From Sphingobacteriales bacterium 46-32 (lineage in GTDB: Bacteria; Bacteroidota; Bacteroidia; Chitinophagales; Chitinophagaceae): DNA of 64,000 nt. The first letter of the stretch is position 1; every line of letters starts with the position of its first letter. Below the pieces are notes generated by a model. That model was not told where the DNA came from, searched no databases, and saw only the letters and a program-made list of their open reading frames with translations. The stretch covers positions 62,001 to 126,000 of the forward strand of contig MKTY01000010.1 in NCBI GenBank assembly GCA_001898485.1. The letters are read 5' to 3'. The translations under genes were made by a program, and so were the position numbers. Positions 1 to 64,000 of the stretch are shown here, one piece after another.

Positions 1-1265
1 TGCTCCCAGTTAAGGTCTTCAGAAAAAGTATTGACGGAGAGGTCCAGTTGGGGCCGGCTATTGCTGCTGCTCCGTACAATATCATATTCCCTGCGGTGAT
101 TGAATTGTCCGGCAAGCGACAGGTTAAATTTATGCGCACCTTTGAGCAGGACAGATTTTGACTTGACGAGTTGGTGGGTCACCTGTTGATAAGGCCGGCT
201 AATACGATAGGAGTCCTGGCCCGTAAAAACAGGATCTGGCCTGCTGGTATTGATGGCATTTTGCAGATCGGTGATATTGCCGATATGTGAACCGGTAAAT
301 ATGCCAAGGCTTGTCTCGAACCGGCTATAGAAGAGCTCCGTCCGGAACATTTTTTTCTGCCAGGCTGCTGTTGCTGAAAAATTTTTTTCTTCGGCGCCGG
401 TATTGTTGAGCCGGTAGTCGGGGGTGGCCGCGTTGGCCGCCTTTCTGAAAGTACCCTGCAACCGGTAAGTAAACGCAGGTATCTTTTTCAGGGTTTGCTC
501 CCAGATGCCTGAGAAGATCATTTGTCTGTTATTGGTAGCCCAGCCGGTATTGAACTCCGCATTATAGCCAGGTTCATTACGAAGTGAACGCGGCTCTACC
601 AGTATTACACCGGCTATGGCATCGGAGCCATATTTCAATTCGTCCACACCTTTTATTACCGCCAGCTTTTCAGCGATGAAGGGATCGATTTCCGGCGCAT
701 GTTCATTTCCCCATTGCTGCCCTTCCTGGCGTACGCCATTGTTGATAAGCAGTATCCGGCTGCTATGCAATCCGTGTATTACGGGTTTGGCAATGGTTGA
801 GCCCGTTTGCAGCATGGTCACGCCATTTATCCTGCTTAGTGCTTCGGCCAGCGAACTTCCTCGTGTTTGCTCCATTTGCTGCCCGCTCAGTTCTTTTTTG
901 AATCCGCTGTTTTCTCTTCCCTTCCGGCTTTCTACCACAACTGTGCCCAGTGTTTGCAGCGAGTGGGGCAGTCGCAGATCAATATGCTCATCACGATTGA
1001 GTTGTATGATTTTTATGACAGAATCGCAATTGACATGCGTAATGATAAGTGTATACCTGCCGGCACAAAGGGCTCCAAAGCGGAAATCGCCATTGCTGTC
1101 GGTTACGACCCTCGAATTGGTTTCGCGGATATAGACAGAGGCGGCGGCCAGTTTCTCTTTAAGGTCTGCATCCTCGATATGACCAGATAAAGAATAACGG
1201 CAGTTTTGTGCAAACAGTAAGGATGGCGCAACCAGTATGGTTGCCAGCAATAACAGATATTTCAC
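1..1265 (-). CDS. TonB-dependent receptor, N-terminal part (cut by window edge)
   Basis: Outer-membrane TonB-dependent receptor, read on the minus strand and running off the left edge, so only about 420 N-terminal residues are present. The frame begins with a GTG at 1265 that directly follows an in-frame TAA, so no earlier start exists. The first 20 residues are a signal peptide ending LLFAQ. A carboxypeptidase-like regulatory domain follows (SGHIEDADLKEKL to about residue 105), then a plug domain with the typical VVVESRKG, LAEALSRINGV and IKGVDELKYGSDAIAGVILVEP segments. It is the last visible gene of a minus-strand run with an RGPP-type small protein, a CobW GTPase and a second receptor. 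Metal-complex uptake is inferred from that company; the true substrate is unknown. Confidence 0.85.
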   Translation of the reverse strand, partial: MKYLLLLATILVAPSLLFAQNCRYSLSGHIEDADLKEKLAAASVYIRETNSRVVTDSNGDFRFGALCAGRYTLIITHVNCDSVIKIIQLNRDEHIDLRLPHSLQTLGTVVVESRKGRENSGFKKELSGQQMEQTRGSSLAEALSRINGVTMLQTGSTIAKPVIHGLHSSRILLINNGVRQEGQQWGNEHAPEIDPFIAEKLAVIKGVDELKYGSDAIAGVILVEPRSLRNEPGYNAEFNTGWATNNRQMIFSGIWEQTLKKIPAFTYRLQGTFRKAANAATPDYRLNNTGAEEKNFSATAAWQKKMFRTELFYSRFETSLGIFTGSHIGNITDLQNAINTSRPDPVFTGQDSYRISRPYQQVTHQLVKSKSVLLKGAHKFNLSLAGQFNHRREYDIVRSSSNSRPQLDLSVNTFSEDLNWE

Positions 1266-1327
1266 TTAGAAAAGAATTGAATAAACGCAACGACAAAAGC
1301 CGGCTGGCTTTTGCATATCACAACGGT

Positions 1328-1666
1328 TTATCCAATGGCAGGTGGCCCACGCAGGCAATGATAGAAAATGGGCACTGCAAAAACTGCACTCTTCGTAACC
1401 TGATAGTGCCTGCTATGTGCGGGCAGGGGGGCAGGGACTGTGATCTCATCTTCCTGCGTAAAGGGAGATGTAGCTACCTGCATGTTCCAGTCGCAATTAA
1501 AAACAGGCTTGTTAACCTGCTGGTCTTTGCCTGTATGCAACTGCGAAAAACTGTCTTTGTGATCGGCCAGCATATCATGCCAGTAGCGTTTGGGAGTAAT
1601 GCCTACCACAAACATCAGCAGCAGAAAACTGCCCAGTATAGCACGTATGGTTTGGTTTTTTCGCAA
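1328..1666 (-). CDS. Small exported protein with C-terminal RGPP motif
   Basis: Protein of 112 residues with one N-terminal hydrophobic segment (about residues 7-23), then a His/Asp-rich stretch (YWHDMLADHKD) and a C-terminus reading YHCLRGPPAIG. I know similar short proteins next to metal-related TonB receptors in Bacteroidota, and DUF2946-like proteins also end in RGPP-like motifs, but I cannot name a function. The only start that keeps the hydrophobic leader is a TTG at 1666. It lies 62 bases upstream of a TonB receptor on the same strand and downstream of a CobW gene. A second protein with the same terminal RGPP motif lies at 6334-6678. The His residues suggest a periplasmic or membrane metal-binding accessory for the receptor (inference). 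Confidence 0.6.
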   Translation of the reverse strand: MRKNQTIRAILGSFLLLMFVVGITPKRYWHDMLADHKDSFSQLHTGKDQQVNKPVFNCDWNMQVATSPFTQEDEITVPAPLPAHSRHYQVTKSAVFAVPIFYHCLRGPPAIG

Positions 1667-1675
1667 ATTGAAAAA

Positions 1676-1690
1676 TGCAACGTGGTCGCA
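1676..1690. promoter_or_regulatory. Candidate metal-regulator operator (TGCAA-N5-TCGCA)
   Basis: Imperfect inverted repeat TGCAA-CGTGG-TCGCA, extended by flanking AAA and TTT, placed 10 bases upstream of the TTG start of the RGPP gene at 1328-1666. It resembles the perfect repeat at 6706-6720 upstream of the other RGPP gene, with one half-site mismatch. The pairing with CobW and TonB receptor genes suggests a Fur/Zur-type site, which is inference. Confidence 0.4.
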
Positions 1691-1781
1691 ATTTAGGGGA
1701 TTTCTGTAAACCCGAAGAAAATTATTTTACGGATGGTTGATGCCGAACGATGAGTTTCCGGCTGTGTTGCCGGGTAGAACA

Positions 1782-2981
1782 TCATCCCGGAAAACGGTCT
1801 TTTACTGCCTTGCCTGCCATAAGTTCATCATATTCAGCTGCCGTGCAAAGGCATTCTTCCAGTTCGCGATAAATGGCACCTTTATCCATATTCTGGCCAA
1901 TAAGCACCAGTTCAATATGCCGGTCGCCATATTTTTTATCCCATTTCTTTTCGATTTCCTGTTGGTGATCTACAAAGGATGCATAGCGGATGCGTTCCTG
2001 GTAAGGCATGCTGCACCACCAGGTGCCGGCCTGTTCTGTCTGCAGGCTGCCTCCTGCCTGGCTCCAGTTGATGGCCTGCTCGGGCCTGCTGCCCAGCCAG
2101 AAAAGTCCTTTGCTGCGAATAATAGTATTGTGCCAGTCTTCATTCACATATTTCCACAACCGTTCTGGATGAAAAGGCCGGCGGGCGCGGAACACAAATG
2201 AGCTGATTCCGTATTCTTCCGTTTCGGGAGTATGTGTTTGGTGTTTTTCTTCGATCCAGGCAGGTTGATTGCTCATGCGGTCAAAATCGAAGAGCCCGGT
2301 ATGCAGTATTTCAGCAATATCTATTTGCCCCCTGCTTGCTTCAATGATTTTTGCAGTGGGATTGAGTTGATGCACCATCTGGCGGATAAGCCCGGTTTGA
2401 TGGGGAAGTACCAGATCGGTTTTGTTAAGTATAATCACATTGGCAAACTCAAGCTGATCGGTCAGCAGGTTTACAATACTGCGATGGTCTTGTGGCATAT
2501 CGGTGAGCCGGCGATCCTGCAGGGTTTGTACAGAGGCGTAATCGCGCATAAAGTTGAAACAATCTACTACCGTAACGAGGGTGTCGAGACGGGAGATGCG
2601 GCTAAGGTCAATTCCATTTTTTTCGTCACGATAACAAAACGTTTGTGCTACAGGCAGTGGTTCACTGATGCCTGTACTTTCAATAAGCAGGTAATCGAAT
2701 CTTTTTTCATTGGCCAGTCTTTCAACTTCCTGCAGCAGGTCTTCGCGCAGGGTACAGCAGATGCAGCCATTGCTCATTTCCACCAGTCGCTCTTCCGTTT
2801 TGCTCAGTACCTGCTGATCTTCCACCAGCCGCGCATCAATGTTTACTTCACTCATGTCATTGACAATAACGGCTACTTTTAATCCCTGTTTATTGTGGAG
2901 CACATGATTGAGCAGGGTGGTTTTGCCTGCACCCAGAAAACCGCTTAGTACGGTTACGGGCAATTTTTGTTGTTGATTCAT
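1782..2981 (-). CDS. CobW/ZNG1-type GTPase metallochaperone
   Basis: G3E-family P-loop GTPase of 399 residues, the usual length for the COG0523/ZNG1 branch, which delivers zinc or related metals to client enzymes using GTP. Visible motifs are Walker A (GFLGAGKTT) near residue 12, the CxCC metal motif (CICC) near residue 73, Walker B region [11 protein letters not shown], the guanine specificity motif NKTD, and a C-terminal CobW_C domain beginning at about residue 275 ([15 protein letters not shown]). An upstream extension of the open frame to 3191 lies inside the neighbouring receptor gene; the start at 2981 sits 40 bases after that receptor's stop and places the P-loop correctly. In many bacteria this branch is under Zur control, and the surrounding receptors and RGPP proteins fit a zinc-scarcity operon (inference). 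Confidence 0.9.
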
Positions 2982-3021
2982 ATTTGTATTATTTGAATAA
3001 AAAAGCCGTAGTGTAGCGTTA

Positions 3022-5427
3022 TTACAGCCTGTCCTGCTCTTCAATGCGGTTGGGTCTTCTGCCTGTATCTTTTCCTCCAAAGTGATACCGTACAGAAAGC
3101 GTGAGACGATGAGTATCACGTTTGTCGTAATAACGGTAGTCTGTCTCTGCGGCAAGTGATTTTCCTTTGAAGCGGTTGCTGTTAAATACATCGCTGCAGT
3201 TGATGACCAGGTCGAGCTGCCGGCGAAGAAAACTTCTTTTCAGCCCTAGGTCAGTGAATACCGTACCGTATCTTCGGTATACTCCCCACAATTCATTGCT
3301 GAACAGATAGGTGTTGAGATCGGCCTGTATTTGCCAGGGTAGTTTAAACTGCTGTAGTACGGTGAGTGTGGCGGCCCATTGCCGTAAAAACTGCTGCCCG
3401 CTTTTTTCCTGCACCGGGTAGCGGCTGTAATTTACCCCTGTGGTAAGTTGTACAGACCACTTAGCCGTAATGGTAACAGGAGCCGACAGTAATATGTCTG
3501 CACGATCCATGCCCGAAAGATTGGCAGTAAGACTACTGATTGCACCGGTGCTGCTGTCTCTGAGCAGCAGTTTGGTCATATAGTGATTGCGGCGTGTGTA
3601 GCTGGCTGTAAGGATATATCGTGAACGGAAAGAATTCGACGCTGAAATGATCCAGGCCATCTCGGGTATCAGGTGCGGATTGCCGGTATAATAAAACTGC
3701 GGATCGTTGTACCAGCGTACGGGATTGAGATCTGTATACGCTGGCCGGTTAATGCGCCGGCTGATCGAAATATTGAGTTTATTGCTGCTGTTTATCTGCT
3801 GGTCAATCGACAGATTGGGAAATACGCGCAGGTAGTTCCAGTCGTTTTTGGAACCGGTTTTGACAGTAAGGCCTGTAGCATCGGTATATTCCAGCCGCAG
3901 GCCGGCGGTAATGGCTGTTTTTTGCCAGTCACGCGACAGGGAGGTGTAAAACGCACTTACTTTTTCGGTGTATTTGAAGTGGTCAGACATACTCAGGGCT
4001 TCTCTGCGAATACCCTGTTTGACGGAGTCAAAATGATAGTTGTTGTCGTTTGAAACAAAAGCATATTTTAACCCTGCTTTCAGTGTAAAACGCCCCAGCA
4101 GTTTGTGCAGGTCGGCTTTGACAGTGCGGATGCGTATGAATCCTGGCTGATGCGACAATAATTGCTCGGTATCCCGGGCAGGCGACCCATCGGGTAGCAA
4201 ACTGGTGCTGGTCATCGTGCCATCGGAATAATTGCGGTAGTTGATGCCATGCGCATCAAAACTCAGTTTGTTTTTTGAAGAATCCCATTCATACTGATAG
4301 TGAAAATTGAGGGCATCGTAATAGTAGGGCTCATCAATAAGGGTAGATGTTTGCAGTGTTGATGGTGGCACACCGTTGGTATGGGTTTGTTGCAATGTGG
4401 AATACTTGTCTGCCAGAAAATCATCGAAATAACCGTGGTAGTGGATACCAAGTTGATGCTGTTTTGACGGTTGCCATTCCAGGCCAGCCCGGTAAGTATA
4501 ATACCGTATTTTATAAATGGTGCTGTTGTTGCGCCGCAATTGCATGCTGTCGTTGCTGCTGATGACACTGTTGCCGCTACGGCTTTTTGTGTAGGAATGC
4601 GGTGTATTATAATCAAACAGGCCGTATGCATTCCAGGATGCAGTGTTAAGGCCGGCGGATATAGTCTGATTGGTCATCCAGTATTTGCCTGTTGAAATAC
4701 TGCTCTTCAGGTCAATGGTATATCCTTTTTTTCGTTGCCGGTTGGTAACTATGTTAATGATTCCTCCATTACCGGCCGCATCATACTCAGCTGAAGGGGC
4801 AGTGATCAGTTCTATTTTGCTGATATTATCGCCGGCTATTCCCTGTAGCAGATTTGCCAGTTGTTTGCCGCTGAGATAACTCATTTTCCCATCGATCAGC
4901 ACATTGATGCCGGCATTTCCCCGAAGTATTATATTGTCGTCGGAGCCCACACTTATGCCAGGCATTTTTTTCAATAGTTCCCAGGCATTGCTACCGGCAC
5001 CAGTGCTGCTGGCCTGCACATTCATAACAATACGTCCCTGATCAATACGCATCAGCTGTTTGTTGTTATTGATGACAACTTCCTGTAAGGTCTGTTCGGC
5101 AGGGGTTAAAAAGATTGTGTACAAACTATTTTTTGCCTCATACAGGATGCTGTCGCTGCGCAGTGCAAATCCCACAGCTGTAGTATGCAGGATATAATTT
5201 CCCGGCGCAATGCCGGTAAAACAATAGCGGCCGAGGCTATCAGCACTGCTGTTTTGTATCTGGGTACCTGCAGGCACGGCTATCAGCGATAAGCTGGCGT
5301 AGGGTACCGGTCTGTTGCCGGCTGTAATGACCTGTCCGTAAATATTGCAGTCAATTTTAGTCTGACGGGCATACAACTGGCAGCTTATTGCATACAGCAG
5401 GAGCAGCCACATCATGCAAAGGCGCAT
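3022..5427 (-). CDS. TonB-dependent outer-membrane receptor (OMP_b-brl_3 type)
   Basis: An 801-residue outer-membrane beta-barrel receptor. A signal peptide (to about LYARQ) is followed by a carboxypeptidase-like regulatory domain ([17 protein letters not shown]), a plug domain ([21 protein letters not shown], then [20 protein letters not shown] and [22 protein letters not shown]) and a long barrel in which the [10 protein letters not shown] and GNPHLIPE blocks mark the outer-membrane beta-barrel 3 family. It sits between a lipoprotein gene (43 bases upstream) and the CobW gene (40 bases downstream), so it is probably cotranscribed with both. A metal chelate, perhaps zinc, is the inferred cargo; nothing in the sequence fixes the ligand. 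Confidence 0.85.
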
Positions 5428-5469
5428 AAAGGGGGGATTTAGCTTTTCAAAAAAATAGGAAGCGGTGTC

Positions 5470-6246
5470 TTACCGGTTTTTAAACCAGTCTGCCCACAAC
5501 TTCCGGGCATGCAGGCCCTGTGGGCTGGTGTATTTTCCCCTCAGCTGCTGATAGGATTGTAAGGTATGCAGGGCTTTGTAATAAAGTGTTGAATCGGCAA
5601 CTCCCGGTGTGTATCCCTTTGGCATCGCATAGGTAAAATGTCCCTTTTCACCTGCCTGCACCGGTATCTGGAAAAAATCACGCTTTACAAATTCACCCGT
5701 CGAGTCCTGGGTCATACCAGCCTGTACAAAAAAATCTACCGCATAAGCGGGGTAACCAAACAGGTAGCCATAGCCACGCCAGCGGTCATACTTGTCGGCA
5801 TTTTCCACAATGGTGATTGTCTGCACCGCTGGCGTTTCGCTGGTAATGCCGAGTTTGGCAAAGAAAGCGGCATGTTCGTTTATCCGGCTGCGATAGCGAT
5901 GCAGATTGACCGCGTACAGCTCAACCAGCTTTTTATCCTCATACGCCTGCCGAAAAGGTACAGCTACCAGTTGTACCTGGCGGGTGCTTAATTCCTGGCA
6001 TAGCTGCTGGTAAAGAATGATCGTATCTGTTGAAACGGGAGTGCCAGGATTCATCTTAATGGTAAGTATGCTTCTGATAGGTTTCAGGGTGTCCAGCAGT
6101 GAGTACAGCGCTTCGTAGTCGAGCGCTTTTGTAAGCATAGAATCTGCCAGTGCGGTATGCATACGGGTATAATGACCTGCCTGCCGTGTGGCCATGCAGG
6201 AAAACAAAAACAAGACGGGTAAAAGGAAAAAGCCTTTTTTCATCAC
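5470..6246 (-). CDS. Lipoprotein of unknown function in the metal cluster
   Basis: 258-residue exported lipoprotein. The N-terminus MMKKGFFLLPVLFLFSC is a lipoprotein signal with Cys17 as the acylated residue. The rest is soluble, rich in Tyr and Arg, with no motif I recognise; the segment near residues 140-165 (NADKYDRWRGYGYLFGYPAYAVDFF) is the most distinctive. It lies 87 bases after the RGPP protein at 6334-6678 and 43 bases before the receptor at 3022-5427, all on the minus strand. A surface or periplasmic accessory of the receptor is plausible, but this rests only on position. Confidence 0.7.
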   Translation of the reverse strand: MMKKGFFLLPVLFLFSCMATRQAGHYTRMHTALADSMLTKALDYEALYSLLDTLKPIRSILTIKMNPGTPVSTDTIILYQQLCQELSTRQVQLVAVPFRQAYEDKKLVELYAVNLHRYRSRINEHAAFFAKLGITSETPAVQTITIVENADKYDRWRGYGYLFGYPAYAVDFFVQAGMTQDSTGEFVKRDFFQIPVQAGEKGHFTYAMPKGYTPGVADSTLYYKALHTLQSYQQLRGKYTSPQGLHARKLWADWFKNR

Positions 6247-6333
6247 AGTAAATGGAAGAATGAGAAAATGAGTCCCAGTGGAACCGATGTTTTACAAAGC
6301 CTGTAGACAGCAGCGTACAGGGCAGCAGGAGGG

Positions 6334-6678
6334 TCAGGCTGCGGGAGGTCCCCGGTGATCGAATGGAATGCGGGTAATGCTTTCAGCAATAAGAGGGCCG
6401 GATAATAAAAACAGGCAGCCTGGGGTAACCGGTCTTGCCGACAACCATTCATTTTCGGGCATTGCTTCGCGCAGGTATTCGAAGCTGCAGACAGCACAAC
6501 CGGCATTGAAAGAAGAAAACTCCGTCTTATCACGCTTGTCGGTCAGATTAACCGAGGTTACTGGGTTCTTCTTTACAGCATGCGTATGAAATACCCGCAA
6601 CACTTGCAGCGACAACAGGAGCAGTAGTAATAAAGCTGCTCCCCATTTTTGAAATGATATCCGGATATGCCGGGGCAT
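6334..6678 (-). CDS. Small exported protein with C-terminal RGPP motif, first gene of operon
   Basis: 114-residue protein starting at the ATG at 6678 (MPRHIRISF); a longer upstream frame exists but includes the promoter region and would bury the signal segment. A strongly hydrophobic stretch (residues 11-25) is followed by HTHAVKKNP, a CAVC pair and a C-terminus FDHRGPPAA. The terminal motif matches that of the 1328-1666 protein, and size and architecture agree, so I treat them as paralogues or functional analogues. As the first gene of the minus-strand run, with a perfect inverted repeat just upstream, it is probably metal regulated. The His and Cys pairs suggest metal binding (inference). 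Confidence 0.6.
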   Translation of the reverse strand: MPRHIRISFQKWGAALLLLLLLSLQVLRVFHTHAVKKNPVTSVNLTDKRDKTEFSSFNAGCAVCSFEYLREAMPENEWLSARPVTPGCLFLLSGPLIAESITRIPFDHRGPPAA

Positions 6679-6705
6679 GGGCAAATATAGGGGGATTTTA
6701 ATAAA

Positions 6706-6720
6706 TGCAATAATGTTGCA
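6706..6720. promoter_or_regulatory. Candidate metal-regulator operator (perfect TGCAA-N5-TTGCA)
   Basis: Perfect inverted repeat TGCAA-TAATG-TTGCA located 28 bases upstream of the start of the minus-strand operon and about 100 bases upstream of the divergent gene at 6822. The surrounding bases are AT-rich. The same half-site recurs at 1676-1690 before the second RGPP gene. A Fur-family repressor, possibly Zur, is the obvious candidate binder; the regulator itself is not in the window. Confidence 0.5.
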
Positions 6721-6821
6721 AAAAATAAATCCAGTTTGGGTTTTAATCCGGCTAAAATGGATAGGAATTATTCGCTGTTGAATGTTTGACCGGTTATATT
6801 TAATGGTTAAAAAAGTATCGC

Positions 6822-7358
6822 ATGAAGCGTGTCTTTCTGTTTTTTTCCGGGTTGTTTTTTGTATCGGCAGCAATTGCTCAGGGCGTCAGCAACCATGAAG
6901 TAGCTGCATTTCCCGTTTTGCACAGACATTACTACTCGATTAATTATCCTGCATCCTGGCTCGTAGATTCAAGCGGATTTCTGGGAGGAGATGTTTTTAT
7001 AAAATCTCCCAAACAGGATAGTCTGGACAGGTTCAGTGAAAATGTAAACGTATTTGTACAGGATCTGAAAGGCAAGGGATATGATCTGTTGCGAATGGGC
7101 AAGGAGAGTGAGGAGCAGATCAGGAACATGGTCAATGATGCTGTGATTGTAGAGAGCCGTCTTGATACGGCAGCATCAACACCCTGTTACCGGCTTTCTT
7201 TCAAAGGACTGCAGGGTAAGTTTTCGTTACTCACCATCCAGCGTTATTATTTAAAAGAAGATATCGGTATTGCTGTCACGTTTACGATGGAGGCTACAAA
7301 GGAAGAGCAGTTTGAAAATCTTTCAACCAGCATTCTTGATTCTTTTAAATGGCAATAA
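6822..7358 (+). CDS. Exported PsbP-like (DUF1795-type) protein
   Basis: 178 residues with a clear signal peptide (MKRVFLFFSGLFFVSAAIAQ). The mature part has the PsbP-like fold signature: an early YYSINYPASWLVD strand, a DVFIKSP strand, long FSENVNVFVQDL, and a closing ILDSFKW helix typical of DUF1795/PsbP_2 proteins. These are small periplasmic or surface proteins of unclear function in bacteria. It is transcribed away from the metal operon, and its stop overlaps the beginning of the open frame of the next gene, an M23 peptidase, so the two may be cotranscribed. Confidence 0.7.
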   Translation: MKRVFLFFSGLFFVSAAIAQGVSNHEVAAFPVLHRHYYSINYPASWLVDSSGFLGGDVFIKSPKQDSLDRFSENVNVFVQDLKGKGYDLLRMGKESEEQIRNMVNDAVIVESRLDTAASTPCYRLSFKGLQGKFSLLTIQRYYLKEDIGIAVTFTMEATKEEQFENLSTSILDSFKWQ

Positions 7359-7387
7359 GAACTTTGCCAGGTAGTCAACATCACCGC

Positions 7388-7996
7388 ATGCAATACAGAC
7401 AATCGAAGAAATTCATTAAAATAATAAAGTGGTTTACCGGGTTACTGGTATTGTTACTCATCAGCTTGTTTGTTTTACTTTATTATGAAACAGCAGTAAC
7501 CGACAAAGCAGATAGTTATGTATATGCTCTTCCTTATGCAACCGGCACCAGCCACCAGGTAGTACAGGGTTATGGAGGACTCTTTTCTCACAGACATATA
7601 GCAGCGCTCGATTTTGAAATGCCGGAAGGAACACCTGTGTATGCTGCCAGAGGAGGGACAATATACAGCTACAGAGACAATAGTGATGAGGGTGGGTTGA
7701 CTGGTAGTTATAAGAATAAGGCCAATTACATCATCATCCGGCATGATGATGGCAGCTTTGGCTGCTACTGGCATCTGCAAAAGAATGGCGTGCTGGTACG
7801 AAAAGGGCGGGTGGATAAGGGGCAGCGGATAGGTTTTAGCGGAGCCACTGGTCAGGTGGTGAGACCGCATCTGCATTTTTCCGTAAAGACAAAACTTACC
7901 TACGATAAGGATTCTTTTGTACAAACAAAATTCAATACAACAAAAGGAATATGTATCTTGAAAAACCGCAGCAGTTATGAACGGCCGGCGGATTAA
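7388..7996 (+). CDS. M23-family metallopeptidase, membrane anchored
   Basis: About 202 residues from the ATG at 7388 (MQYRQSKKF); an earlier in-frame ATG at 7349 overlaps the preceding gene. One transmembrane or signal-anchor segment (roughly residues 13-34) precedes a periplasmic LytM/M23 domain. The zinc ligands are visible: HIAALDF gives the HxxxxD pair and RPHLHFSV the HxH motif, with the GYGGLFSHRH lead-in. Members usually cut peptide cross-links of peptidoglycan or other glycine-rich peptides. The tight spacing to the upstream PsbP-like gene suggests cotranscription. Confidence 0.85.
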   Translation: MQYRQSKKFIKIIKWFTGLLVLLLISLFVLLYYETAVTDKADSYVYALPYATGTSHQVVQGYGGLFSHRHIAALDFEMPEGTPVYAARGGTIYSYRDNSDEGGLTGSYKNKANYIIIRHDDGSFGCYWHLQKNGVLVRKGRVDKGQRIGFSGATGQVVRPHLHFSVKTKLTYDKDSFVQTKFNTTKGICILKNRSSYERPAD

Positions 7997-8011
7997 TTTT
8001 TAAAAAAACGT

Positions 8012-8401
8012 ATGATATTTCGGATAGCAAGACATACCAACGATCTGCAACGGATCATTCAATTCTATACGGAAATACTGCAACTGAAAGTACTCGGCGG
8101 CTTCAATGCACATGAGGGGTATGACGGTGTGTTTCTGGGACAGGAGGGACAATCCTGGCACCTGGAGTTTACCAGCTCTGCCGAAAAAGCCGATCACCGG
8201 TTTGATGAAGACGATCTGCTCGTTTTTTATCCCACTACGCAACAGGAATTTGAGCAAATCCTTAATAGTGTAATCGCAAACCAGGTGGAAGTAGTAAAGC
8301 CCAAAAATCCCTACTGGATCAGCAATGGTGTGTTGATAAAGGACCCGGATGGGCATGGGGTGGTGATAAGTGGGCTTCGAATCGGAGAACATGGATTATA
8401 A
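8012..8401 (+). CDS. VOC (glyoxalase/bleomycin-resistance fold) protein
   Basis: 129-residue single-domain vicinal-oxygen-chelate protein. The N-terminal RHTNDLQRIIQFYTEIL helix, the central strand WHLEFT, and the C-terminal KDPDGHGVVIS strand are the standard VOC landmarks. His7 and Glu52 (in LEFT) match usual metal ligand positions. Close homologues are annotated simply as VOC family proteins; substrate unknown. It begins 16 bases after the M23 gene stop and is followed by decayed DNA. Confidence 0.8.
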   Translation: MIFRIARHTNDLQRIIQFYTEILQLKVLGGFNAHEGYDGVFLGQEGQSWHLEFTSSAEKADHRFDEDDLLVFYPTTQQEFEQILNSVIANQVEVVKPKNPYWISNGVLIKDPDGHGVVISGLRIGEHGL

Positions 8402-8403
8402 TT

Positions 8404-8620
8404 ATGGAAGAGTCCCGTACATATCTCTGCAACAAATGCTGAAGATAACATGAAGGCTGGCCTGCCCTTGCTTATACCGCCCCGGTATTTTATGACAACC
8501 TTAGTGAAGAAGAAAGGCAGGAAATAGGAGAGCTTGATAATGATTTTTGTATGATCCGGCATGAAGATCAAACAGGCAGCTTTGGGAGAAGGATAATTTA
8601 TGCTTTCAGAAACATTGTAG
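8404..8620 (+). pseudogene. Decayed DUF2199-domain gene
   Basis: From the ATG at 8404 the frame reads YLCNKC, then a TGA at 8440 and TAA at 8446, then HEGWPALAYTAPVFYDNLSEEE and ELDNDFCMIRHEDQTGSFG. This follows the DUF2199 pattern: a CxxCG pair, H-E-G-x-P, YDxLSxEE and DxCxI. The TGA sits where the conserved Gly of CxxCG belongs. Two nonsense codons, plus loss of homology after about 8595, show a dead gene. The function of DUF2199 proteins is unknown to me. Confidence 0.65.
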
Positions 8621-8622
8621 GC

Positions 8623-8638
8623 CCGCGATGCATCGCGG
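8623..8638. repeat. Perfect 16-base palindrome between two pseudogenes
   Basis: CCGCGATG directly followed by its complement CATCGCGG, with no loop. It lies between the DUF2199 remnant and the DUF4272 remnant, close to the point where both lose homology, so it may mark the junction of a deletion or a small lost element. Confidence 0.5.
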
Positions 8639-8650
8639 ACCCGCGACTTA

Positions 8651-8932
8651 AGTCAGCAGTTCAGCGACCAAGGCAAAACTCCGATTAGAAGGAATATTCT
8701 GGATCGGGCTGACCTGATTCTACGATTTGACGGGGCATGCGTGGATGCATGCGTAAATGATAAACCGGCGTCTGGAAAAATGCATACGGGTATTGTTTAC
8801 GAAAGGCATTATTCACTGAACTGGCTTACACATTATCTCGATCTGTACTGGGATGATGTTACGACTGATACCTGGTATTATATCACTATTTTAAATTGCA
8901 ATACATATGAGTCCTGGCTTCTCCGGAAATAA
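8651..8932 (+). pseudogene. C-terminal remnant of a DUF4272 gene
   Basis: The frame reads RNILDRADLILRFDGACVDA, then VYERHYSLNWLTHYL and YWDDVTTDT. This is the C-terminal signature of DUF4272 proteins: a bipartite RADLIYR-HWAxVDAR helix followed by ERHxALNWL and WDxVxTDT. The N-terminal two thirds of the domain are missing and there is no start codon in a sensible place. The tail runs into the next gene, whose start at 8907 overlaps it in another frame. With the neighbouring DUF2199 fragment it shows local gene decay. Confidence 0.6.
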
Positions 8933-9437
8933 AAATTATCGGCTCCTTTATGGTTTACATTTTCCTGCGCTTCTGATAGCACTAGTCCAGTTTATTCCCG
9001 CCGGTTATTCTGTTGCTCTTTCATTAGTGAAACCAGCCCAACGGGAAGGCCTGGAATTGAAAGTAAGTGTTGTGAATTCGTCGGCCGATAATGTCCGGAT
9101 TTTAAAACACCGTCAAACAGATTACAAAAGAGAGAATATTAAGGCGCTGGGGAATTATATAGTGGAACTCCGGCAATTGAAGGGAGATAAATTTATACTA
9201 TTTACACCTACGGCCGATATCGATCCGATTTTTGAAGAAGAGGAATATATCTTATTTAAGAAAGGAGAGCATTTATGTGATACACTGTATGTGGCAGGAG
9301 CACTTTTTTCGGATGGGAACTCATCGGCCAGGGGATTTCCTCCCGGACAATACAGAGTTCGTGTTTATTTTAATCCCGACAGGGGGTACTCCTCCGAAAT
9401 AAATAGTTCTGAATGGATAGATTTTACGGTGAAGTAA
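8907..9437 (+). CDS. Exported protein of unknown function
   Basis: 176 residues. A hydrophobic segment at about residues 18-39 (LHFPALLIALVQFIPAGYSVAL) looks like a signal sequence, although the 17 residues before it are longer than usual and overlap the DUF4272 remnant, so the real start may be internal. The mature part (ELKVSVVNSSADNVRI to the end) reads like a beta-sandwich, with a closing GQYRVRVYF strand as in intracellular-proteinase-inhibitor or Ig-like folds. No catalytic motif seen. A strong hairpin terminator follows. Confidence 0.6.
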   Translation: MSPGFSGNKNYRLLYGLHFPALLIALVQFIPAGYSVALSLVKPAQREGLELKVSVVNSSADNVRILKHRQTDYKRENIKALGNYIVELRQLKGDKFILFTPTADIDPIFEEEEYILFKKGEHLCDTLYVAGALFSDGNSSARGFPPGQYRVRVYFNPDRGYSSEINSSEWIDFTVK

Positions 9438-9480
9438 ATACTATATAAACTGATATACCTTTCACCCTCTACCATCAACC

Positions 9481-9527
9481 TTATTAAACTTGAAAGGCCC
9501 GCGCAGCGGGCCTTTCAAGTTTAATAA
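9481..9527. terminator. Bidirectional terminator between convergent genes
   Basis: Perfect 22-base-pair stem (left arm 9481-9502, right arm 9506-9527) with a GCA loop. The GC-rich core GGCCCGC is flanked by an AAA/TTT-rich base, so it can serve the plus-strand gene ending at 9437 and the minus-strand katG ending at 9541. Confidence 0.9.
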
Positions 9528-9540
9528 TCCTTTCACCGTT

Positions 9541-11772
<2,232 letters not shown>

Positions 11773-11798
11773 TTAAGTGGATCAATCGTATCACCAGT

Positions 11799-11823
11799 TG
11801 TCTTTCATGTATGATAAAAGACA
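11799..11823. promoter_or_regulatory. Palindrome upstream of katG, candidate peroxide-response operator
   Basis: Inverted repeat with 10-base arms TGTCTTTCAT (11799-11808) and ATAAAAGACA (11814-11823), one mismatch, 5-base spacer, 42 bases before the katG start. OxyR or PerR control of katG is common, but this repeat does not clearly match either published consensus as I know it. Confidence 0.45.
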
Positions 11824-12528
11824 TCTATGTAGTTTATTATCAGTATTTGTACAGCATTTTGCTGCGTTGCAAATTTGTGACAGTTCGGGTAATAAACCTA
11901 ATTGATTAAATTGATAGAGATATAGAGGAAATCTATGAGGTTGAAGGTGAAGGGGGGAAGGGTTTAAAGGTTTAAAAGTATAAAGGTGGTTTTGCATGAA
12001 GGTGGAGGGTAAAAGGCGGAGGGTAAAAGCTGGAAAGTAAAAGTGATGGTGGGGGAGAAAGGTATGTTCGGAACTGTAGTAGACCGCTCGGGCCGCGAAG
12101 CGGCCTGAGCGAGTTCGATACACAGACTTCTTATCAGGTAAACAGCATTTCGCAAAATGCTCTTGACCTAACCGCTCGGTCAGTCTGAAGCCTTCGACCA
12201 CGCAGCAGCCCGGCTGATTTACTTCAATATTCATTATACCCTTTAACTTTTTTATAATCCCGGCTGCAGTGCTACTATCATCGCCTGTGGCCTGTCCCGC
12301 GTTTGCAGGATTTCTCACTTTTACTGCAGAATATGCTTCGACCGGAGCAGCCTGCTATCCCGTATTTTCTATTCAATCAGATAGTGTTCAACACAGTCAT
12401 TTTCGCTAATGAAAATCCCCTTAACATTTTTTCTGAGATTTCATAAGGTGAAAACACGGGTTGACGACCCTTTCCGAAGTTTATATGTTTATAAGTTAAT
12501 AATTGACGTTATTTCTAATTTATTTATT
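11824..12528. other. Non-coding stretch between katG and the AT-rich island
   Basis: No convincing gene. Bases 11945-12060 are purine-rich low complexity (repeated GGTTTAAA, AAAGTA and GGAGGGTAAAAG units on the plus strand), similar to runs after 37237 and 41746. Bases 12061-12400 have ordinary composition with one GC-rich hairpin. A minus-strand open frame across 11791-12318 is mostly low-complexity translation. Near 12461-12491 a TTGAC and a TATGTTTA box are spaced roughly as a Bacteroidota promoter would be, 38 bases before the island gene start. Confidence 0.5.
12085..12111. repeat. GC-rich hairpin
   Basis: Arms CGCTCGGGCCGC (12085-12096) and GCGGCCTGAGCG (12100-12111), one mismatch, GAA loop. 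No T-run follows on either strand, so it is not an obvious terminator. It sits about 300 bases before the AT-rich island. Confidence 0.5.
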
Positions 12529-14079
12529 ATGGCAACGAGAATGGCAATTTGTCTGTTTGAAGATCATATAACTACTTTTGACGTTTCTCGATTAATGACG
12601 GGACAACCACTTTCAAAGATTAGTTTGCATAATGCTGATCCTAGTGTTGTAGTTTATGTAAAACCGTCCAATGATTTAATTCCAGAATGGACAAATATAG
12701 TTCAAGGATTTGCTCATCTTGGCTCACTTAATATGTCCACAGCAACTTCTGGAGCGATCTTGTTTGTAAAAACAAAAAACAAGATTTTAGCTTGCTGTTT
12801 CGGGTCTTCGGTGGGAAATATAAATAAAGAGAATATTATACACGATTTTGGACTGGCGGTAGCGTTTAACCGTATTCCCAATAAACGCTACAAGACAATG
12901 GAGTCTTATACTCTCACAGAAAACCCTATCAGGAATAATCGAAGTGCTGCTTTGCCTTCTACGCAGAATAATTTTAACATAGACGATTACATAGAAACGA
13001 TAACAGAATTAAGCGGGAAATATTTTTCGATGACAAAAGCTGTTTTAATAAAGGGGAAAGAATTTTTCTCAATTCCAGCACCATTAAACCTAAATGAAAT
13101 AAAAAACCTATGTCAAACTATTGCAGATGAATACGAAAAAGTGATAAAAAATTCTGATTATAAAAGGCTGACAGCCGTATCAAAAATTAAATCAAAAAAA
13201 CTTATTGATTTTTTAGATGATAAATTATGTGAAGCTCTAAATAAAAGATCTAAAACAGTCTTTTTAGTAGATTACCAACACTCCGAAAATATCGATTCTT
13301 ATGGTTTTAGTCTTAAAGGAAATACCTTGCTAGATATTGAGATGGAGGATTTGTATAAAAGTTTGAATAAAGGACAGAAATTCACAGTTCAGTATTTAAA
13401 GACGAAACGAATCTACGTGTATGATAAGGACTTTCAACGTGTGGATGAATGGTCTATTTATAAATGTTTGTTTTTTAATTTGGCATTAAATATCGGCGGA
13501 CACATATTGTATAAAGGAAATTGGTATGAAGTTCAAAAAAGATATTTGCAGGACCTAAAAGATTATGTGACTGCTCGAGAGATAAAGTCTTCTGATATTG
13601 GATTACTGCCTTGGGATGGGGTACAGAATGAAGGCGGATATAATGTTGCTGCAGCTAAAGCAATAAACGGGCAATGCTGGGATAAAATGCTCTACACTCA
13701 TTCTGATTTTTCTTACGGGATAGAATTTTGCGATATTTTATTACCGAATTATGTTATGCATATTAAAAAAATGTCCAGTTCAGCTTTAAATAGTCATCTG
13801 CTCATGCAAACCTATGTTTCGGCGCAACTTCTAAAATCGGATAAATCTATACGAAAGTGGATTAAGGAGAGATCGTCTACTTTTTTTAAAAAGAATATTT
13901 TTCTTAAGCCTTCTAATGAATTTAAAAATGGAAAAGTTAAATATTTGATTGTATTGTTGGCCGGTTCGGGAAAAGAAGCCTTTGTGGATAGGTTGCCATT
14001 TTTTAGCTTAATAACATTTAATATGATGATTAGGAGGATTCAGCAGCTAGATTTTGAAGTTGAGATTTGTTATGTATAA
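12529..14079 (+). CDS. DUF6119 / TIGR04141 family protein
   Basis: 516 residues from the ATG at 12529 (MATRMAICLF); an earlier in-frame ATG at 12409 would add 40 residues overlapping a likely promoter. It matches my recollection of the sporadically distributed TIGR04141 (DUF6119) family, about 500-560 residues: an early PEWTNIVQGF segment, a FVKTKNKILACCFG strand, IIHDFGLAVAFNRI, a central acidic region and the late block GNWYEVQKRYLQDLKDYV, then EFCDILLPN, HIKKMSSSALNSHLLMQ, and the VKYLIVLLAG strand. No catalytic motif is known to me. It is much richer in AT than its flanks, and the next gene is an HNH endonuclease, so a defence role as a sensor or specificity partner is a reasonable guess. 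Confidence 0.75.
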   Translation: MATRMAICLFEDHITTFDVSRLMTGQPLSKISLHNADPSVVVYVKPSNDLIPEWTNIVQGFAHLGSLNMSTATSGAILFVKTKNKILACCFGSSVGNINKENIIHDFGLAVAFNRIPNKRYKTMESYTLTENPIRNNRSAALPSTQNNFNIDDYIETITELSGKYFSMTKAVLIKGKEFFSIPAPLNLNEIKNLCQTIADEYEKVIKNSDYKRLTAVSKIKSKKLIDFLDDKLCEALNKRSKTVFLVDYQHSENIDSYGFSLKGNTLLDIEMEDLYKSLNKGQKFTVQYLKTKRIYVYDKDFQRVDEWSIYKCLFFNLALNIGGHILYKGNWYEVQKRYLQDLKDYVTAREIKSSDIGLLPWDGVQNEGGYNVAAAKAINGQCWDKMLYTHSDFSYGIEFCDILLPNYVMHIKKMSSSALNSHLLMQTYVSAQLLKSDKSIRKWIKERSSTFFKKNIFLKPSNEFKNGKVKYLIVLLAGSGKEAFVDRLPFFSLITFNMMIRRIQQLDFEVEICYV

Positions 14080-14158
14080 TAATCAAAGCTATATTTTCCT
14101 GTTTCTTTTAAATAGAAGAGTATTGTATATTTAAATGGTAAATAATTTACTATTTTCT

Positions 14159-14902
14159 ATGAAAAAAATAAGTGCAGAACAGATTGAATTGGCTTACGCG
14201 GTTTCTAAAGCAGTTTATAATAGAGAAATTAGTAGAAATGAAGGTCTTGATAGATTGAGGGAGACCGCTATGAATAAGGGTACCGCGTCCATCTATTTTG
14301 GTGTTTATGCATATTTGATTACCGGACGTACATTTAGTCGAACAGTAAGTGCTCAGTCTTTTGATTATTATCTGAGTCAAATCTATTTGGAAAATGGGAG
14401 CGAACAATTGCTTACATCCTTGATGGCTTTGAAGAATCATATCCAGTATTTTGAATTAATTCAGAACGTAACTATGAAACTAGTGAGAGATATTTATGTG
14501 AAGTATTCTTTCTTGTACTCTGAGAATAAACCGGAAGAAATAAACGTTTCTAGTGACGACGATGCAATATGCTTTCCGGAGGGGAAAGAAATATATAAAC
14601 TTCATTTAATGAAAGAGCGTAATTCGGAATTGGTTCGATTAGCAAAAAAAAGATATTTGGAAAGAGATGCTTTACTGAGTTGTCAAATTTGCAGTTTTTC
14701 ATTCGTTAGTAATTATGGAGAACTAGGGAGAGGGTTTATTGAGGCTCATCATATCTATCCCATTTCAGAACTAAAGAGTGAAACGGAAACAAAAATTGAT
14801 GATTTGATATTAGTTTGCTCAAATTGTCACAGAATGTTGCATCGAAATAGACCTTGGACAACAATTGAAAATTTGAAAGAGATAAAAAGAAAGTTCATAT
14901 AA
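14159..14902 (+). CDS. HNH endonuclease with N-terminal helical domain
   Basis: 247 residues from the ATG at 14159 (MKKISAEQIEL); an ATG at 14135 adds eight residues. The N-terminal 140 residues are helical and resemble the small domain found before HNH nucleases in restriction-like proteins (YAVSKAVYNREISRNEGLDRL, then GTASIYFGVYAYLITGRTFSRTVS). The C-terminal HNH domain is complete: Cys175 and Cys178 (CQIC), the catalytic pair in EAHHIYPIS (His197, His198), and the second zinc pair with catalytic His in CSNCHRMLH (Cys220, Cys223). Such McrA-like enzymes cut DNA, often modified DNA. It follows the DUF6119 gene by 79 bases with the same AT-rich composition, suggesting a two-gene unit acquired together. 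Confidence 0.85.
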   Translation: MKKISAEQIELAYAVSKAVYNREISRNEGLDRLRETAMNKGTASIYFGVYAYLITGRTFSRTVSAQSFDYYLSQIYLENGSEQLLTSLMALKNHIQYFELIQNVTMKLVRDIYVKYSFLYSENKPEEINVSSDDDAICFPEGKEIYKLHLMKERNSELVRLAKKRYLERDALLSCQICSFSFVSNYGELGRGFIEAHHIYPISELKSETETKIDDLILVCSNCHRMLHRNRPWTTIENLKEIKRKFI

Positions 14903-15109
14903 TTTGTCTATAAATTACTATTCGCTCTTTTCAGATCAGATGTAGGAAGTATATGTAACCATAGGTTATATATGAGTAAATGCAAATGTGTGAATTAAAT
15001 AATTAGTTCAGGCGCTATTGCTCTCCCCCAAATCCCCTAATATTGTAACCGGTATAAGGCTTTAACTGGCGGCATTCTCCCAGGATGCACGCTATCAGAT
15101 GTTAGTTTA

Positions 15110-15718
15110 TTGGAGCACCGGGTTACATATCAGGAACAGGACTGGCTGGTGAGGGTGGCAGAAGGAGATCATCAGGCTTTTGCGGCACTGCTGCTGGAGT
15201 ATCATCCCCTGGCTTATCGTACTGCACTCAAACTCACCAATGATGCCTGGCAGGCCGAAGATGTGGTGCAGGAAGTTTTTCTGAAAGTATGGCTCAAACG
15301 CAGTACACTGCCACAGATTGAAAACTTTCGGGCCTGGCTTGTTACCATTACCACACACGTTATATATGATATGCTCCGCAAGCAGCACGCGGAGAAAGGC
15401 CACCTGGCCAGTTGGATCAAAGAGCTGGAACCCTTGCAGCAGCTCAGCCAGCAAACTATGGGCGAGGGCAATGCTTTCGAAGAACTGGTGGGCCAGGCAG
15501 TGGAGCGGCTCAGTCCCAAACAGCGGCAGGCCTTTTCCCTGATAAAAAAAGAAGGATACAGCCGCGAGGAAGCGGCAAAGCTGATGCAGGTTTCGCCTGA
15601 AACCGTCAAGAGCCACCTCGACCTGGCCATGCGCAGCATCCGCGCTTATTGCATCAGCCGCATCGGGCTGGGTGTGCTGTTGCTGACACTGGCTATTGCC
15701 CGGCAAAAATATTTTTAG
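15110..15718 (+). CDS. ECF sigma-70 factor of the first SusCD locus
   Basis: 202 residues from a TTG at 15110; no in-frame ATG precedes it. Sigma-70 region 2 is at about residues 20-90 (YHPLAYRTALKLTND, AEDVVQEVFLKVW, NFRAWLVTITTHVIYDMLRK) and region 4 at about 130-180 (LSPKQRQAFSLIKKEGYSREEAAKLM, SPETVKSHLDLAMRSIR). A hydrophobic C-terminal tail (IGLGVLLLTLAIARQ) is typical of Bacteroidota ECF factors paired with FecR. It is followed 66 bases later by a FecR gene, then SusC/SusD, so it should direct transcription of this locus when released from FecR. Confidence 0.9.
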   Translation: MEHRVTYQEQDWLVRVAEGDHQAFAALLLEYHPLAYRTALKLTNDAWQAEDVVQEVFLKVWLKRSTLPQIENFRAWLVTITTHVIYDMLRKQHAEKGHLASWIKELEPLQQLSQQTMGEGNAFEELVGQAVERLSPKQRQAFSLIKKEGYSREEAAKLMQVSPETVKSHLDLAMRSIRAYCISRIGLGVLLLTLAIARQKYF

Positions 15719-15784
15719 CAGCCTCCCCCAAACCGGATCCGGGTTTCGTCAATAGCAATAAGGAATGACAGGTTCCCCCAATCT

Positions 15785-17023
15785 ATGACGGGATCAATAC
15801 AGAAATTATATAATGTGTGGCTGCAGGGTCATGCCAGTGAAGCGGAGCGGCAGGAGCTGATGCGTCTGCTGGCTCTTCCGGAAAATAAGGAGCTGGCGCT
15901 GGCATTGATCAGTCAGGCTATAGAGTCAGACGAATTAAATGCGGCAGATGGACCGGTGCTTTCCCCCGACCGGCTCGATCTATTGCTTCAAAGTATTGTC
16001 AGTGTTGATGCAGTGCAGGAGCCGCCAGTGTCTGCTGAGGGCTCACCTGTGCGTTTTCTCCGGCGCCCATGGCTTCGTTATGCAGCTGCTGTCTTGCTGC
16101 TACTGGGGCTGGGCGCTTTTTATTATTTCTTTCTGTCGCCTGCCGGCAAAAAAGGTACACCTCCTGTTGACCTCGCTTCCATCGCACCCGGCAGGGATCG
16201 TGCAGTACTGACCCTTTCTAATGGCAATACCATTCTGCTCGATAGTGCCGGCAGCGGTACTCTTGCGCAGGAAGGCGATGTATTGATCTCCAAAACAGAG
16301 AATGGTGCTATCGTGTATGATGCACATGCGGAAAATGATGGTGAGGTGATGATGAATACCATGACTACTCCGCGGGGCGGACAATACCAGCTTACCTTAC
16401 CCGATGGTACACGTGTATGGCTTAATGCTGCCAGCTCCATTCGTTTTCCCGCAGCCTTTACTGGTGATAAGCGGGTGGTGGAAATGACGGGCGAAGCCTA
16501 TTTCGAAGTAAAGAAAGATAAGAGCAGGCCTTTTTATGTGCGTATCAACAACCAGGCAGAAGTGGAAGTGACGGGTACCAGCTTTAATATTAATGCCTAC
16601 GACGACGAGCCGAATATCAATACCACGCTCGTGGAGGGATCGGTAAATATGTGGGCCGGACTGCAGGAAAAGGGAAAAAGCGGTGAGGTATCCCTCGTAC
16701 CCGGACAGCAGGGGAGAATGTCGCATACAACATCATCTGCTATTGCGGTTAGTAAAGGGGATGTGGAGAAAGCCACTGCCTGGAAAAACGGCAGTTTCAA
16801 TTTTGAAGGATCCTCGCTTAAAGATGCCATGCGGCAACTGGCGCGCTGGTACGATATAGAAGTGGTATATGATGAGGGACTGCTGAAAAAAGGTATTCAG
16901 CACTCCACGCTGGTGGGCGGCATCAGCCGCGATTTGCGCCTGGCCGATGTGCTGGAAGTGCTGAGTGTGCTGGGCCTGCATTTCCGGATGGAAGAGGGCA
17001 GGAGGCTGGTATTGTTACCCTGA
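15785..17023 (+). CDS. FecR-type anti-sigma factor
   Basis: 412 residues with the standard three-part layout: an N-terminal cytoplasmic sigma-binding part (residues 1-95), one transmembrane helix (about 98-117, YAAAVLLLLGLGAFYYFFL), and a periplasmic FecR domain (TPRGGQYQLTLPDGTRVWLNAASSI to about 300) followed by a C-terminal DUF4974-type domain (FEGSSLKDAMRQLARWYDIEV). In such systems the periplasmic part senses contact from the STN domain of the loaded SusC transporter and frees the sigma factor. The adjacent SusC does carry STN domains, so the signalling chain looks intact. Confidence 0.93.
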   Translation: MTGSIQKLYNVWLQGHASEAERQELMRLLALPENKELALALISQAIESDELNAADGPVLSPDRLDLLLQSIVSVDAVQEPPVSAEGSPVRFLRRPWLRYAAAVLLLLGLGAFYYFFLSPAGKKGTPPVDLASIAPGRDRAVLTLSNGNTILLDSAGSGTLAQEGDVLISKTENGAIVYDAHAENDGEVMMNTMTTPRGGQYQLTLPDGTRVWLNAASSIRFPAAFTGDKRVVEMTGEAYFEVKKDKSRPFYVRINNQAEVEVTGTSFNINAYDDEPNINTTLVEGSVNMWAGLQEKGKSGEVSLVPGQQGRMSHTTSSAIAVSKGDVEKATAWKNGSFNFEGSSLKDAMRQLARWYDIEVVYDEGLLKKGIQHSTLVGGISRDLRLADVLEVLSVLGLHFRMEEGRRLVLLP

Positions 17024-17183
17024 TATAACGCGGGAGTATGGTGTAGTGCTCCTTATTTATATAAAAATTTTGTCCGGAAAAAGAAACAGGAAGTGTGGGT
17101 GACACTTCCTGCAAAGAAAGTCTGGATGAATCGAAAACACAGTTAGGAATCATTCTCAAATCAACCAAAACTGCATCAAAACT

Positions 17184-20100
17184 ATGCAAAAAACTGCTTA
17201 CGGATTATGGAAATCCGTACGAAGGCTTACGTCGCTTTTCCTGACGCTGTCCTTCATGACGGTGTACGCAAACAACGGTGCTTCGCAAACCGTGACGTAC
17301 ACAGGAAAAAAAGTTCCGCTGAAGAATATTTTTGACGCGGTAAAATCACAGACCGGTTACTCGGTCATCTCGATGGGCTCGTCGCTCGACAACTCAAAGC
17401 CGGTGACCATCAGTGCCACTAACCAGCCCCTGAAGGATTTTCTGGCACAGGCCCTCAAAGGTCAGCCTTTCACTTACCGCATCATGCACAACACGGTGGT
17501 GATCTCTTCCGAAGCGCCCCTGGTGACGCTGAATGTGAAAAATGAACCCCTCAGCAAGGTGTTTCAGATGATCCGCGAGCAAACGGGATACAATATCCTG
17601 TACAACGATCAGGTAAAAGCCGAGACAATACTGGTAACGGTGAATGTAAAGGATGTGACGCTTGAAGAGGCATTGGAGAAATGCCTGGCTGGTCAAAACC
17701 TGGCTTTCCGGGTCGATCAGAAAGAAGTGATCATTACACTCAAAGCGGGTTCGCAACCAGCTGTCCGTACAGACCGCACCATCACCGGCCGTGTACTCAA
17801 CGAAAGTGGTCTGCCGCTGACCGGTGCTACCGTAAAAGTAAAAAACGCACAAGTCTCCGCCCAGGCAGATAACCGTGGTGAATTCATGCTGACGGGCGTA
17901 CCAGATACTGCTACACTGGAGATATCATTTGTAGGATATAAAGACCAGGATGTAGCGATTGGCAATCGCAAAACAATCGACGTTATACTGCTGGAACAAA
18001 ACAATACCCTCAACGAAGTGGTGGTAGTGGCTTTCGATAAACAACGTAAAGAAAGCATGGTAAGTTCTATTACAACCATCAAACCCAAAGAACTGAAAGG
18101 GCCTACCAGCAACCTCACCACCATGATGGCGGGTCGCCTGGCCGGTGTGGTTTCCTATCAGCGTAGCGGTGAACCCGGTGCAGATAATGCTTCGTTTTTT
18201 ATCCGCGGCATTACTTCATTCGGTTCGGGTAAACTGGATCCGTATATCCTGATCGATGGGATGGAATCGACTCCGACCAATCTGGCCCGGTTGCAACCCG
18301 ATGACATCGCTGCTTTTTCTGTGCTGAAAGATGCGGCAGCATCTTCGCTCTATGGAGCACGTGGTGCCAATGGAGTGATCCTGGTGACGACCAAATCTGG
18401 TGTGGCCGGTAAGACGAAATTCAATATGCGGTTTGAAAATTCTATCTCCGGCAATACCGACAATTTCAAAATGGCCGATAATATCACGTATATGAAACTG
18501 GCCAATGAAGCCGTGCTCACCCGCAATCCCCGCGAAGCACTTCCCTACAGCCAGAATAAAATCGATGCCACCATTGCCGGCGAAAACCCCATGCTGTATC
18601 CCAACAACGACTGGATGGGGTTACTCATTAAAGATCATACTGTCAACCAGCGGTTCAATATGAACCTGACGGGTGGTGGTAAAGGAGCGCAATATTATAT
18701 CGCGGCCAGTTACAACCAGGACAATGGTGTGCTGAAAAACAACAGCCGCAACAGTTTTGATAATAATATCAAACTCAAAAGTTATGAGATCCGTTCAAAC
18801 GTAACGGTCAACCTCACGCCCACAACGATCGGTATCGTGCGCACTTCCGGCAACTTCGATGACTATACGGGCCCCATCGGTGGCTTTGATGCCAATGGCA
18901 ACCGGATCAATGGCGGCTCAGTCGTATTTAACAGCGTACTGAAATCAAACCCGGTATTGTTTCCAGCCGTATTTGATCCATCCGATTCTCCGTACGATAA
19001 TCACCCGCTTTTTGGAAATGCCCTCATTTCTCAGGGCTCCAATACTTTTTATAATAATCCCTATGCCACCATGGTATCGGGTTACCAGCAGTACAATACA
19101 TCTACACTCAATGTGCAGCTGGAGATCCAGCAGGATTTTAAATTTATTACACCGGGGTTGAAAGGCCGCGTGATGGCTTATACCAAACGTTACTCTTATT
19201 TTGACCTGTCGCGCCAGTATAATCCGTTTTATTATTCTGCCAGTCCAACCAATGATAATGAAAAGGGATACCGCCTCAACCTGCTGAATCCCACTACGGC
19301 AACAGAATACCTGAACTATAACCCCAACCAGAGTGATAAGATTCAGAATACTACTGGTTATATCGAAGCTGCATTGAACTATAAGACAACTGTGGCCGAT
19401 GTACATAATATCAGCGGTATGGTGATCGGCATCATGCGCAATCACCTCAATGGCAGTGCAGCCACACTGCAAACCTCCCTGCCGGCGCGCAACCTGGGTG
19501 TATCGGGGCGTTTTACTTATGATTATGACTCGCGTTATCTGTTTGAAGCCAACTTTGGTTACAATGGTTCCGAGCGTTTTGCCAAAAACAATCGTTATGG
19601 ATTCTTCCCCTCAGCAGGTATTGGCTGGATCGTGAGTAATGAGAAATTCTTTACACCGCTGCAGGGCGTGATCACCAGTCTGAAACTGCGTGCCACGCAT
19701 GGCATAGTGGGTAATGATCAGATCGGTTACTCCAGTGATCGTTTCTTCTACCTGTCAGAAGTATCGCTCAACAGTCCCGACCGTCGTGCTACGTTTGGCG
19801 ACAATTTTGGATATACCCGCAACGGCGTAGCCATTACCCGCTATGCCAACGAAAATATTACCTGGGAAATATCGAAGGAGACCAATGTGGGTATGGATAT
19901 GTTGCTGTTCAACTCGCTTAATGTGATTGTGGATGTGTTTAAGAAAAAGCGTACCAACATCCTGATGCCACGTGCATTTATTCCAGCTACCATGGGTCTT
20001 ACTGCAGTCACTAGTGCCAATGTGGGAGCCGCTTCTTCAAAAGGTATTGACCTGGCGCTGGATTACAGCAAAAGCTTCCGTGATTTCTGGATCAGTGCAA

Positions 20101-20864
20101 GGGGCACCTTCACCTATGCAGCCAGTAAGCTGACGCAGAATGAAGAGCCGGAATATGCGCCGAATGAATATTATCTCTCCCGCCTGGGGCATCCGCTGGT
20201 GATGAATGTGGGATTGATCGCGGAGCGTTTATTTGTAGACGATGAGGATGTGAAAAACTCACCGCGGCAAACCTTTGGTGAAGTGCGTGGTGGTGATATC
20301 AAGTACCGCGACCTGAATGGCGATGGCCAGATCACCAATCTGGATCGGGTAAATGGCCTGGGACATTCAGCTTCTCCTGAAATTGTATATGGTTTTGGGT
20401 TTTCTGCCGGTTATAAGGCTTTTGAATTTAATGCATTCTTTCAGGGTGTGGCACGTACATCCATTTATATAGATCCGTCGCAGATTTCACCCTTTGTGAT
20501 GTCTGGTTCTAACCAGAACGGTCTGCTGGATATCATTGCCAAAGATCACTGGAGCGAAGACAACCAGAATATCTATGCTTTCTGGCCACGCCTGAGTCCC
20601 ACGCTCAATGCCAATAATACGCAGCCTTCTACCTGGTGGTTGCGCAATGGCGCCTTCCTGCGTCTCAAGCAGGTAGAGCTGGCCTATAATCTGACTGAGA
20701 AGCAACTGAGAAAGATTCGTCTCTCCGGTCTGCGTGTATATATCAATGCCAACAACCTGTTTAAGTTCACCGATTTCAAACTCTGGGATCCCGAGCAGGG
20801 AAGCAATGGGCTGGGGTATCCGGTTCAGAAAGTGATTAACATGGGTGTAAGATTAGAAATCTAA
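17184..20864 (+). CDS. SusC-like TonB-dependent transporter with two STN domains
   Basis: 1226 residues. After a signal peptide (to about residue 33) come two consecutive STN signalling domains, residues 36-108 (VPLKNIFDAVKSQTGYSV) and 112-187 (EPLSKVFQMIREQTGYNILY), then a CarboxypepD_reg domain from about 199 (ITGRVLNESGLPLTGATVKV), the plug with its SusC signatures (LDPYILIDGMES, FSVLKDAAASSLYGARGANGVILVTTK), and a TonB barrel ending in VQKVINMGVRLEI. It imports glycan fragments across the outer membrane with the SusD partner that starts 14 bases after it. One STN domain is usual; the second is odd and looks like an internal duplication. The sigma/FecR pair directly upstream is its expected signalling partner. 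Confidence 0.95.
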   Translation: MQKTAYGLWKSVRRLTSLFLTLSFMTVYANNGASQTVTYTGKKVPLKNIFDAVKSQTGYSVISMGSSLDNSKPVTISATNQPLKDFLAQALKGQPFTYRIMHNTVVISSEAPLVTLNVKNEPLSKVFQMIREQTGYNILYNDQVKAETILVTVNVKDVTLEEALEKCLAGQNLAFRVDQKEVIITLKAGSQPAVRTDRTITGRVLNESGLPLTGATVKVKNAQVSAQADNRGEFMLTGVPDTATLEISFVGYKDQDVAIGNRKTIDVILLEQNNTLNEVVVVAFDKQRKESMVSSITTIKPKELKGPTSNLTTMMAGRLAGVVSYQRSGEPGADNASFFIRGITSFGSGKLDPYILIDGMESTPTNLARLQPDDIAAFSVLKDAAASSLYGARGANGVILVTTKSGVAGKTKFNMRFENSISGNTDNFKMADNITYMKLANEAVLTRNPREALPYSQNKIDATIAGENPMLYPNNDWMGLLIKDHTVNQRFNMNLTGGGKGAQYYIAASYNQDNGVLKNNSRNSFDNNIKLKSYEIRSNVTVNLTPTTIGIVRTSGNFDDYTGPIGGFDANGNRINGGSVVFNSVLKSNPVLFPAVFDPSDSPYDNHPLFGNALISQGSNTFYNNPYATMVSGYQQYNTSTLNVQLEIQQDFKFITPGLKGRVMAYTKRYSYFDLSRQYNPFYYSASPTNDNEKGYRLNLLNPTTATEYLNYNPNQSDKIQNTTGYIEAALNYKTTVADVHNISGMVIGIMRNHLNGSAATLQTSLPARNLGVSGRFTYDYDSRYLFEANFGYNGSERFAKNNRYGFFPSAGIGWIVSNEKFFTPLQGVITSLKLRATHGIVGNDQIGYSSDRFFYLSEVSLNSPDRRATFGDNFGYTRNGVAITRYANENITWEISKETNVGMDMLLFNSLNVIVDVFKKKRTNILMPRAFIPATMGLTAVTSANVGAASSKGIDLALDYSKSFRDFWISARGTFTYAASKLTQNEEPEYAPNEYYLSRLGHPLVMNVGLIAERLFVDDEDVKNSPRQTFGEVRGGDIKYRDLNGDGQITNLDRVNGLGHSASPEIVYGFGFSAGYKAFEFNAFFQGVARTSIYIDPSQISPFVMSGSNQNGLLDIIAKDHWSEDNQNIYAFWPRLSPTLNANNTQPSTWWLRNGAFLRLKQVELAYNLTEKQLRKIRLSGLRVYINANNLFKFTDFKLWDPEQGSNGLGYPVQKVINMGVRLEI

Positions 20865-20878
20865 AAAGCAATTAAGTC

Positions 20879-22843
20879 ATGAGATCTGTTAATAATATTT
20901 TTTTCCAGTTTCGGCTGAGCCGCCAGTGGCTTGTACTGATGCTTGCGGTCTGGATGCTGGGGAGCTGTAAGAAGAGCTATCTAGATATTGTTCCGGACAA
21001 TATCGCCACCATCGACAATGCATTTACCAGTGCCATTGAGGCGGAAAAATTCCTGTTTACCTGTTATTCTTTTTTACCCAAAGAAGGTGACCCCGACAGC
21101 AATCCCGGTTTTAATGCCGGCGATGAACTGTGGCTGTACTGGGAGCCTGTCTATGATTTTTTCTATAAAGATCCCTATCGCATAGCCCGTGGCCAGCAGA
21201 ATAAATCGAATGTGTACATGAATTACTGGAGCGGATTTGATGGCCGTAATATGTGGCAGGGAATCCGCGACTGTAATATTTTTCTGGAAAATATTGATAA
21301 GGTAAGAGATATTGATCCTTTGCTGAAAGACCGCTGGGTAAAGGAAGTGAAATTCCTCAAAGGATATTATCACTGGTACCTGTTCAGAATGTATGGACCT
21401 ATTCCTGTTATAGATAATAATCTGGCTATAGAGTCTGACGTGAGTGCGGTGAAAGTAAGCCGTCAGCCGGTAGACAGTGTGGTGAATTATATAGCGCGCC
21501 TGTATGATGAAGCGAGTGAAGGAGCCGATTTTGAAGGCTTACCCATTCGTATCCTCAATCAGACCGACGAAATGGGGCGTGTAACGAAAGTGGCAGCATT
21601 ATCAATGAAAGCCCGTCTGCTGGTGACGGCGGCCAGTCCTTTATTCAACGGCAATACCGATTATATTAATCTGAAGAATAAAGATGGAAAGGCGCTCTTT
21701 AATCCCAACTTCGAGGCAGGCAAATGGCAACGTGCCGAAGAAGCCTGCCGCATTGCAGTAGAGGCAGCGGAGAGTGCAGGCGCCACGTTGTATTATCAGC
21801 AACCCGGTAGTATAGTAGGAGAGAATGCTGCCGTGCTCACAGAAATGAGTATTCGCAATGCCATCTGCCAGAAATGGAACAATGAGCTCATCTGGGGCAG
21901 TACCACATCGCCTACCAATTATGCCGGTCGCCCCACCTACTGGATACAATTGTTTGCCTGCCCGCAACTGGATCCGCTGGTAACTAATACTGAATTGAAA
22001 GGACAGCTGGCACCTACCTTCAAAATGGTGGAACTGTTTTATACCAAAAATGGAGTGCCTATTGAAGAAGATAAAACCTGGGATTATGCCAACCGCTATC
22101 AGGTCAAAACGGTCACAACGCAGGATAATTACCTGCAGACCGGTTATAAAACAGCTGCGTTGCATCTGGACCGCGAACCCCGTTTTTATGCCGATGTGGC
22201 TTTTGACGGAGCCAAGTGGTTTATGCGCAGCAATACCAGTGCGCAGGCTCCCTATAATATTCAGGCCAAAGCATTGCAGACCTCCGGTAAAAAGAACACA
22301 CGTCTTTATTCCATCACCGGTTATTATACCAAAAAACTGGTGAACTGGACACTGGCTTACAGCTCTACCAGTATTTCGGTCGAAAGTTATCCCTGGCCGG
22401 TGATGCGGCTGGCCGATCTGTATCTGCTGTATGCAGAGGCATTGAATGAAAATGGTAAATCAGGCGAAGCCCTGCCTTATCTGAACAGAATTCGCACAAG
22501 GGCTGGGTTGAATACCGTGGAAAGCAGCTGGAGCAATTTTTCCAATCGTCCCGGCAAGTATACTACTATCGATGGATTGCGTGAGATCATTCACCAGGAG
22601 AGAGGGATTGAACTGGCGTTTGAAGCCAGCCGCTTCTGGGATCTGCGTCGGTGGAAGCGTGCCTTCCAGGAGCTGAATGCGCCCATTTACGCCTGGAATG
22701 TGGGCCGTGAAAACACCGAAGATTATTATCAGCGCATACTGGAGTTCGGCCAGTCGTTTACAGCGCCGCGTGATTATCTCTGGCCCATCAGTGAATCGGA
22801 ATTGCAGATCAATACCAACCTGGTTCAAAACACAGGATGGTAA
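20879..22843 (+). CDS. SusD-like glycan-binding lipoprotein
   Basis: 654 residues, RagB/SusD family. A lipoprotein signal ends in MLGSC (Cys30 or so), followed by KKSYLDIVPDN, the usual SusD beginning. TPR-like helices include GIRDCNIFLENID and FLKGYYHWYLFRMYGPIPV, and the C-terminal block carries YLLYAEALNENG, LNRIRTRAGL, ERGIELAFEASRFWDLRRWKRA, the family hallmark. It caps the SusC barrel and binds the glycan at the cell surface. Substrate not predictable from sequence. Confidence 0.95.
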   Translation: MRSVNNIFFQFRLSRQWLVLMLAVWMLGSCKKSYLDIVPDNIATIDNAFTSAIEAEKFLFTCYSFLPKEGDPDSNPGFNAGDELWLYWEPVYDFFYKDPYRIARGQQNKSNVYMNYWSGFDGRNMWQGIRDCNIFLENIDKVRDIDPLLKDRWVKEVKFLKGYYHWYLFRMYGPIPVIDNNLAIESDVSAVKVSRQPVDSVVNYIARLYDEASEGADFEGLPIRILNQTDEMGRVTKVAALSMKARLLVTAASPLFNGNTDYINLKNKDGKALFNPNFEAGKWQRAEEACRIAVEAAESAGATLYYQQPGSIVGENAAVLTEMSIRNAICQKWNNELIWGSTTSPTNYAGRPTYWIQLFACPQLDPLVTNTELKGQLAPTFKMVELFYTKNGVPIEEDKTWDYANRYQVKTVTTQDNYLQTGYKTAALHLDREPRFYADVAFDGAKWFMRSNTSAQAPYNIQAKALQTSGKKNTRLYSITGYYTKKLVNWTLAYSSTSISVESYPWPVMRLADLYLLYAEALNENGKSGEALPYLNRIRTRAGLNTVESSWSNFSNRPGKYTTIDGLREIIHQERGIELAFEASRFWDLRRWKRAFQELNAPIYAWNVGRENTEDYYQRILEFGQSFTAPRDYLWPISESELQINTNLVQNTGW

Positions 22844-22884
22844 CCGGAAACCAATTCATTCAACTACTGCTAAATTTTAAAAAA

Positions 22885-24066
22885 ATGAGACGACTAATAA
22901 ATAATTGCCTGGCTGGTTTACTGCTGATGACTGCGGCTTCCTGCACACGGATGGAACTGGGGCCGTCAGAAAACGATGGCATAGCTCCGGGGCCTGTGAG
23001 CCTGCCCGTAGTGGAGAATCTCAATGGTGCTGTCAGCATCACTTTTACTCCGCCATCTGATCCTGATCTGGCCTATGTAAAGGCCCGGTATACGACTAAA
23101 GACGGAGTGGTACGGGAAAATAAAGTGAGCCGTTACTCCAACAAGATTAAGCTGGAAGGTTTTGCCGATGAAAGCAGCTATATAGTAACGCTCAATGCGG
23201 TGGACCTGGGCGAAAATGTATCCTCGCCGGTAGAGGTAACTGTAAACCCGCTGAAACCCGTTTACCGGATAGCCTTCGACAGCCTGAAGACAGCTGCCGA
23301 TTTTGGCGGACTGAATGTAGCCTTTAAAAATCCTACAGAAGCCAGCCTTGCCATTGTTGTACTGACCAACGATTCGCTCGGTAAATTCACGCCCTGCTAT
23401 ACTCATTATACCGATCTGCGCACTGGCAACTTCACTGCACGCGGCTTTGCAGCAGTTGAAAGGAAGTTTGGTGTATTTATCCGCGACCGCTGGGGAAATG
23501 TGTCGGATACTCTGCTGACTACGATCACGCCGTTCTTTGAAGAGCAACTGGATCGTACAAAAATGCGCGGTTATTCCCTGCCTACAGATGCTGCACTGGG
23601 TTACTCAGGTACGTTTGCCGGATTGTTTGACAATAATTTCAGCATGACTTCTTATTACCATAGCAGTGGGGCTACCGGCATGCCGCAATGGTTTACATTC
23701 GATATGGGTGTGGAAGCCAAGCTGAGCCGGATGGTATTTTATCTGAAACCAGACCGCACCAAATATTATGATGAACATAGTCCAAAAGAAATAGAATTGT
23801 GGGGATCGAATGCGCCAAATCCCGATGGTAGTTTTGATAACAGCTGGACCCTGCTCACCACTTACAGCATGCAGAAACCTTCGGGTTTGCCACAGGGATC
23901 GCCACTTACGCAGGCCGATATCAATTTTATTGAAGAGGGTATTACTGTACCGTTCCCGGTGGATGCGCCCAAAGTGCGGCATATCCGTTTCAAAACACTA
24001 AAGAACTGGGGCAATACCGTATACGTGTACGTGTATGAGATCAAAATGTTTGGTGATTCAAATTAA
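22885..24066 (+). CDS. Surface lipoprotein with DUF4959-DUF5126-DUF5000 architecture
   Basis: 393 residues from the ATG at 22885. Signal with lipobox (LLMTAASC), then three domains as seen in many PUL lipoproteins: an Ig/FN3-like DUF4959 (about residues 25-115, VENLNGAVSITFTPPSDPDLAYVKARY), a second sandwich of DUF5126 type (120-215, VFIRDRWGNVSDTL) and a C-terminal discoidin-like DUF5000 domain (240-393, WFTFDMGVEAKLSRMVFYL, IELWGSNAPN, VRHIRFKTLKNWG). These proteins are thought to bind glycans at the surface. It starts 41 bases after SusD and belongs to the same operon. Confidence 0.85.
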   Translation: MRRLINNCLAGLLLMTAASCTRMELGPSENDGIAPGPVSLPVVENLNGAVSITFTPPSDPDLAYVKARYTTKDGVVRENKVSRYSNKIKLEGFADESSYIVTLNAVDLGENVSSPVEVTVNPLKPVYRIAFDSLKTAADFGGLNVAFKNPTEASLAIVVLTNDSLGKFTPCYTHYTDLRTGNFTARGFAAVERKFGVFIRDRWGNVSDTLLTTITPFFEEQLDRTKMRGYSLPTDAALGYSGTFAGLFDNNFSMTSYYHSSGATGMPQWFTFDMGVEAKLSRMVFYLKPDRTKYYDEHSPKEIELWGSNAPNPDGSFDNSWTLLTTYSMQKPSGLPQGSPLTQADINFIEEGITVPFPVDAPKVRHIRFKTLKNWGNTVYVYVYEIKMFGDSN

Positions 24067-24088
24067 TCAAGATTTAAAACTGCAACTT

Positions 24089-25327
24089 ATGAGAAGGATA
24101 AAATACAGTTGGGGCATTGTGGTTGTGCTGGCCATACTGACCGGCTTTTTCTCCTGTTCCAAAATGGATGAATATAAAGACGAATTTCAGAAAGGGGGCG
24201 AGATCATTTATGCCGGTGCCCTGGATACCGTTATAGCACAGTCAGGTTATAAACGGATAAATCTTAAAATGACGCTGGGGAAAGACCAGCAGGTAGTGAA
24301 AGTAAGAGCCTACTGGAATGAACGCGGCGATTCGCTGGAAATGCCGATCCAGCGTCCGTTGTCTTCAGACACGATCAATATGCTGATACCTGACCTGGCT
24401 GCACGCAGTTATAGTTTTGCGGTGTATACCTACGATGAAAAAGGTCATGCTTCCGTGGTGCGGACAGCTTCGGGCATGGCTTATGGCGACGATTATGTAA
24501 ATGCACTGGGCAATCGTACCATTCAATCGGTGGCGCCCAATACGCGTGTGGATTCGCTGATCGTGAAATGGAATGATGCCAACAGCGGACAGATACTGAC
24601 TGAGCTCAGCTACCTTACTGCTGCCGGTGAAGCGAAAACCGTTTTACTCCTCCCGACTGAATCGGTACTCGCTTTATCGGAGGAAGATTACCAGGGCGGC
24701 AGTGAACTGAATTATCGTTCTGCATACCTGCCCAATGCCAATTCGTATGATACTTTTTGGGTGGTACAGCCTTCGACCGTTGTGCTCAATGCGTTGCCTC
24801 CTTACGAAAGGCAGTTTGACAAATCATTATTCAGACGTATGCAGCTGCCCACCGATATCGGCGCCAGTCAGTATGCAACCTGGCCCATGACGAATCTCTG
24901 GAATGGTTATGTGACCGGCAATGGCTATGCCACAGCTGTAGGCCCCACACCAGTATGGTTTACGTTTGATATGGGGCAATCGGCCAAGATCAACCGGTTT
25001 ATTTACTGGCAGCCCATGGACAGGTTGTATAACCTCGAGGCGGTAAGGAGTTTTGAGATATATGGCAGCAATGACCCCAATGCAGACGGCTCCTGGGATA
25101 GCTGGACTTTCCTGCGTACCTGCGAAGCTATTAAGCCTTCCGGTTCGCCTGCGGGTACCAATACCGCAGAAGATATTGCGGCAGCACAGGCGGGTCATGA
25201 GTTTGTGATGCCCACCAATATTCCCAAAACCCGTTATATACGTATTAAGGTATTGTCTCACTGGGGGGCAACGGCCACTTTTCAGGCCATGGGTGAGCTG
25301 ACCCTTTTTACCAAAGACCGGCCATAA
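24089..25327 (+). CDS. Surface lipoprotein with DUF4998 and discoidin-like domains
   Basis: 412 residues from the ATG at 24089. Lipobox in LTGFFSC, then a DUF4998 region (residues 25-210; EIIYAGALDTVIAQSGYKRINL, VVKVRAYWNERGDS) and a C-terminal F5/8 type C or DUF5000-like domain (about 255-412; WFTFDMGQSAKINRFIYWQ, FEIYGSNDPNADGSWDSWT, RYIRIKVLSHWG). The last domain closely parallels that of the preceding gene, so the two lipoproteins may bind related ligands. It is the last gene of the first SusCD locus, closed by a terminator 39 bases on. No hydrolase is encoded in this locus. Confidence 0.85.
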   Translation: MRRIKYSWGIVVVLAILTGFFSCSKMDEYKDEFQKGGEIIYAGALDTVIAQSGYKRINLKMTLGKDQQVVKVRAYWNERGDSLEMPIQRPLSSDTINMLIPDLAARSYSFAVYTYDEKGHASVVRTASGMAYGDDYVNALGNRTIQSVAPNTRVDSLIVKWNDANSGQILTELSYLTAAGEAKTVLLLPTESVLALSEEDYQGGSELNYRSAYLPNANSYDTFWVVQPSTVVLNALPPYERQFDKSLFRRMQLPTDIGASQYATWPMTNLWNGYVTGNGYATAVGPTPVWFTFDMGQSAKINRFIYWQPMDRLYNLEAVRSFEIYGSNDPNADGSWDSWTFLRTCEAIKPSGSPAGTNTAEDIAAAQAGHEFVMPTNIPKTRYIRIKVLSHWGATATFQAMGELTLFTKDRP

Positions 25328-25365
25328 ATAAAGCAGATAGACAGGCATCAGTACCTGTTGTAGCG

Positions 25366-25396
25366 AGCCCCTGATTCTTCAGGGGCTTTATTGTTT
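25366..25396 (+). terminator. Rho-independent terminator of the first SusCD locus
   Basis: Stem arms AGCCCCTGA (25366-25374) and TCAGGGGCT (25379-25387), TTCT loop, followed by a T-rich TTATTGTTT. Positioned 39 bases after the last lipoprotein gene. Confidence 0.85.
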
Positions 25397-25637
25397 CAAA
25401 GTGGAAAACGACATATTCCGCTTATCTTGCTCCGGTGAGCGACTTCTGTTATATGTTTAGCGAATAGGATAATGGATTAATTTAAGTAATGGTTGATGTA
25501 ATGGTAGAGAAATATTGGAATTCAGGTGACGGAAAACCTCTGAGAATATAAACGTAGTAGATAAATCCATTGGGACAATAGCAGGCCACGAAGAAGCCGC
25601 AAAATAATTATTCATTAAACCTCCCAGTTTATAGTTT
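25397..25637. other. Intergenic, nothing recognised
   Basis: About 240 bases with only very short open frames and no repeats that I can see, between the locus terminator and the hypothetical gene at 25638. Confidence 0.5.
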
Positions 25638-26216
25638 ATGGAAGATACAGTTTTGGGTTTCGAAGACTGGAGAGATTTTTTCTCAAAAACACTGGTGGAT
25701 AGCGGAGCCTTTGTTTTCTTTAACTCCCAGGTCAGAGGAGATCAGGATATAGAGATTTATAAATCCATTACCGGAGATTTACATACCACTATAGAGGTAT
25801 CTTATTTTTCATCTATGACCCTGTTGTATGTTTATATTCTTCACCCCGATACTCCCGGTAATAACCAACGGCAACGTGCGGAATATCTTTATAAATACGA
25901 ATTCCATCCGGAAAAGGACTATGGTGGTCCGGGGCTGGATTTCGAATCGATAAATGTTAGCGGAATCGATAATTTGCTTAAACAGGGACTTCATGGCACT
26001 GAAAAAACTTTTTATAATAAGGGTAAGCTTATTCATTCGGAATTAATCACCAGCTATTATCCGGATAGCCCCCGGTTTACCCGTAAGTATATTTTTGATA
26101 AGAGATCATTTTGGCTGCGGTTGATAAGTTTTATTACGGGTTCAAAGAATAAATACGACGAAGTAAAAGTTGTAAACCTGCGCGATGTGTTTAAGGGCGT
26201 TAGCCAGCAAATTTAA
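25638..26216 (+). CDS. Hypothetical cytosolic protein
   Basis: 192 residues starting MEDTVLGFEDWRDFF. No signal peptide or membrane segment. The first half alternates strands and helices (TIEVSYFSSMTLLYVYIL), the second is basic and aromatic (SFWLRLISFITGSKNKYDEV). I do not recognise the family. It stands alone on the plus strand in a region of orphan genes. Confidence 0.55.
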   Translation: MEDTVLGFEDWRDFFSKTLVDSGAFVFFNSQVRGDQDIEIYKSITGDLHTTIEVSYFSSMTLLYVYILHPDTPGNNQRQRAEYLYKYEFHPEKDYGGPGLDFESINVSGIDNLLKQGLHGTEKTFYNKGKLIHSELITSYYPDSPRFTRKYIFDKRSFWLRLISFITGSKNKYDEVKVVNLRDVFKGVSQQI

Positions 26217-26410
26217 AATCCTACCGAAATTAATCAGCTTTGAAAAGATTTTTCTGAATCCCTTCTTTTGATCTCTTTAATTCTGCCTTTGCGAATTGCC
26301 GAATAAAAGCGAAATTGTAATTCATATGCACCATCGGATAACTGGATCTGTCTGTTAAAAACCGTGTTTACATAGTTTTATACGGACCTGGTCGTAGATG
26401 TTATTTGAGT

Positions 26411-26932
26411 ATGGAGTATACATGTATTTATAAATCTGCCTGTGGGAGCGAGGTTGAATTGCATCCTTTACATGGAAATGCAGAATTAAGCGAGAATATT
26501 CTGGCAGCCAGCATCCTGGCCGATCATGGCCACGATATTCAGTTGTTACCAACTTTTCCTGAAGCAGAGGGCAAAGCACGCCAAACCTGGCTGCCGGACG
26601 TTGCCCATCGAAAAAATCCAGATATACGAATAGATAACAGGATCATTGGCGATATTAAAACGCCAAACCCGGAAGTTTTAGTAAAGCAATCCACTATTAA
26701 TCATTGTATCTATTCCTGTGCGCAGCAAAAAGTAGCGGTAGCCGTTATTAACCTGCTTAATCGGGATTATGCAATTCAGGATGTCAAGAAAGGCATAGTA
26801 GGGGCACTTCAACCCGCAAGAAATAAAAGTATCAGATCGGTATGGATCATAACAGCCGGCCGAAATTTATTCAAGGCTGAAAGAGGAATGATATTTGACG
26901 AAACACTCTATGAGCATCTTATATTGCTCTGA
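26411..26932 (+). CDS. Free-standing CdiA-CT-like PD-(D/E)XK nuclease domain
   Basis: 173 residues from the ATG at 26411 (MEYTCIYKSA). The arrangement of an early Glu-rich helix (NAELSENILAASILADHG, residues 23-40), a hydrophobic strand (HDIQLLPTF), then NPDIRIDNRIIGDIKTPNP with Pro70-Asp71 and Asp81-x-Lys83, matches the PD-(D/E)XK core of the CdiA C-terminal tRNA-nuclease family. In CDI systems this domain is the toxic tip of a giant CdiA protein; here it is a separate small gene with no secretion domains and no obvious immunity partner, so it may be a relic of a polymorphic toxin or an independent gene. Intact motifs, low to moderate certainty of family. Confidence 0.45.
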   Translation: MEYTCIYKSACGSEVELHPLHGNAELSENILAASILADHGHDIQLLPTFPEAEGKARQTWLPDVAHRKNPDIRIDNRIIGDIKTPNPEVLVKQSTINHCIYSCAQQKVAVAVINLLNRDYAIQDVKKGIVGALQPARNKSIRSVWIITAGRNLFKAERGMIFDETLYEHLILL

Positions 26933-26941
26933 AAACAGGGA

Positions 26942-26970
26942 GGGCGGTTGCCTCTGTGAGGTAACCGCCC
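26942..26970 (+). terminator. Stem-loop after the nuclease-like gene
   Basis: Arms GGGCGGTTGCCT (26942-26953) and AGGTAACCGCCC (26959-26970), a single G-T pair, CTGTG loop. Only a short T stretch follows, so termination is probable but not certain. Confidence 0.6.
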
Positions 26971-27107
26971 TTCTGCGTAGGCTCCAGGCCGCAGCCCAAA
27001 GCAGTACAAAGCTGAATTTTTTTCCGGAAGTACACAAATTTTTTATTTATAAATTAATAAGAGCTGGAAAATCATTTAGTTAAAATCCAGAACCTGGCGC
27101 AACGATA

Positions 27108-27287
27108 ATGGCAGATACTATTGATAAGATGCCGTATTTTCTGTTAACGGGAATACAAAACTGTATCCCGACCTTCTGCGCTGATAATCTTAATAATATC
27201 GAATATTATCTGAACACTATTAAAGAGCGGAAAGAGATCAATGCGTTTTCGGAAAAATACCGGAAATGGGTAAAAGACAGGGAGTAG
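27108..27287 (+). CDS. Small hypothetical protein, 59 residues
   Basis: Short open frame starting MADTIDKMPYFLLTG and ending in a charged helix (NIEYYLNTIKERKEI, then FSEKYRKWVKDRE). The C-terminal half has good helical composition, but no homologue comes to mind. It could be a real small protein, an immunity-like remnant of the nuclease-like gene upstream, or chance. Confidence 0.3.
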   Translation: MADTIDKMPYFLLTGIQNCIPTFCADNLNNIEYYLNTIKERKEINAFSEKYRKWVKDRE

Positions 27288-27425
27288 GTTGCGGTCTGGC
27301 CTGAATCATCTCCGAAATGGCCTGATCTGTTATATTAAATCAACGGCAGATGTAAGAACGCTTTTAGCAGTATATTTAAAAGTGATCTGACCAAAGGAGT
27401 GCAGGCTCACTCATAAACGACTTTT

Positions 27426-28292
27426 ATGAAGCAACCAGTTGTTGTTGTTCTCTTCCTGATTATTGCTGCCGGATTGCAGGCCCAGGATGTATCCGGTATT
27501 CAATACCTGAAAGGAAAAATCAAAGGACGGCTGTATTATATACAGGTACAGGACAATCGGGCCCGGCTGTTTAAAATGGGACGTTATCTCGACAAAGCCG
27601 GTACCGGTTTTTCTATTATCAGTATAGACACTTTGCGGCAGCAGGGAGACGGAGTTTTTGCTACAGATAAGATGCAGTTGAAAAAAGAGGGCGATAAGTA
27701 TGAAGTGACGTTGCACGGAAGCAAAAGGGACCATTTTGACCTGAAGCCGGCAGATACGGAAAAAGTAAAAACCGATATCAATAACGGTTATTATCTTAAG
27801 AATTATTTTGCCATGACCGATGAGTTGAATAAAGAGTATCAGTTACAGCATTACAGTTTCAGAGCTGGCTTTGGTAGTTGGCGTACGATACCGGATGCAC
27901 AAAAAAGCCAGGACATTGACCAGTTCAGGCTGTTTGCCGATTCGCAACTTCAGCAGATCAAAGACAGTGTGAGCAGGCAACATACTACGTACGAAAATAT
28001 TATGGGTACTATACTGGAAAAAATGCCCGGCATTGAATACAGCACGTTGCTGGATGGGGTTAAGCAATTGCCGGCGGAATGGGCTGGTACCAGCCACTAT
28101 TTTGCTACGGTCATACACGAGGTGTCTGCCAAACGTCCCGAGTTTTTTTTCCGGCTCGCCCAGGATCTTCCTGCTTCAGAGCGTTCTCTTATCTTCTATT
28201 CTGCCAGTCATAAAAAGGAGGTAAGGGATAAACTGCGGGAAGTGGAGGGGGATCCTGCTATTAAGAAAGCATTTTTTGGTAGCAAGAAATAA
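27426..28292 (+). CDS. Exported hypothetical protein
   Basis: 288 residues with a signal peptide (MKQPVVVVLFLIIAAGLQAQ). The N-terminal half (residues 25-100) looks like a beta-barrel or sandwich (KGKIKGRLYYIQVQDNRARLFKMG), the C-terminal half is helical (FADSQLQQIKDSVSRQHTTYENIM). No catalytic motif. It lies 118 bases (to the TTG) or 148 bases (to the ATG) upstream of the second ECF sigma gene and is probably independent. Confidence 0.6.
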   Translation: MKQPVVVVLFLIIAAGLQAQDVSGIQYLKGKIKGRLYYIQVQDNRARLFKMGRYLDKAGTGFSIISIDTLRQQGDGVFATDKMQLKKEGDKYEVTLHGSKRDHFDLKPADTEKVKTDINNGYYLKNYFAMTDELNKEYQLQHYSFRAGFGSWRTIPDAQKSQDIDQFRLFADSQLQQIKDSVSRQHTTYENIMGTILEKMPGIEYSTLLDGVKQLPAEWAGTSHYFATVIHEVSAKRPEFFFRLAQDLPASERSLIFYSASHKKEVRDKLREVEGDPAIKKAFFGSKK

Positions 28293-28439
28293 CCAGGAAG
28301 TATTGATTTAACTGTTTTGCCCGGTTAACCAGTCGTTTGCTGACAGCTGATCTATTCATCAAAATGGTTACAATAACTTAAAACAGGCAGCTATTTCGAT
28401 GGGCTAATTTTGCCTACAGACAAAATCCCTCCCGGACCA

Positions 28440-29039
28440 ATGCAGGCATCATCGTTGAGCGCAATTAAGATTAGTACCGAATCGTCTCCCCAAAACATCC
28501 GGCTCTACAATGACCTTTATGCAAAGTACCATAAGGTCATATATATTAATATCCGGAAATTTGTACACTCGCCTGAAGGAGTAGAAGATGTGTTTCAGGA
28601 TGTATTCCTGGCTTTATGGGAAAATCTGCACAAAGTAAAATCTGTTGAATCCATTGCTCCATGGCTTTTTGTAGTGAGCCAGAATAAAGCACTTTCTTAT
28701 CTGAAAAGGAAGGTAAACGACTCGCTGATCCTGGTAGACAGTTATCAGCCATTCGAAACAATACCAGCTACTGCTGATAAAACAGATAATGACATACAAA
28801 TGGCTATGATCAACAGAGCCATAGAGCAGTTGCCTGATAAAAGAAAACGGGTATTTACACTCAGCAAATTTGAAGGGCTGACGGTTGATGAAATTGCCAG
28901 CGAGCTGGAAATTACGCCATCTACTGTCAGGGAATATCTTAAGCAGTCCGTACGCAGTATCAAATCTTACCTCGACACAGCCAGCCGTCAGCCGGCCCTC
29001 TCTGCTTCGGCCGCACTGCTTTTACTCCTGTTAGATTGA
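28440..29039 (+). CDS. ECF sigma-70 factor of the second SusCD locus
   Basis: 199 residues from the ATG at 28440 (MQASSLSAIK); a TTG 30 bases earlier is possible. Region 2 spans about residues 25-95 (YAKYHKVIYINIRKFV, GVEDVFQDVFLALWENL, SIAPWLFVVSQNKALSYLKRK) and region 4 about 130-180 (LPDKRKRVFTLSKFEGLTVDEIASEL, TPSTVREYLKQSVRSIKSYL). A hydrophobic leucine-rich C-terminus follows. Its FecR partner begins 81 bases downstream. Confidence 0.9.
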   Translation: MQASSLSAIKISTESSPQNIRLYNDLYAKYHKVIYINIRKFVHSPEGVEDVFQDVFLALWENLHKVKSVESIAPWLFVVSQNKALSYLKRKVNDSLILVDSYQPFETIPATADKTDNDIQMAMINRAIEQLPDKRKRVFTLSKFEGLTVDEIASELEITPSTVREYLKQSVRSIKSYLDTASRQPALSASAALLLLLLD

Positions 29040-29120
29040 TGATGCTTTTGATAACAATTCGGTAACACCAGATCGTTTCGATTTTTTTCCCTCCCGGGTA
29101 TTTATTTACAGGACCACATT

Positions 29121-30185
29121 ATGGATAAACTCATTGATGCTTTCTGGCGCGGCCAGGCTACTGCTGAAGAGCGTTTGCTTTTACTGGAAAAGCTGCGGCA
29201 ACTGGAAGCCAATGAACAAAGCTGGCTGAGTAATGCCATACTGGAATCTTTAACGGAGGAGGAAACGTTTAGCGGCAATGAGGAATGGTTTGCTGCCATG
29301 CAGGCAAAATTGCATGAACAGGTAGGAATAGCAATGCCGGTTGCAGACCGCAAGACCAGGTTATTTAATTTACCTGTGTTGAAATGGGCCGCCGCCGCAG
29401 CCGTGCTCGTTACTATAACGCTGACTGTATATTATACCAGCCGCAAAACGACCGGCGGGGAAAACGGGAAGATTGCTGAGGCTGTTGTGCCGGTTCGCTA
29501 TGAGCAGTATAATGCGACAACTACACCAAAAACCGTGCTGATGCCGGATAGCTCTGAAATACTGCTGCAACCAGGCTCTGCTGTCAGTTATTATGCCGAT
29601 TATGGAGAGAAAGCCCGGCAGATTGTTCTTGACCGGGGAGCCGCAGCATTCAGTGTGCACAAGAACAAGCAGAAACCTTTTAGTGTGTTGGCCAAAGGGA
29701 TACGGACCACTGCTCTGGGAACCATTTTTAATGTGCGTATTGAAGATGCCAGTACAGTTAAAGTGAAACTGATCGAAGGGGTGGTGCTGGTAGATGCCAC
29801 AGATCCGTCTTCAAAGTATCAGGACAGGCAAACCCTGAGCCCGGGACAGGAGATCATGATCAATCTCCTCAACGGTGTACATACACTTACAGCCACGCAA
29901 TCTTTGCCTGCCGTACGTGTACCTGCAAGAACAGGCAATAAATCAAAGCCTGTGGCAGAGGATGGACTTTCATTTACCCAACAATCGCTGACAGCCGTAT
30001 TTGACCGTCTTATGAAACATTATAATGTAAATATCCAGTTTGATATACAGCAAATGAATAACCGCTGGTTTACGGGCTCTTTTGAATCAACAGATCAGCT
30101 TGATCAAATCTTATCCACGATCTGCCAGATGAATGATCTGATATTCTCCTGGCAAAACAATAGCTGGGTTATTTCCGAAAAATAA
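29121..30185 (+). CDS. FecR-type anti-sigma factor
   Basis: 354 residues: N-terminal cytoplasmic part (MDKLIDAFWRGQATAEERLLLLEKL), one transmembrane helix around residues 88-108 (VLKWAAAAAVLVTITLTVYYT), periplasmic FecR domain (TPKTVLMPDSSEILLQPGSAVSYYA to about 255) and C-terminal DUF4974-like domain (FTQQSLTAVFDRLMKHYNVNIQFD). It should hold the upstream sigma factor inactive. Its usual signalling partner would be an STN-bearing SusC, but the next gene lacks STN. Confidence 0.92.
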   Translation: MDKLIDAFWRGQATAEERLLLLEKLRQLEANEQSWLSNAILESLTEEETFSGNEEWFAAMQAKLHEQVGIAMPVADRKTRLFNLPVLKWAAAAAVLVTITLTVYYTSRKTTGGENGKIAEAVVPVRYEQYNATTTPKTVLMPDSSEILLQPGSAVSYYADYGEKARQIVLDRGAAAFSVHKNKQKPFSVLAKGIRTTALGTIFNVRIEDASTVKVKLIEGVVLVDATDPSSKYQDRQTLSPGQEIMINLLNGVHTLTATQSLPAVRVPARTGNKSKPVAEDGLSFTQQSLTAVFDRLMKHYNVNIQFDIQQMNNRWFTGSFESTDQLDQILSTICQMNDLIFSWQNNSWVISEK

Positions 30186-30256
30186 ACAACATACATATTA
30201 ATTGCCAGCAGCTGCCAACAGGCGGAGCGGGTACTTATTACCAAAACTCTACTATT

Positions 30257-33200
30257 ATGTTACGACACTTACAGCAGTTTTCGTTGTTGCTGGTGCTGCT
30301 TTGTTCGGCCTTTACAGGGCAGGCAGGTCATGCGCCACTGGCTACACTCAAGGGCACCGTCATTGGCGAAAAGAAAGAACCTATGGAAGGTGTGACCGTG
30401 GTAATAACGGAGAAAAAAAACGGACAGAAGAAAACGACAGTTACAGACGCCAAAGGAAATTTTTTGTTCAATAACCTGCCGGCAGGCACTGTCTATGATG
30501 TGCAATGCAGCATGGTAGGATACACTCCTTATCTGCAGGCGGGATATATGGTGAAGGAAGGTATTACCAACAGCCTGCTAATTCAGTTGAAACAGGCTAC
30601 GCATACGCTCGACGATGTGGTTGTGACGGGATACAGTACACAACGCCGTACCAAGGTGACGGGAGCCGTATCGCAGATCAGTGGTGAAGTGCTCGAGGAT
30701 CGTCCTTCGCCAGGTCTTACCCGTCTGCTGCAGGGAACCCTGCCCAACCTCAACCTCAGGATGGTGGATGGCAGCCCTATCCGCGGTGCCAGTTACAATG
30801 TGCGCGGTACCACTTCTATCGGAGCAGGCGGCGCTGCTCTTGTACTGATTGACGGGGTAGAAGGTAATCCTGATTTTATCAATCCCAATGATGTGGAAAG
30901 TGTGACGGTGCTGAAAGATGCTTCGTCTGCTGCTATCTATGGATCAAGAGCGGCTTTTGGCGTGGTGCTGATCACTACTAAGTCGGCCAAAAGAGATGCA
31001 GTGAAGATAAATTTCAGTTCCAGTTACTCCATCAATCAACGTACCGTTACGCCCAAACTCATCACGAACGGATATGAGTGGGCAAAGAATTTTGATGAAT
31101 CCTTTGCCGGATGGAATGATTATACATCACATCCTACTGTAGTAAACAATATTTTTCCCTTTTCACTCGAATATCTTGATCGTCTTCGCCAGCATGATGA
31201 AAATCCATCACTGCCTAAAGTAGAGTACAATTCTGCACTGGGCAGGTATGAATATTTTGGTAATACGGATTGGTTTAAAGAACTGTATAAAGATCGCATC
31301 CCTTCTACCGAACAGTCTGTCAGCGTATCTGGCGGATCAGAGAAAGCCAATTTTTATCTTTCCGGCCGGTATTATTTCCAGGATGGAATCTTTAATGATA
31401 ATACCGATAAATTCAATAAATATAACCTGCGAGCAAAGGGAGAAGTGGCGATTAAGCCCTGGTTAAAAGTGCAGAACAATTTCGAGCTTTCCAATTATAC
31501 CTATACCTTCCCCATGCTGGCCGATCGTGACAATCAGACCATCTGGCGTATGATGGATCTGCTTTCATTTCCCATGGCCACGATTTATAACCCCGATGGT
31601 ACTTTCTCGCACACCGGTGTATACTCGGGTATTGGGGCTTTCAAAGCGGGTAACAATGAGTCGAAGACTACTGATATTTATTTCAGGAATACAGTAGCAC
31701 TGGAGGCAAAAGTGCTGAAAGATCAGTTGAAGCTCCGAACCGATTTCACCTACTCCAGGGAGACCAATAAAGAAAAAAGGGTTAATAATTTTGTAGACTA
31801 CAGCACGGCACCCGGGGTGACAGCCCGCCTGGGGCGTAGTTTGCTGCAGCAACTGTCATCTGACAGAAGTTATCTGGCGGCCAACTTTACAGCTGAGTAT
31901 AACCGAACTTTCAATAACCTGCATCATCTGAAAGTGCTCGGTGGTATGAACGTGGAAACCGCGCATTATGAAATATTCAATGCCAGCCGGGATGGGTTGC
32001 TCAATGATCAGCGGCCGGACTTCAACCTGATGGATGGACTGAACTACACCATAACCGGTGGTGGTAATGAGTGGGCTTATCGCGGATTGTTTTACCGGGT
32101 CAACTATGATTTTAAGGATCGTTACCTGATCGAACTGGATGGCCGTTATGACGGATCCTCCAAATTTCCTTCCAGTCAGCGGTATGGATTTTTCCCTTCA
32201 GTATCGGCGGGCTGGAGAATCTCCGGTGAAAACTTTATGCAGGCCAGCCGCAACTGGCTCAGCGACTGGAAAATCAGAGCTTCGTATGGTTCGCTCGGTA
32301 ATGGCAATGTAGAACCTTACCGCTATCTGGAGCAAATGGGCGTATCAAAAATGAGTGTTATTCTCAATGGCGTACAAAACAACTACACACAAATACCTGC
32401 CGTAATACCGGAAGGGTTAACCTGGGAGCGTTCTACCACGCTTGATGTGGGTACTGATATCGTATTGCTGCGTAACCGCCTGCAGATTACGGCCGACTGG
32501 TTTAACCGCAAAACTACGGGCATGTTTATCGCTGGTAGCCCGTTGCCCGCTGTATTTGGTGCAACGGTGCCTTATGGCAACTATGCCGACATGTCTACAA
32601 AAGGATGGGAGCTGACGATAGCCTGGAAAGACAGAACAACTCTCTTTGGCAGTCCGTTCGAATATGGATTCAACGGATCGCTATGGGACAGCAAATCCAC
32701 AATCACCCGTTTCAACAATCCTACCCGTACACTTTCCTCTACCTATTATACCGGACATACTGTAGGCGAAATATGGGGTTACATGACAGACGGTTTGTTT
32801 CAATCGCAGGAAGAAATAGTGGGGCATGCCAACCAGGATTTTCTACAAAACTCCAATAGCCGCAAGCTGCTGCCGGGCGATGTCAAATTTGTGGACCTGA
32901 ACAAAGATGGTTTTATCAACCAGGGTGATAATACTGTAGATAATCCAGGCGACAGAAAGATTATTGGCAATAGCTCGCCACGTTACCAGTTTGGATTTAC
33001 CTTATCTGGTCGCTGGAAAGGAATTGGCCTGTCAGCCTTCTTTCAGGGTATTGGAAAACGCGATTGGTACTTTGCACCGGAGGCAGGTATGTTCTGGGGG
33101 CTATACAACAGGCCGTATGGATATCAGTCAGTGAAAATGATGGAAAATTACTGGACAGAAGATAATCCCGATGCCTATTTTCCGCGCCTGCGTGGGTATG

Positions 33201-33517
33201 CAGCCAACACAACTACCCGCTCGCTGGGCGCTCCGCAAACACGGTATCTTCAGGACGCCAGTTACCTGCGTTTCAAAACACTTACTATAGATTATCAGTT
33301 GCCAAAGGCCTGGATGCAACGCTGGAAAATGAATAGTGCTACCATCTTTGTAAGTATGCAGAACCTGTTTACAATATCAGGCATGTTTAAGTATACAGAT
33401 AGTATTGATCCTGAAATCATCGAAAATCCACTGGGTGATCTTCTCAATAACAGTGGTCAGGGCTATGCCTATCCCATGCTCAAGACAACTACAATCGGCT
33501 TAAATATTAACTTCTAA
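30257..33517 (+). CDS. SusC-like TonB-dependent transporter without STN domain
   Basis: 1086 residues. After the signal peptide (to about residue 25) the protein goes straight into CarboxypepD_reg (ATLKGTVIGEKKEPMEGVTVVI), then the plug (ALVLIDGVEGNPDFI, SVTVLKDASSAAIYGSRAAFGVVLITTK) and the TonB barrel, ending in KTTTIGLNINF. There is no STN domain, even though a sigma/FecR pair sits directly upstream, so transmembrane signalling must use another contact or another transporter. The SusD partner begins 16 bases downstream. Confidence 0.95.
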   Translation: MLRHLQQFSLLLVLLCSAFTGQAGHAPLATLKGTVIGEKKEPMEGVTVVITEKKNGQKKTTVTDAKGNFLFNNLPAGTVYDVQCSMVGYTPYLQAGYMVKEGITNSLLIQLKQATHTLDDVVVTGYSTQRRTKVTGAVSQISGEVLEDRPSPGLTRLLQGTLPNLNLRMVDGSPIRGASYNVRGTTSIGAGGAALVLIDGVEGNPDFINPNDVESVTVLKDASSAAIYGSRAAFGVVLITTKSAKRDAVKINFSSSYSINQRTVTPKLITNGYEWAKNFDESFAGWNDYTSHPTVVNNIFPFSLEYLDRLRQHDENPSLPKVEYNSALGRYEYFGNTDWFKELYKDRIPSTEQSVSVSGGSEKANFYLSGRYYFQDGIFNDNTDKFNKYNLRAKGEVAIKPWLKVQNNFELSNYTYTFPMLADRDNQTIWRMMDLLSFPMATIYNPDGTFSHTGVYSGIGAFKAGNNESKTTDIYFRNTVALEAKVLKDQLKLRTDFTYSRETNKEKRVNNFVDYSTAPGVTARLGRSLLQQLSSDRSYLAANFTAEYNRTFNNLHHLKVLGGMNVETAHYEIFNASRDGLLNDQRPDFNLMDGLNYTITGGGNEWAYRGLFYRVNYDFKDRYLIELDGRYDGSSKFPSSQRYGFFPSVSAGWRISGENFMQASRNWLSDWKIRASYGSLGNGNVEPYRYLEQMGVSKMSVILNGVQNNYTQIPAVIPEGLTWERSTTLDVGTDIVLLRNRLQITADWFNRKTTGMFIAGSPLPAVFGATVPYGNYADMSTKGWELTIAWKDRTTLFGSPFEYGFNGSLWDSKSTITRFNNPTRTLSSTYYTGHTVGEIWGYMTDGLFQSQEEIVGHANQDFLQNSNSRKLLPGDVKFVDLNKDGFINQGDNTVDNPGDRKIIGNSSPRYQFGFTLSGRWKGIGLSAFFQGIGKRDWYFAPEAGMFWGLYNRPYGYQSVKMMENYWTEDNPDAYFPRLRGYAANTTTRSLGAPQTRYLQDASYLRFKTLTIDYQLPKAWMQRWKMNSATIFVSMQNLFTISGMFKYTDSIDPEIIENPLGDLLNNSGQGYAYPMLKTTTIGLNINF

Positions 33518-33533
33518 ACATCTTAATTTCTAT

Positions 33534-35294
33534 ATGAAACGCATAAATATATTTTCAACGCTGATACTTGGTGCGGGCGTACTGCTGCTGGCTTCCTGCA
33601 GTAAGGATTTTCTGGATAAAGAACCTTTTGATAAACTGGTGCCCAACTCATTTTTCACGTCAGAAAAGGACCTTGAATTATATGCTAATTCTTTTTATGA
33701 AAGAATGGTGCCTACAGGCTTGTCGGTAGTTATTGCAGATGAAATGGGTGACTATACTTCCAAAGCCAATTCGCCTGCTTTCATTGCCGGTTCCTTTAAG
33801 CCGGTAGACCAGGCTGGCTGGTCATGGACAGATCTCCGCAATATCAATTATTTTCTGGCCAAATTCAATAATCCCGCCATCAGCCAGGAAGCGCGGGATC
33901 ATTATGAAGGCATCGCCCGTTTTTTTCGTGCTTATTTCTATTTCGATAAAGTGAAAACTTATGGGGATGTACCCTGGTACAACAGGCCACTGGATGTAGA
34001 TGACGCCGATGAACTCTATAAACCACGGGATCCACGCACGCTGGTGATGGATTCCGTACTGGCCGACCTTGATTTTGCTGTCGGACATATCCGGAATGTA
34101 AAAAATACCAGTTCCACTACAGTGACCCGCCAGGTGGCACAGGCATTCAAGTCACGCGTATGTCTTTTTGAAGGAACATTCAGGAAATATCATACAGAAC
34201 TGGGATTGCAGACCTCAGCCGACCACTGGCTGCAGGCAGCCGCAGATGCCGCACAGGCCGTTATGCAATCGGCCCAGTACCGCCTGCATTCCACCGGCAA
34301 TTCTGCTGCTGATTACCGGTTCCTTTTTACACAGGAAACACCTTCGAATGACGAGATCATGTGGGCGGTCGTATATAATAATGCGTTGAGGAAATGGAAC
34401 GATATAACCTGGAAATTCAATAGCGCTACCTATGGAGCCCGCTGGGGATTGAACAAACAGTTTATTAATACTTATCTGATGAAGGATGGTTCGCGGTTTA
34501 CAGATGCTGAAGGATATGACACTGTTCAGTTTGTGCGGGAAATGAAAGACCGCGATCCGCGCCTGGCCCAAACAATCCGCTCACTGGGCTATAAACGAAG
34601 TGATGGCACTGCGGCGCCTCCCAATTTCGGCTATACATTTACCGGCTATCATATCCTTAAATTCAGCCTGGATGACAAACGCCTCGATGGTACAGCGGAA
34701 GGCAGTAATTCCATTTCACTGGTTCGCTATGCTGAAGTACTGCTCAATTATGCAGAAGCAAAGGCTGAGCTGGGTCAGTTTACACAGGCCGACTGGGATC
34801 TGACTATTGGTGCTTTGCGGCAACGGGCCGGGGTGGCAGCGCAGGCACCGGCAACGGCTGACCGCTATTTGCAACAAACCTATTTTCCTGAAATAAATGA
34901 CAAAAACCTTTTAGAGATACGACGGGAGCGGGGAGTAGAACTGGTCTATGAAGGATTCCGTTATGCCGATCTGCTTCGGTGGAAAAGAGGCCGGTTGCTT
35001 GAAATGCAGTGGAAGGGAATTTATGTACCGGCCAAAGATACCCCCATAGATCTGGATGGTAATGGTACTATGGATGTATGTTTTGTAAACACAATTCCCG
35101 CTACCCGCCTGCCCGGTGTCATTTATTATGTGATCGATGGCAGTGCTTCACGTCTTACGGAAGGAACCAAAGGCTGGGTGACCTGGCGTGATGATGAGCT
35201 GCGTTCGTTTGATGATAAGAAATATTACAGACCCATTGCTAATTCCGATATTGTTCTTAATCCCAACCTTCAACAAAATCCGGGTTGGCAATAA
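33534..35294 (+). CDS. SusD-like glycan-binding lipoprotein
   Basis: 586 residues, RagB/SusD family. Lipobox in VLLLASC (Cys22), then SKDFLDKEPFDKL. TPR region includes RFFRAYFYFDKVKTYGDVPW; the C-terminal block has VRYAEVLLNYAEAKAELG, LLEIRRERGVELVYEGFRYADLLRWKRG. Outer-surface glycan-binding partner of the preceding SusC. The NamZ-like fusion 10 bases downstream suggests a peptidoglycan fragment as ligand (inference). Confidence 0.95.
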   Translation: MKRINIFSTLILGAGVLLLASCSKDFLDKEPFDKLVPNSFFTSEKDLELYANSFYERMVPTGLSVVIADEMGDYTSKANSPAFIAGSFKPVDQAGWSWTDLRNINYFLAKFNNPAISQEARDHYEGIARFFRAYFYFDKVKTYGDVPWYNRPLDVDDADELYKPRDPRTLVMDSVLADLDFAVGHIRNVKNTSSTTVTRQVAQAFKSRVCLFEGTFRKYHTELGLQTSADHWLQAAADAAQAVMQSAQYRLHSTGNSAADYRFLFTQETPSNDEIMWAVVYNNALRKWNDITWKFNSATYGARWGLNKQFINTYLMKDGSRFTDAEGYDTVQFVREMKDRDPRLAQTIRSLGYKRSDGTAAPPNFGYTFTGYHILKFSLDDKRLDGTAEGSNSISLVRYAEVLLNYAEAKAELGQFTQADWDLTIGALRQRAGVAAQAPATADRYLQQTYFPEINDKNLLEIRRERGVELVYEGFRYADLLRWKRGRLLEMQWKGIYVPAKDTPIDLDGNGTMDVCFVNTIPATRLPGVIYYVIDGSASRLTEGTKGWVTWRDDELRSFDDKKYYRPIANSDIVLNPNLQQNPGWQ

Positions 35295-35304
35295 AACTTA
35301 TTGA

Positions 35305-37236
35305 ATGCGTATACTTATTCTGTCTTTTTTTCTTCTAAGCCAGCTCACCGCAAAGTGGGCAATCGCAAAAGCAGGGAACGCTCCGGATACCGGAGCTGTT
35401 CCCGCTATTGAGTATCCGGATGATTATTTTCATCTTTTAAATAAAAAGAAACTGGGACTTGTGGCCAATCACAGTTCACAGATTGCCGGCAAACGCAGTC
35501 TGGATGTATTGCTGCAACGCGGAGCAAATGTGATCCGCCTGTTTGGCCCGGAGCATGGATGGACAGGTACCACCAGTGCTGCCAGGGAAGTAGCAAATGC
35601 TGTTGATCCTGCTACCGGACTGCGCATTGTATCTCTGTTTGGCAAAAACTTTAAGCCTGCAGTCAGTGATCTGAAAGGAATTGACCTTATGCTATTTGAC
35701 ATGCAGGATGTGGGAGTTAGGTTTTATACGTATATCTCTACATTGCATTACGTAATGGAAGCCTGTGCCGAGCAGGGTATACCCCTTATTGTGTTTGACA
35801 GACCCAATCCTAACGATGGATATATAGACGGACCCGTATTGAAGCCCGGTTATGAGAGTTTTATCGGCATGCATCCGGTTCCTGTCGTATATGGCATGAC
35901 AATCGGCGAATATGCACAAATGATCAATGGAGAAAAATGGTTGAAGAACGGCATAAAATGTAAACTCACTGTTATTCCGCTTGATGGTTACCGGCATGGG
36001 GATAGTTATCAGCTTACCGTTCCTCCATCGCCCAATCTCGGCAGCCTGCAGGCAATTAAATTGTATCCATCACTCTGCTGGTTTGGAGCTACTGCCATCA
36101 GTGATGGCCGGGGTACTGATCACCCTTTTGAGGCAATAGGTGCTCCAGTGTTGAAAAATGAATTCGGATATAATTTTGTACCCCGATCTATAAAAGGAAA
36201 ATCGGAACAACCCAAATACCAGGGCGATACCTGCTACGGTCTTGACCTGCGTGCTTATCCGCTTACTTCCTTTGGTATCGGCGGAGGACTGCAATTGAAT
36301 TGGCTCGTTGATTTTTATAAAGCTTACCCGATCAAAGAAAATTTTTTTATTACCAGTACGGCTGATCCCGGAACAGGCATTCTGCATTTTGATTACCTGG
36401 CGGGAGGTGCTGACTTGCGTATGCAGGTAAGTGCTGGTTGCAGTGTAGCTGCGATAAAGCAGTCGTGGCAGCCTGAGTTAGTTGCTTTCCGAAAAAAAAG
36501 AGCTAAATACCTCTTGTATGCAGATGCGCCCGGAGGTGTTACTATTCTGTCTTACAATATTCATCATGGGGCCGACAAAGCCGAAACAAACACATTAGAT
36601 AGTATGGCAGCATATATAAAGCTGTCGGGTGCCGATATTGTATGCCTCCAGGAAGTAGATAGTGTATGTAAGAGAAGCGGCTCGGTAGATCAGACGGCAG
36701 TACTGGCGAAGGCTGCGGGAATGAAAGGCGTATTTGCCCGTCATTTTCCCTGGGAAGAGGGAGCGTATGGTATTTCTATTCTTTCGAAATATGAGATAAT
36801 GAATACCACCGTATACCGGCTGCCTATCGATAGTTCGGCTCAGCATAAAACCGTAGCTTTTCTGATGGCTGATATCCGGATTTCAAATAATCAGATTATT
36901 ACTGTAGCGGTCGTGCATATGGATTACCGGAGCCAGACCTCTCGTGTAAGACAGGCTGGTGAAATGCTGCAACTGCTGAGTAAAAATCATTACCCGGTAA
37001 TACTGGCCGGCGATATGAATGGTTCGCCCACGGCACCAGAGATTGGAGTATTGACGAAGTATCTGAGAGAAGAAGCCACAAGTCCTCTGTATACATTTCC
37101 AGCCGAAGCGCCCAACAGAAAGATCGATTATATCCTGTTGGGGAATGGTATCCGGTCTGTAGAATATAAAACAGATGCTGTTTTGTATTCGGACCATCTG
37201 CCGCTGTTAAGGAGGTTTGTTTTAGCGAAGGAATAG
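35305..37236 (+). CDS. NamZ-like (DUF1343) muramidase fused to an EEP phosphodiesterase
   Basis: 643 residues, exported (MRILILSFFLLSQLTAKWAIAKA). Residues about 45-405 are a DUF1343 domain: GLVANHSS, GPEHGWTG (81-88), FDMQDVGVRFYTYIST and DRPNPNDG are its landmarks. The characterised member, NamZ, is an exo-beta-N-acetylmuramidase releasing MurNAc. Residues about 412-643 form an endonuclease/exonuclease/phosphatase (EEP) domain with all key motifs: ILSYNIHHG, CLQEVDS, AGDMNGSP and YSDHLPL. The EEP superfamily covers nucleases, sphingomyelinases and inositol phosphatases. I do not know this fusion. It starts 10 bases after SusD, so it belongs to the second SusCD locus and presumably acts outside the cytoplasm on a phosphorylated wall polymer or nucleic acid. 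Confidence 0.85.
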   Translation: MRILILSFFLLSQLTAKWAIAKAGNAPDTGAVPAIEYPDDYFHLLNKKKLGLVANHSSQIAGKRSLDVLLQRGANVIRLFGPEHGWTGTTSAAREVANAVDPATGLRIVSLFGKNFKPAVSDLKGIDLMLFDMQDVGVRFYTYISTLHYVMEACAEQGIPLIVFDRPNPNDGYIDGPVLKPGYESFIGMHPVPVVYGMTIGEYAQMINGEKWLKNGIKCKLTVIPLDGYRHGDSYQLTVPPSPNLGSLQAIKLYPSLCWFGATAISDGRGTDHPFEAIGAPVLKNEFGYNFVPRSIKGKSEQPKYQGDTCYGLDLRAYPLTSFGIGGGLQLNWLVDFYKAYPIKENFFITSTADPGTGILHFDYLAGGADLRMQVSAGCSVAAIKQSWQPELVAFRKKRAKYLLYADAPGGVTILSYNIHHGADKAETNTLDSMAAYIKLSGADIVCLQEVDSVCKRSGSVDQTAVLAKAAGMKGVFARHFPWEEGAYGISILSKYEIMNTTVYRLPIDSSAQHKTVAFLMADIRISNNQIITVAVVHMDYRSQTSRVRQAGEMLQLLSKNHYPVILAGDMNGSPTAPEIGVLTKYLREEATSPLYTFPAEAPNRKIDYILLGNGIRSVEYKTDAVLYSDHLPLLRRFVLAKE

Positions 37237-37339
37237 TATAAAAGGTGCGAGGTAGAAGGTATAGGGTATAAGTAAGAAAAAGCAGTTTGTTACCATTTTC
37301 CCTTATACCCTGAACCCTAAACCTTACACCCTTAAACTT

Positions 37340-38080
37340 TTATACATTTCCTTCCATCCCAATCTCTCTTAAAAAGTCTTCTTTATAACTGTTTCCAACC
37401 GGTATTTCAATTTTGCCGATATATACCCGGTTGCCTTCAATCAGGCTGATTTTCGATTTATTAATAATAAAGGAGCGGTGTACCCGGACAAAGAGATGCC
37501 GGGGAAGCAATTCTTCTGTATTGGTAAAAGTCATACCCACGGAAAGCGTTTCAGTAGTGGTTACAAACCGGGTAAAGTTGCCACTGGCTTCGGCATACAG
37601 CAGATCATTGTGATTGACGCGATAGATTTTCCGGTCAGTTTTCAAAAACAGGTAAGCGGTGTCACTGTTTTCTGCCAGTGTTGTTGCCAGCGATGAAACG
37701 GGACTGACCGGTACGGAAGATTGTATTTTCTCAATGGCTTTATCTACTGCTTTCATAAACCGCTCCATGGAGAAGGGTTTGACCAGGTAATCACTTACGG
37801 AAAGCTCAAAAGCCTCCACCGCATATTCCCTATAAGCAGTGGTGAGTATCACTGCGGGCGTTTTTTTCAGGCTGCGCAGAAATGATAATCCGTCGATGAC
37901 AGGCATATTTATATCGAGGAAAAGAATATCCACTTCCTCCTGTTGCAGGATCTGTTTAGCCTCCAGGGCATTGCCGCAGGAGGCCAGTACCTGCAGATAA
38001 GGAAGGTGGCTGCAATAGGTTTCAATGATCTGCCGGGCAATTGGCTCGTCATCGGCTATGAGGCATCGGTAAGTCATCAT
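37340..38080 (-). CDS. LytTR-family response regulator
   Basis: 246 residues. Receiver domain 1-120 with the acidic pocket (IADDEP), phospho-acceptor Asp54 (LFLDINMP) and conserved Lys (VKPF); C-terminal LytTR DNA-binding domain (about 145-240, FLKTDRKIYRVNHNDLLYAEASGNF, FVRVHRSFIINKSKI). Its start overlaps the stop of the upstream kinase by four bases (ATGA), so the pair is translationally coupled. LytTR regulators bind paired direct repeats; one candidate lies at 39164-39193 in front of the divergent receptor gene. Confidence 0.93.
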   Translation of the reverse strand: MMTYRCLIADDEPIARQIIETYCSHLPYLQVLASCGNALEAKQILQQEEVDILFLDINMPVIDGLSFLRSLKKTPAVILTTAYREYAVEAFELSVSDYLVKPFSMERFMKAVDKAIEKIQSSVPVSPVSSLATTLAENSDTAYLFLKTDRKIYRVNHNDLLYAEASGNFTRFVTTTETLSVGMTFTNTEELLPRHLFVRVHRSFIINKSKISLIEGNRVYIGKIEIPVGNSYKEDFLREIGMEGNV

Positions 38081-39105
38081 TTTGCTTTTAGCTGTAGTGA
38101 TACGGTGTATAGATTGTTTTCCTGGGTCTGATAAAAAATATGTTCGGCGGGATAAAGCAGATCAAGCCTTTTTTGCACATTCGCCAGTCCCAGTCCGCTA
38201 TGTTTGCTTTTAATGGCAGATGTTTCACGGTTTATTTCAAAGGAGTTGATGATGCGGAAACCGATCACATTTTTCTCTGTTACCAGTTCTATACGGATAT
38301 AGACCTGCCTGGCGGTGGTATTGCCGGCATGTTTAAATGCATTTTCCACAAAAACGATCAGCAGCATGGGAGCAATGCGTACCTGAGTATCGGCAGGCGG
38401 TTGAATATCGGTTTCCAGTTGCAGCCGGCTACCCATTCTTATTTTTTCAAATTCAATATAGTTATTCAGGTAGTCGATCTCATTTTGTAGGGGCACAAAG
38501 CTTTCTCCGGCTTCGTAGACACTATACCTTAAAAGATCCGACAGGCGCAACAGCAGGGGAGGTAATTTTTCGTGCTGGGTAAGTGAGAGGCCATAGAGAT
38601 TATTCAGCGTATTAAAAAGAAAATGCGGGCTCAGTTGCGATTGTAATAGCTGTAGTTCGCCTTTATGTTGCTCAGCGGAAATACGGGCCTCCCGCAATTG
38701 CCCCTGTGTGATAGCTCTCACCAGTTTTACAACAATACCTAACAGCAGACTGCTGAGCAGAAAAGGTAACAGGTAAAGCAGGAAGTTGATGGCATTGCGG
38801 CCATGCAGCGGAAAGTCGGTATGAAAGAAAAGCCAGGAAACACAGCCGGTAAGCAATAGCGAAAGGGCGATGATCAATCGCATGGAAGGCTTATAACCTT
38901 TATCCAGCCAGTACTGTGTAAAATACCGGCCGCAAAATATGCCGGCAAAAAAACCGATGGTCAATCCGGTGGCTACCGTCTCATCATCGTTTATGTTGAT
39001 CGTACCCAGATAAGACTCAGTCGCCTGCCATACAGGGATCGCAAAAATGGCAGCAAATAAGATGTAATAACGATTGCCAAAAAAATTGCGGAAAGAGTTA
39101 CTCAT
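38077..39105 (-). CDS. LytS-type sensor histidine kinase
   Basis: 342 residues. Four or so transmembrane segments in the first 140 residues (YYILFAAIFAIPVW, GLTIGFFAGIFC, LIIALSLLLTGCVSWLFF, FLLYLLPFLLSSLLLGIVV) without a separate sensor domain. The His_kinase domain has the phospho-acceptor in SPHFLFNTLNNLY, and the ATPase motifs FVENAFKHA and GLGLANVQKRL are intact. Cotranscribed with the LytTR regulator. The signal is unknown; a membrane or envelope cue is typical. Confidence 0.93.
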   Translation of the reverse strand: MSNSFRNFFGNRYYILFAAIFAIPVWQATESYLGTININDDETVATGLTIGFFAGIFCGRYFTQYWLDKGYKPSMRLIIALSLLLTGCVSWLFFHTDFPLHGRNAINFLLYLLPFLLSSLLLGIVVKLVRAITQGQLREARISAEQHKGELQLLQSQLSPHFLFNTLNNLYGLSLTQHEKLPPLLLRLSDLLRYSVYEAGESFVPLQNEIDYLNNYIEFEKIRMGSRLQLETDIQPPADTQVRIAPMLLIVFVENAFKHAGNTTARQVYIRIELVTEKNVIGFRIINSFEINRETSAIKSKHSGLGLANVQKRLDLLYPAEHIFYQTQENNLYTVSLQLKAK

Positions 39106-39163
39106 GACTTACAATTTAAGACCTCGGTGGCAAATATCGGCTGCAGTACCGGCCAGGCGAACC

Positions 39164-39193
39164 CCGGTTGACGGATTCTAACCCGGGGCTGAC
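39164..39193. promoter_or_regulatory. Candidate LytTR direct-repeat site
   Basis: Two related 9-mers, CCGGTTGAC (39164-39172) and GGGGCTGAC (39185-39193), repeat at 21-base spacing, about two helical turns, in the 222-base gap between the kinase and the divergent receptor gene. LytTR proteins bind such phased direct repeats. An overlapping inverted pair GGATTCT/AGAATCC is also present. Confidence 0.4.
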
Positions 39194-39327
39194 AGAATCC
39201 GGTTTATACATGACTAACTCATCCGTCAGCCTGTCGAAGCGATCTATCAGGCCGTGGCCAAGATACGACACAATTAGTTGAGCACCTGTGGCTATCGGCC
39301 AATATTTGTGGCTGAAACAAACCGACA

Positions 39328-41745
39328 ATGAAAAAGATTCTTCTCAGCCTTCTTCTTACAGGTATGATAAATGGGTTAATGGCTCAGCTTTCTGTTGAAG
39401 GCAAACTTGTAGATCAGCATCAACGGCCGGCTGCCGGCATCGCAGTTGCACTTTTATCAACGAGCGACAGCATACAACGACAGGTAGTCAGTGACTCACT
39501 TGGTTGCTTCCGGTTTTCGCGCTTGAATCCCGGACAGTTTATGATATCTATCCGTTCGCTGGCCTGGAAGCCTTATGAAACCGGTTTCTTTACTATCGAT
39601 AACACGCTTAAGGAATATAAAATTCCCGTTATCGTACTGGAACCTGTTGCGGCAAAAGAATTGTCAGGCGTTGTAATACAATCCCGCAAATCTTTGCTCG
39701 AATTCAGTCCCGACAAAACCACGGTCAATGTAGAAGCCATGCCGGGCAGTGCGGCCAGCAATGTGATGGATATTTTAAGCCGTACGCCCGGCGTGCAGGT
39801 CGATAACCAGGGACAAATCAATCTCAATGGCCAGACCGGCGTACAACTGTTGATTGATGGAAAACCAACTTACCTGTCCGCTCAGGATCTGGCGACTTAC
39901 CTGCGTTCAATGCCGGCTGCTTCGCTGGAGAAGATTGAATTGATCGAAAATCCATCGGCCCGTTACGATGCAGCCGGAAATGCCATCATCAATCTGCGTC
40001 TGAAAAAGAGTAGGGTGGCCGGATTTAACGGAGGCTTTTCTGCCGGCTATTCGCAGGGGCGCTATGACCGTCATTTTTATTCGCTGAATCTGAATTATCA
40101 GTACGATCGTTTGCGCAGCTATATGAACATTGGGGTGGGAGTGGATAAAAATTATTCAACAGATATTTTCCGTCGCCGTTTTTTTACAACGGCCAGTGAA
40201 CTGTTGTCTGTAGTAAATCTTACTAACTGGCAGCAGAATACAGGTAAAGGAATAAATCTGAATACAGGATTGGACTATCAGCTAACGGATCGTACGCTTC
40301 TGGGACTAACAGCGAGTTTCAATACTGGTAAAAGAAACGGACTGTTTACGTATGAAAGCCAAACACAGGATGCGCAAGAACAACAGACAGAACTCGGATA
40401 TGGAGATACACGGAATAAGGATACACGCAGCAATACCGGACTGGGAGTTAATTTTCTCCACAACTTCGCGCGAAAAGGCCGCGAGCTCACTGCCGATTTC
40501 AATTACCTGCGCTATGACATGGATGGCAGTCAGCAGCAGTCGCGCTATCTGCAGTTGACAAACGCTGAACCGGAAAAGGAACCCGGCTGGTTGTACCAGA
40601 CGCCTGCAGGTATCAGTATCTATTCCGCGAAAGCCGATTACGTTGAACCTCTTTCTGCTAAAGGCCGTGTGGAAGCGGGCTGGAAGTCCAGTTTTGTCCG
40701 CAATGAAAATAACACCCGCGTATTGATTGGTGATAATAATCCGGTATACCAGCCTGGCTTGTCGAATCATTTTATTTACGAAGAATTTATTCATGCAGCT
40801 TATATAAATGCGCAGCAGCAATGGAAAAGAATAGGTTTAATGGCCGGCTTGCGTATGGAATATACACATAGCAAAGGCCGGCAGGCGCAAGGTGCTGGCA
40901 CCGATTTTAGCCGTGGCTATGCCGACTGGTTTCCCAATTTTTCCATCAGCTACAAACTGGATACTATACGTGTGCGGGTGCTAACCCTGTTGTATCTCAG
41001 ACGTATCAACCGCCCCAATTACCAGCAACTGAATCCTTTTCTTTTTTACCGGGATAATTACTCTTATACAGGTGGCAACCCACTCCTCAATCCGCAATTT
41101 CAAAACCGTATCGAGCTCAAGTATCAGCATGGGCAGCAATTGTGGGCAGGTCTTAGTTACAACCCATTTACCGGTGTAATAGTGCCGGTAACACAAGTGG
41201 TGCAGGATACACTGATTACACGTCCCGGCAATTTTCGTTTTGGGAAAATGCTGTTGCTCAACATCGGGTATAATACCCGGGTTGCACCCTGGTGGTCGCT
41301 TAATACAACACTTCGCCTGTCGCGTATCGGCCTGCGCGGTACGATCGATGGTCAGCGGCTACAGCCTAATACCAATGTACTGCGCTGGGAGTTTAATAAT
41401 TACTTTACGCTTTCAACGTCTGTTACGGCAGAATTGGGCAGCTATTTAGCCAGTGCTGATATGAATGGACAAAATGCAACTTCAGCCATGTTTCGCATGT
41501 ATGCCGGTGTGCAAAAGAAAATAGGAGAAAAGCTGAATGTGCGGTTGTCTGCAGAAGATATTTTCGGATCATGGGTCTATCACAACAGATCAATCGGATT
41601 GAAACAGGCCGACTATATTCAAACGAGCCAGTCGGATACGCAACGGTTTGGCCTGTCGCTGTCCTGGCGCTTTGGAAAGAAACCGCAGCAGCAAAAAAGG
41701 GAACGTGAAGCAGCTGCAGAGGAAGAAAAAGCCAGAACGAATTGA
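39328..41745 (+). CDS. TonB-dependent outer-membrane receptor (OMP_b-brl_3 type)
   Basis: 805 residues. Signal peptide MKKILLSLLLTGMINGLMAQ, regulatory domain (VEGKLVDQHQRPAAGIAVALL), plug segment (VMDILSRTPGVQVDNQGQINLNG, VQLLIDGKPTYLSAQDLATYL, IELIENPSARYDAAGNAIINL) and a barrel with the family blocks INRPNYQQLNPFLFYRDNYSYTGGN and LLNPQFQN. The C-terminus carries an unusual charged tail (KKPQQQKREREAAAEEEKARTN) beyond the last strand. Divergent from the LytS/LytR pair, which may control it. Cargo unknown; the receptor at 3022-5427 is of the same family but in a different context. Confidence 0.88.
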   Translation: MKKILLSLLLTGMINGLMAQLSVEGKLVDQHQRPAAGIAVALLSTSDSIQRQVVSDSLGCFRFSRLNPGQFMISIRSLAWKPYETGFFTIDNTLKEYKIPVIVLEPVAAKELSGVVIQSRKSLLEFSPDKTTVNVEAMPGSAASNVMDILSRTPGVQVDNQGQINLNGQTGVQLLIDGKPTYLSAQDLATYLRSMPAASLEKIELIENPSARYDAAGNAIINLRLKKSRVAGFNGGFSAGYSQGRYDRHFYSLNLNYQYDRLRSYMNIGVGVDKNYSTDIFRRRFFTTASELLSVVNLTNWQQNTGKGINLNTGLDYQLTDRTLLGLTASFNTGKRNGLFTYESQTQDAQEQQTELGYGDTRNKDTRSNTGLGVNFLHNFARKGRELTADFNYLRYDMDGSQQQSRYLQLTNAEPEKEPGWLYQTPAGISIYSAKADYVEPLSAKGRVEAGWKSSFVRNENNTRVLIGDNNPVYQPGLSNHFIYEEFIHAAYINAQQQWKRIGLMAGLRMEYTHSKGRQAQGAGTDFSRGYADWFPNFSISYKLDTIRVRVLTLLYLRRINRPNYQQLNPFLFYRDNYSYTGGNPLLNPQFQNRIELKYQHGQQLWAGLSYNPFTGVIVPVTQVVQDTLITRPGNFRFGKMLLLNIGYNTRVAPWWSLNTTLRLSRIGLRGTIDGQRLQPNTNVLRWEFNNYFTLSTSVTAELGSYLASADMNGQNATSAMFRMYAGVQKKIGEKLNVRLSAEDIFGSWVYHNRSIGLKQADYIQTSQSDTQRFGLSLSWRFGKKPQQQKREREAAAEEEKARTN

Positions 41746-41900
41746 GAAAAAGTATAAAAGTATAAATGTATAAAAGTATAAAGGGTTTAAGGTGTTTAAA
41801 GTGTTTAAAGGGGAATCCGGGGCCTTCTGCCTTAAGCTTAATGGTAGAAGGACCCTATTCCTTTCACCCTCCGCCTTTCACCTCTATTTCCGGGTTCGGA
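41746..41900. repeat. Low-complexity intergenic repeats
   Basis: Repeats of AAAGTATAA and GTTTAAAG units between convergent genes (receptor at 39328-41745 and kptA). Similar purine/AT runs occur at 11945-12060 and 37237-37340. Also contains a CTTTCACC-rich pyrimidine run at the right end. No terminator-like hairpin stands out. Confidence 0.5.
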
Positions 41901-42470
41901 TTAAGACGAAGTACCTGCAATGTCGGGTAAGGTAATAAATTCAACCGGCACGGCATCGGTCAGCCATACTTTGTTGGCAGAAAGATAAAAGAGATGGCCC
42001 TGGGCATGAAGCTTTCCGGCATCAATTTTAAGGATCACCACTTTTCCATGCCGCATGCCTACTTCGCGGGCTGTTTCTGGTTTGTCGCTCAGGTGTACAT
42101 GCTGGCGCGATTGACGTTGCAGTCCGTGTTCACGGATCGCAGGCAAATGATCGATGGCAGTACCATGATAGAGTATGGCCGGCGGCTCTGCAGGGCTTAG
42201 TTGCAGGTCAATATCAATGCTGTGCCCCTGATTGGCCCTGATCATTGTCTGGTCTTCGCTGAACGAAAAACGTTGTTTGTCGTTGCCGGCAACTACCTGT
42301 TGCAGCAGCTCCCGGTCAAGGGTCAGCCCTTTTTCATTGATCCCTTTGATAAGTTCATCTACAGAGGCCCAGCCCTGTTTATCGAGGCTGATGCCGATTA
42401 CCTCCGGCCGGTGGCGAAGTGCCAGGCTCATGAGTTTGCTGATATGTTTGATATGTTTTGTGTTATCCAT
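41901..42470 (-). CDS. kptA: RNA 2'-phosphotransferase (Tpt1/KptA)
   Basis: 189 residues, normal KptA length. The enzyme removes an internal RNA 2'-phosphate using NAD+, releasing nicotinamide and ADP-ribose 1'',2''-cyclic phosphate. Landmarks: LMSLALRHRPEVIGISLDKQGW (Arg19-His20 catalytic), LYHGT (His102), the Arg in LQRQSRQHVHLS, and the closing strand LFYLSANKVWLTDAVP. It is the last gene of the NAD operon, 20 bases after the NAMPT gene. Bacteria rarely make tRNAs with a 2'-phosphate, so its natural substrate is uncertain; here its nicotinamide product is the substrate of the upstream gene. Confidence 0.93.
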   Translation of the reverse strand: MDNTKHIKHISKLMSLALRHRPEVIGISLDKQGWASVDELIKGINEKGLTLDRELLQQVVAGNDKQRFSFSEDQTMIRANQGHSIDIDLQLSPAEPPAILYHGTAIDHLPAIREHGLQRQSRQHVHLSDKPETAREVGMRHGKVVILKIDAGKLHAQGHLFYLSANKVWLTDAVPVEFITLPDIAGTSS

Positions 42471-42490
42471 TTTTTTTTAGTTATTGTTGT

Positions 42491-43933
42491 TTAGACCATC
42501 TGATTGTGGTGTACAGTTTGCATTGCTCTTGCCCTGATTTCTTCGAAGCTGCTTTCGTTGATCAGTTGCCCGTTTTCAAAAACTGTTTTTAGCTGATCTT
42601 TTAATGCAGGTTCGTCCTGTTCACCTACTGTTTTATACATTCCTTCCTGCCTGATCAGTTTTAACCGTCCTGCCTTACTCTGTTTGAAGGAAGGCTGATA
42701 CAATCCACTGCCATCCAGCTCCATAGGGTATTTGCGGATATCAACGGCCTTTCCGTTTATTTCTGCATAGGAACATTTGAGGGCAAATTTTTGTGTATCG
42801 CGATCCACTTTCTGCAATAAGGCCCCGCCCATGCCCAGTAACAGATTTTCTGCGCTTATGCCATTCAGCGTAAGAGCTCCGTATATGGCGCGGATGGAAT
42901 CAATATTTACCCCATCTCCCTGCAATACCCGCACCTGTGGCGGCAACACGCGGTAACCTTTGTCATTGATGGTATAACCAAAACGATCCATCAGTATTTC
43001 AAATACCCTGAGCAGCGTGATCACGGGATCACCGCTATCGGGTCTTATCACCAATGTGCCGTCTCTATCGAGTATCTGCTGCCGGAGCGCACCACCCCAG
43101 TAGTCGCGGCAGGCACGCAGGATATTGTAGGAGTCGCTTACACAGGCTACAATACCTGTAGGTACTGTATTCAATATATGACGGAAAACTTCCAGTTCAC
43201 CTTCTTCGCCGAGCAATGTACAAATAGAATGTTCGGTGGCAGGAACAGACCGGCCATAAATGGCGTTGCTGTTGTAGTAATGCCTGATCATCTGATTGGC
43301 AGGAATGGTATCGCTGCCACTGAAATGGATCAGGTGGGCGGCACCGCCGATGGCGGCTGTCTCCGCTGAACTCGCTCCGCGGAAGCCGAAATCATTCAAT
43401 ACATAGTCAATACCTGCTTCGGCTCCTGTACTGGCTGTCTGCTGAAAGTAATCGCTGACCACATCACGTACATGACCCGATACGGTAGCTACCGTAGTAG
43501 GATACCAGACCTGCATGAGGATTGTTTCCAGGAAATTGCTGATCCAGGCACAAGCAGGATCGGTATTTTCGATGGTCATCAGAACCTGGTGAGTATCGAC
43601 ACGGGAGCCTTCCGCAACGGCGCGGATGCGAACAGGCAGTCGGCCATTATGTTTACTGATCAGGTATTCAAACCGGCTGCGGTCATAAATGTCTGTGCGG
43701 CCAAAAACAGCAGGCAGTACTTCATCTGCCTCATCCAGTTTTTGCCTGGTAATGACCTGGCCGGCCAGCCATTTTTTCAGGATATACTGCAATCCGAAAA
43801 AAACGGTAGCATCAAATTCACCACCACGGCTTTCGAGGTATGAATAAATACGTGTGGTGCCGGGATAATAGAGCTTATGGTGTGAGTACTTATAGGCATC
43901 TGCCATCAGTACAAGATTATGATCGTTGTTCAT
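42491..43933 (-). CDS. nampt: Nicotinamide phosphoribosyltransferase (NAMPT)
   Basis: 480 residues from the ATG at 43933 (MNNDHNLVLMADAYKYSH); a longer frame adds 11 residues of the overlapping gene. Converts nicotinamide and PRPP to NMN. Family landmarks: YPGTTRIYSYLESRGG, the NDFGFRGASS loop with Arg185, HLIHFSGSDTIPA, catalytic His235 in SVPATEHS, and phosphate-binding RPDSGDP. Its first codons overlap the end of the upstream NMN adenylyltransferase gene by 17 bases, so both are tightly coupled. This gives the cell a two-step nicotinamide salvage route to NAD. Confidence 0.95.
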   Translation of the reverse strand: MNNDHNLVLMADAYKYSHHKLYYPGTTRIYSYLESRGGEFDATVFFGLQYILKKWLAGQVITRQKLDEADEVLPAVFGRTDIYDRSRFEYLISKHNGRLPVRIRAVAEGSRVDTHQVLMTIENTDPACAWISNFLETILMQVWYPTTVATVSGHVRDVVSDYFQQTASTGAEAGIDYVLNDFGFRGASSAETAAIGGAAHLIHFSGSDTIPANQMIRHYYNSNAIYGRSVPATEHSICTLLGEEGELEVFRHILNTVPTGIVACVSDSYNILRACRDYWGGALRQQILDRDGTLVIRPDSGDPVITLLRVFEILMDRFGYTINDKGYRVLPPQVRVLQGDGVNIDSIRAIYGALTLNGISAENLLLGMGGALLQKVDRDTQKFALKCSYAEINGKAVDIRKYPMELDGSGLYQPSFKQSKAGRLKLIRQEGMYKTVGEQDEPALKDQLKTVFENGQLINESSFEEIRARAMQTVHHNQMV

Positions 43934-44861
43934 CTTTTTCTTTTTTATTAGGGTCAATAAAAACATCCTGCTGCATACGCGATAATAATAATTCGATCAG
44001 TGGCACATGCTCGGCATTTATCTCGCCAGTATGCATCATGGCCGGTAATGCGGGCAAAGGAAACCAGGCAACAGCCTCCAGGTCATCCTGGGCTTTGGCT
44101 TCACCACTTTGCAGGTGCGTATAAAATAACAAAGTGGTGATCTTATCTGCTTCCTGCCGGTAACGCCAGTCGTCGATACGGCGTGAGCCGGCGTAATACA
44201 TGGGACCAGTCTGTAATTCACCGCATTCTTCCTGCAATTCGCGCCGGGCCGCATCTTCATAACAAAGATCAGCGGTATCGGCAAATCCACCAGGCAGGCG
44301 CCATTGCGGGCGTTGTGGTTTGCGACCCAGCAGCAACTGGCTGCCGTCTTTGCTGAATACAGCAATATCCACTGTGGGAAATACAGCTGCATAACGATGC
44401 TGGCAGGCATAGTTGATGCCCATCCGGAACTCTTCAGAGTCGGCAATCTGCGAAGCAGCTGTCTCGCGCACAATTGTTGCGGAATGGCCAGACACTGCCG
44501 TTAATTCTTTTACAGGTAAGGAACCGGAATAGACACTTATAAAACTGTCTCGGCTGCCATACAACAGAAATTGCTCACCAGGCAGGGCACTCAGCAGCAA
44601 CTGATCCAGGTTGCGGCTCCACTGCCCATCATCCGGATGATCGGGGAGGGGAAAAATGGTCAGCGTAGAATCCCAGGCACGCAACATTCGTTCACGGGTA
44701 AAATAATCAAACGGATTGCGCCGTGTGCATCGAAGCGGAGACACACCCAGTACAATGACCAGACGGCTGGCTTCCTGACTTACCTGTTTCAGTAATTGCA
44801 GATGCCCTTCATGCAGATACGGTGTCTGAAAACGGGCTACGATGACGGCGATTGGTTTCAT
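43917..44861 (-). CDS. Bifunctional NMN adenylyltransferase / Nudix hydrolase (NadM-Nudix)
   Basis: 314 residues, two domains. Residues 1-170 are a NadM-type nucleotidyltransferase: VARFQTPYLHEGH has the HxGH-like ATP motif (His17, His20) and SPLRCTRRNPFDYFTRERML the second signature. Residues about 175-300 are a Nudix domain (WRLPGGF, RRELQEECGE); the first acidic position is Asp and spacing differs by one residue from the standard box. The first half makes NAD from NMN and ATP; the second typically hydrolyses ADP-ribose or related dinucleotides. First gene of the operon with NAMPT and KptA, with two inverted repeats directly upstream. Confidence 0.93.
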   Translation of the reverse strand: MKPIAVIVARFQTPYLHEGHLQLLKQVSQEASRLVIVLGVSPLRCTRRNPFDYFTRERMLRAWDSTLTIFPLPDHPDDGQWSRNLDQLLLSALPGEQFLLYGSRDSFISVYSGSLPVKELTAVSGHSATIVRETAASQIADSEEFRMGINYACQHRYAAVFPTVDIAVFSKDGSQLLLGRKPQRPQWRLPGGFADTADLCYEDAARRELQEECGELQTGPMYYAGSRRIDDWRYRQEADKITTLLFYTHLQSGEAKAQDDLEAVAWFPLPALPAMMHTGEINAEHVPLIELLLSRMQQDVFIDPNKKEKDEQRS

Positions 44862-44882
44862 TTTGCGTAATTATTACACAAA
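44862..44882. promoter_or_regulatory. Candidate NrtR operator 1
   Basis: Inverted repeat with outer arms TTTGCGTAAT and ATTACACAAA around a single T-A centre, one mismatch pair, beginning one base before the NadM-Nudix start codon. It shares the half-site TTTGCGTA with the repeat at 44914-44935. An NrtR-type regulator is encoded nearby at 45886-46578. Confidence 0.5.
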
Positions 44883-44913
44883 TTTAATGACCGAAAATGT
44901 ATTGTCCAAATAT

Positions 44914-44935
44914 TTTGCGTAAAAAATACGCTAAA
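44914..44935. promoter_or_regulatory. Candidate NrtR operator 2
   Basis: Perfect core GCGTA-AAAAA-TACGC flanked by TTT on the left and TAAA on the right, in the 123-base gap between the divergent NadM-Nudix operon and the DUF1963 gene. Spacing to site 1 is 52 bases, about five helical turns, so cooperative binding is possible. Confidence 0.5.
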
Positions 44936-44984
44936 TAAAACCCGGTCGAATCCGGCTGAATGATCCTATATTGGCCTGAAAAAG

Positions 44985-45884
44985 ATGGGACTCTTTGATT
45001 TTCTGAAGCGTAAACCAACTCCGCAAGCTCCGGCATCACAAAAGCCGGCAAGCAGGGGGCATGTGCCGGATATGACGCCGGTTGAGCTGGAACCGGGTCT
45101 TACCGTGCCAGCCGTATTGCTGGATATATTCCGAACAGCCAAAGAAATGCAATTGCCCTATATAAAAATAACTGCGCAGCCGCAGGGTGACATTTCATTG
45201 CACCAAAGCAGTTTTGGTAATTATCCCTGTATCCCTGGCGGATTCGCATATCCCACCGACAGTGAAGGAAAGTTGATGTATCCGCTGGCACAGCTTAACT
45301 GCAGGGATTTACCGGCATTGCCCGGGTACCCACCCAGTGGTTACTTACAATTTTACATTTCAACCAACGATACATACGGAATCAATTTTGATAACCTGCG
45401 GGAGCAAAAAGATTTCAGGGTCCATTATTTTACAGAAGAAGAAGTGAAGGAATATCAGACAGATTTCTCCTTCCTTGATCAAGTCATCGCCGTTGGAGAA
45501 TCGCCGGTAGATGGGCCTCATGCGCTTAGCTTTGAATCAGGAACTGATCACGGAAACATGATCGATTACCGCTTCAGTAAACGTATTCGTCCGATGCTTG
45601 ACCGGCTGGCTGGTGAATATCCGGAGTATGAAGATGAGTTGAATGAATATGTGTATGATACGCTCAGCGGTAATGGACATAAAGCAGGAGGGTATGCCTG
45701 TTTTACCCAGGATGATCCGCGATCAGATGAGCCGGAGCTGGAAGATTATATCCTGCTGCTCCAGGTTGATTCCGATGATCATATTATGTGGGGAGATGTG
45801 GGTGTAGCCAATTTCTTTATCCATCCGGATGATCTGGCACGTCTTGACTTCAGCAGGGTGATGTACACCTGGGATTGCAGCTAA
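44985..45884 (+). CDS. DUF1963 (YwqG-like) protein
   Basis: 299 residues. A short amphipathic start (MGLFDFLKRKPTPQ) is followed by the YwqG-like domain: KITAQPQGDISLHQSSFGNYPCIPGGFAYPTD, LAQLNCRDLPALPGYPPSGYLQFYIS and the closing LLLQVDSDDHIMWGDVGVANFFIHPDDLARLDF. The biochemical role of the family is not established. It is divergent from the NAD operon, sharing its putative operators, and converges with the NrtR gene, whose stop is one base beyond its own. Confidence 0.85.
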   Translation: MGLFDFLKRKPTPQAPASQKPASRGHVPDMTPVELEPGLTVPAVLLDIFRTAKEMQLPYIKITAQPQGDISLHQSSFGNYPCIPGGFAYPTDSEGKLMYPLAQLNCRDLPALPGYPPSGYLQFYISTNDTYGINFDNLREQKDFRVHYFTEEEVKEYQTDFSFLDQVIAVGESPVDGPHALSFESGTDHGNMIDYRFSKRIRPMLDRLAGEYPEYEDELNEYVYDTLSGNGHKAGGYACFTQDDPRSDEPELEDYILLLQVDSDDHIMWGDVGVANFFIHPDDLARLDFSRVMYTWDCS

Positions 45885-45885
45885 G

Positions 45886-46578
45886 TTATATTTCAAAGTG
45901 TATGCCTTCCTTCAGTAATTGCTGATAACGCTGCCGGTTGAACTGGTACATCTTGCTGGGCCTTCCCTTGCCATCGGTTTTGGCCAGTTCGTTCGTTTCA
46001 TCGAGGATGCCCAGGGCCATTATTTTCTTGGCAAAATTGCGCCGGTCAATGGGCCGGTCCAGTAATACGGTATAGAGCTTTTCGAGGTCAGAAAAGGGAA
46101 ATTTTTTATCGAGCAGTTCAAATCCGATGGGTTGATAACGGATCTTGGTGCGTACCCGTTCAATAGCAACCCGTACGATCTCTTTGTGATCAAAAGCGAG
46201 GCGCGGAAGCTGACCGATCGGAAACCATTGCGCATTCTCTGCATCGGTAGTGGCTTTCAGCTCCTGGTATCTGGCCGATTTTACCAGGGCAAAATAAGCC
46301 ACGGCAATAATCCGTTGACGGGGATCACGTTCCGGCTCACCAAATGTGTACAGCTGCTCGAGGTAGTTGACAGTTGCGCCGGTTTCTTCTTTTAATTCCC
46401 GTTTCACGGCTTCTTCGAGCGATTCATGTTCCAGTACAAAACCTCCGGGCAATGCCCAACTGCTTTTATAAGGTTCATATCTCCGCTGAATGAGCAATAC
46501 AGATACACCATCAGTTTTGGAGTATCCAAACACAATGGCATCAACAGCTACTTTTATGGCACCGGGTGTGGCAGACAT
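45886..46578 (-). CDS. nrtR: NrtR-type Nudix-winged helix regulator
   Basis: 230 residues from the ATG at 46578 (MSATPGAIKVAV). N-terminal Nudix domain (1-145) with an intact Nudix box: Gly46, Glu52, Arg60-Glu61-Leu62, Glu64-Glu65, Gly67. C-terminal winged-helix domain (about 150-225, FPFSDLEKLYTVLLDRPIDRRNFAKKIM, GRPSKMYQFN). NrtR repressors bind ADP-ribose and control NAD biosynthesis genes. Many have lost the catalytic Nudix residues, but this one has them all, so it could also hydrolyse a ligand. It sits two genes from the NAD salvage operon, which is its likely target. Confidence 0.85.
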   Translation of the reverse strand: MSATPGAIKVAVDAIVFGYSKTDGVSVLLIQRRYEPYKSSWALPGGFVLEHESLEEAVKRELKEETGATVNYLEQLYTFGEPERDPRQRIIAVAYFALVKSARYQELKATTDAENAQWFPIGQLPRLAFDHKEIVRVAIERVRTKIRYQPIGFELLDKKFPFSDLEKLYTVLLDRPIDRRNFAKKIMALGILDETNELAKTDGKGRPSKMYQFNRQRYQQLLKEGIHFEI

Positions 46579-46654
46579 AAGCGCAAGATAATTCAACTCA
46601 ATAACCGAAGGTAAAAAAGGCAAAGCAATTATCTTTAGCCAATAATCTGCTACT

Positions 46655-48214
46655 ATGTACCTGTTGTTTCCCGGCCGCCATCACCTGGTTACTCAATTTC
46701 AATATGATTATCTGCAGCAACTGATCCGGGAGGGATACGGGCAGGAGGGTGAGCGGATATATCCCGCTGCTGTTGTATTTGCCGTTACCTCGGCCAATCA
46801 CAGCAATACCCGTCGTAATCCATTGCCTTTTTATTTGCGGGCCATGATGCTGGCCCGGTTTTCTGCTTCGCTTGGCATACCCTGTTACGTTTATGGAATT
46901 GATGATTTGGGCCATACACCTGATTTTGCCGATTACACCATCAAACGTATCGTGAATGAAAGCGATGGTTTGCTGGATCTGCATCCCGGCAATACGCAGG
47001 TGATTTGCTCCACACCGGTATTGCAGATGTATCGCGCCCTGGGTTACAGTATCCTGCCGGCAGAGTTGCGTGATGAGTCCACCTGGTCTTATCATACCGC
47101 TATGCCCTGGCAACTGGTAGAGCAGATTGCGGGAAATGATGAATGGGAGAATGATACGGCCTTTGCTTCGCTTATCCATACCTCAGCGCGGCAGTTGTGG
47201 CAGCAATATCAGTTGCCGAAAAAGATCAGCATGTTGTTTTCCGATAAAATGATCGGCAGCGATGGCGATCTGACCAGCACCCGCGATTACAATGTATATG
47301 TACGGCAAATGGATGAAATAGCCGGACTCAAGTTTGATGATACGGCTCCCTTCATTCAACCAGGCCGCATAGGTGATATTGGTTGTGCGGTGGGGTCCTG
47401 GATTCGCATGGCCTGTGCGCAGCCGGCATTGCGTGAATCCGATTTTTATGGTATCGAAGTGTCCCGTTTTTTATTCGAACTCTGTCAGCAGCGTAAGCTC
47501 AACGGTGATTTCGTAAATCCGTTTGTATTCTTTTCACAGAAAAATGCGGTGACCGGACTTGTTTTCCCATGGCTCTCTATGAACACGATTCATACATCTT
47601 CACTTACTCATGAGATCGAATCATATGGCGGGCGGGCCGACCTGCTTCAGTTTATCCGCAACCGTTTTGAAGAATTGGTACATGGCGGTTGCTGGATCAA
47701 CCGCGATGTAGTGGCTCCGTTTGATAAAGAGAAAGAAGTATACCTCTGGCTGCGTGAGGATGACGGGGAAAATGACGAAACCCTTTTATCAGGATACGCT
47801 CTTCCCGAAAAACTCCGCCGTTTATCTACCCGTGCACGTTTTTACCGCTTTGCCCGCGATTTCAGAAAAACAGAGGGGTATGCATTGCCGTACCGCGATG
47901 AAATAATAGAGGGGAAACTGTATCATGTATTGCGGCTGGCCGATGCGGCTGAATTTTTAAGCCGGAAAGATTATGCAGATAACTGGGAAAGTGAAATGCA
48001 CGAAACCTTTTGTTTCTGGGATTTTGAAGAATGGAAGCAGGAGTTGCAGAAAGCAGGTTTCCGGATCCATCCCGGTTCCTATGCATTCCGCAATGAATGG
48101 ATCGCTGAAAATCGCTGGAAGAACTGCAGCACTATTGGCACATTTGCCGATGGCCAGGTAGTGCCCATGGATTATCCCATCACCACCATGATACTCGTGG
48201 CTGTAAAAGATTGA
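46655..48214 (+). CDS. Two-domain protein: nucleotidyltransferase-like plus SAM methyltransferase
   Basis: 519 residues. Residues 1-160 resemble an NMN-adenylyltransferase-type domain: PGRHHLVTQFQYDYL at the ATP-motif position, VTSANHSNTRRNPLPFYLRAMML (51-56 NTRRNP, matching the TRRNP of the NadM protein nearby) and STPVLQMYRALGYSILPAEL near the end. The HxGH pair is not clearly kept, so catalysis is uncertain. Residues about 235-480 are a Rossmann methyltransferase, with motif I GDIGCAVGSWIRMA (240-253) and a FEELVHGGCWINRDVVAP block. No membrane segment. It diverges from the NrtR gene with only 76 bases between starts. A nucleotide or RNA modification role tied to NAD is possible but unproven. 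Confidence 0.6.
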   Translation: MYLLFPGRHHLVTQFQYDYLQQLIREGYGQEGERIYPAAVVFAVTSANHSNTRRNPLPFYLRAMMLARFSASLGIPCYVYGIDDLGHTPDFADYTIKRIVNESDGLLDLHPGNTQVICSTPVLQMYRALGYSILPAELRDESTWSYHTAMPWQLVEQIAGNDEWENDTAFASLIHTSARQLWQQYQLPKKISMLFSDKMIGSDGDLTSTRDYNVYVRQMDEIAGLKFDDTAPFIQPGRIGDIGCAVGSWIRMACAQPALRESDFYGIEVSRFLFELCQQRKLNGDFVNPFVFFSQKNAVTGLVFPWLSMNTIHTSSLTHEIESYGGRADLLQFIRNRFEELVHGGCWINRDVVAPFDKEKEVYLWLREDDGENDETLLSGYALPEKLRRLSTRARFYRFARDFRKTEGYALPYRDEIIEGKLYHVLRLADAAEFLSRKDYADNWESEMHETFCFWDFEEWKQELQKAGFRIHPGSYAFRNEWIAENRWKNCSTIGTFADGQVVPMDYPITTMILVAVKD

Positions 48215-48255
48215 TCACCGGCATTACAGTCTGCACTTATTCAACACCTGTAGAC

Positions 48256-50538
48256 ATGCATTGCTTATTCCGAAATATTTTACCTGTTGTTGGTTTATCA
48301 CTATTGTGCTGTTTGACTGTACCGGCACAGGAGGCTAAGCTATTGCCGGTTATTCCTGCACCCGCGCAGTGGGAAACATCATCCGGCAGATTTCTGCTGG
48401 GAGCAGATACCCGTATAACCGTACAGCACGATTCTCTGCAGTCAATCGCTAATCTGTTACGGCAATACCTGGGTGAGCTACACAGCAGCAATAAGGCTGA
48501 TGGTGCAGGAGAACCTGCTATCATCCGTCTGCGTATTAATAAGGCCGTCGGCCATTCCTCCGAAGCCTATTCGTTAAAAATCCGGGAACGTGAACTGATC
48601 ATAGAGGCTGGTGGGCTGAAGGGACTCGGCTGGGGTGTGCAGACTCTGCGACAGTTATGGCAACCGGCTTCGGAGGGGTACTGGCTACCTGCACTCGACA
48701 TAAGGGATGAGCCACGCTTTGCTTACAGGGGGATGGCACTGGATGTAAGCCGTCATTTTTTTCCCGTTTCTTTTATTCGTCAGTATATCGATCTGCTGGC
48801 ATTATATAAGTTCAACACATTTCACTGGCATCTTACAGACGACCAGGGCTGGCGGATTGAGATCAAATCGCTGCCACGGCTGCAGGAAGTGGCTGCCTGG
48901 CGCAGTGGCACACTTATCGGACATAAAAAAGAACTGCCACACCGCTTTGATGATAAACGATATGGCGGTTATTATACACAGAGCGAAATAAAAGATATTG
49001 TTGCCTATGCGCAGCAGCGGGGTATTACTGTTATTCCCGAGATCGAAATGCCGGGTCATGCACTGGCAGCCCTGGCAGCTTATCCGCAGCTTGGTTGCAC
49101 GGGCGGACCGTACGAAACCGCTCGCTTCTGGGGTATTTTTGATGATGTGTTTTGCGCAGGCAATGACAGCGTATTTATTTTTTTGCAACAGGTACTCGAT
49201 GAGGTAATGACCCTGTTTCCCTCACCTTATATTCATATTGGTGGCGATGAGTGTGTAAAAGATAAATGGAAGGCCTGTGTGCGTTGTCAGCAGCGCATGC
49301 AAAAAGAGGGGTTGAAAGACGAAGAAGAATTACAAAGCTATTTTATCAAAAGGATCGAGGCTTTTGTACGTAGCCGCGGGCGTCATATCATGGGTTGGGA
49401 TGAGATACTGGAGGGTGGGCTGCCGCCTGATGCGTTGGTGATGAGCTGGCGTGGTGAGGCAGGTGGTGTAGCCGCTGCGGCGCAGGGGCATCCGGTGATC
49501 ATGACACCCGAAACACATCTTTATTTTGATTATTATCAGCGTATGGATATGGCTGAACCGCTGGCTTCCGGCGGATTTAATCCATTGCATAAGGTCTATA
49601 ACTACGATCCGCTGACCCGCATAGATAGTATGAGCAGGCGATGGGTGAGAGGTGTGGAAGGGCAGGCCTGGAGTGAATATTATTATAGTGAGCAACAGGC
49701 CTGGTATATGTTATACCCGCGTATCCTGGCACTGGCAGAGGTAGGGTGGACGGATCCCACCCGGAAAAACTATGCAGCGTTTTTAGAACGGGTGCCAGCT
49801 CAGCTCAACCTGCTGGCGGCAAAAGGTATTTATGGAAACAACGCATTTGAATCCATACAATTTGGCAGTAAACCGGCGGCAGGCGGAAGGGTAGTATTGC
49901 TGGAAAGTGAATGGCCCGGAGTACGTATTCATTATACGTTGGATGGAAGTGCACCAACCCTGCAGAGTCCGCTTTATACGCAACCTCTTTTTTTTACCGG
50001 CACGGCAACCATCCGCGCTGGACTCTGGCCGCCGCAGTCTGATACAGCAATAAGCTTTTTATCGAAAGAAATACGCATCCATAAGGCCAGCGATGCTAAG
50101 GTAGAATTAGTGAATCCCGCTATCGCCCGTTTCAATACCGAAGCCGATGCGCTGGTAAACGGGCTGACAGGAAATACACGGTACAACGATCAGCAATGGC
50201 TTGGCTTTGCGGGAAAGGACCTGGATGTATTGATTGAATTGAAAAAACCGGAACAGATCAGCCGCGTGAGTACGCAATTTTTACGTTATCACTGGCAGCG
50301 GATGTGGGAGCCGGTGCAACTCGAGATATTTACCTCGCGCGATGGAAAGAAATTTGACCGGGTATACAGGCAGGACCGGTTTCCGGTAAATGGTATAAAT
50401 GCAGTGAAAGCGGTATTCGGTAAACGAACTGCCCGTTTTATTCGTATCCGTGCAAAAAATAAGGGCATCATTCCCACAGGCGAATATGGCCAGGGGAATG
50501 CGGCTTTATTGCTCGTGGATGAAGTGTCAGTAGAATAA
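48256..50538 (+). CDS. GH20 beta-N-acetylhexosaminidase
   Basis: 760 residues from the ATG at 48256; an in-frame TTG at 48211 overlaps the previous gene. Signal peptide MHCLFRNILPVVGLSLLCCLTVPAQ. Domains: GH20b (about 25-150), catalytic GH20 (155-500) with FHWHLTDDQGWRIEIK, the catalytic Asp-Glu pair in YIHIGGDECVKDKW, and MSWRGEAGG; then a chitobiase C-terminal domain (IHYTLDGSAPTLQSPLY) and an F5/8 type C-like carbohydrate-binding end (about 640-760). It releases terminal GlcNAc or GalNAc from glycans in the periplasm. Could complement the MurNAc-directed locus at 28-37 kb. Confidence 0.95.
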   Translation: MHCLFRNILPVVGLSLLCCLTVPAQEAKLLPVIPAPAQWETSSGRFLLGADTRITVQHDSLQSIANLLRQYLGELHSSNKADGAGEPAIIRLRINKAVGHSSEAYSLKIRERELIIEAGGLKGLGWGVQTLRQLWQPASEGYWLPALDIRDEPRFAYRGMALDVSRHFFPVSFIRQYIDLLALYKFNTFHWHLTDDQGWRIEIKSLPRLQEVAAWRSGTLIGHKKELPHRFDDKRYGGYYTQSEIKDIVAYAQQRGITVIPEIEMPGHALAALAAYPQLGCTGGPYETARFWGIFDDVFCAGNDSVFIFLQQVLDEVMTLFPSPYIHIGGDECVKDKWKACVRCQQRMQKEGLKDEEELQSYFIKRIEAFVRSRGRHIMGWDEILEGGLPPDALVMSWRGEAGGVAAAAQGHPVIMTPETHLYFDYYQRMDMAEPLASGGFNPLHKVYNYDPLTRIDSMSRRWVRGVEGQAWSEYYYSEQQAWYMLYPRILALAEVGWTDPTRKNYAAFLERVPAQLNLLAAKGIYGNNAFESIQFGSKPAAGGRVVLLESEWPGVRIHYTLDGSAPTLQSPLYTQPLFFTGTATIRAGLWPPQSDTAISFLSKEIRIHKASDAKVELVNPAIARFNTEADALVNGLTGNTRYNDQQWLGFAGKDLDVLIELKKPEQISRVSTQFLRYHWQRMWEPVQLEIFTSRDGKKFDRVYRQDRFPVNGINAVKAVFGKRTARFIRIRAKNKGIIPTGEYGQGNAALLLVDEVSVE

Positions 50539-51072
50539 CTATTCTCCCGGCTTCAGTTGTTTTTCCATTACAATAAACTCCAGTGGCTGTTTGGGTAAGC
50601 CGAAGCGCGGGTCATTCATCGGGAAAGGTTTGCGTTCGCCGGTGTCGGCATAGCCACGCCGCTGGTACCAGGCGATTAGTTCTTCCCGCACTGATATGAC
50701 AGTCATGGTGATTGCGGGAAGATTTTTAGTGCGTGCAAATTCCTCTGCGGCCTGCATGAGTTGCCGGCCGATACCGGCATTCTGAAGGGTGGGGGATACG
50801 GTAAGCATACCCAGGTAAAGGGCATTTTCGGTATCCTGTAAATGCACACAGCCCTGTATGATGCCGTTTGCATCAGTTGCTTTTAATACTACCGAACCCG
50901 GTGCTTTAATCAGATCGGTCATACTTTCTTCATCGATGCGGATGCCGCCCAGCAAATCGGCTTCGGTAGTCCAGCCCTGGCGGGAACTGTCGCCACGGTA
51001 ACCACTATTTACAAGTGCAACGAGAGCCGGTACGTCTTCGGTAGTGGCGGGAATAATCATTAATGAATTCAT
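50539..51072 (-). CDS. GNAT acetyltransferase
   Basis: 177 residues. GNAT core: IPATTEDVPALVALVNSGYRG start, LYLGMLTVSPTLQNAGIGRQLMQAAEEFA with the acetyl-CoA loop QNAGIGRQL, and the closing ELIAWYQRRGYADTGERKPF. Substrate unknown. Its stop directly abuts the end of the GH20 gene (convergent). Confidence 0.88.
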   Translation of the reverse strand: MNSLMIIPATTEDVPALVALVNSGYRGDSSRQGWTTEADLLGGIRIDEESMTDLIKAPGSVVLKATDANGIIQGCVHLQDTENALYLGMLTVSPTLQNAGIGRQLMQAAEEFARTKNLPAITMTVISVREELIAWYQRRGYADTGERKPFPMNDPRFGLPKQPLEFIVMEKQLKPGE

Positions 51073-51211
51073 CCGGCAAAACTAGGGAGTATCTTTTTTA
51101 TTTAGCTAGTGCAGGTATGTCCCCGAGGTATTAGATACTACAAAATGTGTATTGGGGCGGCAGCGGTGAATGAGGAATTTTATTCATCCTTCATCTCAAA
51201 AAATAAATATT

Positions 51212-51481
51212 ATGAAAGTTACCGGCATTATTCTGATTGTAGTGGGCATTCTTGCCATGGCATATAATGGTCTGGCTGCGCCTTCGTTCGAATATCCCCA
51301 AACGGGCGATGCAGCCTATGACACCGGTTATGCCATCGGCCTCTTTGCAATCGGCATTGTTGGATTGCTGCTGCTTATCATTGGTATTGTGCTTTTCCGG
51401 AAAGCCGAGCGCAGAGAGCGGCAACGTCAGTCAAAGTATTATGACTACGAAGCAGAGCGTCGCAATCAACGTACATACTGA
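51212..51481 (+). CDS. Small two-helix membrane protein
   Basis: 89 residues from the ATG at 51212. Two transmembrane helices (about 2-20, VTGIILIVVGILAMAYNGLAA, and 40-62, AIGLFAIGIVGLLLLIIGIVLF) joined by a polar loop, then a strongly charged tail (RKAERRERQRQSKYYDYEAERRNQ). Resembles DUF3185-like small membrane proteins in layout; function unknown. Followed by a good terminator. Confidence 0.65.
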   Translation: MKVTGIILIVVGILAMAYNGLAAPSFEYPQTGDAAYDTGYAIGLFAIGIVGLLLLIIGIVLFRKAERRERQRQSKYYDYEAERRNQRTY

Positions 51482-51507
51482 ACCATGTAGCCTGAGCCTG
51501 TAATGCA

Positions 51508-51534
51508 AAGGACCCGGTTGCCGGGTCCTTTTTT
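51508..51534 (+). terminator. Rho-independent terminator
   Basis: Arms AAGGACCCGG (51508-51517) and CCGGGTCCTT (51521-51530), TTG loop, T run to 51534. It ends the small membrane protein transcript and can also face the convergent XRE gene. Confidence 0.9.
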
Positions 51535-51568
51535 GCTGGGCTGTGATTCATGGCTATAAAAACGATGG

Positions 51569-51769
51569 TTAATCAGTATCCTCGAGAATAAACAGTTCTT
51601 CTACTTTTTTATCAAAGAACCGGGCCACTTTTAAAGCCAGTACAGTCGACGGCACATATTTATTGGCTTCCATGGCAATGATGGTTTGCCTGCTTACCGC
51701 TACCGCCTGCGCCAGCTCTTCCTGCGTAACGCCTTTGATGGCCCGCTCTACTTTTATTTTATTTTTCAT
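51569..51769 (-). CDS. XRE-family HTH regulator (small)
   Basis: 66 residues from the ATG at 51769 (MKNKIKVERAIKGVTQEEL). Single Cro/C1-type helix-turn-helix: TQEELAQAVAVSRQTIIAMEANKYVPSTVLALKVARFF, with a short acidic end. Matches the YozG-like family usually paired with a membrane protein. Its start overlaps the end of the upstream membrane protein gene by 11 bases, so the two are coupled. It probably binds the repeats upstream of that gene. Confidence 0.9.
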   Translation of the reverse strand: MKNKIKVERAIKGVTQEELAQAVAVSRQTIIAMEANKYVPSTVLALKVARFFDKKVEELFILEDTD

Positions 51770-52235
51770 CGGGTGCGGTTTTATTGTTTTTGTAAAGCAG
51801 GTAATTGAAACGGGCAATAAAGATGAGCAGTACCGTAAACATGTTGTAAACCATCACATGAAAGAACGACATGCCATATACAAAAAGCAATGCCAGCAAG
51901 AGCAATACATAATTGACCACAACGGCCCACATGAGCGACGAAAGACGCAGCCGGTCAATGAATTCATCTTCCTGTTTTTCGCGCGAGAATGCCACCAGCA
52001 TACCACCCACCAGTATTAGAATGCCTGCCAGGGTGCCGGTAAAATTGACTTTTGTAAATGTAAAATACCTGGCGAAGCCCAGCAGGTCCTGGTTTGCAAT
52101 GCTAAACATGCGCATACTCAGCCAGTTGGCTTCATAATCGGTTGCAGTAATAATAATACCTGCAATGAGTCCGGGTAAAAGCAGGCACCAGCCTAACCAT
52201 TTGTACCGGTTGGGAAGAAGAAGATTTTTAATCAT
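51759..52235 (-). CDS. Membrane protein paired with the XRE regulator
   Basis: 158 residues, four predicted transmembrane helices (WLGWCLLLPGLIAGIIITA, GTLAGILILVGGMLVAF, LMWAVVVNYVLLLLALLFVY, MVYNMFTVLLIFIARFNYLLY). No signature I recognise. Gene order membrane protein then small XRE regulator is common in Bacteroidota, and the regulator is thought to autoregulate the pair. The overlap and palindromic upstream DNA support that. Confidence 0.75.
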   Translation of the reverse strand: MIKNLLLPNRYKWLGWCLLLPGLIAGIIITATDYEANWLSMRMFSIANQDLLGFARYFTFTKVNFTGTLAGILILVGGMLVAFSREKQEDEFIDRLRLSSLMWAVVVNYVLLLLALLFVYGMSFFHVMVYNMFTVLLIFIARFNYLLYKNNKTAPDEK

Positions 52236-52263
52236 GGCTATAAAATTTCTTCAAATGTAAAGT

Positions 52264-52307
52264 AAACATTACATAATGTAATAAATAATTTACTTTTTGT
52301 AATGTTT
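52264..52307. promoter_or_regulatory. Candidate autoregulatory operator region
   Basis: A perfect 15-base palindrome ATTACATAATGTAAT (52268-52282) lies inside a larger perfect inverted pair AAACATTACA (52264-52273) and TGTAATGTTT (52298-52307). It is 29 bases upstream of the membrane protein/XRE operon, so it provides three copies of a GTAAT/ATTAC half-site. Confidence 0.55.
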
Positions 52308-52315
52308 ATTTAACA

Positions 52316-52762
52316 TTAGTCCCATACATATCGCCAGCTGCCATCGGGCTGCCGTTTCCAGACGGTATGAAAGATACCGGTCGACTGGCTGGTATTGCCA
52401 ACCGAATCGGTGTTGATCCACAAATACTTACCATAGGTATAGCCGAGATCACCGCCGGCAGATACGGACACAAAATCGGGTGACCAGCTTACCCGGGCAT
52501 TTTTGAAATGGGGGGCGGCATAATAATGAGCAATACCGGCTTTGCCATAGATCAGGGAGTCTTTACCGCGTTTGATGACAGCATTACTGTCAGCAAAATG
52601 GGTGAAGGCAGCCGCCACGCCCTGCGATACAGCCATGTCTGCAAAATCGGTTTCTGCCTGCCTGATCTCATTTTCGGCCTCTTTACTGTCAGGAGTTGCA
52701 GATGGCTGGCAGGCCAGTAAGATCCCGGCCAGTATCGCCGGGAAAAAAATAAGTTTTTTCAT
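52316..52762 (-). CDS. Lipoprotein with SnoaL/NTF2-like (DUF4440) domain
   Basis: 148 residues. Lipoprotein signal MKKLIFFPAILAGILLAC (Cys18). The rest is an NTF2-like fold of DUF4440 type: EIRQAETDFADMAVSQGVAAAFTHFADSNAVIKRG, YTYGKYLWIN, GIFHTVWKRQPDGSWRYVWD. Members bind small ligands or have unknown roles. It lies downstream of the XRE/membrane pair promoter on the minus strand, as a single gene. Confidence 0.85.
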   Translation of the reverse strand: MKKLIFFPAILAGILLACQPSATPDSKEAENEIRQAETDFADMAVSQGVAAAFTHFADSNAVIKRGKDSLIYGKAGIAHYYAAPHFKNARVSWSPDFVSVSAGGDLGYTYGKYLWINTDSVGNTSQSTGIFHTVWKRQPDGSWRYVWD

Positions 52763-52854
52763 CGTTGATAAAAATTGGGTAATAGTAGTACGATAAAACT
52801 ATCTATTTGTAACAACCCGGGCTTACCCAATCTGTTCAAACGGCAATCGGATTG

Positions 52855-53160
52855 GATGAAGTACGCAAAGAGCGGTTCGCAAAGAACGCAAAGGCGGTTC
52901 GCAAAGGGCGCAAAGCGGATAAAGAACGCAAAGAGCGGTTCGCTAAGAGCGCAAAGCGGGTACAAGAACGCAAAGAATAATCAGCACATCAGCACATTAG
53001 CACATCAGCACATTAGCCCATCATCCCATCATCCCATTGCTTCCTTCTCTTCAATCGATTTATTTTGGTTTTCAACTCATTAGCACATCAGCACACTAGC
53101 ACATCAGCACATTGTCTCCCATCTTCAAATCGTCAAATCATCAAATCTTCAAATCATTAA
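52855..53160. repeat. Two adjacent families of short tandem repeats
   Basis: From 52861 to 52980 the units CGCAAAG and GCGGTTCGC alternate (for example GTACGCAAAGAGCGGTTCGC). From 52983 to 53110 the 8-mers AGCACATC and AGCACATT repeat, followed by ATCATCCC and CAAATC/TCAAAT units up to 53160. No gene is expected here, although open frames cross it. The same 8-mer family recurs at 55241-55450, on both strands. I interpret it as repeat-generated intergenic DNA, not a CRISPR. Confidence 0.7.
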
Positions 53161-53161
53161 G

Positions 53162-53169
53162 TACCTTTG
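53162..53169 (+). promoter_or_regulatory. Bacteroidota -7 element before map
   Basis: TACCTTTG matches the TAnnTTTG -7 consensus, ending nine bases before the map start codon at 53178. The start of transcription should lie a few bases upstream of, or at, the ATG, so the mRNA would be nearly leaderless. No matching -33 TTTG was clear. Confidence 0.5.
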
Positions 53170-53177
53170 CCGGCTAT

Positions 53178-54005
53178 ATGATAATTATTAAGACCCCTGA
53201 ACAGATTGAGTTGATGCGTCAGAGCGCCCTGCTGGTAAGTAAGACGCTTACCGAAGTGGCTACGGTGCTGAAGCCGGGTATGATGACCCTGGAGCTCGAT
53301 ATAATGATCGGAAACTTTGTGCGTGATCATAAAGCTGTTCCTTCATTTTTAAACTACAATGGCTATCCTTTTAACTCCTGCATATCGGTAAACGATGTGG
53401 TGGTGCATGGTTTCCCTAAAAAGAAAGAGTTGATTGAAGGTGATATTGTATCGGTAGATGTGGGAGTGATCCTGAATGGCTGGCATGGCGATCATGCCTA
53501 TACATTTGCCATTGGTGATCCCGGTGAAGAAGTGCTGAAGCTGATTGATGTGACCAAAGAGTCGCTTTATAAAGGTATTGAGAAAGCAGTAGCAGGCAAC
53601 CGTATTGGCGATATTGCTTTTGCCATCCAGGAACATACCGAGAAAAAACATGGCTATGGTGTGGTGCGTGAACTGGTAGGTCACGGTCTTGGCCGCAGCA
53701 TGCATGAAGATCCACAGGTACCTAATTATGGTAAACGCGGCAGCGGTATTAAACTGAAAGAGGGTATGGTACTGGCTATTGAACCCATGATCAATATGGG
53801 TACCAAAGATGTATTTACTGAAAGTGACCGCTGGACAGTGCGTACGCGTGATGGTAAACCTTCTGTGCATTTTGAACATGATGTGGCCATAGGAAAGGAT
53901 CGGGGAGATATTTTATCCGATTATGCGCCTATTGAGAAAGCGGAGCAGAAGAATCCACACCTGTTTACGAGTAAAAAAGCAAACCTTGTACAACCCCTCT
54001 CCTGA
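53178..54005 (+). CDS. map: Type I methionine aminopeptidase
   Basis: 275 residues from the ATG at 53178 (MIIIKTPEQIELMRQSA). Removes the initiator methionine from new proteins. All five metal ligands of the pita-bread fold are visible: Asp in SVDVGV, Asp in WHGDHAYTF, His in LVGHGLGRSM, Glu in LAIEPMINMG and Glu in HFEHDVAIG. Cytosolic. The stop codon lies inside the stem of a terminator, so transcription probably ends at the gene's own end. Confidence 0.97.
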   Translation: MIIIKTPEQIELMRQSALLVSKTLTEVATVLKPGMMTLELDIMIGNFVRDHKAVPSFLNYNGYPFNSCISVNDVVVHGFPKKKELIEGDIVSVDVGVILNGWHGDHAYTFAIGDPGEEVLKLIDVTKESLYKGIEKAVAGNRIGDIAFAIQEHTEKKHGYGVVRELVGHGLGRSMHEDPQVPNYGKRGSGIKLKEGMVLAIEPMINMGTKDVFTESDRWTVRTRDGKPSVHFEHDVAIGKDRGDILSDYAPIEKAEQKNPHLFTSKKANLVQPLS

Positions 54006-54018
54006 GGGGTTTGTTTTA
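53992..54018 (+). terminator. Terminator overlapping the map stop codon
   Basis: Arms AACCCCTC (53992-53999) and GAGGGGTT (54004-54011), TCCT loop, then TGTTTT. It includes the last codons and the stop of map, and the next gene starts at 54026, eight bases after the T run, so it must have its own promoter or depend on readthrough. Confidence 0.75.
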
Positions 54019-54025
54019 TAAACCC

Positions 54026-55240
54026 ATGCAGTCAGCAGATTTTATCATTGTAGGTGGCGGAGCCGCGGGTATATTTTGTGCCGTCAATATGGCCCGGTTG
54101 CATCCCGACCGGCGGGTGTTGGTGCTGGAAAAATCCGGTAAGCTGCTCAGCAAGGTCAGGATCAGCGGCGGCGGACGCTGCAATGTAACACATGCCTGTT
54201 TTGATATTGATGAACTGAGCAGGCGTTATCCGCGTGGCGGCACCTTTGTAAAAAAGACATTTCACCAGTTTGGTCCGGCAGATACAGTACAGTGGTTTGC
54301 AGAAAGAGGAGTGAAACTGAAAACCGAAGAAGACGGCCGTATGTTTCCTGTCAGCAATTCCTCGCAAACCATTATCGATTGTCTGATGCAGGAGGTAAAC
54401 CGGTATCGGGTGACGATCGAGATGAATGCAGATGTGAAGGATTTGAAATATGTGAACGATCATTTTGAACTGATATCTGCCACTGGCCGCAGCTGGCAGG
54501 CCCCTGCCGTATGTATCGCCTGTGGTGGTTTTCCCAAGCTCAGCCAGTTTGACTGGCTCGCCGCTACCGGGCATGCCATTGAGCCGCCGGTACCTTCGCT
54601 GTTTACTTTCAATATGCCGGGGCATTCCATAACCAAACTGATGGGTTTGAGTGTGGAGCAGGCGCGTGTGCGGATAGCCGGCAGTAAACTGGAGTCAACA
54701 GGTCCCTTACTGATTACACACTGGGGGCTGAGCGGTCCGGCTATTCTGCGGCTCAGTGCCTGGGCGGCTCGTGAGTTGCATGATAGGCAGTATAACTTTT
54801 CCATTACGGTCAACTGGTTGCCGGCGCATCATGAAGAGAGTCTGCGTACCCTTTTTCAGCAATACCGGCAGCAGATACCAGCTCAGAAGGTCAGTAACCG
54901 TAATCAACTGGGATTACCGCACCGGCTTTGGGAATACCTCGTACAGGAGAGTCATATTTCACCGGAAAGGCGCTGGGCCGACCTCAGCAGCAAGGAGCAA
55001 AATCAACTGATCCGTAATTGTTGTCATCATACATTTGATATAAAAGGGAAAACCACTTTCAAGGATGAATTTGTAACAGCCGGAGGCATTCGCCTGAGCG
55101 AAGTAGACCATCGCACACTGATGAGCCGTAAAGTGCCCGGCCTCTATTTTGCAGGAGAAATCCTTGACGTAGACGGCATTACCGGAGGCTATAATTTTCA
55201 ACACGCGTGGACGAGTGGGATGATTGTAGCGAAGAGTTAA
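54026..55240 (+). CDS. BaiN/HI0933-family flavoprotein
   Basis: 404 residues from the ATG at 54026. FAD-binding oxidoreductase of the BaiN/RdsA (HI0933) family: dinucleotide motif DFIIVGGGAAGIFCAVNMARL at the N-terminus, KVRISGGGRCNVTHAC, and the C-terminal GLYFAGEILDVDGITGGYNFQHAWTSG that closes the FAD site. The substrate in most bacteria is unknown; gut homologues act on bile acid intermediates, so I do not use the baiN name. Starts eight bases after the map terminator. Confidence 0.9.
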   Translation: MQSADFIIVGGGAAGIFCAVNMARLHPDRRVLVLEKSGKLLSKVRISGGGRCNVTHACFDIDELSRRYPRGGTFVKKTFHQFGPADTVQWFAERGVKLKTEEDGRMFPVSNSSQTIIDCLMQEVNRYRVTIEMNADVKDLKYVNDHFELISATGRSWQAPAVCIACGGFPKLSQFDWLAATGHAIEPPVPSLFTFNMPGHSITKLMGLSVEQARVRIAGSKLESTGPLLITHWGLSGPAILRLSAWAARELHDRQYNFSITVNWLPAHHEESLRTLFQQYRQQIPAQKVSNRNQLGLPHRLWEYLVQESHISPERRWADLSSKEQNQLIRNCCHHTFDIKGKTTFKDEFVTAGGIRLSEVDHRTLMSRKVPGLYFAGEILDVDGITGGYNFQHAWTSGMIVAKS

Positions 55241-55453
55241 TGTGCTGATGTGCTAGTGTGCTGATGTGCTAATGAGCGGAAACTGTTTAAAGCCGGTTTT
55301 ACAACTGTTTTTGCGTAAAATTATATTCTTCTATATTATTAAAGAATTATCCATACAAAACAGATAGGTGCTGCAATAGCATCAGGACATCAGCACACTA
55401 GCACATCAGCACATCAGCACATCAGCACATTAGCACATCAGCACATCATCAAA
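55241..55453. repeat. Long inverted repeat built from the 8-mer family
   Basis: Bases 55241-55266 are the exact reverse complement of 55388-55413 (26 bases), made of TGTGCTGA/TCAGCACA-type units. The right arm continues as further AGCACATC and AGCACATT copies to 55450. It lies between convergent genes and could fold into a large hairpin in either transcript. The left arm starts right at the stop codon of the flavoprotein gene. Confidence 0.75.
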
Positions 55454-56419
55454 TCAAACCTGTGCATTCATTCTCATCGTTGCCTTCGCACACAATGGCA
55501 AAAGGATCAGCAGCAGGAGTAACCATCCGCTTCCGGTAACGGCATAACCGATTGCCGTAAGCAGCATCAGGTAAAATGGATATAAAACCAGTAGTAGGGC
55601 CAGCAGTATAGAGTCGTAGTGATCGTTGTGTGCGGCTTTTTTACGGGTAAAATAACGGATGGGCCAGTAGAGCGGGAGGTGGGTGATGAGGCCAATAATA
55701 GCAGGAAGGGCAAGTACGGCACGCAATGCCGGCGAAAGCGGTATCGTCAGTAAGGCCTGTTGCTGTTGCCTGTCATTCTTATCTATTTCCCAGACCAGTT
55801 GTTCCAACTGTTGCCGCAGTTGCAGATTAAAGGTCTGAAGACGCAAACCTTCTGTAGCCTGTTTTTCCAGGTCATCCTGTCCAAAGGGCGTACCCAGGTT
55901 GATCCAGATATTTTTTCCGAAACGTATAAAGGAGCTGTAGTTGATTCCAACTGGTAATACCTGCAGGGGGATCTGCTGCTCCCAGCTGCTGGAAGCCAGC
56001 CGGGCTGTGCCTTTGCGGAGTGGGCGCAGGTGCCATTCGTTGATGCATTTGCCTTCGCTGAAAATGAGGACTACTCCCTTTTTCCGGAATATTTCCAGGC
56101 AGGCATCGAAGGTTTCGTAGTTGGTGCTCAGGTTTTCAACGCCTTCGCTCACGCGGTATACGGGCAGGATGCGGATGGCATGCAGCAGGCGACGGATGAA
56201 AGGATTTACAAACACATCGCCCCGGGCAAGTGACCAGACCGGTTTTGAAAACAGCGTATCGAGTATAATGGCGTCAAGAAAAGAGTTGGGGTGGTTGGCG
56301 GCCAGCAGCAAAGGCCCGTTGTGGCGGAGCAGTTCGGGGCGGTTTACAGTCAGTTTACGGCAGAACAGTAACAGGGCCAGGCGGATATAAATTTTCAGGG
56401 CGGCGTACAGCAAGACCAA
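55454..56419 (-). CDS. PlsC-type lysophospholipid acyltransferase, integral membrane
   Basis: 321 residues. 1-acyl-glycerol-3-phosphate acyltransferase domain in the N-terminal half: NHPNSFLD gives the HxxxxD catalytic motif, VYRVSEG and the FSEGKCINEW segment the substrate-binding blocks. The C-terminal third carries hydrophobic helices (ALRAVLALPAIIGLITHL, ILLALLLVLYPFYLMLLTAIGYAVT, WLLLLLILLPLCA), as in the larger membrane-bound branch. Acts in phospholipid or other lipid acylation. A second, shorter PlsC-type enzyme lies at 58720-59502. Confidence 0.88.
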   Translation of the reverse strand: MVLLYAALKIYIRLALLLFCRKLTVNRPELLRHNGPLLLAANHPNSFLDAIILDTLFSKPVWSLARGDVFVNPFIRRLLHAIRILPVYRVSEGVENLSTNYETFDACLEIFRKKGVVLIFSEGKCINEWHLRPLRKGTARLASSSWEQQIPLQVLPVGINYSSFIRFGKNIWINLGTPFGQDDLEKQATEGLRLQTFNLQLRQQLEQLVWEIDKNDRQQQQALLTIPLSPALRAVLALPAIIGLITHLPLYWPIRYFTRKKAAHNDHYDSILLALLLVLYPFYLMLLTAIGYAVTGSGWLLLLLILLPLCAKATMRMNAQV

Positions 56420-56649
56420 ATTTTGGTGAATATAGGAAAGTTGTAAGTTTTAAGTTTTAAGTTATAAGTAGAAGGTAGGGGTAGAGGGCAAAAGGTATAA
56501 GGCGGAAGGCCCTTGCAAGCCAGTTATTGTTACTCATGGAGGAGGGAAGGCAAGGGTGTGGTTGTAAATGTCTTTTTATCAATAACTTAAGGTGATTTTA
56601 TGAAAAAAAACTGTCAACTGTCAACTGTCAACTGTCAACTTTTTTGTTG
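56420..56649. other. Intergenic region with low-complexity and heptamer repeat
   Basis: Between the divergent acyltransferase and rpsA. Bases 56440-56510 are AAGTTTTAAG and GTAGAAGG-type low complexity; 56611-56640 contains four tandem copies of CTGTCAA. No gene seen. Confidence 0.6.
56611..56640. repeat. Four tandem CTGTCAA heptamers before the rpsA promoter
   Basis: Exact 7-base unit repeated four times plus two bases, ending nine bases before the -7 element of rpsA. It overlaps the position where a -33 element would be expected. Copy-number change could alter promoter strength (inference). Confidence 0.8.
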
Positions 56650-56657
56650 TATCTTTG
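56650..56657 (+). promoter_or_regulatory. Bacteroidota -7 element of rpsA
   Basis: TATCTTTG fits the TAnnTTTG consensus exactly, 32 bases before the rpsA start codon. A transcription start around 56663-56665 is expected. A clear -33 TTTG is not visible; the heptamer repeat occupies that place. Confidence 0.65.
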
Positions 56658-56667
56658 CAGCCCCGAT

Positions 56668-56688
56668 ATAAAACCTTCGGGATTTTAT
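56668..56688 (+). promoter_or_regulatory. UUCG-loop hairpin filling the rpsA leader
   Basis: TAAAACC and GGATTTTA pair around a TTCG tetraloop with one bulged A, ending two bases before the ATG. With the expected start near 56663 nearly the whole leader is this hairpin. S1 genes are often autoregulated, so it may be a translational control element. Confidence 0.45.
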
Positions 56689-56689
56689 C

Positions 56690-58600
56690 ATGTTTGAAAA
56701 TCTGATTCAAAAACACTTAAACGCTGATGCCCAGGAGCCGGCTGCTGCCAATGCAGATGCCGCTACAGCGACACCAAATGCACCTGTGCAACCCGTGGCT
56801 ACTGCCCACGACGATTTTGACTGGAGTGTAGACAAACGTAATGTTATCTCCTACACCAAAGAAGAAAGAGAGAAGTACGATAATGTGTATGACAACACAT
56901 TCGTACAGCTCAATGATGGCCAGCTGATGTTTGGTACTATCGTAGGTCTCACAAAGACTGATGTGGTATTGAATATCGGTTTCAAAAGCGATGGTCTTAT
57001 TTCGCTCAACGAATTCCGTGACTTACCCGGTCTGAAAGTGGGTGATGAAGTGGAAGTAATGGTAGTGGAAAAAGAAGACCGCGATGGTCATCTGAACCTC
57101 AGCCGCAAACAGGCCCGTATCACACGTGCATGGGAGCGCATTGTGGAAGTTCACAAAACCGGCGAAGTTATTACTGGTACTGTTACCTCTAAAACGAAAG
57201 GCGGTCTGATCGTTGACGTATTTGGTATGGAAACCTTCCTGCCCGGTTCACAGATCGATGTGAAACCCGTTACAGATTACGACCAGTTCGTGAATAAGAC
57301 TATGGAGTTCAAAGTGGTTAAGATCAACGAAACCATCAAAAACGCTGTAGTATCTCACAAAGCCCTTATCGAAAGCGATATCGAAGCACAACGTGCCGAG
57401 ATCATGAGCAAACTCGAGAAAGGCCAGGTACTGGAAGGTACTGTGAAGAACATTACCGATTTCGGTGCCTTTATGGATCTGGGTGGTCTGGACGGTCTGC
57501 TCTATATCACCGATATCTCATGGGGTCGTATCTCTCACCCAAGCGAGGTGCTGAAGATGGATCAGAAGGTGAATGTGGTGGTTCTCGATTTCGACGACGA
57601 GAAAAAACGCATCAGCCTTGGTCTGAAACAACTGACTCCTCACCCATGGGATGTGCTGCCTGAAACAATTGCCGAAGGCAATGTAGTAAAAGGTAAAGTA
57701 GTTAATATTGAAGACTACGGTGCATTCCTCGAAATCATGCCTGGTGTGGAAGGTCTGGTTCACGTAAGTGAAATTACCTGGGCCAATACACCCATCAACG
57801 CCAAAGAGTTCTTCAAACTGGGCGATGAGCATGAAGCCAAAATCGTTACCCTGGATAAGGCAAGCCGCAAGATGAGCCTTTCTATCAAGCAACTGTCGCC
57901 TGATCCCTGGAACGATATCGAAACCAAATTTGCTGAAGGCAGCCGTCATACCGGCCTGGTGAAAAACATCACCAACTACGGTGTGTTTGTAGAACTGGCT
58001 CCCGGCATTGGTGGTATGATCCATATCAGCGACCTGAGCTGGCTCAAACGTTTCAATCACCCCAGCGAATACACCAAGGTTGGTTCCAACATTGATGTAG
58101 TGATCATGGGTATTGATAAAGAAAACCGCAAACTCCAACTGGGACACAAACAGCTGGAAGAAGATCCCTGGAATACCCTGCAGGATACCTTTGCTATCGG
58201 CAGCCTGCATGAAGGTACAGTGATCAAGCGCGACGATAAAGGCGCTGTGGTTCAACTGCCCTATGGCCTCGAAGGCTTCGCTCCCAACCGTCACCTCAAC
58301 AAGGAAGATGGCAAGAGCATTGGTGCAGATGAAACTGCTCAGTTCATGGTAATCGAGTTTGACCGCAACGAAAAACGTATCGTTCTTTCACACAGCCGTA
58401 TCTGGGAACAAGGTCAGATAGAAGAAAAAGAAGCTGCGAAGAAAGAAGCCCGTTCTGAAGCGGAAAAAACCAAGAAAGCCGTGAAGAGTATCCAGAACAA
58501 GGTGGAAAAAGCAACCCTGGGTGACCTCGGTGTGCTGGCCGACCTCAAGAAAAAACTGGAGAGCGGTGATGCCGGTAACGAAGAAGCAAAATCTGAATAA
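56690..58600 (+). CDS. rpsA: 30S ribosomal protein S1
   Basis: 636 residues with six S1 (OB-fold) repeats after an acidic Ala-rich N-terminus: roughly 70-135 (DGQLMFGTIVGLTKTDVVLN), 150-220 (GEVITGTVTSKTKGGLIVD), 235-305 (GQVLEGTVKNITDFGAFMDLG), 320-395 (GNVVKGKVVNIEDYGAFLEI), 408-480 (GSRHTGLVKNITNYGVFVEL) and 495-565 (GSLHEGTVIKRDDKGAVVQL). The C-terminus is a charged, probably unstructured tail. S1 binds mRNA on the small subunit and helps initiation; in Bacteroidota, where Shine-Dalgarno use is weak, it matters particularly. Promoter, leader hairpin and terminator are all visible, so it is a single-gene unit. Confidence 0.97.
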   Translation: MFENLIQKHLNADAQEPAAANADAATATPNAPVQPVATAHDDFDWSVDKRNVISYTKEEREKYDNVYDNTFVQLNDGQLMFGTIVGLTKTDVVLNIGFKSDGLISLNEFRDLPGLKVGDEVEVMVVEKEDRDGHLNLSRKQARITRAWERIVEVHKTGEVITGTVTSKTKGGLIVDVFGMETFLPGSQIDVKPVTDYDQFVNKTMEFKVVKINETIKNAVVSHKALIESDIEAQRAEIMSKLEKGQVLEGTVKNITDFGAFMDLGGLDGLLYITDISWGRISHPSEVLKMDQKVNVVVLDFDDEKKRISLGLKQLTPHPWDVLPETIAEGNVVKGKVVNIEDYGAFLEIMPGVEGLVHVSEITWANTPINAKEFFKLGDEHEAKIVTLDKASRKMSLSIKQLSPDPWNDIETKFAEGSRHTGLVKNITNYGVFVELAPGIGGMIHISDLSWLKRFNHPSEYTKVGSNIDVVIMGIDKENRKLQLGHKQLEEDPWNTLQDTFAIGSLHEGTVIKRDDKGAVVQLPYGLEGFAPNRHLNKEDGKSIGADETAQFMVIEFDRNEKRIVLSHSRIWEQGQIEEKEAAKKEARSEAEKTKKAVKSIQNKVEKATLGDLGVLADLKKKLESGDAGNEEAKSE

Positions 58601-58624
58601 GATCTGCTGATCCGTATAAATTTA

Positions 58625-58653
58625 AACTGCCCGCCTTTGCGGGCAGTTTTTTT
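58625..58653 (+). terminator. Terminator of rpsA
   Basis: Arms AACTGCCCGC (58625-58634) and GCGGGCAGTT (58639-58648), CTTT loop, followed by a run of T to 58653. Positioned 24 bases after the stop codon. Confidence 0.95.
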
Positions 58654-58719
58654 ATACATATAGTCCATAACCAGCGCCTAAATCCTAATTTTGAACAGCA
58701 GGATTTCTAAAACAACTGT

Positions 58720-59502
58720 ATGGGGGCATTTACAGAGCGATTAAAGAATGTAAAGCTGGTGCGTAAGCTGGTTTATCTGATTGTAGGGCTGGCATCCTAT
58801 CCGGGTCTCGCCATTGTCAATAAATTGCGCATCTCCGGCACGGAACATATCCGTAATCTTCCCAAAAGCAATGTTCTTTTTGTAAGTAACCATCAAACCT
58901 ATTTTGCGGATGTGATCACTTTTCTGCACATCTTCTGTGCAGTGAAATGGCGGAAACAAAACCGCCTGGGATTACCCTATTATTTTCTCAACCCATTTAC
59001 CCGTGTCAATTATGTAGCAGCTGAGCAGACGATGAAAGGCAGCTGGATCAGCCGTTTTTTTACCCTGGCCGGGGCGCTTACTGTACGCCGTACCTGGAAC
59101 AGCTCGGCCAATGAAACCCGCAAGGGACTCGATCCTTCCGATACACGCAAGATTACGCGGGCTCTGGACAACAACTGGGTAATCACTTTCCCCCAGGGCA
59201 CTACCAAACCCTTTGCGCCGGGACGTAAGGGCACGGCACTTATCATCAAACAGAATAAACCCATTGTGATACCTGTAGTCATCAATGGCTTCTGGCGGGC
59301 CTTTGATAAGAAAGGGCTGCGCTTCCGTAAAAAGGGAGTGACGCTCACCGTACGCTTCAAAGAGCCGCTTGCCATCGATTACGATGCCCCTACCGATAAG
59401 ATACTGGAGCAGGTAATGGATGCTATTGAACAGAGCAAGTCCTACATGCTCAAAGGGGCACACCACCGCATGAAGCAGGAGAAGGCAGAAGGTGAAGGGT
59501 AG
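58720..59502 (+). CDS. PlsC-type 1-acyl-glycerol-3-phosphate acyltransferase
   Basis: 260 residues. Acyltransferase landmarks: NHQTYFADV (HxxxxD), ALTVRRTW and TFPQGTTKPFAPGRKGTALI (the FPxGTxxP-like block), IPVVINGFWRAF. A short hydrophobic N-terminal segment (LVYLIVGLASYPGLAIV) may anchor it in the membrane. Likely acts in phospholipid synthesis, with a paralogue at 55454-56419. Confidence 0.88.
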   Translation: MGAFTERLKNVKLVRKLVYLIVGLASYPGLAIVNKLRISGTEHIRNLPKSNVLFVSNHQTYFADVITFLHIFCAVKWRKQNRLGLPYYFLNPFTRVNYVAAEQTMKGSWISRFFTLAGALTVRRTWNSSANETRKGLDPSDTRKITRALDNNWVITFPQGTTKPFAPGRKGTALIIKQNKPIVIPVVINGFWRAFDKKGLRFRKKGVTLTVRFKEPLAIDYDAPTDKILEQVMDAIEQSKSYMLKGAHHRMKQEKAEGEG

Positions 59503-59608
59503 AAGGGATTAGGTGGGTTGAGTTTTTTAATAAGTTCAAAACCAAATAGGGTTGTCATTTCTGCGATTTTGCAGTAAAAGGCAGTAATTTCCGTTCTTTG
59601 TTTCAGCT

Positions 59609-60643
59609 ATGAGTCAGAAGCCTGCCACTATTAAGGAGATTGCCAAGCGCCTCAATGTATCGGTGTCTACGGTGTCGCGTGCATTGCATAACCATCCCAG
59701 TATTGGGTTGCGTACCAAAATGCAGGTGCAGAAACTGGCCGAAGAGTTGAATTATGAACCCAACCAGGCCGCTATTTCCTTCAAACAGGGAAAAACATTT
59801 ACGATAGGTGTGATACTGCCCAACCTGGGCGAAGAGTTTTTCTCTATTGCTATCAATGGTATTGAGGAAATAGCCATCAAAAATAATTACACCGTACTCA
59901 TAGGCCAGTCGCACGATGACAGTGAGCGCGAGAAACAGGTGCTGGATACCATGCGCCGCCATCGTGTAGATGGTATACTTGTTTCGCTTTCCAAAAACAC
60001 CGACAGCCTGGAGCATTTTGAACAACTGGGTAAATACAATATTCCCGTTGTATTCTTTGACCGCGTGCCGGATTCGCCCGATATGTATTCGGTCAGCTGC
60101 GATCTGCGTCAAAGTTCAGTACAATTGGTTGATTGGCTGGTAAGCCGTGGACATAAAGCTATTGGCTTTATCAAAGGACCCGAAAAGATCATCCCTTCGC
60201 AGGAGCGCTTGAGTGGATATTATGAAGGATTAAAGAAAAATAAGCTGCCCGTTGATGAGGCCTATGTAGTGCGTACTGATCTGGGTAAGGAGCAGACCTG
60301 GACGGCGATGGATAAATTGTTTGCCCTGAAGAAAAAGCCCACCGCTATCATTGCCTTTAATGATTATGTGGCACTCGATGCGATCAAATATGCGCGCAGC
60401 AAAGGGCTGCGTATTAATAAGGACATATCATTTGTAAGTTATGCCAACCTGCCGGTGACCAGCTATCTCGATGAACCGCCTGTAGCCTCTGTTGAGCAAT
60501 TTCCTTATGAGCAGGCTACCCGCGCTACAGAAATGCTGCTGCATCTTATTCATCACCGCGAAGAAGAGCTACCGGAAAAGAAAGTCGTCATGCAAAGCCA
60601 GGTGATTGTGAATGAAGACCGGGAGGGTGGTGAGGCGTTGTAA
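59609..60643 (+). CDS. LacI-family transcriptional regulator
   Basis: 344 residues. N-terminal LacI helix-turn-helix (TIKEIAKRLNVSVSTVSRALHNHPSIG, residues 6-33) and hinge, then a periplasmic-binding-protein-like sensor domain (IGVILPNLGEEFFSIAINGIEEIA, VDGILVSLSKN, VVFFDRVPD, IGFIKGP, PTAIIAFNDYVALDAIKYA). Represses or activates sugar genes according to a bound sugar. No carbohydrate gene lies adjacent, so the target is elsewhere. Confidence 0.93.
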   Translation: MSQKPATIKEIAKRLNVSVSTVSRALHNHPSIGLRTKMQVQKLAEELNYEPNQAAISFKQGKTFTIGVILPNLGEEFFSIAINGIEEIAIKNNYTVLIGQSHDDSEREKQVLDTMRRHRVDGILVSLSKNTDSLEHFEQLGKYNIPVVFFDRVPDSPDMYSVSCDLRQSSVQLVDWLVSRGHKAIGFIKGPEKIIPSQERLSGYYEGLKKNKLPVDEAYVVRTDLGKEQTWTAMDKLFALKKKPTAIIAFNDYVALDAIKYARSKGLRINKDISFVSYANLPVTSYLDEPPVASVEQFPYEQATRATEMLLHLIHHREEELPEKKVVMQSQVIVNEDREGGEAL

Positions 60644-60795
60644 AGCTTAGGCTTTGCGAAATAGGATTTGCCGGGCAATTATCCGTTTTTTTGGGAGAAC
60701 GATGGGTTTGTGAATACGAATTGTAGTAAGCGATATTTTCTGCTGTTGCCAGGTCTGTTTTTTTCGGCAGACGAAATAGTATTTTTAATACAGTA

Positions 60796-61131
60796 ATGAT
60801 GAGCCTCACTGCAGATAAGCTTGACATATTGATGGACTCCGGTAAGCTATTTGAAAGGGATAAGGCTGCTGTAAGTATATTATTAACGGCTATAAATGAC
60901 TGGCCTGAGCCAATCGCGACGCTGGCCCAGTATGTAGCAGAAGTGGAAAGATTTGCAGGTGGCCATACGGGTAAGAGCATACTTTCCCAAAAAATCACTT
61001 CCTCAACAGCTCATAGAGAGAGTTGGAAGCAGGAATCGTTAGCTGTTGTATTAGAGATTTTTATATATTTCCCTGATATGTCATCATTGAAAGAGGTGGT
61101 TGAATATTTGGATGAAAAATACCTCGTGTAG
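60796..61131 (+). CDS. Hypothetical helical protein
   Basis: 111 residues, starting MMSLTADKLDILMDSGKL; mostly helical, no signal peptide or membrane segment (SILLTAINDWPEPIATLAQYVAEVERFAGG). Family not recognised. First of a run of small AT-rich genes on the plus strand to the window end. Confidence 0.5.
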   Translation: MMSLTADKLDILMDSGKLFERDKAAVSILLTAINDWPEPIATLAQYVAEVERFAGGHTGKSILSQKITSSTAHRESWKQESLAVVLEIFIYFPDMSSLKEVVEYLDEKYLV

Positions 61132-61211
61132 AGATTTGAAGCTAACGAAGTGCAGGTGTTCCGAAGCTTAAATATCTGGCTAACAGGAAAAACATAAACC
61201 AGGCTTTCAAA

Positions 61212-61721
61212 ATGAAAAGGGGTGAACGAAATAAAATTCTTTTTTCGGCACAGCCGTCTTTACAGCGGATAAGAAATTATATTCTAGATATTCTCGGCCT
61301 TTTCGGGGTGGTATACAGCGTATTGAGTTTTAATGAAAACCCGTTTTTCTTTTCATGCGTTCTTGCATTTCTTATTGCAGCTATTCTTTTGTCAGGATAT
61401 AACAAGGTGCTGGTTTTTAAAGCGGAGATTGTTTTTAAGGTTCAGCATCCGATTGATTTTTTCTCAAAAGAATGGCGCTTTGTCTTTGAGGAAATAGAAT
61501 CGATAAATGCAGATTTAAGACTTAGCAAAAGAAGATTTATTCTTTCTGAAATAGTCTCAGTGATTTTTCCTGTTAGTTCTTTTTGGAATACGGTTACTAT
61601 TAAAAAGAAAGACGGCAGCATCGCCATTATTAATACAAAAGTAGATAAGGAAGGGCTGGAAAAAGCGCTGAGTGAAGTGGGCCAGCTGACAAACGGCAAA
61701 GTCCCAATAATTTTTCTATGA
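61212..61721 (+). CDS. Hypothetical two-helix membrane protein
   Basis: 169 residues. Two adjacent transmembrane helices (residues about 28-62, YILDILGLFGVVYSVLSF and FFSCVLAFLIAAILLSGY), then a soluble C-terminal part with PH-like strands (VFKAEIVFKVQHPIDFF, NTVTIKKKDGSIAIINTKVDKEGLEKAL). Resembles in layout the bacterial PH-domain or YcxB-like membrane proteins; function unknown. Ends 21 bases before the next gene, so a common transcript is likely. Confidence 0.55.
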   Translation: MKRGERNKILFSAQPSLQRIRNYILDILGLFGVVYSVLSFNENPFFFSCVLAFLIAAILLSGYNKVLVFKAEIVFKVQHPIDFFSKEWRFVFEEIESINADLRLSKRRFILSEIVSVIFPVSSFWNTVTIKKKDGSIAIINTKVDKEGLEKALSEVGQLTNGKVPIIFL

Positions 61722-61742
61722 AGGGTTCAAAATTATATATGT

Positions 61743-62405
61743 ATGGCCCAGAAAAAGAATGAAGAAAACGTTATTCAGCGAATACGTCTTTCCAGGAAGC
61801 AATTAAAAGAAATGATTGCAAAAGAAAAGGGTGTTTTAGAACCTATATTCAGCAAAGAATATTTGAATGACACCTATTTGCTGCCCAATGGGCATGTAGT
61901 AGTGGATTTCGATACGCATGGTTTTTTGTATAGTTCTTTTACCGATTTAAAGAACTGGATTCGTCAGCTCAGGAAGATGCAGGACGAGGAACTTCCTTCA
62001 CATATTTTAAAGAACCGGTTATTGTATGGAAAAGAATTTCTACTCCATATACCTGGTCTGCTGGAAATGGTTGTGGACGTTTTCAAATTAAAGGACAGTA
62101 CGCCCACCATTGATCAGCTGAAGATCATTGATGAGCAGTTGATGAAGAGGCGAACTGAAATTACTCCAGCAGTTTTTTCCGGTTTGGTAGCTTACGCGGG
62201 AGAAATAATTAAAAATTCACTGAACAACGCAGAATGGGCCATAGTGACTAGTGCATTCGATACTGCGGTTTACGAACCGCTTGTCATTGAAGGAGAGATG
62301 ACTTATAACCCTTTTTTTCCTGTTTACAGGGAATTATTTGAACAATATCCGGAAACAAACAGGTTAAGTTTGGCGGATGCCGTGCATATAGAAATGAACA
62401 GGTGA
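61743..62405 (+). CDS. Hypothetical protein, immunity-like
   Basis: 220 residues, soluble. A charged helical start is followed by YLLPNGHVVVDFDTHGFLYSSFTDLKNWIRQL, then alpha-rich segments (ITPAVFSGLVAYAGEIIKNSLNNAEWAIV). The acidic, small globular character and position among other small orphan genes resemble immunity proteins of polymorphic toxin loci, but I see no specific motif. Same strand and close spacing to its upstream neighbour. Confidence 0.5.
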   Translation: MAQKKNEENVIQRIRLSRKQLKEMIAKEKGVLEPIFSKEYLNDTYLLPNGHVVVDFDTHGFLYSSFTDLKNWIRQLRKMQDEELPSHILKNRLLYGKEFLLHIPGLLEMVVDVFKLKDSTPTIDQLKIIDEQLMKRRTEITPAVFSGLVAYAGEIIKNSLNNAEWAIVTSAFDTAVYEPLVIEGEMTYNPFFPVYRELFEQYPETNRLSLADAVHIEMNR

Positions 62406-62538
62406 TGTAAAAGGGCTGATGACTTTGCAGCTCAGTTGAACATGGTTTAGAAAGAAGTCATGAATTTGCCAGTTGAATGATATCTGTGATCTGCTGCATT
62501 CATTCAGTTACATATTGGTTATATATAACAATAGTAGT

Positions 62539-62898
62539 ATGAAGTTTTGGCAACTATTAGACATTTTTAGAGACGAGAAACTTTTGCTAGTTGAAGTATT
62601 TAGTCAAAAAAAGTGGCGAAGCTACTTGCCTATTTTTTATAACATTGAAAATGTAGTAAAGAGTCAGGATAGAACCATCTTAGATGGTGAAATTGATGAT
62701 GAACTATTAAAAGAAATGTGTTCTAAGACAAGTAAAAGCATTTATTTTTCTAGTCGAAAAAATGTAATTTATTCTTACAAAAGCGAATATGCAGATACTG
62801 AAATTCAGCTTTTAGATGCAATCACGAAATTTAGTCATGATGCAATTGAAGAAGTATTTGAAAAATCAGAAGCTGACGTTGGTGGTGAGTCCAAATAG
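62539..62898 (+). CDS. Hypothetical small protein
   Basis: 119 residues from the ATG at 62539 (MKFWQLLDIFRDEKLLL); a TTG frame extends upstream but lacks sense. Alternating strands and helices, acidic (DGEIDDELLKEM), one aromatic strand (SIYFSSRKNVIYSYKSEY). No family recognised. Confidence 0.45.
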   Translation: MKFWQLLDIFRDEKLLLVEVFSQKKWRSYLPIFYNIENVVKSQDRTILDGEIDDELLKEMCSKTSKSIYFSSRKNVIYSYKSEYADTEIQLLDAITKFSHDAIEEVFEKSEADVGGESK

Positions 62899-62957
62899 GC
62901 AACCCTGTTAAAGACCTGCTAGCAAATTTGAAAATATTTGTTTAAGTTGGCTGTAAA

Positions 62958-63093
62958 ATGAATTATAAGAAGAAACTACTGTTTTTTTTTGATTCTGCCG
63001 GCAGTTCTGCTCTTCTTAAACCAATGCAGGATGGAGACGAATGTATATAAGAATTTTCCAAAATGTACTTTTGAGATAAGTTCTACTAACTAA
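62958..63093 (+). pseudogene. Frameshifted lipoprotein-like small gene
   Basis: Beginning MNYKKKLLFF, the frame breaks in a run of nine T at 62982-62990. With eight T the frame would continue as LILPAVLLFLNQCRMETNVYK to a stop at 63091, giving a 44-residue peptide with a lipoprotein-like signal. As it stands it ends early after a nonsense frame. Either dead or switched off by homopolymer slippage. Confidence 0.45.
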
Positions 63094-63128
63094 CCTCCAG
63101 ATTTGAAGATAATACAAAGCTAAATTTT

Positions 63129-63668
63129 ATGGCATATACTATGGATGATGAGTTAATTTCTTTATTTAACAGAGCTCAATCTGATACGTACAAGGTACAC
63201 GATCATGCACTATCAGATTTGAGGTTTCTTATAGAACGTTTTACCATGAACAGATATAGTGAGCGTGAACGGGAAGACTATCTGGATTTTTTTTATAACA
63301 AAAACCTGATTGATTATAGACTTGATTCGGAAAAATTAGATTTAATTAAACATTTTTTATTTTTCTTACTATTTAATTTTCCAGATAGAGCCGAATCAGT
63401 GGCTAAATGCGTTAAAGTTCTGTTTGACCCGTCTATTTATGAAGCCATATGCAGCGCCATTGAGTTTTATATGGAAAAAAACGACCTGGCTACCTATGAA
63501 TTAATTTTTGGCATTACTGATACAACTAATAGCGCCGAGTATTTTAAAAATAAACGGGTAGTAGAGTTATTTCAGCGAATCCGAAAGTCCGGTGGAAAGT
63601 TTTCAGCTGCATTAATTGAGGACGTGTTTAATTTTTACAACGAAAATGAAAAGAATATTTCTTCGTAA
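63129..63668 (+). CDS. Hypothetical helical protein
   Basis: 179 residues, almost all alpha-helical (DDELISLFNRAQSDTYKVHDHALSDLRFLIERF, AICSAIEFYMEKNDLATYELIF), no signal or membrane segment. HEAT-like or immunity-type helical repeats are possible, but nothing identifies a function. Composition is AT-rich like its neighbours. Confidence 0.5.
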   Translation: MAYTMDDELISLFNRAQSDTYKVHDHALSDLRFLIERFTMNRYSEREREDYLDFFYNKNLIDYRLDSEKLDLIKHFLFFLLFNFPDRAESVAKCVKVLFDPSIYEAICSAIEFYMEKNDLATYELIFGITDTTNSAEYFKNKRVVELFQRIRKSGGKFSAALIEDVFNFYNENEKNISS

Positions 63669-63822
63669 ATCCAAGAGTATACTTAATAAATATTTTTTAT
63701 TTATGAACATTTTTACGGTTGTGCAGAGTTATTTTTTGTTTATTGGTTTATGATAATTGCAAATGCGTAATTAAGCTGCCCGGTTTTACTGTCAGTGAAG
63801 TTCAACGTCGGATAGATAATAA

Positions 63823-64000
63823 ATGAAAATTATGAAGTATCTGCTATGCTTTTTAATGCCGTTATGTATCGGTAAAATTTGTTCAGGGCAGAATAGGGCT
63901 ATACTGTCAAATATTTCTGATTCACTGTTTATTAGAAACCTTATAATTCGGGATAGCTGTATTAGATTTATTCCAGTTGGTAAGTCAGATGCTGTTCTTG
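63823..64000 (+). CDS. Exported protein, start only (cut by window edge)
   Basis: Frame opening at 63823 (MKIMKYLLCFLMPLCIGKICSGQNRAIL) and running off the right edge after 59 codons. The start is a clear signal peptide, possibly with a Cys lipobox-like site at CSG. Too little to classify. Confidence 0.6.
   Translation, partial: MKIMKYLLCFLMPLCIGKICSGQNRAILSNISDSLFIRNLIIRDSCIRFIPVGKSDAVL

Follow-up and report, generated by a model that had tools for sequence, protein, structure and literature searches.

An AT-rich DUF6119-HNH island of Sphingobacteriales bacterium 46-32, probably a small, swappable anti-virus cassette

Introduction

The question raised by this locus is what a 2.55 kb island of low GC content (32%), carrying only two genes, does in the genome of Sphingobacteriales bacterium 46-32. 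The island lies in a 64 kb stretch of DNA (the window), to whose first base all positions refer. A sequence-only reading had remarked that the two genes, for a DUF6119/TIGR04141 protein and a McrA-like HNH nuclease, look like a minimal anti-phage or modified-DNA restriction unit. In the literature text available no published function for DUF6119, TIGR04141 or PF19614 was found, and supplements of the DefensePredictor or BREX surveys may mention the family. One paper, on wheat MADS-box genes, names DUF6119 once, as a domain assigned to a plant protein. None of the families in PADLOC-DB (2023) matched DUF6119 at E values up to 1, and no sequence similarity to PDB chains was found.

Results and discussion

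Composition and borders of the island

Genes were called as the longest open reading frames, without a gene finder, and the features are collected in Table 1. In windows of 2,555 bases moved in steps of 50 bases, the GC minimum of the whole 64 kb coincides with the island region, while background windows (those starting outside 9901-15019 and before 58000) have a mean of 0.470, a standard deviation of 0.020 and a minimum of 0.401. The GC3 is 0.29 in both island genes versus 0.52-0.61 in katG and the sigma factor, FecR-like and SusC-like genes, which bears out the sharp AT-richness first noticed from the sequence. It was equally correct that the two genes, on the same strand, are the only ones between ordinary genes: on the left is what we take from sequence to be katG, and on the right an ECF sigma factor gene, followed by a FecR-like and a SusC-like gene in an ECF-sigma/FecR/SusC operon, these names likewise being our own assignments. 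A minus-strand ORF of 175 aa to the left of the island (11791-12318) was taken as a spurious gene. The start first proposed, 12409, had to be abandoned, with the DUF6119 gene beginning at the ATG used by a relative of 66% identity (12529) and bases 12409-12465 lying left of the island break. The intergenic gap is 79 bases, as originally given, if the HNH gene starts at 14159, and 55 bases if counted from its first ATG. The promoter scan was uninformative (10 sites observed versus 11.8 expected), and the terminator scan found no terminator.

Table 1. Position and basis of the features of the island and its flanks
Feature	Position	Strand	Basis
katG, left flank	9541..11757	-	ORF; congener copy 98% identical
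31-nt element, left island edge	12435..12465	+	Identical in window and congener; alignment A6
AT-rich island (cargo)	12466..15020		Without DNA match in congener G395; GC 0.323
DUF6119/TIGR04141 protein, 516 aa	12529..14079	+	Profile matches; start from closest relatives
Predicted RdgC/IML3/RexA-like DNA-binding region	12535..13152	+	Codons 3-208; AF2 model, pLDDT 85
Predicted PD-(D/E)xK-like nuclease domain	13546..14076	+	Codons 340-516; domain model, pLDDT 90.6
HNH nuclease, 255 aa (247 aa from ATG 14159)	14135..14902	+	HNH domain 183-237
ECF sigma factor and FecR-like genes, right flank	15110..17023	+	ORFs; congener FecR 94% identical

When positions 9001-19000 were compared by blastn with locus L186 of congener G395, only 9296-12033, 11958-12189, 12424-12465 and 15021-19000 aligned, and since the alignments leave a gap there, 12190-12423 is also without a match. 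The 31-nt element stands directly left of two different cargoes, that of the window and that of the congener; at up to 3 mismatches, the genome has a single copy of a 27-base stretch that overlaps this element. At the same site and between the same outer flanks, congener G395 carries a different AT-rich gene, coding for Schlafen AlbA_2 and RRM domains, and the site is therefore one of exchangeable cargo. Looking at related genomes for a defence position, as the sequence-only reading had advised, thus turned up another candidate defence gene.

The two island proteins

The first protein was assigned to the suspected family by full-length matches to PF19614 (DUF6119; 1.6e-86, 291.5 bits, cut-off 27) and TIGR04141 (1.6e-85, 287.5 bits, curated cut-off 35), far over both curated cut-offs. 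All signature residues of the family are kept in the island copy; unlike the general run of the family, it has an HNH nuclease as partner, a trait of only 2 others among 99. The family was found in many bacterial groups, on plasmids and in phages, and the 80 loci listed include two archaeal bins. Viral contigs gave 3 matches with the DUF6119 alignment as query and none with a single DUF6119 sequence; the HNH sequence gave no match there.

The second protein matches Pfam HNH (PF01844; 4.9e-9, 36.7 bits, cut-off 21.4) and has all motif residues (C183-x2-C186, H205-H206, C228-x2-C231-H232 and H236), so that the zinc-binding and catalytic motif is intact, as had been read from the sequence; these residues are invariant across the three DUF6119-linked HNH proteins described below. 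Likeness to McrA-like (type IV) HNH restriction enzymes holds for the HNH domain, with phmmer aligning PDB 6ghc to residues 183-239 only (E 7.6e-4) and PADLOC mREase_IV matching at 7.1e-5, but does not extend to the N-terminal part, which was unmatched in the searches made (to about residue 145, no Pfam family over its cut-off). The N-terminal parts of the three linked proteins are unlike one another, the HNH module being common to all. Identity as IscB was rejected (NCBIfam 16 bits versus a cut-off of 175).

Frequency of the DUF6119-HNH pairing

An HNH module was found beside DUF6119 in 3 of 99 loci, in Chitinophagaceae, Aeromonas and Shinella (nine loci without a phmmer match to DUF6119 had been left out of the 99). 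Each of the three HNH matches among the 1590 genes of these loci is the very next gene on the same strand, for which the probability under random scatter is about 2.4e-4, a value that takes genes to be exchangeable, includes the DUF6119 genes in the 1590 and ignores clustering of defence genes. In Shinella the two genes overlap by 17 bases, taking the first possible start. The three paired DUF6119 proteins occupy three separate, distant branches, requiring three changes, in a tree of the quick kind with flagged long branches (L141 included) that was built from 97 of 100 rows, L021 and L046 being excluded and L023 duplicating L033; L018 and L085 have identical DUF6119 rows, and L156 and L032 are probably one and the same locus. 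The adjacency, common strand and separate branches of the three pairs mean that the pairing does not look random, and chance adjacency is disfavoured by the next-position placement in all three cases.

The pairing is real but rare. No HNH module was found in 13 further DUF6119 loci (of which ten had flanks of only about 1.5 kb) or beside the relatives of 65-66% identity (L031-L033), and the counts rule out HNH as an obligate partner. The expected co-localisation of homologues therefore stands for three separate branches and fails for the remaining loci, the closest relatives included. Among 395 Bacteroidota genomes, TIGR04141 was matched in 13 (in 10 of them above the curated cut-off) and HNH homologues occurred in 41, with Sphingobacteriales bacterium 46-32 alone in both lists; its DUF6119 gene is single and a second HNH homologue is located on another contig.

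Two independent defence genes might merely share an insertion site, DUF6119 acting alone and the HNH protein being a separate type IV-like enzyme with no common mechanism, a reading we consider possible but doubt. It would account for HNH homologues being roughly three times as frequent as DUF6119 across the phylum sample and only one genome having both, for this genome having a second HNH homologue but a single DUF6119, and for the other neighbours of the closest DUF6119 relatives. It would also fit the strand orientation: of the 82 loci whose neighbour lies within 500 bases, 25 have the gene downstream of DUF6119 on the opposite strand, and 9 have both neighbours there. The invariable next position of HNH and the overlapping genes of Shinella argue against it.

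Predicted folds of the DUF6119 protein

The DUF6119 model, a confident one (pLDDT 85), suggests an RdgC/RexA-like DNA-binding fold for the front half, with VIA Z scores of 6.3 and 5.7 for RdgC, 4.4 for IML3, 4.2 for RexA (whose superposition was poor, rmsd 13.2) and 4.1-3.9 for kinetochore chains L. RexA, RdgC, IML3 and CHL4 have been published as one fold group (PMC11077077), to which several of these matches belong; in the portion of that paper accessible, no word beginning with "nuclease" occurs. DUF6119 differs from this group in that a nuclease-like domain would come after the fold.

Foldseek gave nothing at E<=0.001 with either the full DUF6119 model or that of the rear domain. By VIA, the rear half resembled FokI (Z 7.2), HamA (6.3 and 6.2), EcoT38I (6.1), SduA (5.8), CdiA toxin nucleases (5.7 and 5.3) and Card1 (5.5). 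The best nine rows (Z 7.2-5.2) are what we take to be PD-(D/E)xK nucleases or chains containing one, CD38, Mglu and a PRPP synthetase score 5.2-5.1, and CD38 equals the ninth row at 5.2. The top scores of 6-7 are moderate, below 8, and the tool warns that such a range can reflect a common arrangement. These matches, together with a predicted alpha-beta-beta-beta-alpha core bearing acidic residues and an x-K motif, suggest a PD-(D/E)xK-like nuclease domain nearest to FokI, HamA of Hachiman and SduA of Shedu. The likeness to FokI, HamA, SduA and EcoT38I lies in this predicted core and motif; no sequence similarity to DUF6119 was found, none of the four matches the front half among the matches listed, and DUF6119 has H for E/D before x-K.

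The motif E399-x2-D402-x8-H411-x-K413...Q427 is near-invariant. Its residues E399, D402, H411, K413 and Q427, as well as E368 and D385, are present in 69 of 69 aligned sequences and mostly kept in divergent branches (alignment A2, using 68 of 77 loci after exclusion of nine rows outside 500-600 aa). In a wider check (38 of 43 scanned loci gave a row, five loci being present twice), W332, E399, D402, K413 and Q427 were kept in 38/38 rows and H411 in 37/38, a Streptomyces copy having C instead. Some divergent copies have lost E368 and D385, and the core residues are kept even in a branch without S422/H423. With H rather than E/D in its third motif, the domain may be a nuclease that is altered or dead.

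Other neighbours and alternative roles

Genes of type I restriction accompany DUF6119 more often, occurring in 18 of 97 loci (11 abutting, 7 more within 5 kb), and plasmid loci show the gene order HsdS-DUF6119-HsdR. With PADLOC (input 118 of 178 nearest neighbours and 120 of 138 distant genes), the HsdR and HsdS models each matched 10 of the 118 neighbours and were absent among the 25 of 71 models listed for the 120 distant genes. Outside type I loci (105 of 138 nearest neighbours, under 1300 aa) there were 118 models in 105 neighbours versus 71 in the 120 distant genes, a modest excess in which overlapping models inflate both counts; the distant genes also match PglX, RmrA, DruM and REase_III. 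By the criteria used, type I and HNH company are both missing from 76 of 97 loci; cooperation is thus no requirement, and in most loci no constant partner was recognised. The island shares the DUF6119 family with the type I operons but has no HsdM, HsdS or HsdR in its ORF listing. Of the minimal anti-phage unit first envisaged, the defence setting is retained, given the type I neighbours and the congener's candidate defence gene, whereas a conserved minimal system is not.

The occurrence of DUF6119 in several operons with HsdS on one side and HsdR on the other, the HNH_2, PDDEXK_4 and NucS_C proteins among the downstream neighbours elsewhere, and the third motif's H where an acid is usual would also fit a RexA/RdgC-like DNA-binding regulator or specificity aid for HsdR, HNH or PD-(D/E)xK partners that is not itself an active nuclease. 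We regard this as rather improbable, because the acidic and lysine residues, not obviously needed by a mere binder, persist in copies that have diverged deeply. That DUF6119 is instead a different sort of toxin, of the growth-arrest or toxin-antitoxin type, and kills the infected cell is unlikely; the resemblance of the rear domain to the CdiA nucleases and the copies on plasmids and phages speak for it, and against it the ORF listing of the island shows no small antitoxin-like gene beside DUF6119. A selfish element, in which a free-standing homing HNH nuclease spreads a linked DUF6119 gene, is very improbable, for although an HNH gene lies beside an unrelated passenger at an exchangeable site, no direct repeat of at least 14 bases linking the borders was found, the N-terminal parts of the three HNH proteins do not resemble one another and their DUF6119 partners are far apart in the tree, and an HNH domain is absent from what the congener carries at this site.

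Proposed function

The explanation we prefer, at about even confidence, is that the island is exchanged anti-phage cargo, with DUF6119 as a DNA-binding nuclease and HNH as an optional second nuclease. We infer that this horizontally exchanged cargo would act against phages (mobile DNA), with DUF6119 as the core of the cassette: its RdgC/RexA-like front half would bind or encircle DNA and its PD-(D/E)xK-like rear half, with the unusual H-x-K third motif, would cut it, in some genomes within or next to a type I restriction system and in others without one. In the Chitinophagaceae copy, Aeromonas and Shinella, DUF6119 would have been joined by an HNH nuclease with a different N-terminal part each time, as expected of a type IV-like enzyme with a swapped target reader; the HNH protein may serve the cassette as a helper or second line rather than as an obligate subunit. 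More tentatively, DUF6119 could represent a new class of defence nuclease, a DNA-encircling RdgC/RexA-like clamp with a PD-(D/E)xK-like H-x-K blade, that works alone, in type I machines between the specificity and motor subunits, or by recruiting an HNH protein with an exchangeable reader.

New here is the suggestion, based on models, of an RdgC/RexA-like front and a PD-(D/E)xK-like rear for DUF6119. The island probably serves as a small anti-virus cassette that can be swapped. The widespread DUF6119/TIGR04141 family gains a testable assignment, with a predicted DNA-binding fold, a nuclease-like active site and named residues. If this is true, the family would join a RexA/RdgC-fold DNA binder to a nuclease, as a module able to switch between stand-alone, type I and HNH-linked contexts.

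Genomic island and its two genes

The sequence-only reading had described a sharply AT-rich patch with two same-strand genes, the first of the TIGR04141/DUF6119 family, and both statements were borne out. The island, flanked by katG on one side and an ECF sigma/FecR/SusC operon on the other, comprises 2,555 bases with 32.3% GC, the window minimum for such a length, and contains two genes on the same strand. Gene 1 was aligned with the DUF6119 and TIGR04141 profiles across nearly their entire length; its start was placed at ATG 12529, where the closest relatives begin, giving 516 aa. Gene 2 encodes an HNH nuclease of 255 aa (247 aa with start 14159). A second AT-rich stretch of the window (32-37% GC) holds several short ORFs without assigned identity, two of which were scanned with PADLOC (defence-system models) and gave no match.

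The flanks are common to the window and the congener G395 (KatG 98% and FecR 94% identical). No TIGR04141 match was found by profile search in either congener, including G395, a 91% complete genome, whose site is occupied by another AT-rich gene encoding a protein of 671 aa. On the left, unbroken DNA similarity stops near position 12189, and on the right it restarts at 15021, the sole match in between being 12424-12465 (93% over 42 bases); therefore, the cargoes differ over 12466-15020, and the two genomes differ over 12190-12423 as well. Of the 42 bases, 31 are identical in both genomes and lie directly left of both cargoes, and G395 has an additional ORF of 196 aa left of this element. In the window's genome, a 27-base segment that overlaps this element is present as a single copy. 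The island is a swappable cargo, and the space between katG and the sigma gene resembles a cargo hotspot. The 671 aa protein also gave weak matches to pAgo models.

Locations of the island, its genes and related features in other genomes (L, loci; G, genomes)
Feature	Location	Description
Island	window 12466-15020	
DUF6119 gene	window 12529-14079 (+)	gene 1
HNH gene	window 14135-14902 (+)	gene 2
Second AT-rich stretch	window 61001-64000	
Congener cargo gene	L186:5638-7653 (G395)	same site as window 12466-15020; Schlafen AlbA_2 (SLFN_AlbA_2), HATPase_c_4, C-terminal RRM (RRM_1)
HNH pair	window	gap 55
HNH pair	L053, Aeromonas enteropelogenes (HNH partner 11578-12200)	gap 47
HNH pair	L141, Shinella oryzae	overlap 17 by first possible start
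Second HNH homologue	G000:C20:872718-873065 (window's genome)	44% identity over residues 140-253
Gene beside DUF6119, then retron	L023:4350-8353	same locus as L033
Phage-contig DUF6119 copies	L165:5863-7482; L022:7989-9698	
Divergent DUF6119 branches	L152, L157-L161	Streptomyces plasmid copy and Bacteroidota branch of about 600 aa

Predicted fold and conserved residues of DUF6119

An AlphaFold2 model built from 69 sequences had a mean pLDDT of 85. Foldseek with the full model returned nothing at E<=0.001, and a second look with VIA divided the protein into residues 3-208 and 344-516. All VIA Z scores reported here are below 8, values which, according to the tool, may reflect merely a common arrangement; for residues 3-208 they were 6.3 and 5.7 for RdgC, 4.4 for IML3, 4.2 for RexA (but with an rmsd of 13.2) and 4.1-3.9 for chain L in structures of human kinetochore complexes, which we take to be CENP-L. 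A triphosphate tunnel enzyme (4.0), profilin (3.6) and RnlA (3.4) were also matched. Passages of a published study (PMC11077077) place RexA, RdgC, IML3 and CHL4 in one DNA-binding fold group and give a Dali Z of 4.4 for RexA against RdgC.

For residues 344-516 the scores were 7.1 for FokI, 6.5 and 6.1 for HamA (Hachiman) and 5.9 and 5.5 for CdiA toxin nucleases; Mglu came next with 5.1, then CD38 with 4.6. Folded alone (pLDDT 90.6), this rear domain matched FokI (7.2), HamA (6.3 and 6.2), EcoT38I (6.1), SduA (5.8), CdiA (5.7 and 5.3), Card1 (5.5) and Hachiman (5.2). These nine best chains are all known as PD-(D/E)xK nucleases or as proteins holding one; CD38 was level with the ninth at 5.2, and Mglu, a PRPP synthetase and NucC came next at 5.1.

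Ten residues of the rear domain (E368, D385, E399, D402, H411, K413, S418, S422, H423 and Q427) were invariant in 69 of 69 sequences. In the model, E368 lies at the first helix, E399 and D402 where the second strand ends, H411-x-K413 on the third strand and Q427 in the next helix; these are the positions expected of a PD-(D/E)xK active site, a role the residues may fill. A wider check used rows from 38 of 43 loci, five loci being present twice. E399, D402, K413, Q427 and W332 were kept in 38 of 38 rows and H411 in 37, with C in the Streptomyces plasmid copy; E368 was replaced by N in one locus (present twice) and D385 by H in one. In the Bacteroidota branch, with proteins of about 600 aa, S422 is replaced by R and H423 by D or E, and E-x2-D and H-x-K are retained. 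Because the residues are retained in such divergent copies, their conservation speaks for probable catalysis over mere binding.

Pairing with the HNH nuclease

A phmmer search gave 100 loci carrying a DUF6119 gene, or 99 after removal of one duplicate. These 99 loci contain 1590 genes with products of 85 aa or more, the DUF6119 genes counted in. An HNH profile from 24 sequences matched three of the 1590, each the next gene after DUF6119 on the same strand. No HNH partner was found in 13 further loci, three of them viral and 10 taken from a family search that gave about 1.5 kb of flanking DNA, or beside the nearest DUF6119 relatives (65-66% identical; L031, L032 and L033). Among 395 Bacteroidota genomes, a TIGR04141 match was present in 13 (10 above cut-off) and an HNH homologue in 41, the two lists sharing only the window's genome; TIGR04141 was found in 13 of 394 genomes of the window's family. 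With three adjacent pairs in 99 loci against no HNH gene beside the nearest relatives and barely overlapping genome lists, the proposed pairing recurs and is not obligate. The window's genome has a second HNH homologue, on another contig than its only DUF6119 gene.

In a quick tree of 97 rows, which flags long branches, L141 included, the HNH label needs three changes, all forced by starred branches; the simplest count is therefore three separate pairings. Similarity among the three HNH proteins is largely confined to the HNH end and the segment immediately before it. In the Aeromonas partner the N-terminal region, about 200 aa long, is a different one; it has no Pfam match and is possibly a new reader domain.

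Other neighbours of DUF6119

Type I genes abut DUF6119 on the same strand in 11 of 97 loci, and in seven others two or more kinds of type I gene occur within 5 kb; 76 loci show neither of these arrangements and no HNH gene. On annotated plasmids the order is HsdS, DUF6119, HsdR, SprT. Among the 118 nearest neighbours, PADLOC gave 10 matches each to HsdR and HsdS models, and Pfam gave HSDR_N 11 and Methylase_S 10. For 120 genes lying 6 kb or more away, 71 PADLOC models matched; the best 25 of these, each matching one gene, included PglX, DruM, RmrA, REase_III and type IIG, and none was type I. The best 25 of 130 Pfam families for distant genes included MmeI and a Schlafen helicase, and neither HSDR_N nor Methylase_S. 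Outside type I loci, nearest neighbours matched BrxL, DRT reverse transcriptase, capP, RmrA and type II methylase in ones and twos. Based upon these counts, DUF6119 is clearly linked to type I systems, and a wider defence link is only suggestive.

Near the closest relatives, L031 has a gene of 366 aa without a PADLOC match, L032 one of 189 aa, and L033 (DUF6119 66% identical) one of 279 aa. This last gene matched nothing in Pfam or PADLOC, resembles a nuclease by eye and is followed, further on, by the RT and NDT effector of a type II-A retron. In one Pseudomonas phage DUF6119 adjoins an integrase. Of the two phage-contig copies, one follows lysis-like genes (by eye) and the other lies beside an annotated integrase.

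Proposed mechanism

Literature on DUF6119, TIGR04141 and PF19614 yielded only a wheat MADS-box paper naming DUF6119 once as a domain call; passages of the DefensePredictor paper name five newly validated DUFs, DUF6119 not among them. We propose that the front half of DUF6119, predicted to fold as an RdgC/RexA-like clamp, would bind invading DNA, and that the rear domain, of predicted nuclease fold, would cut it. DUF6119 would act either by itself or as an accessory within type I machinery. In three lineages it would have been joined by an HNH enzyme that brings its own reader, and there the two may cooperate; the effect of DUF6119 would probably be anti-phage.
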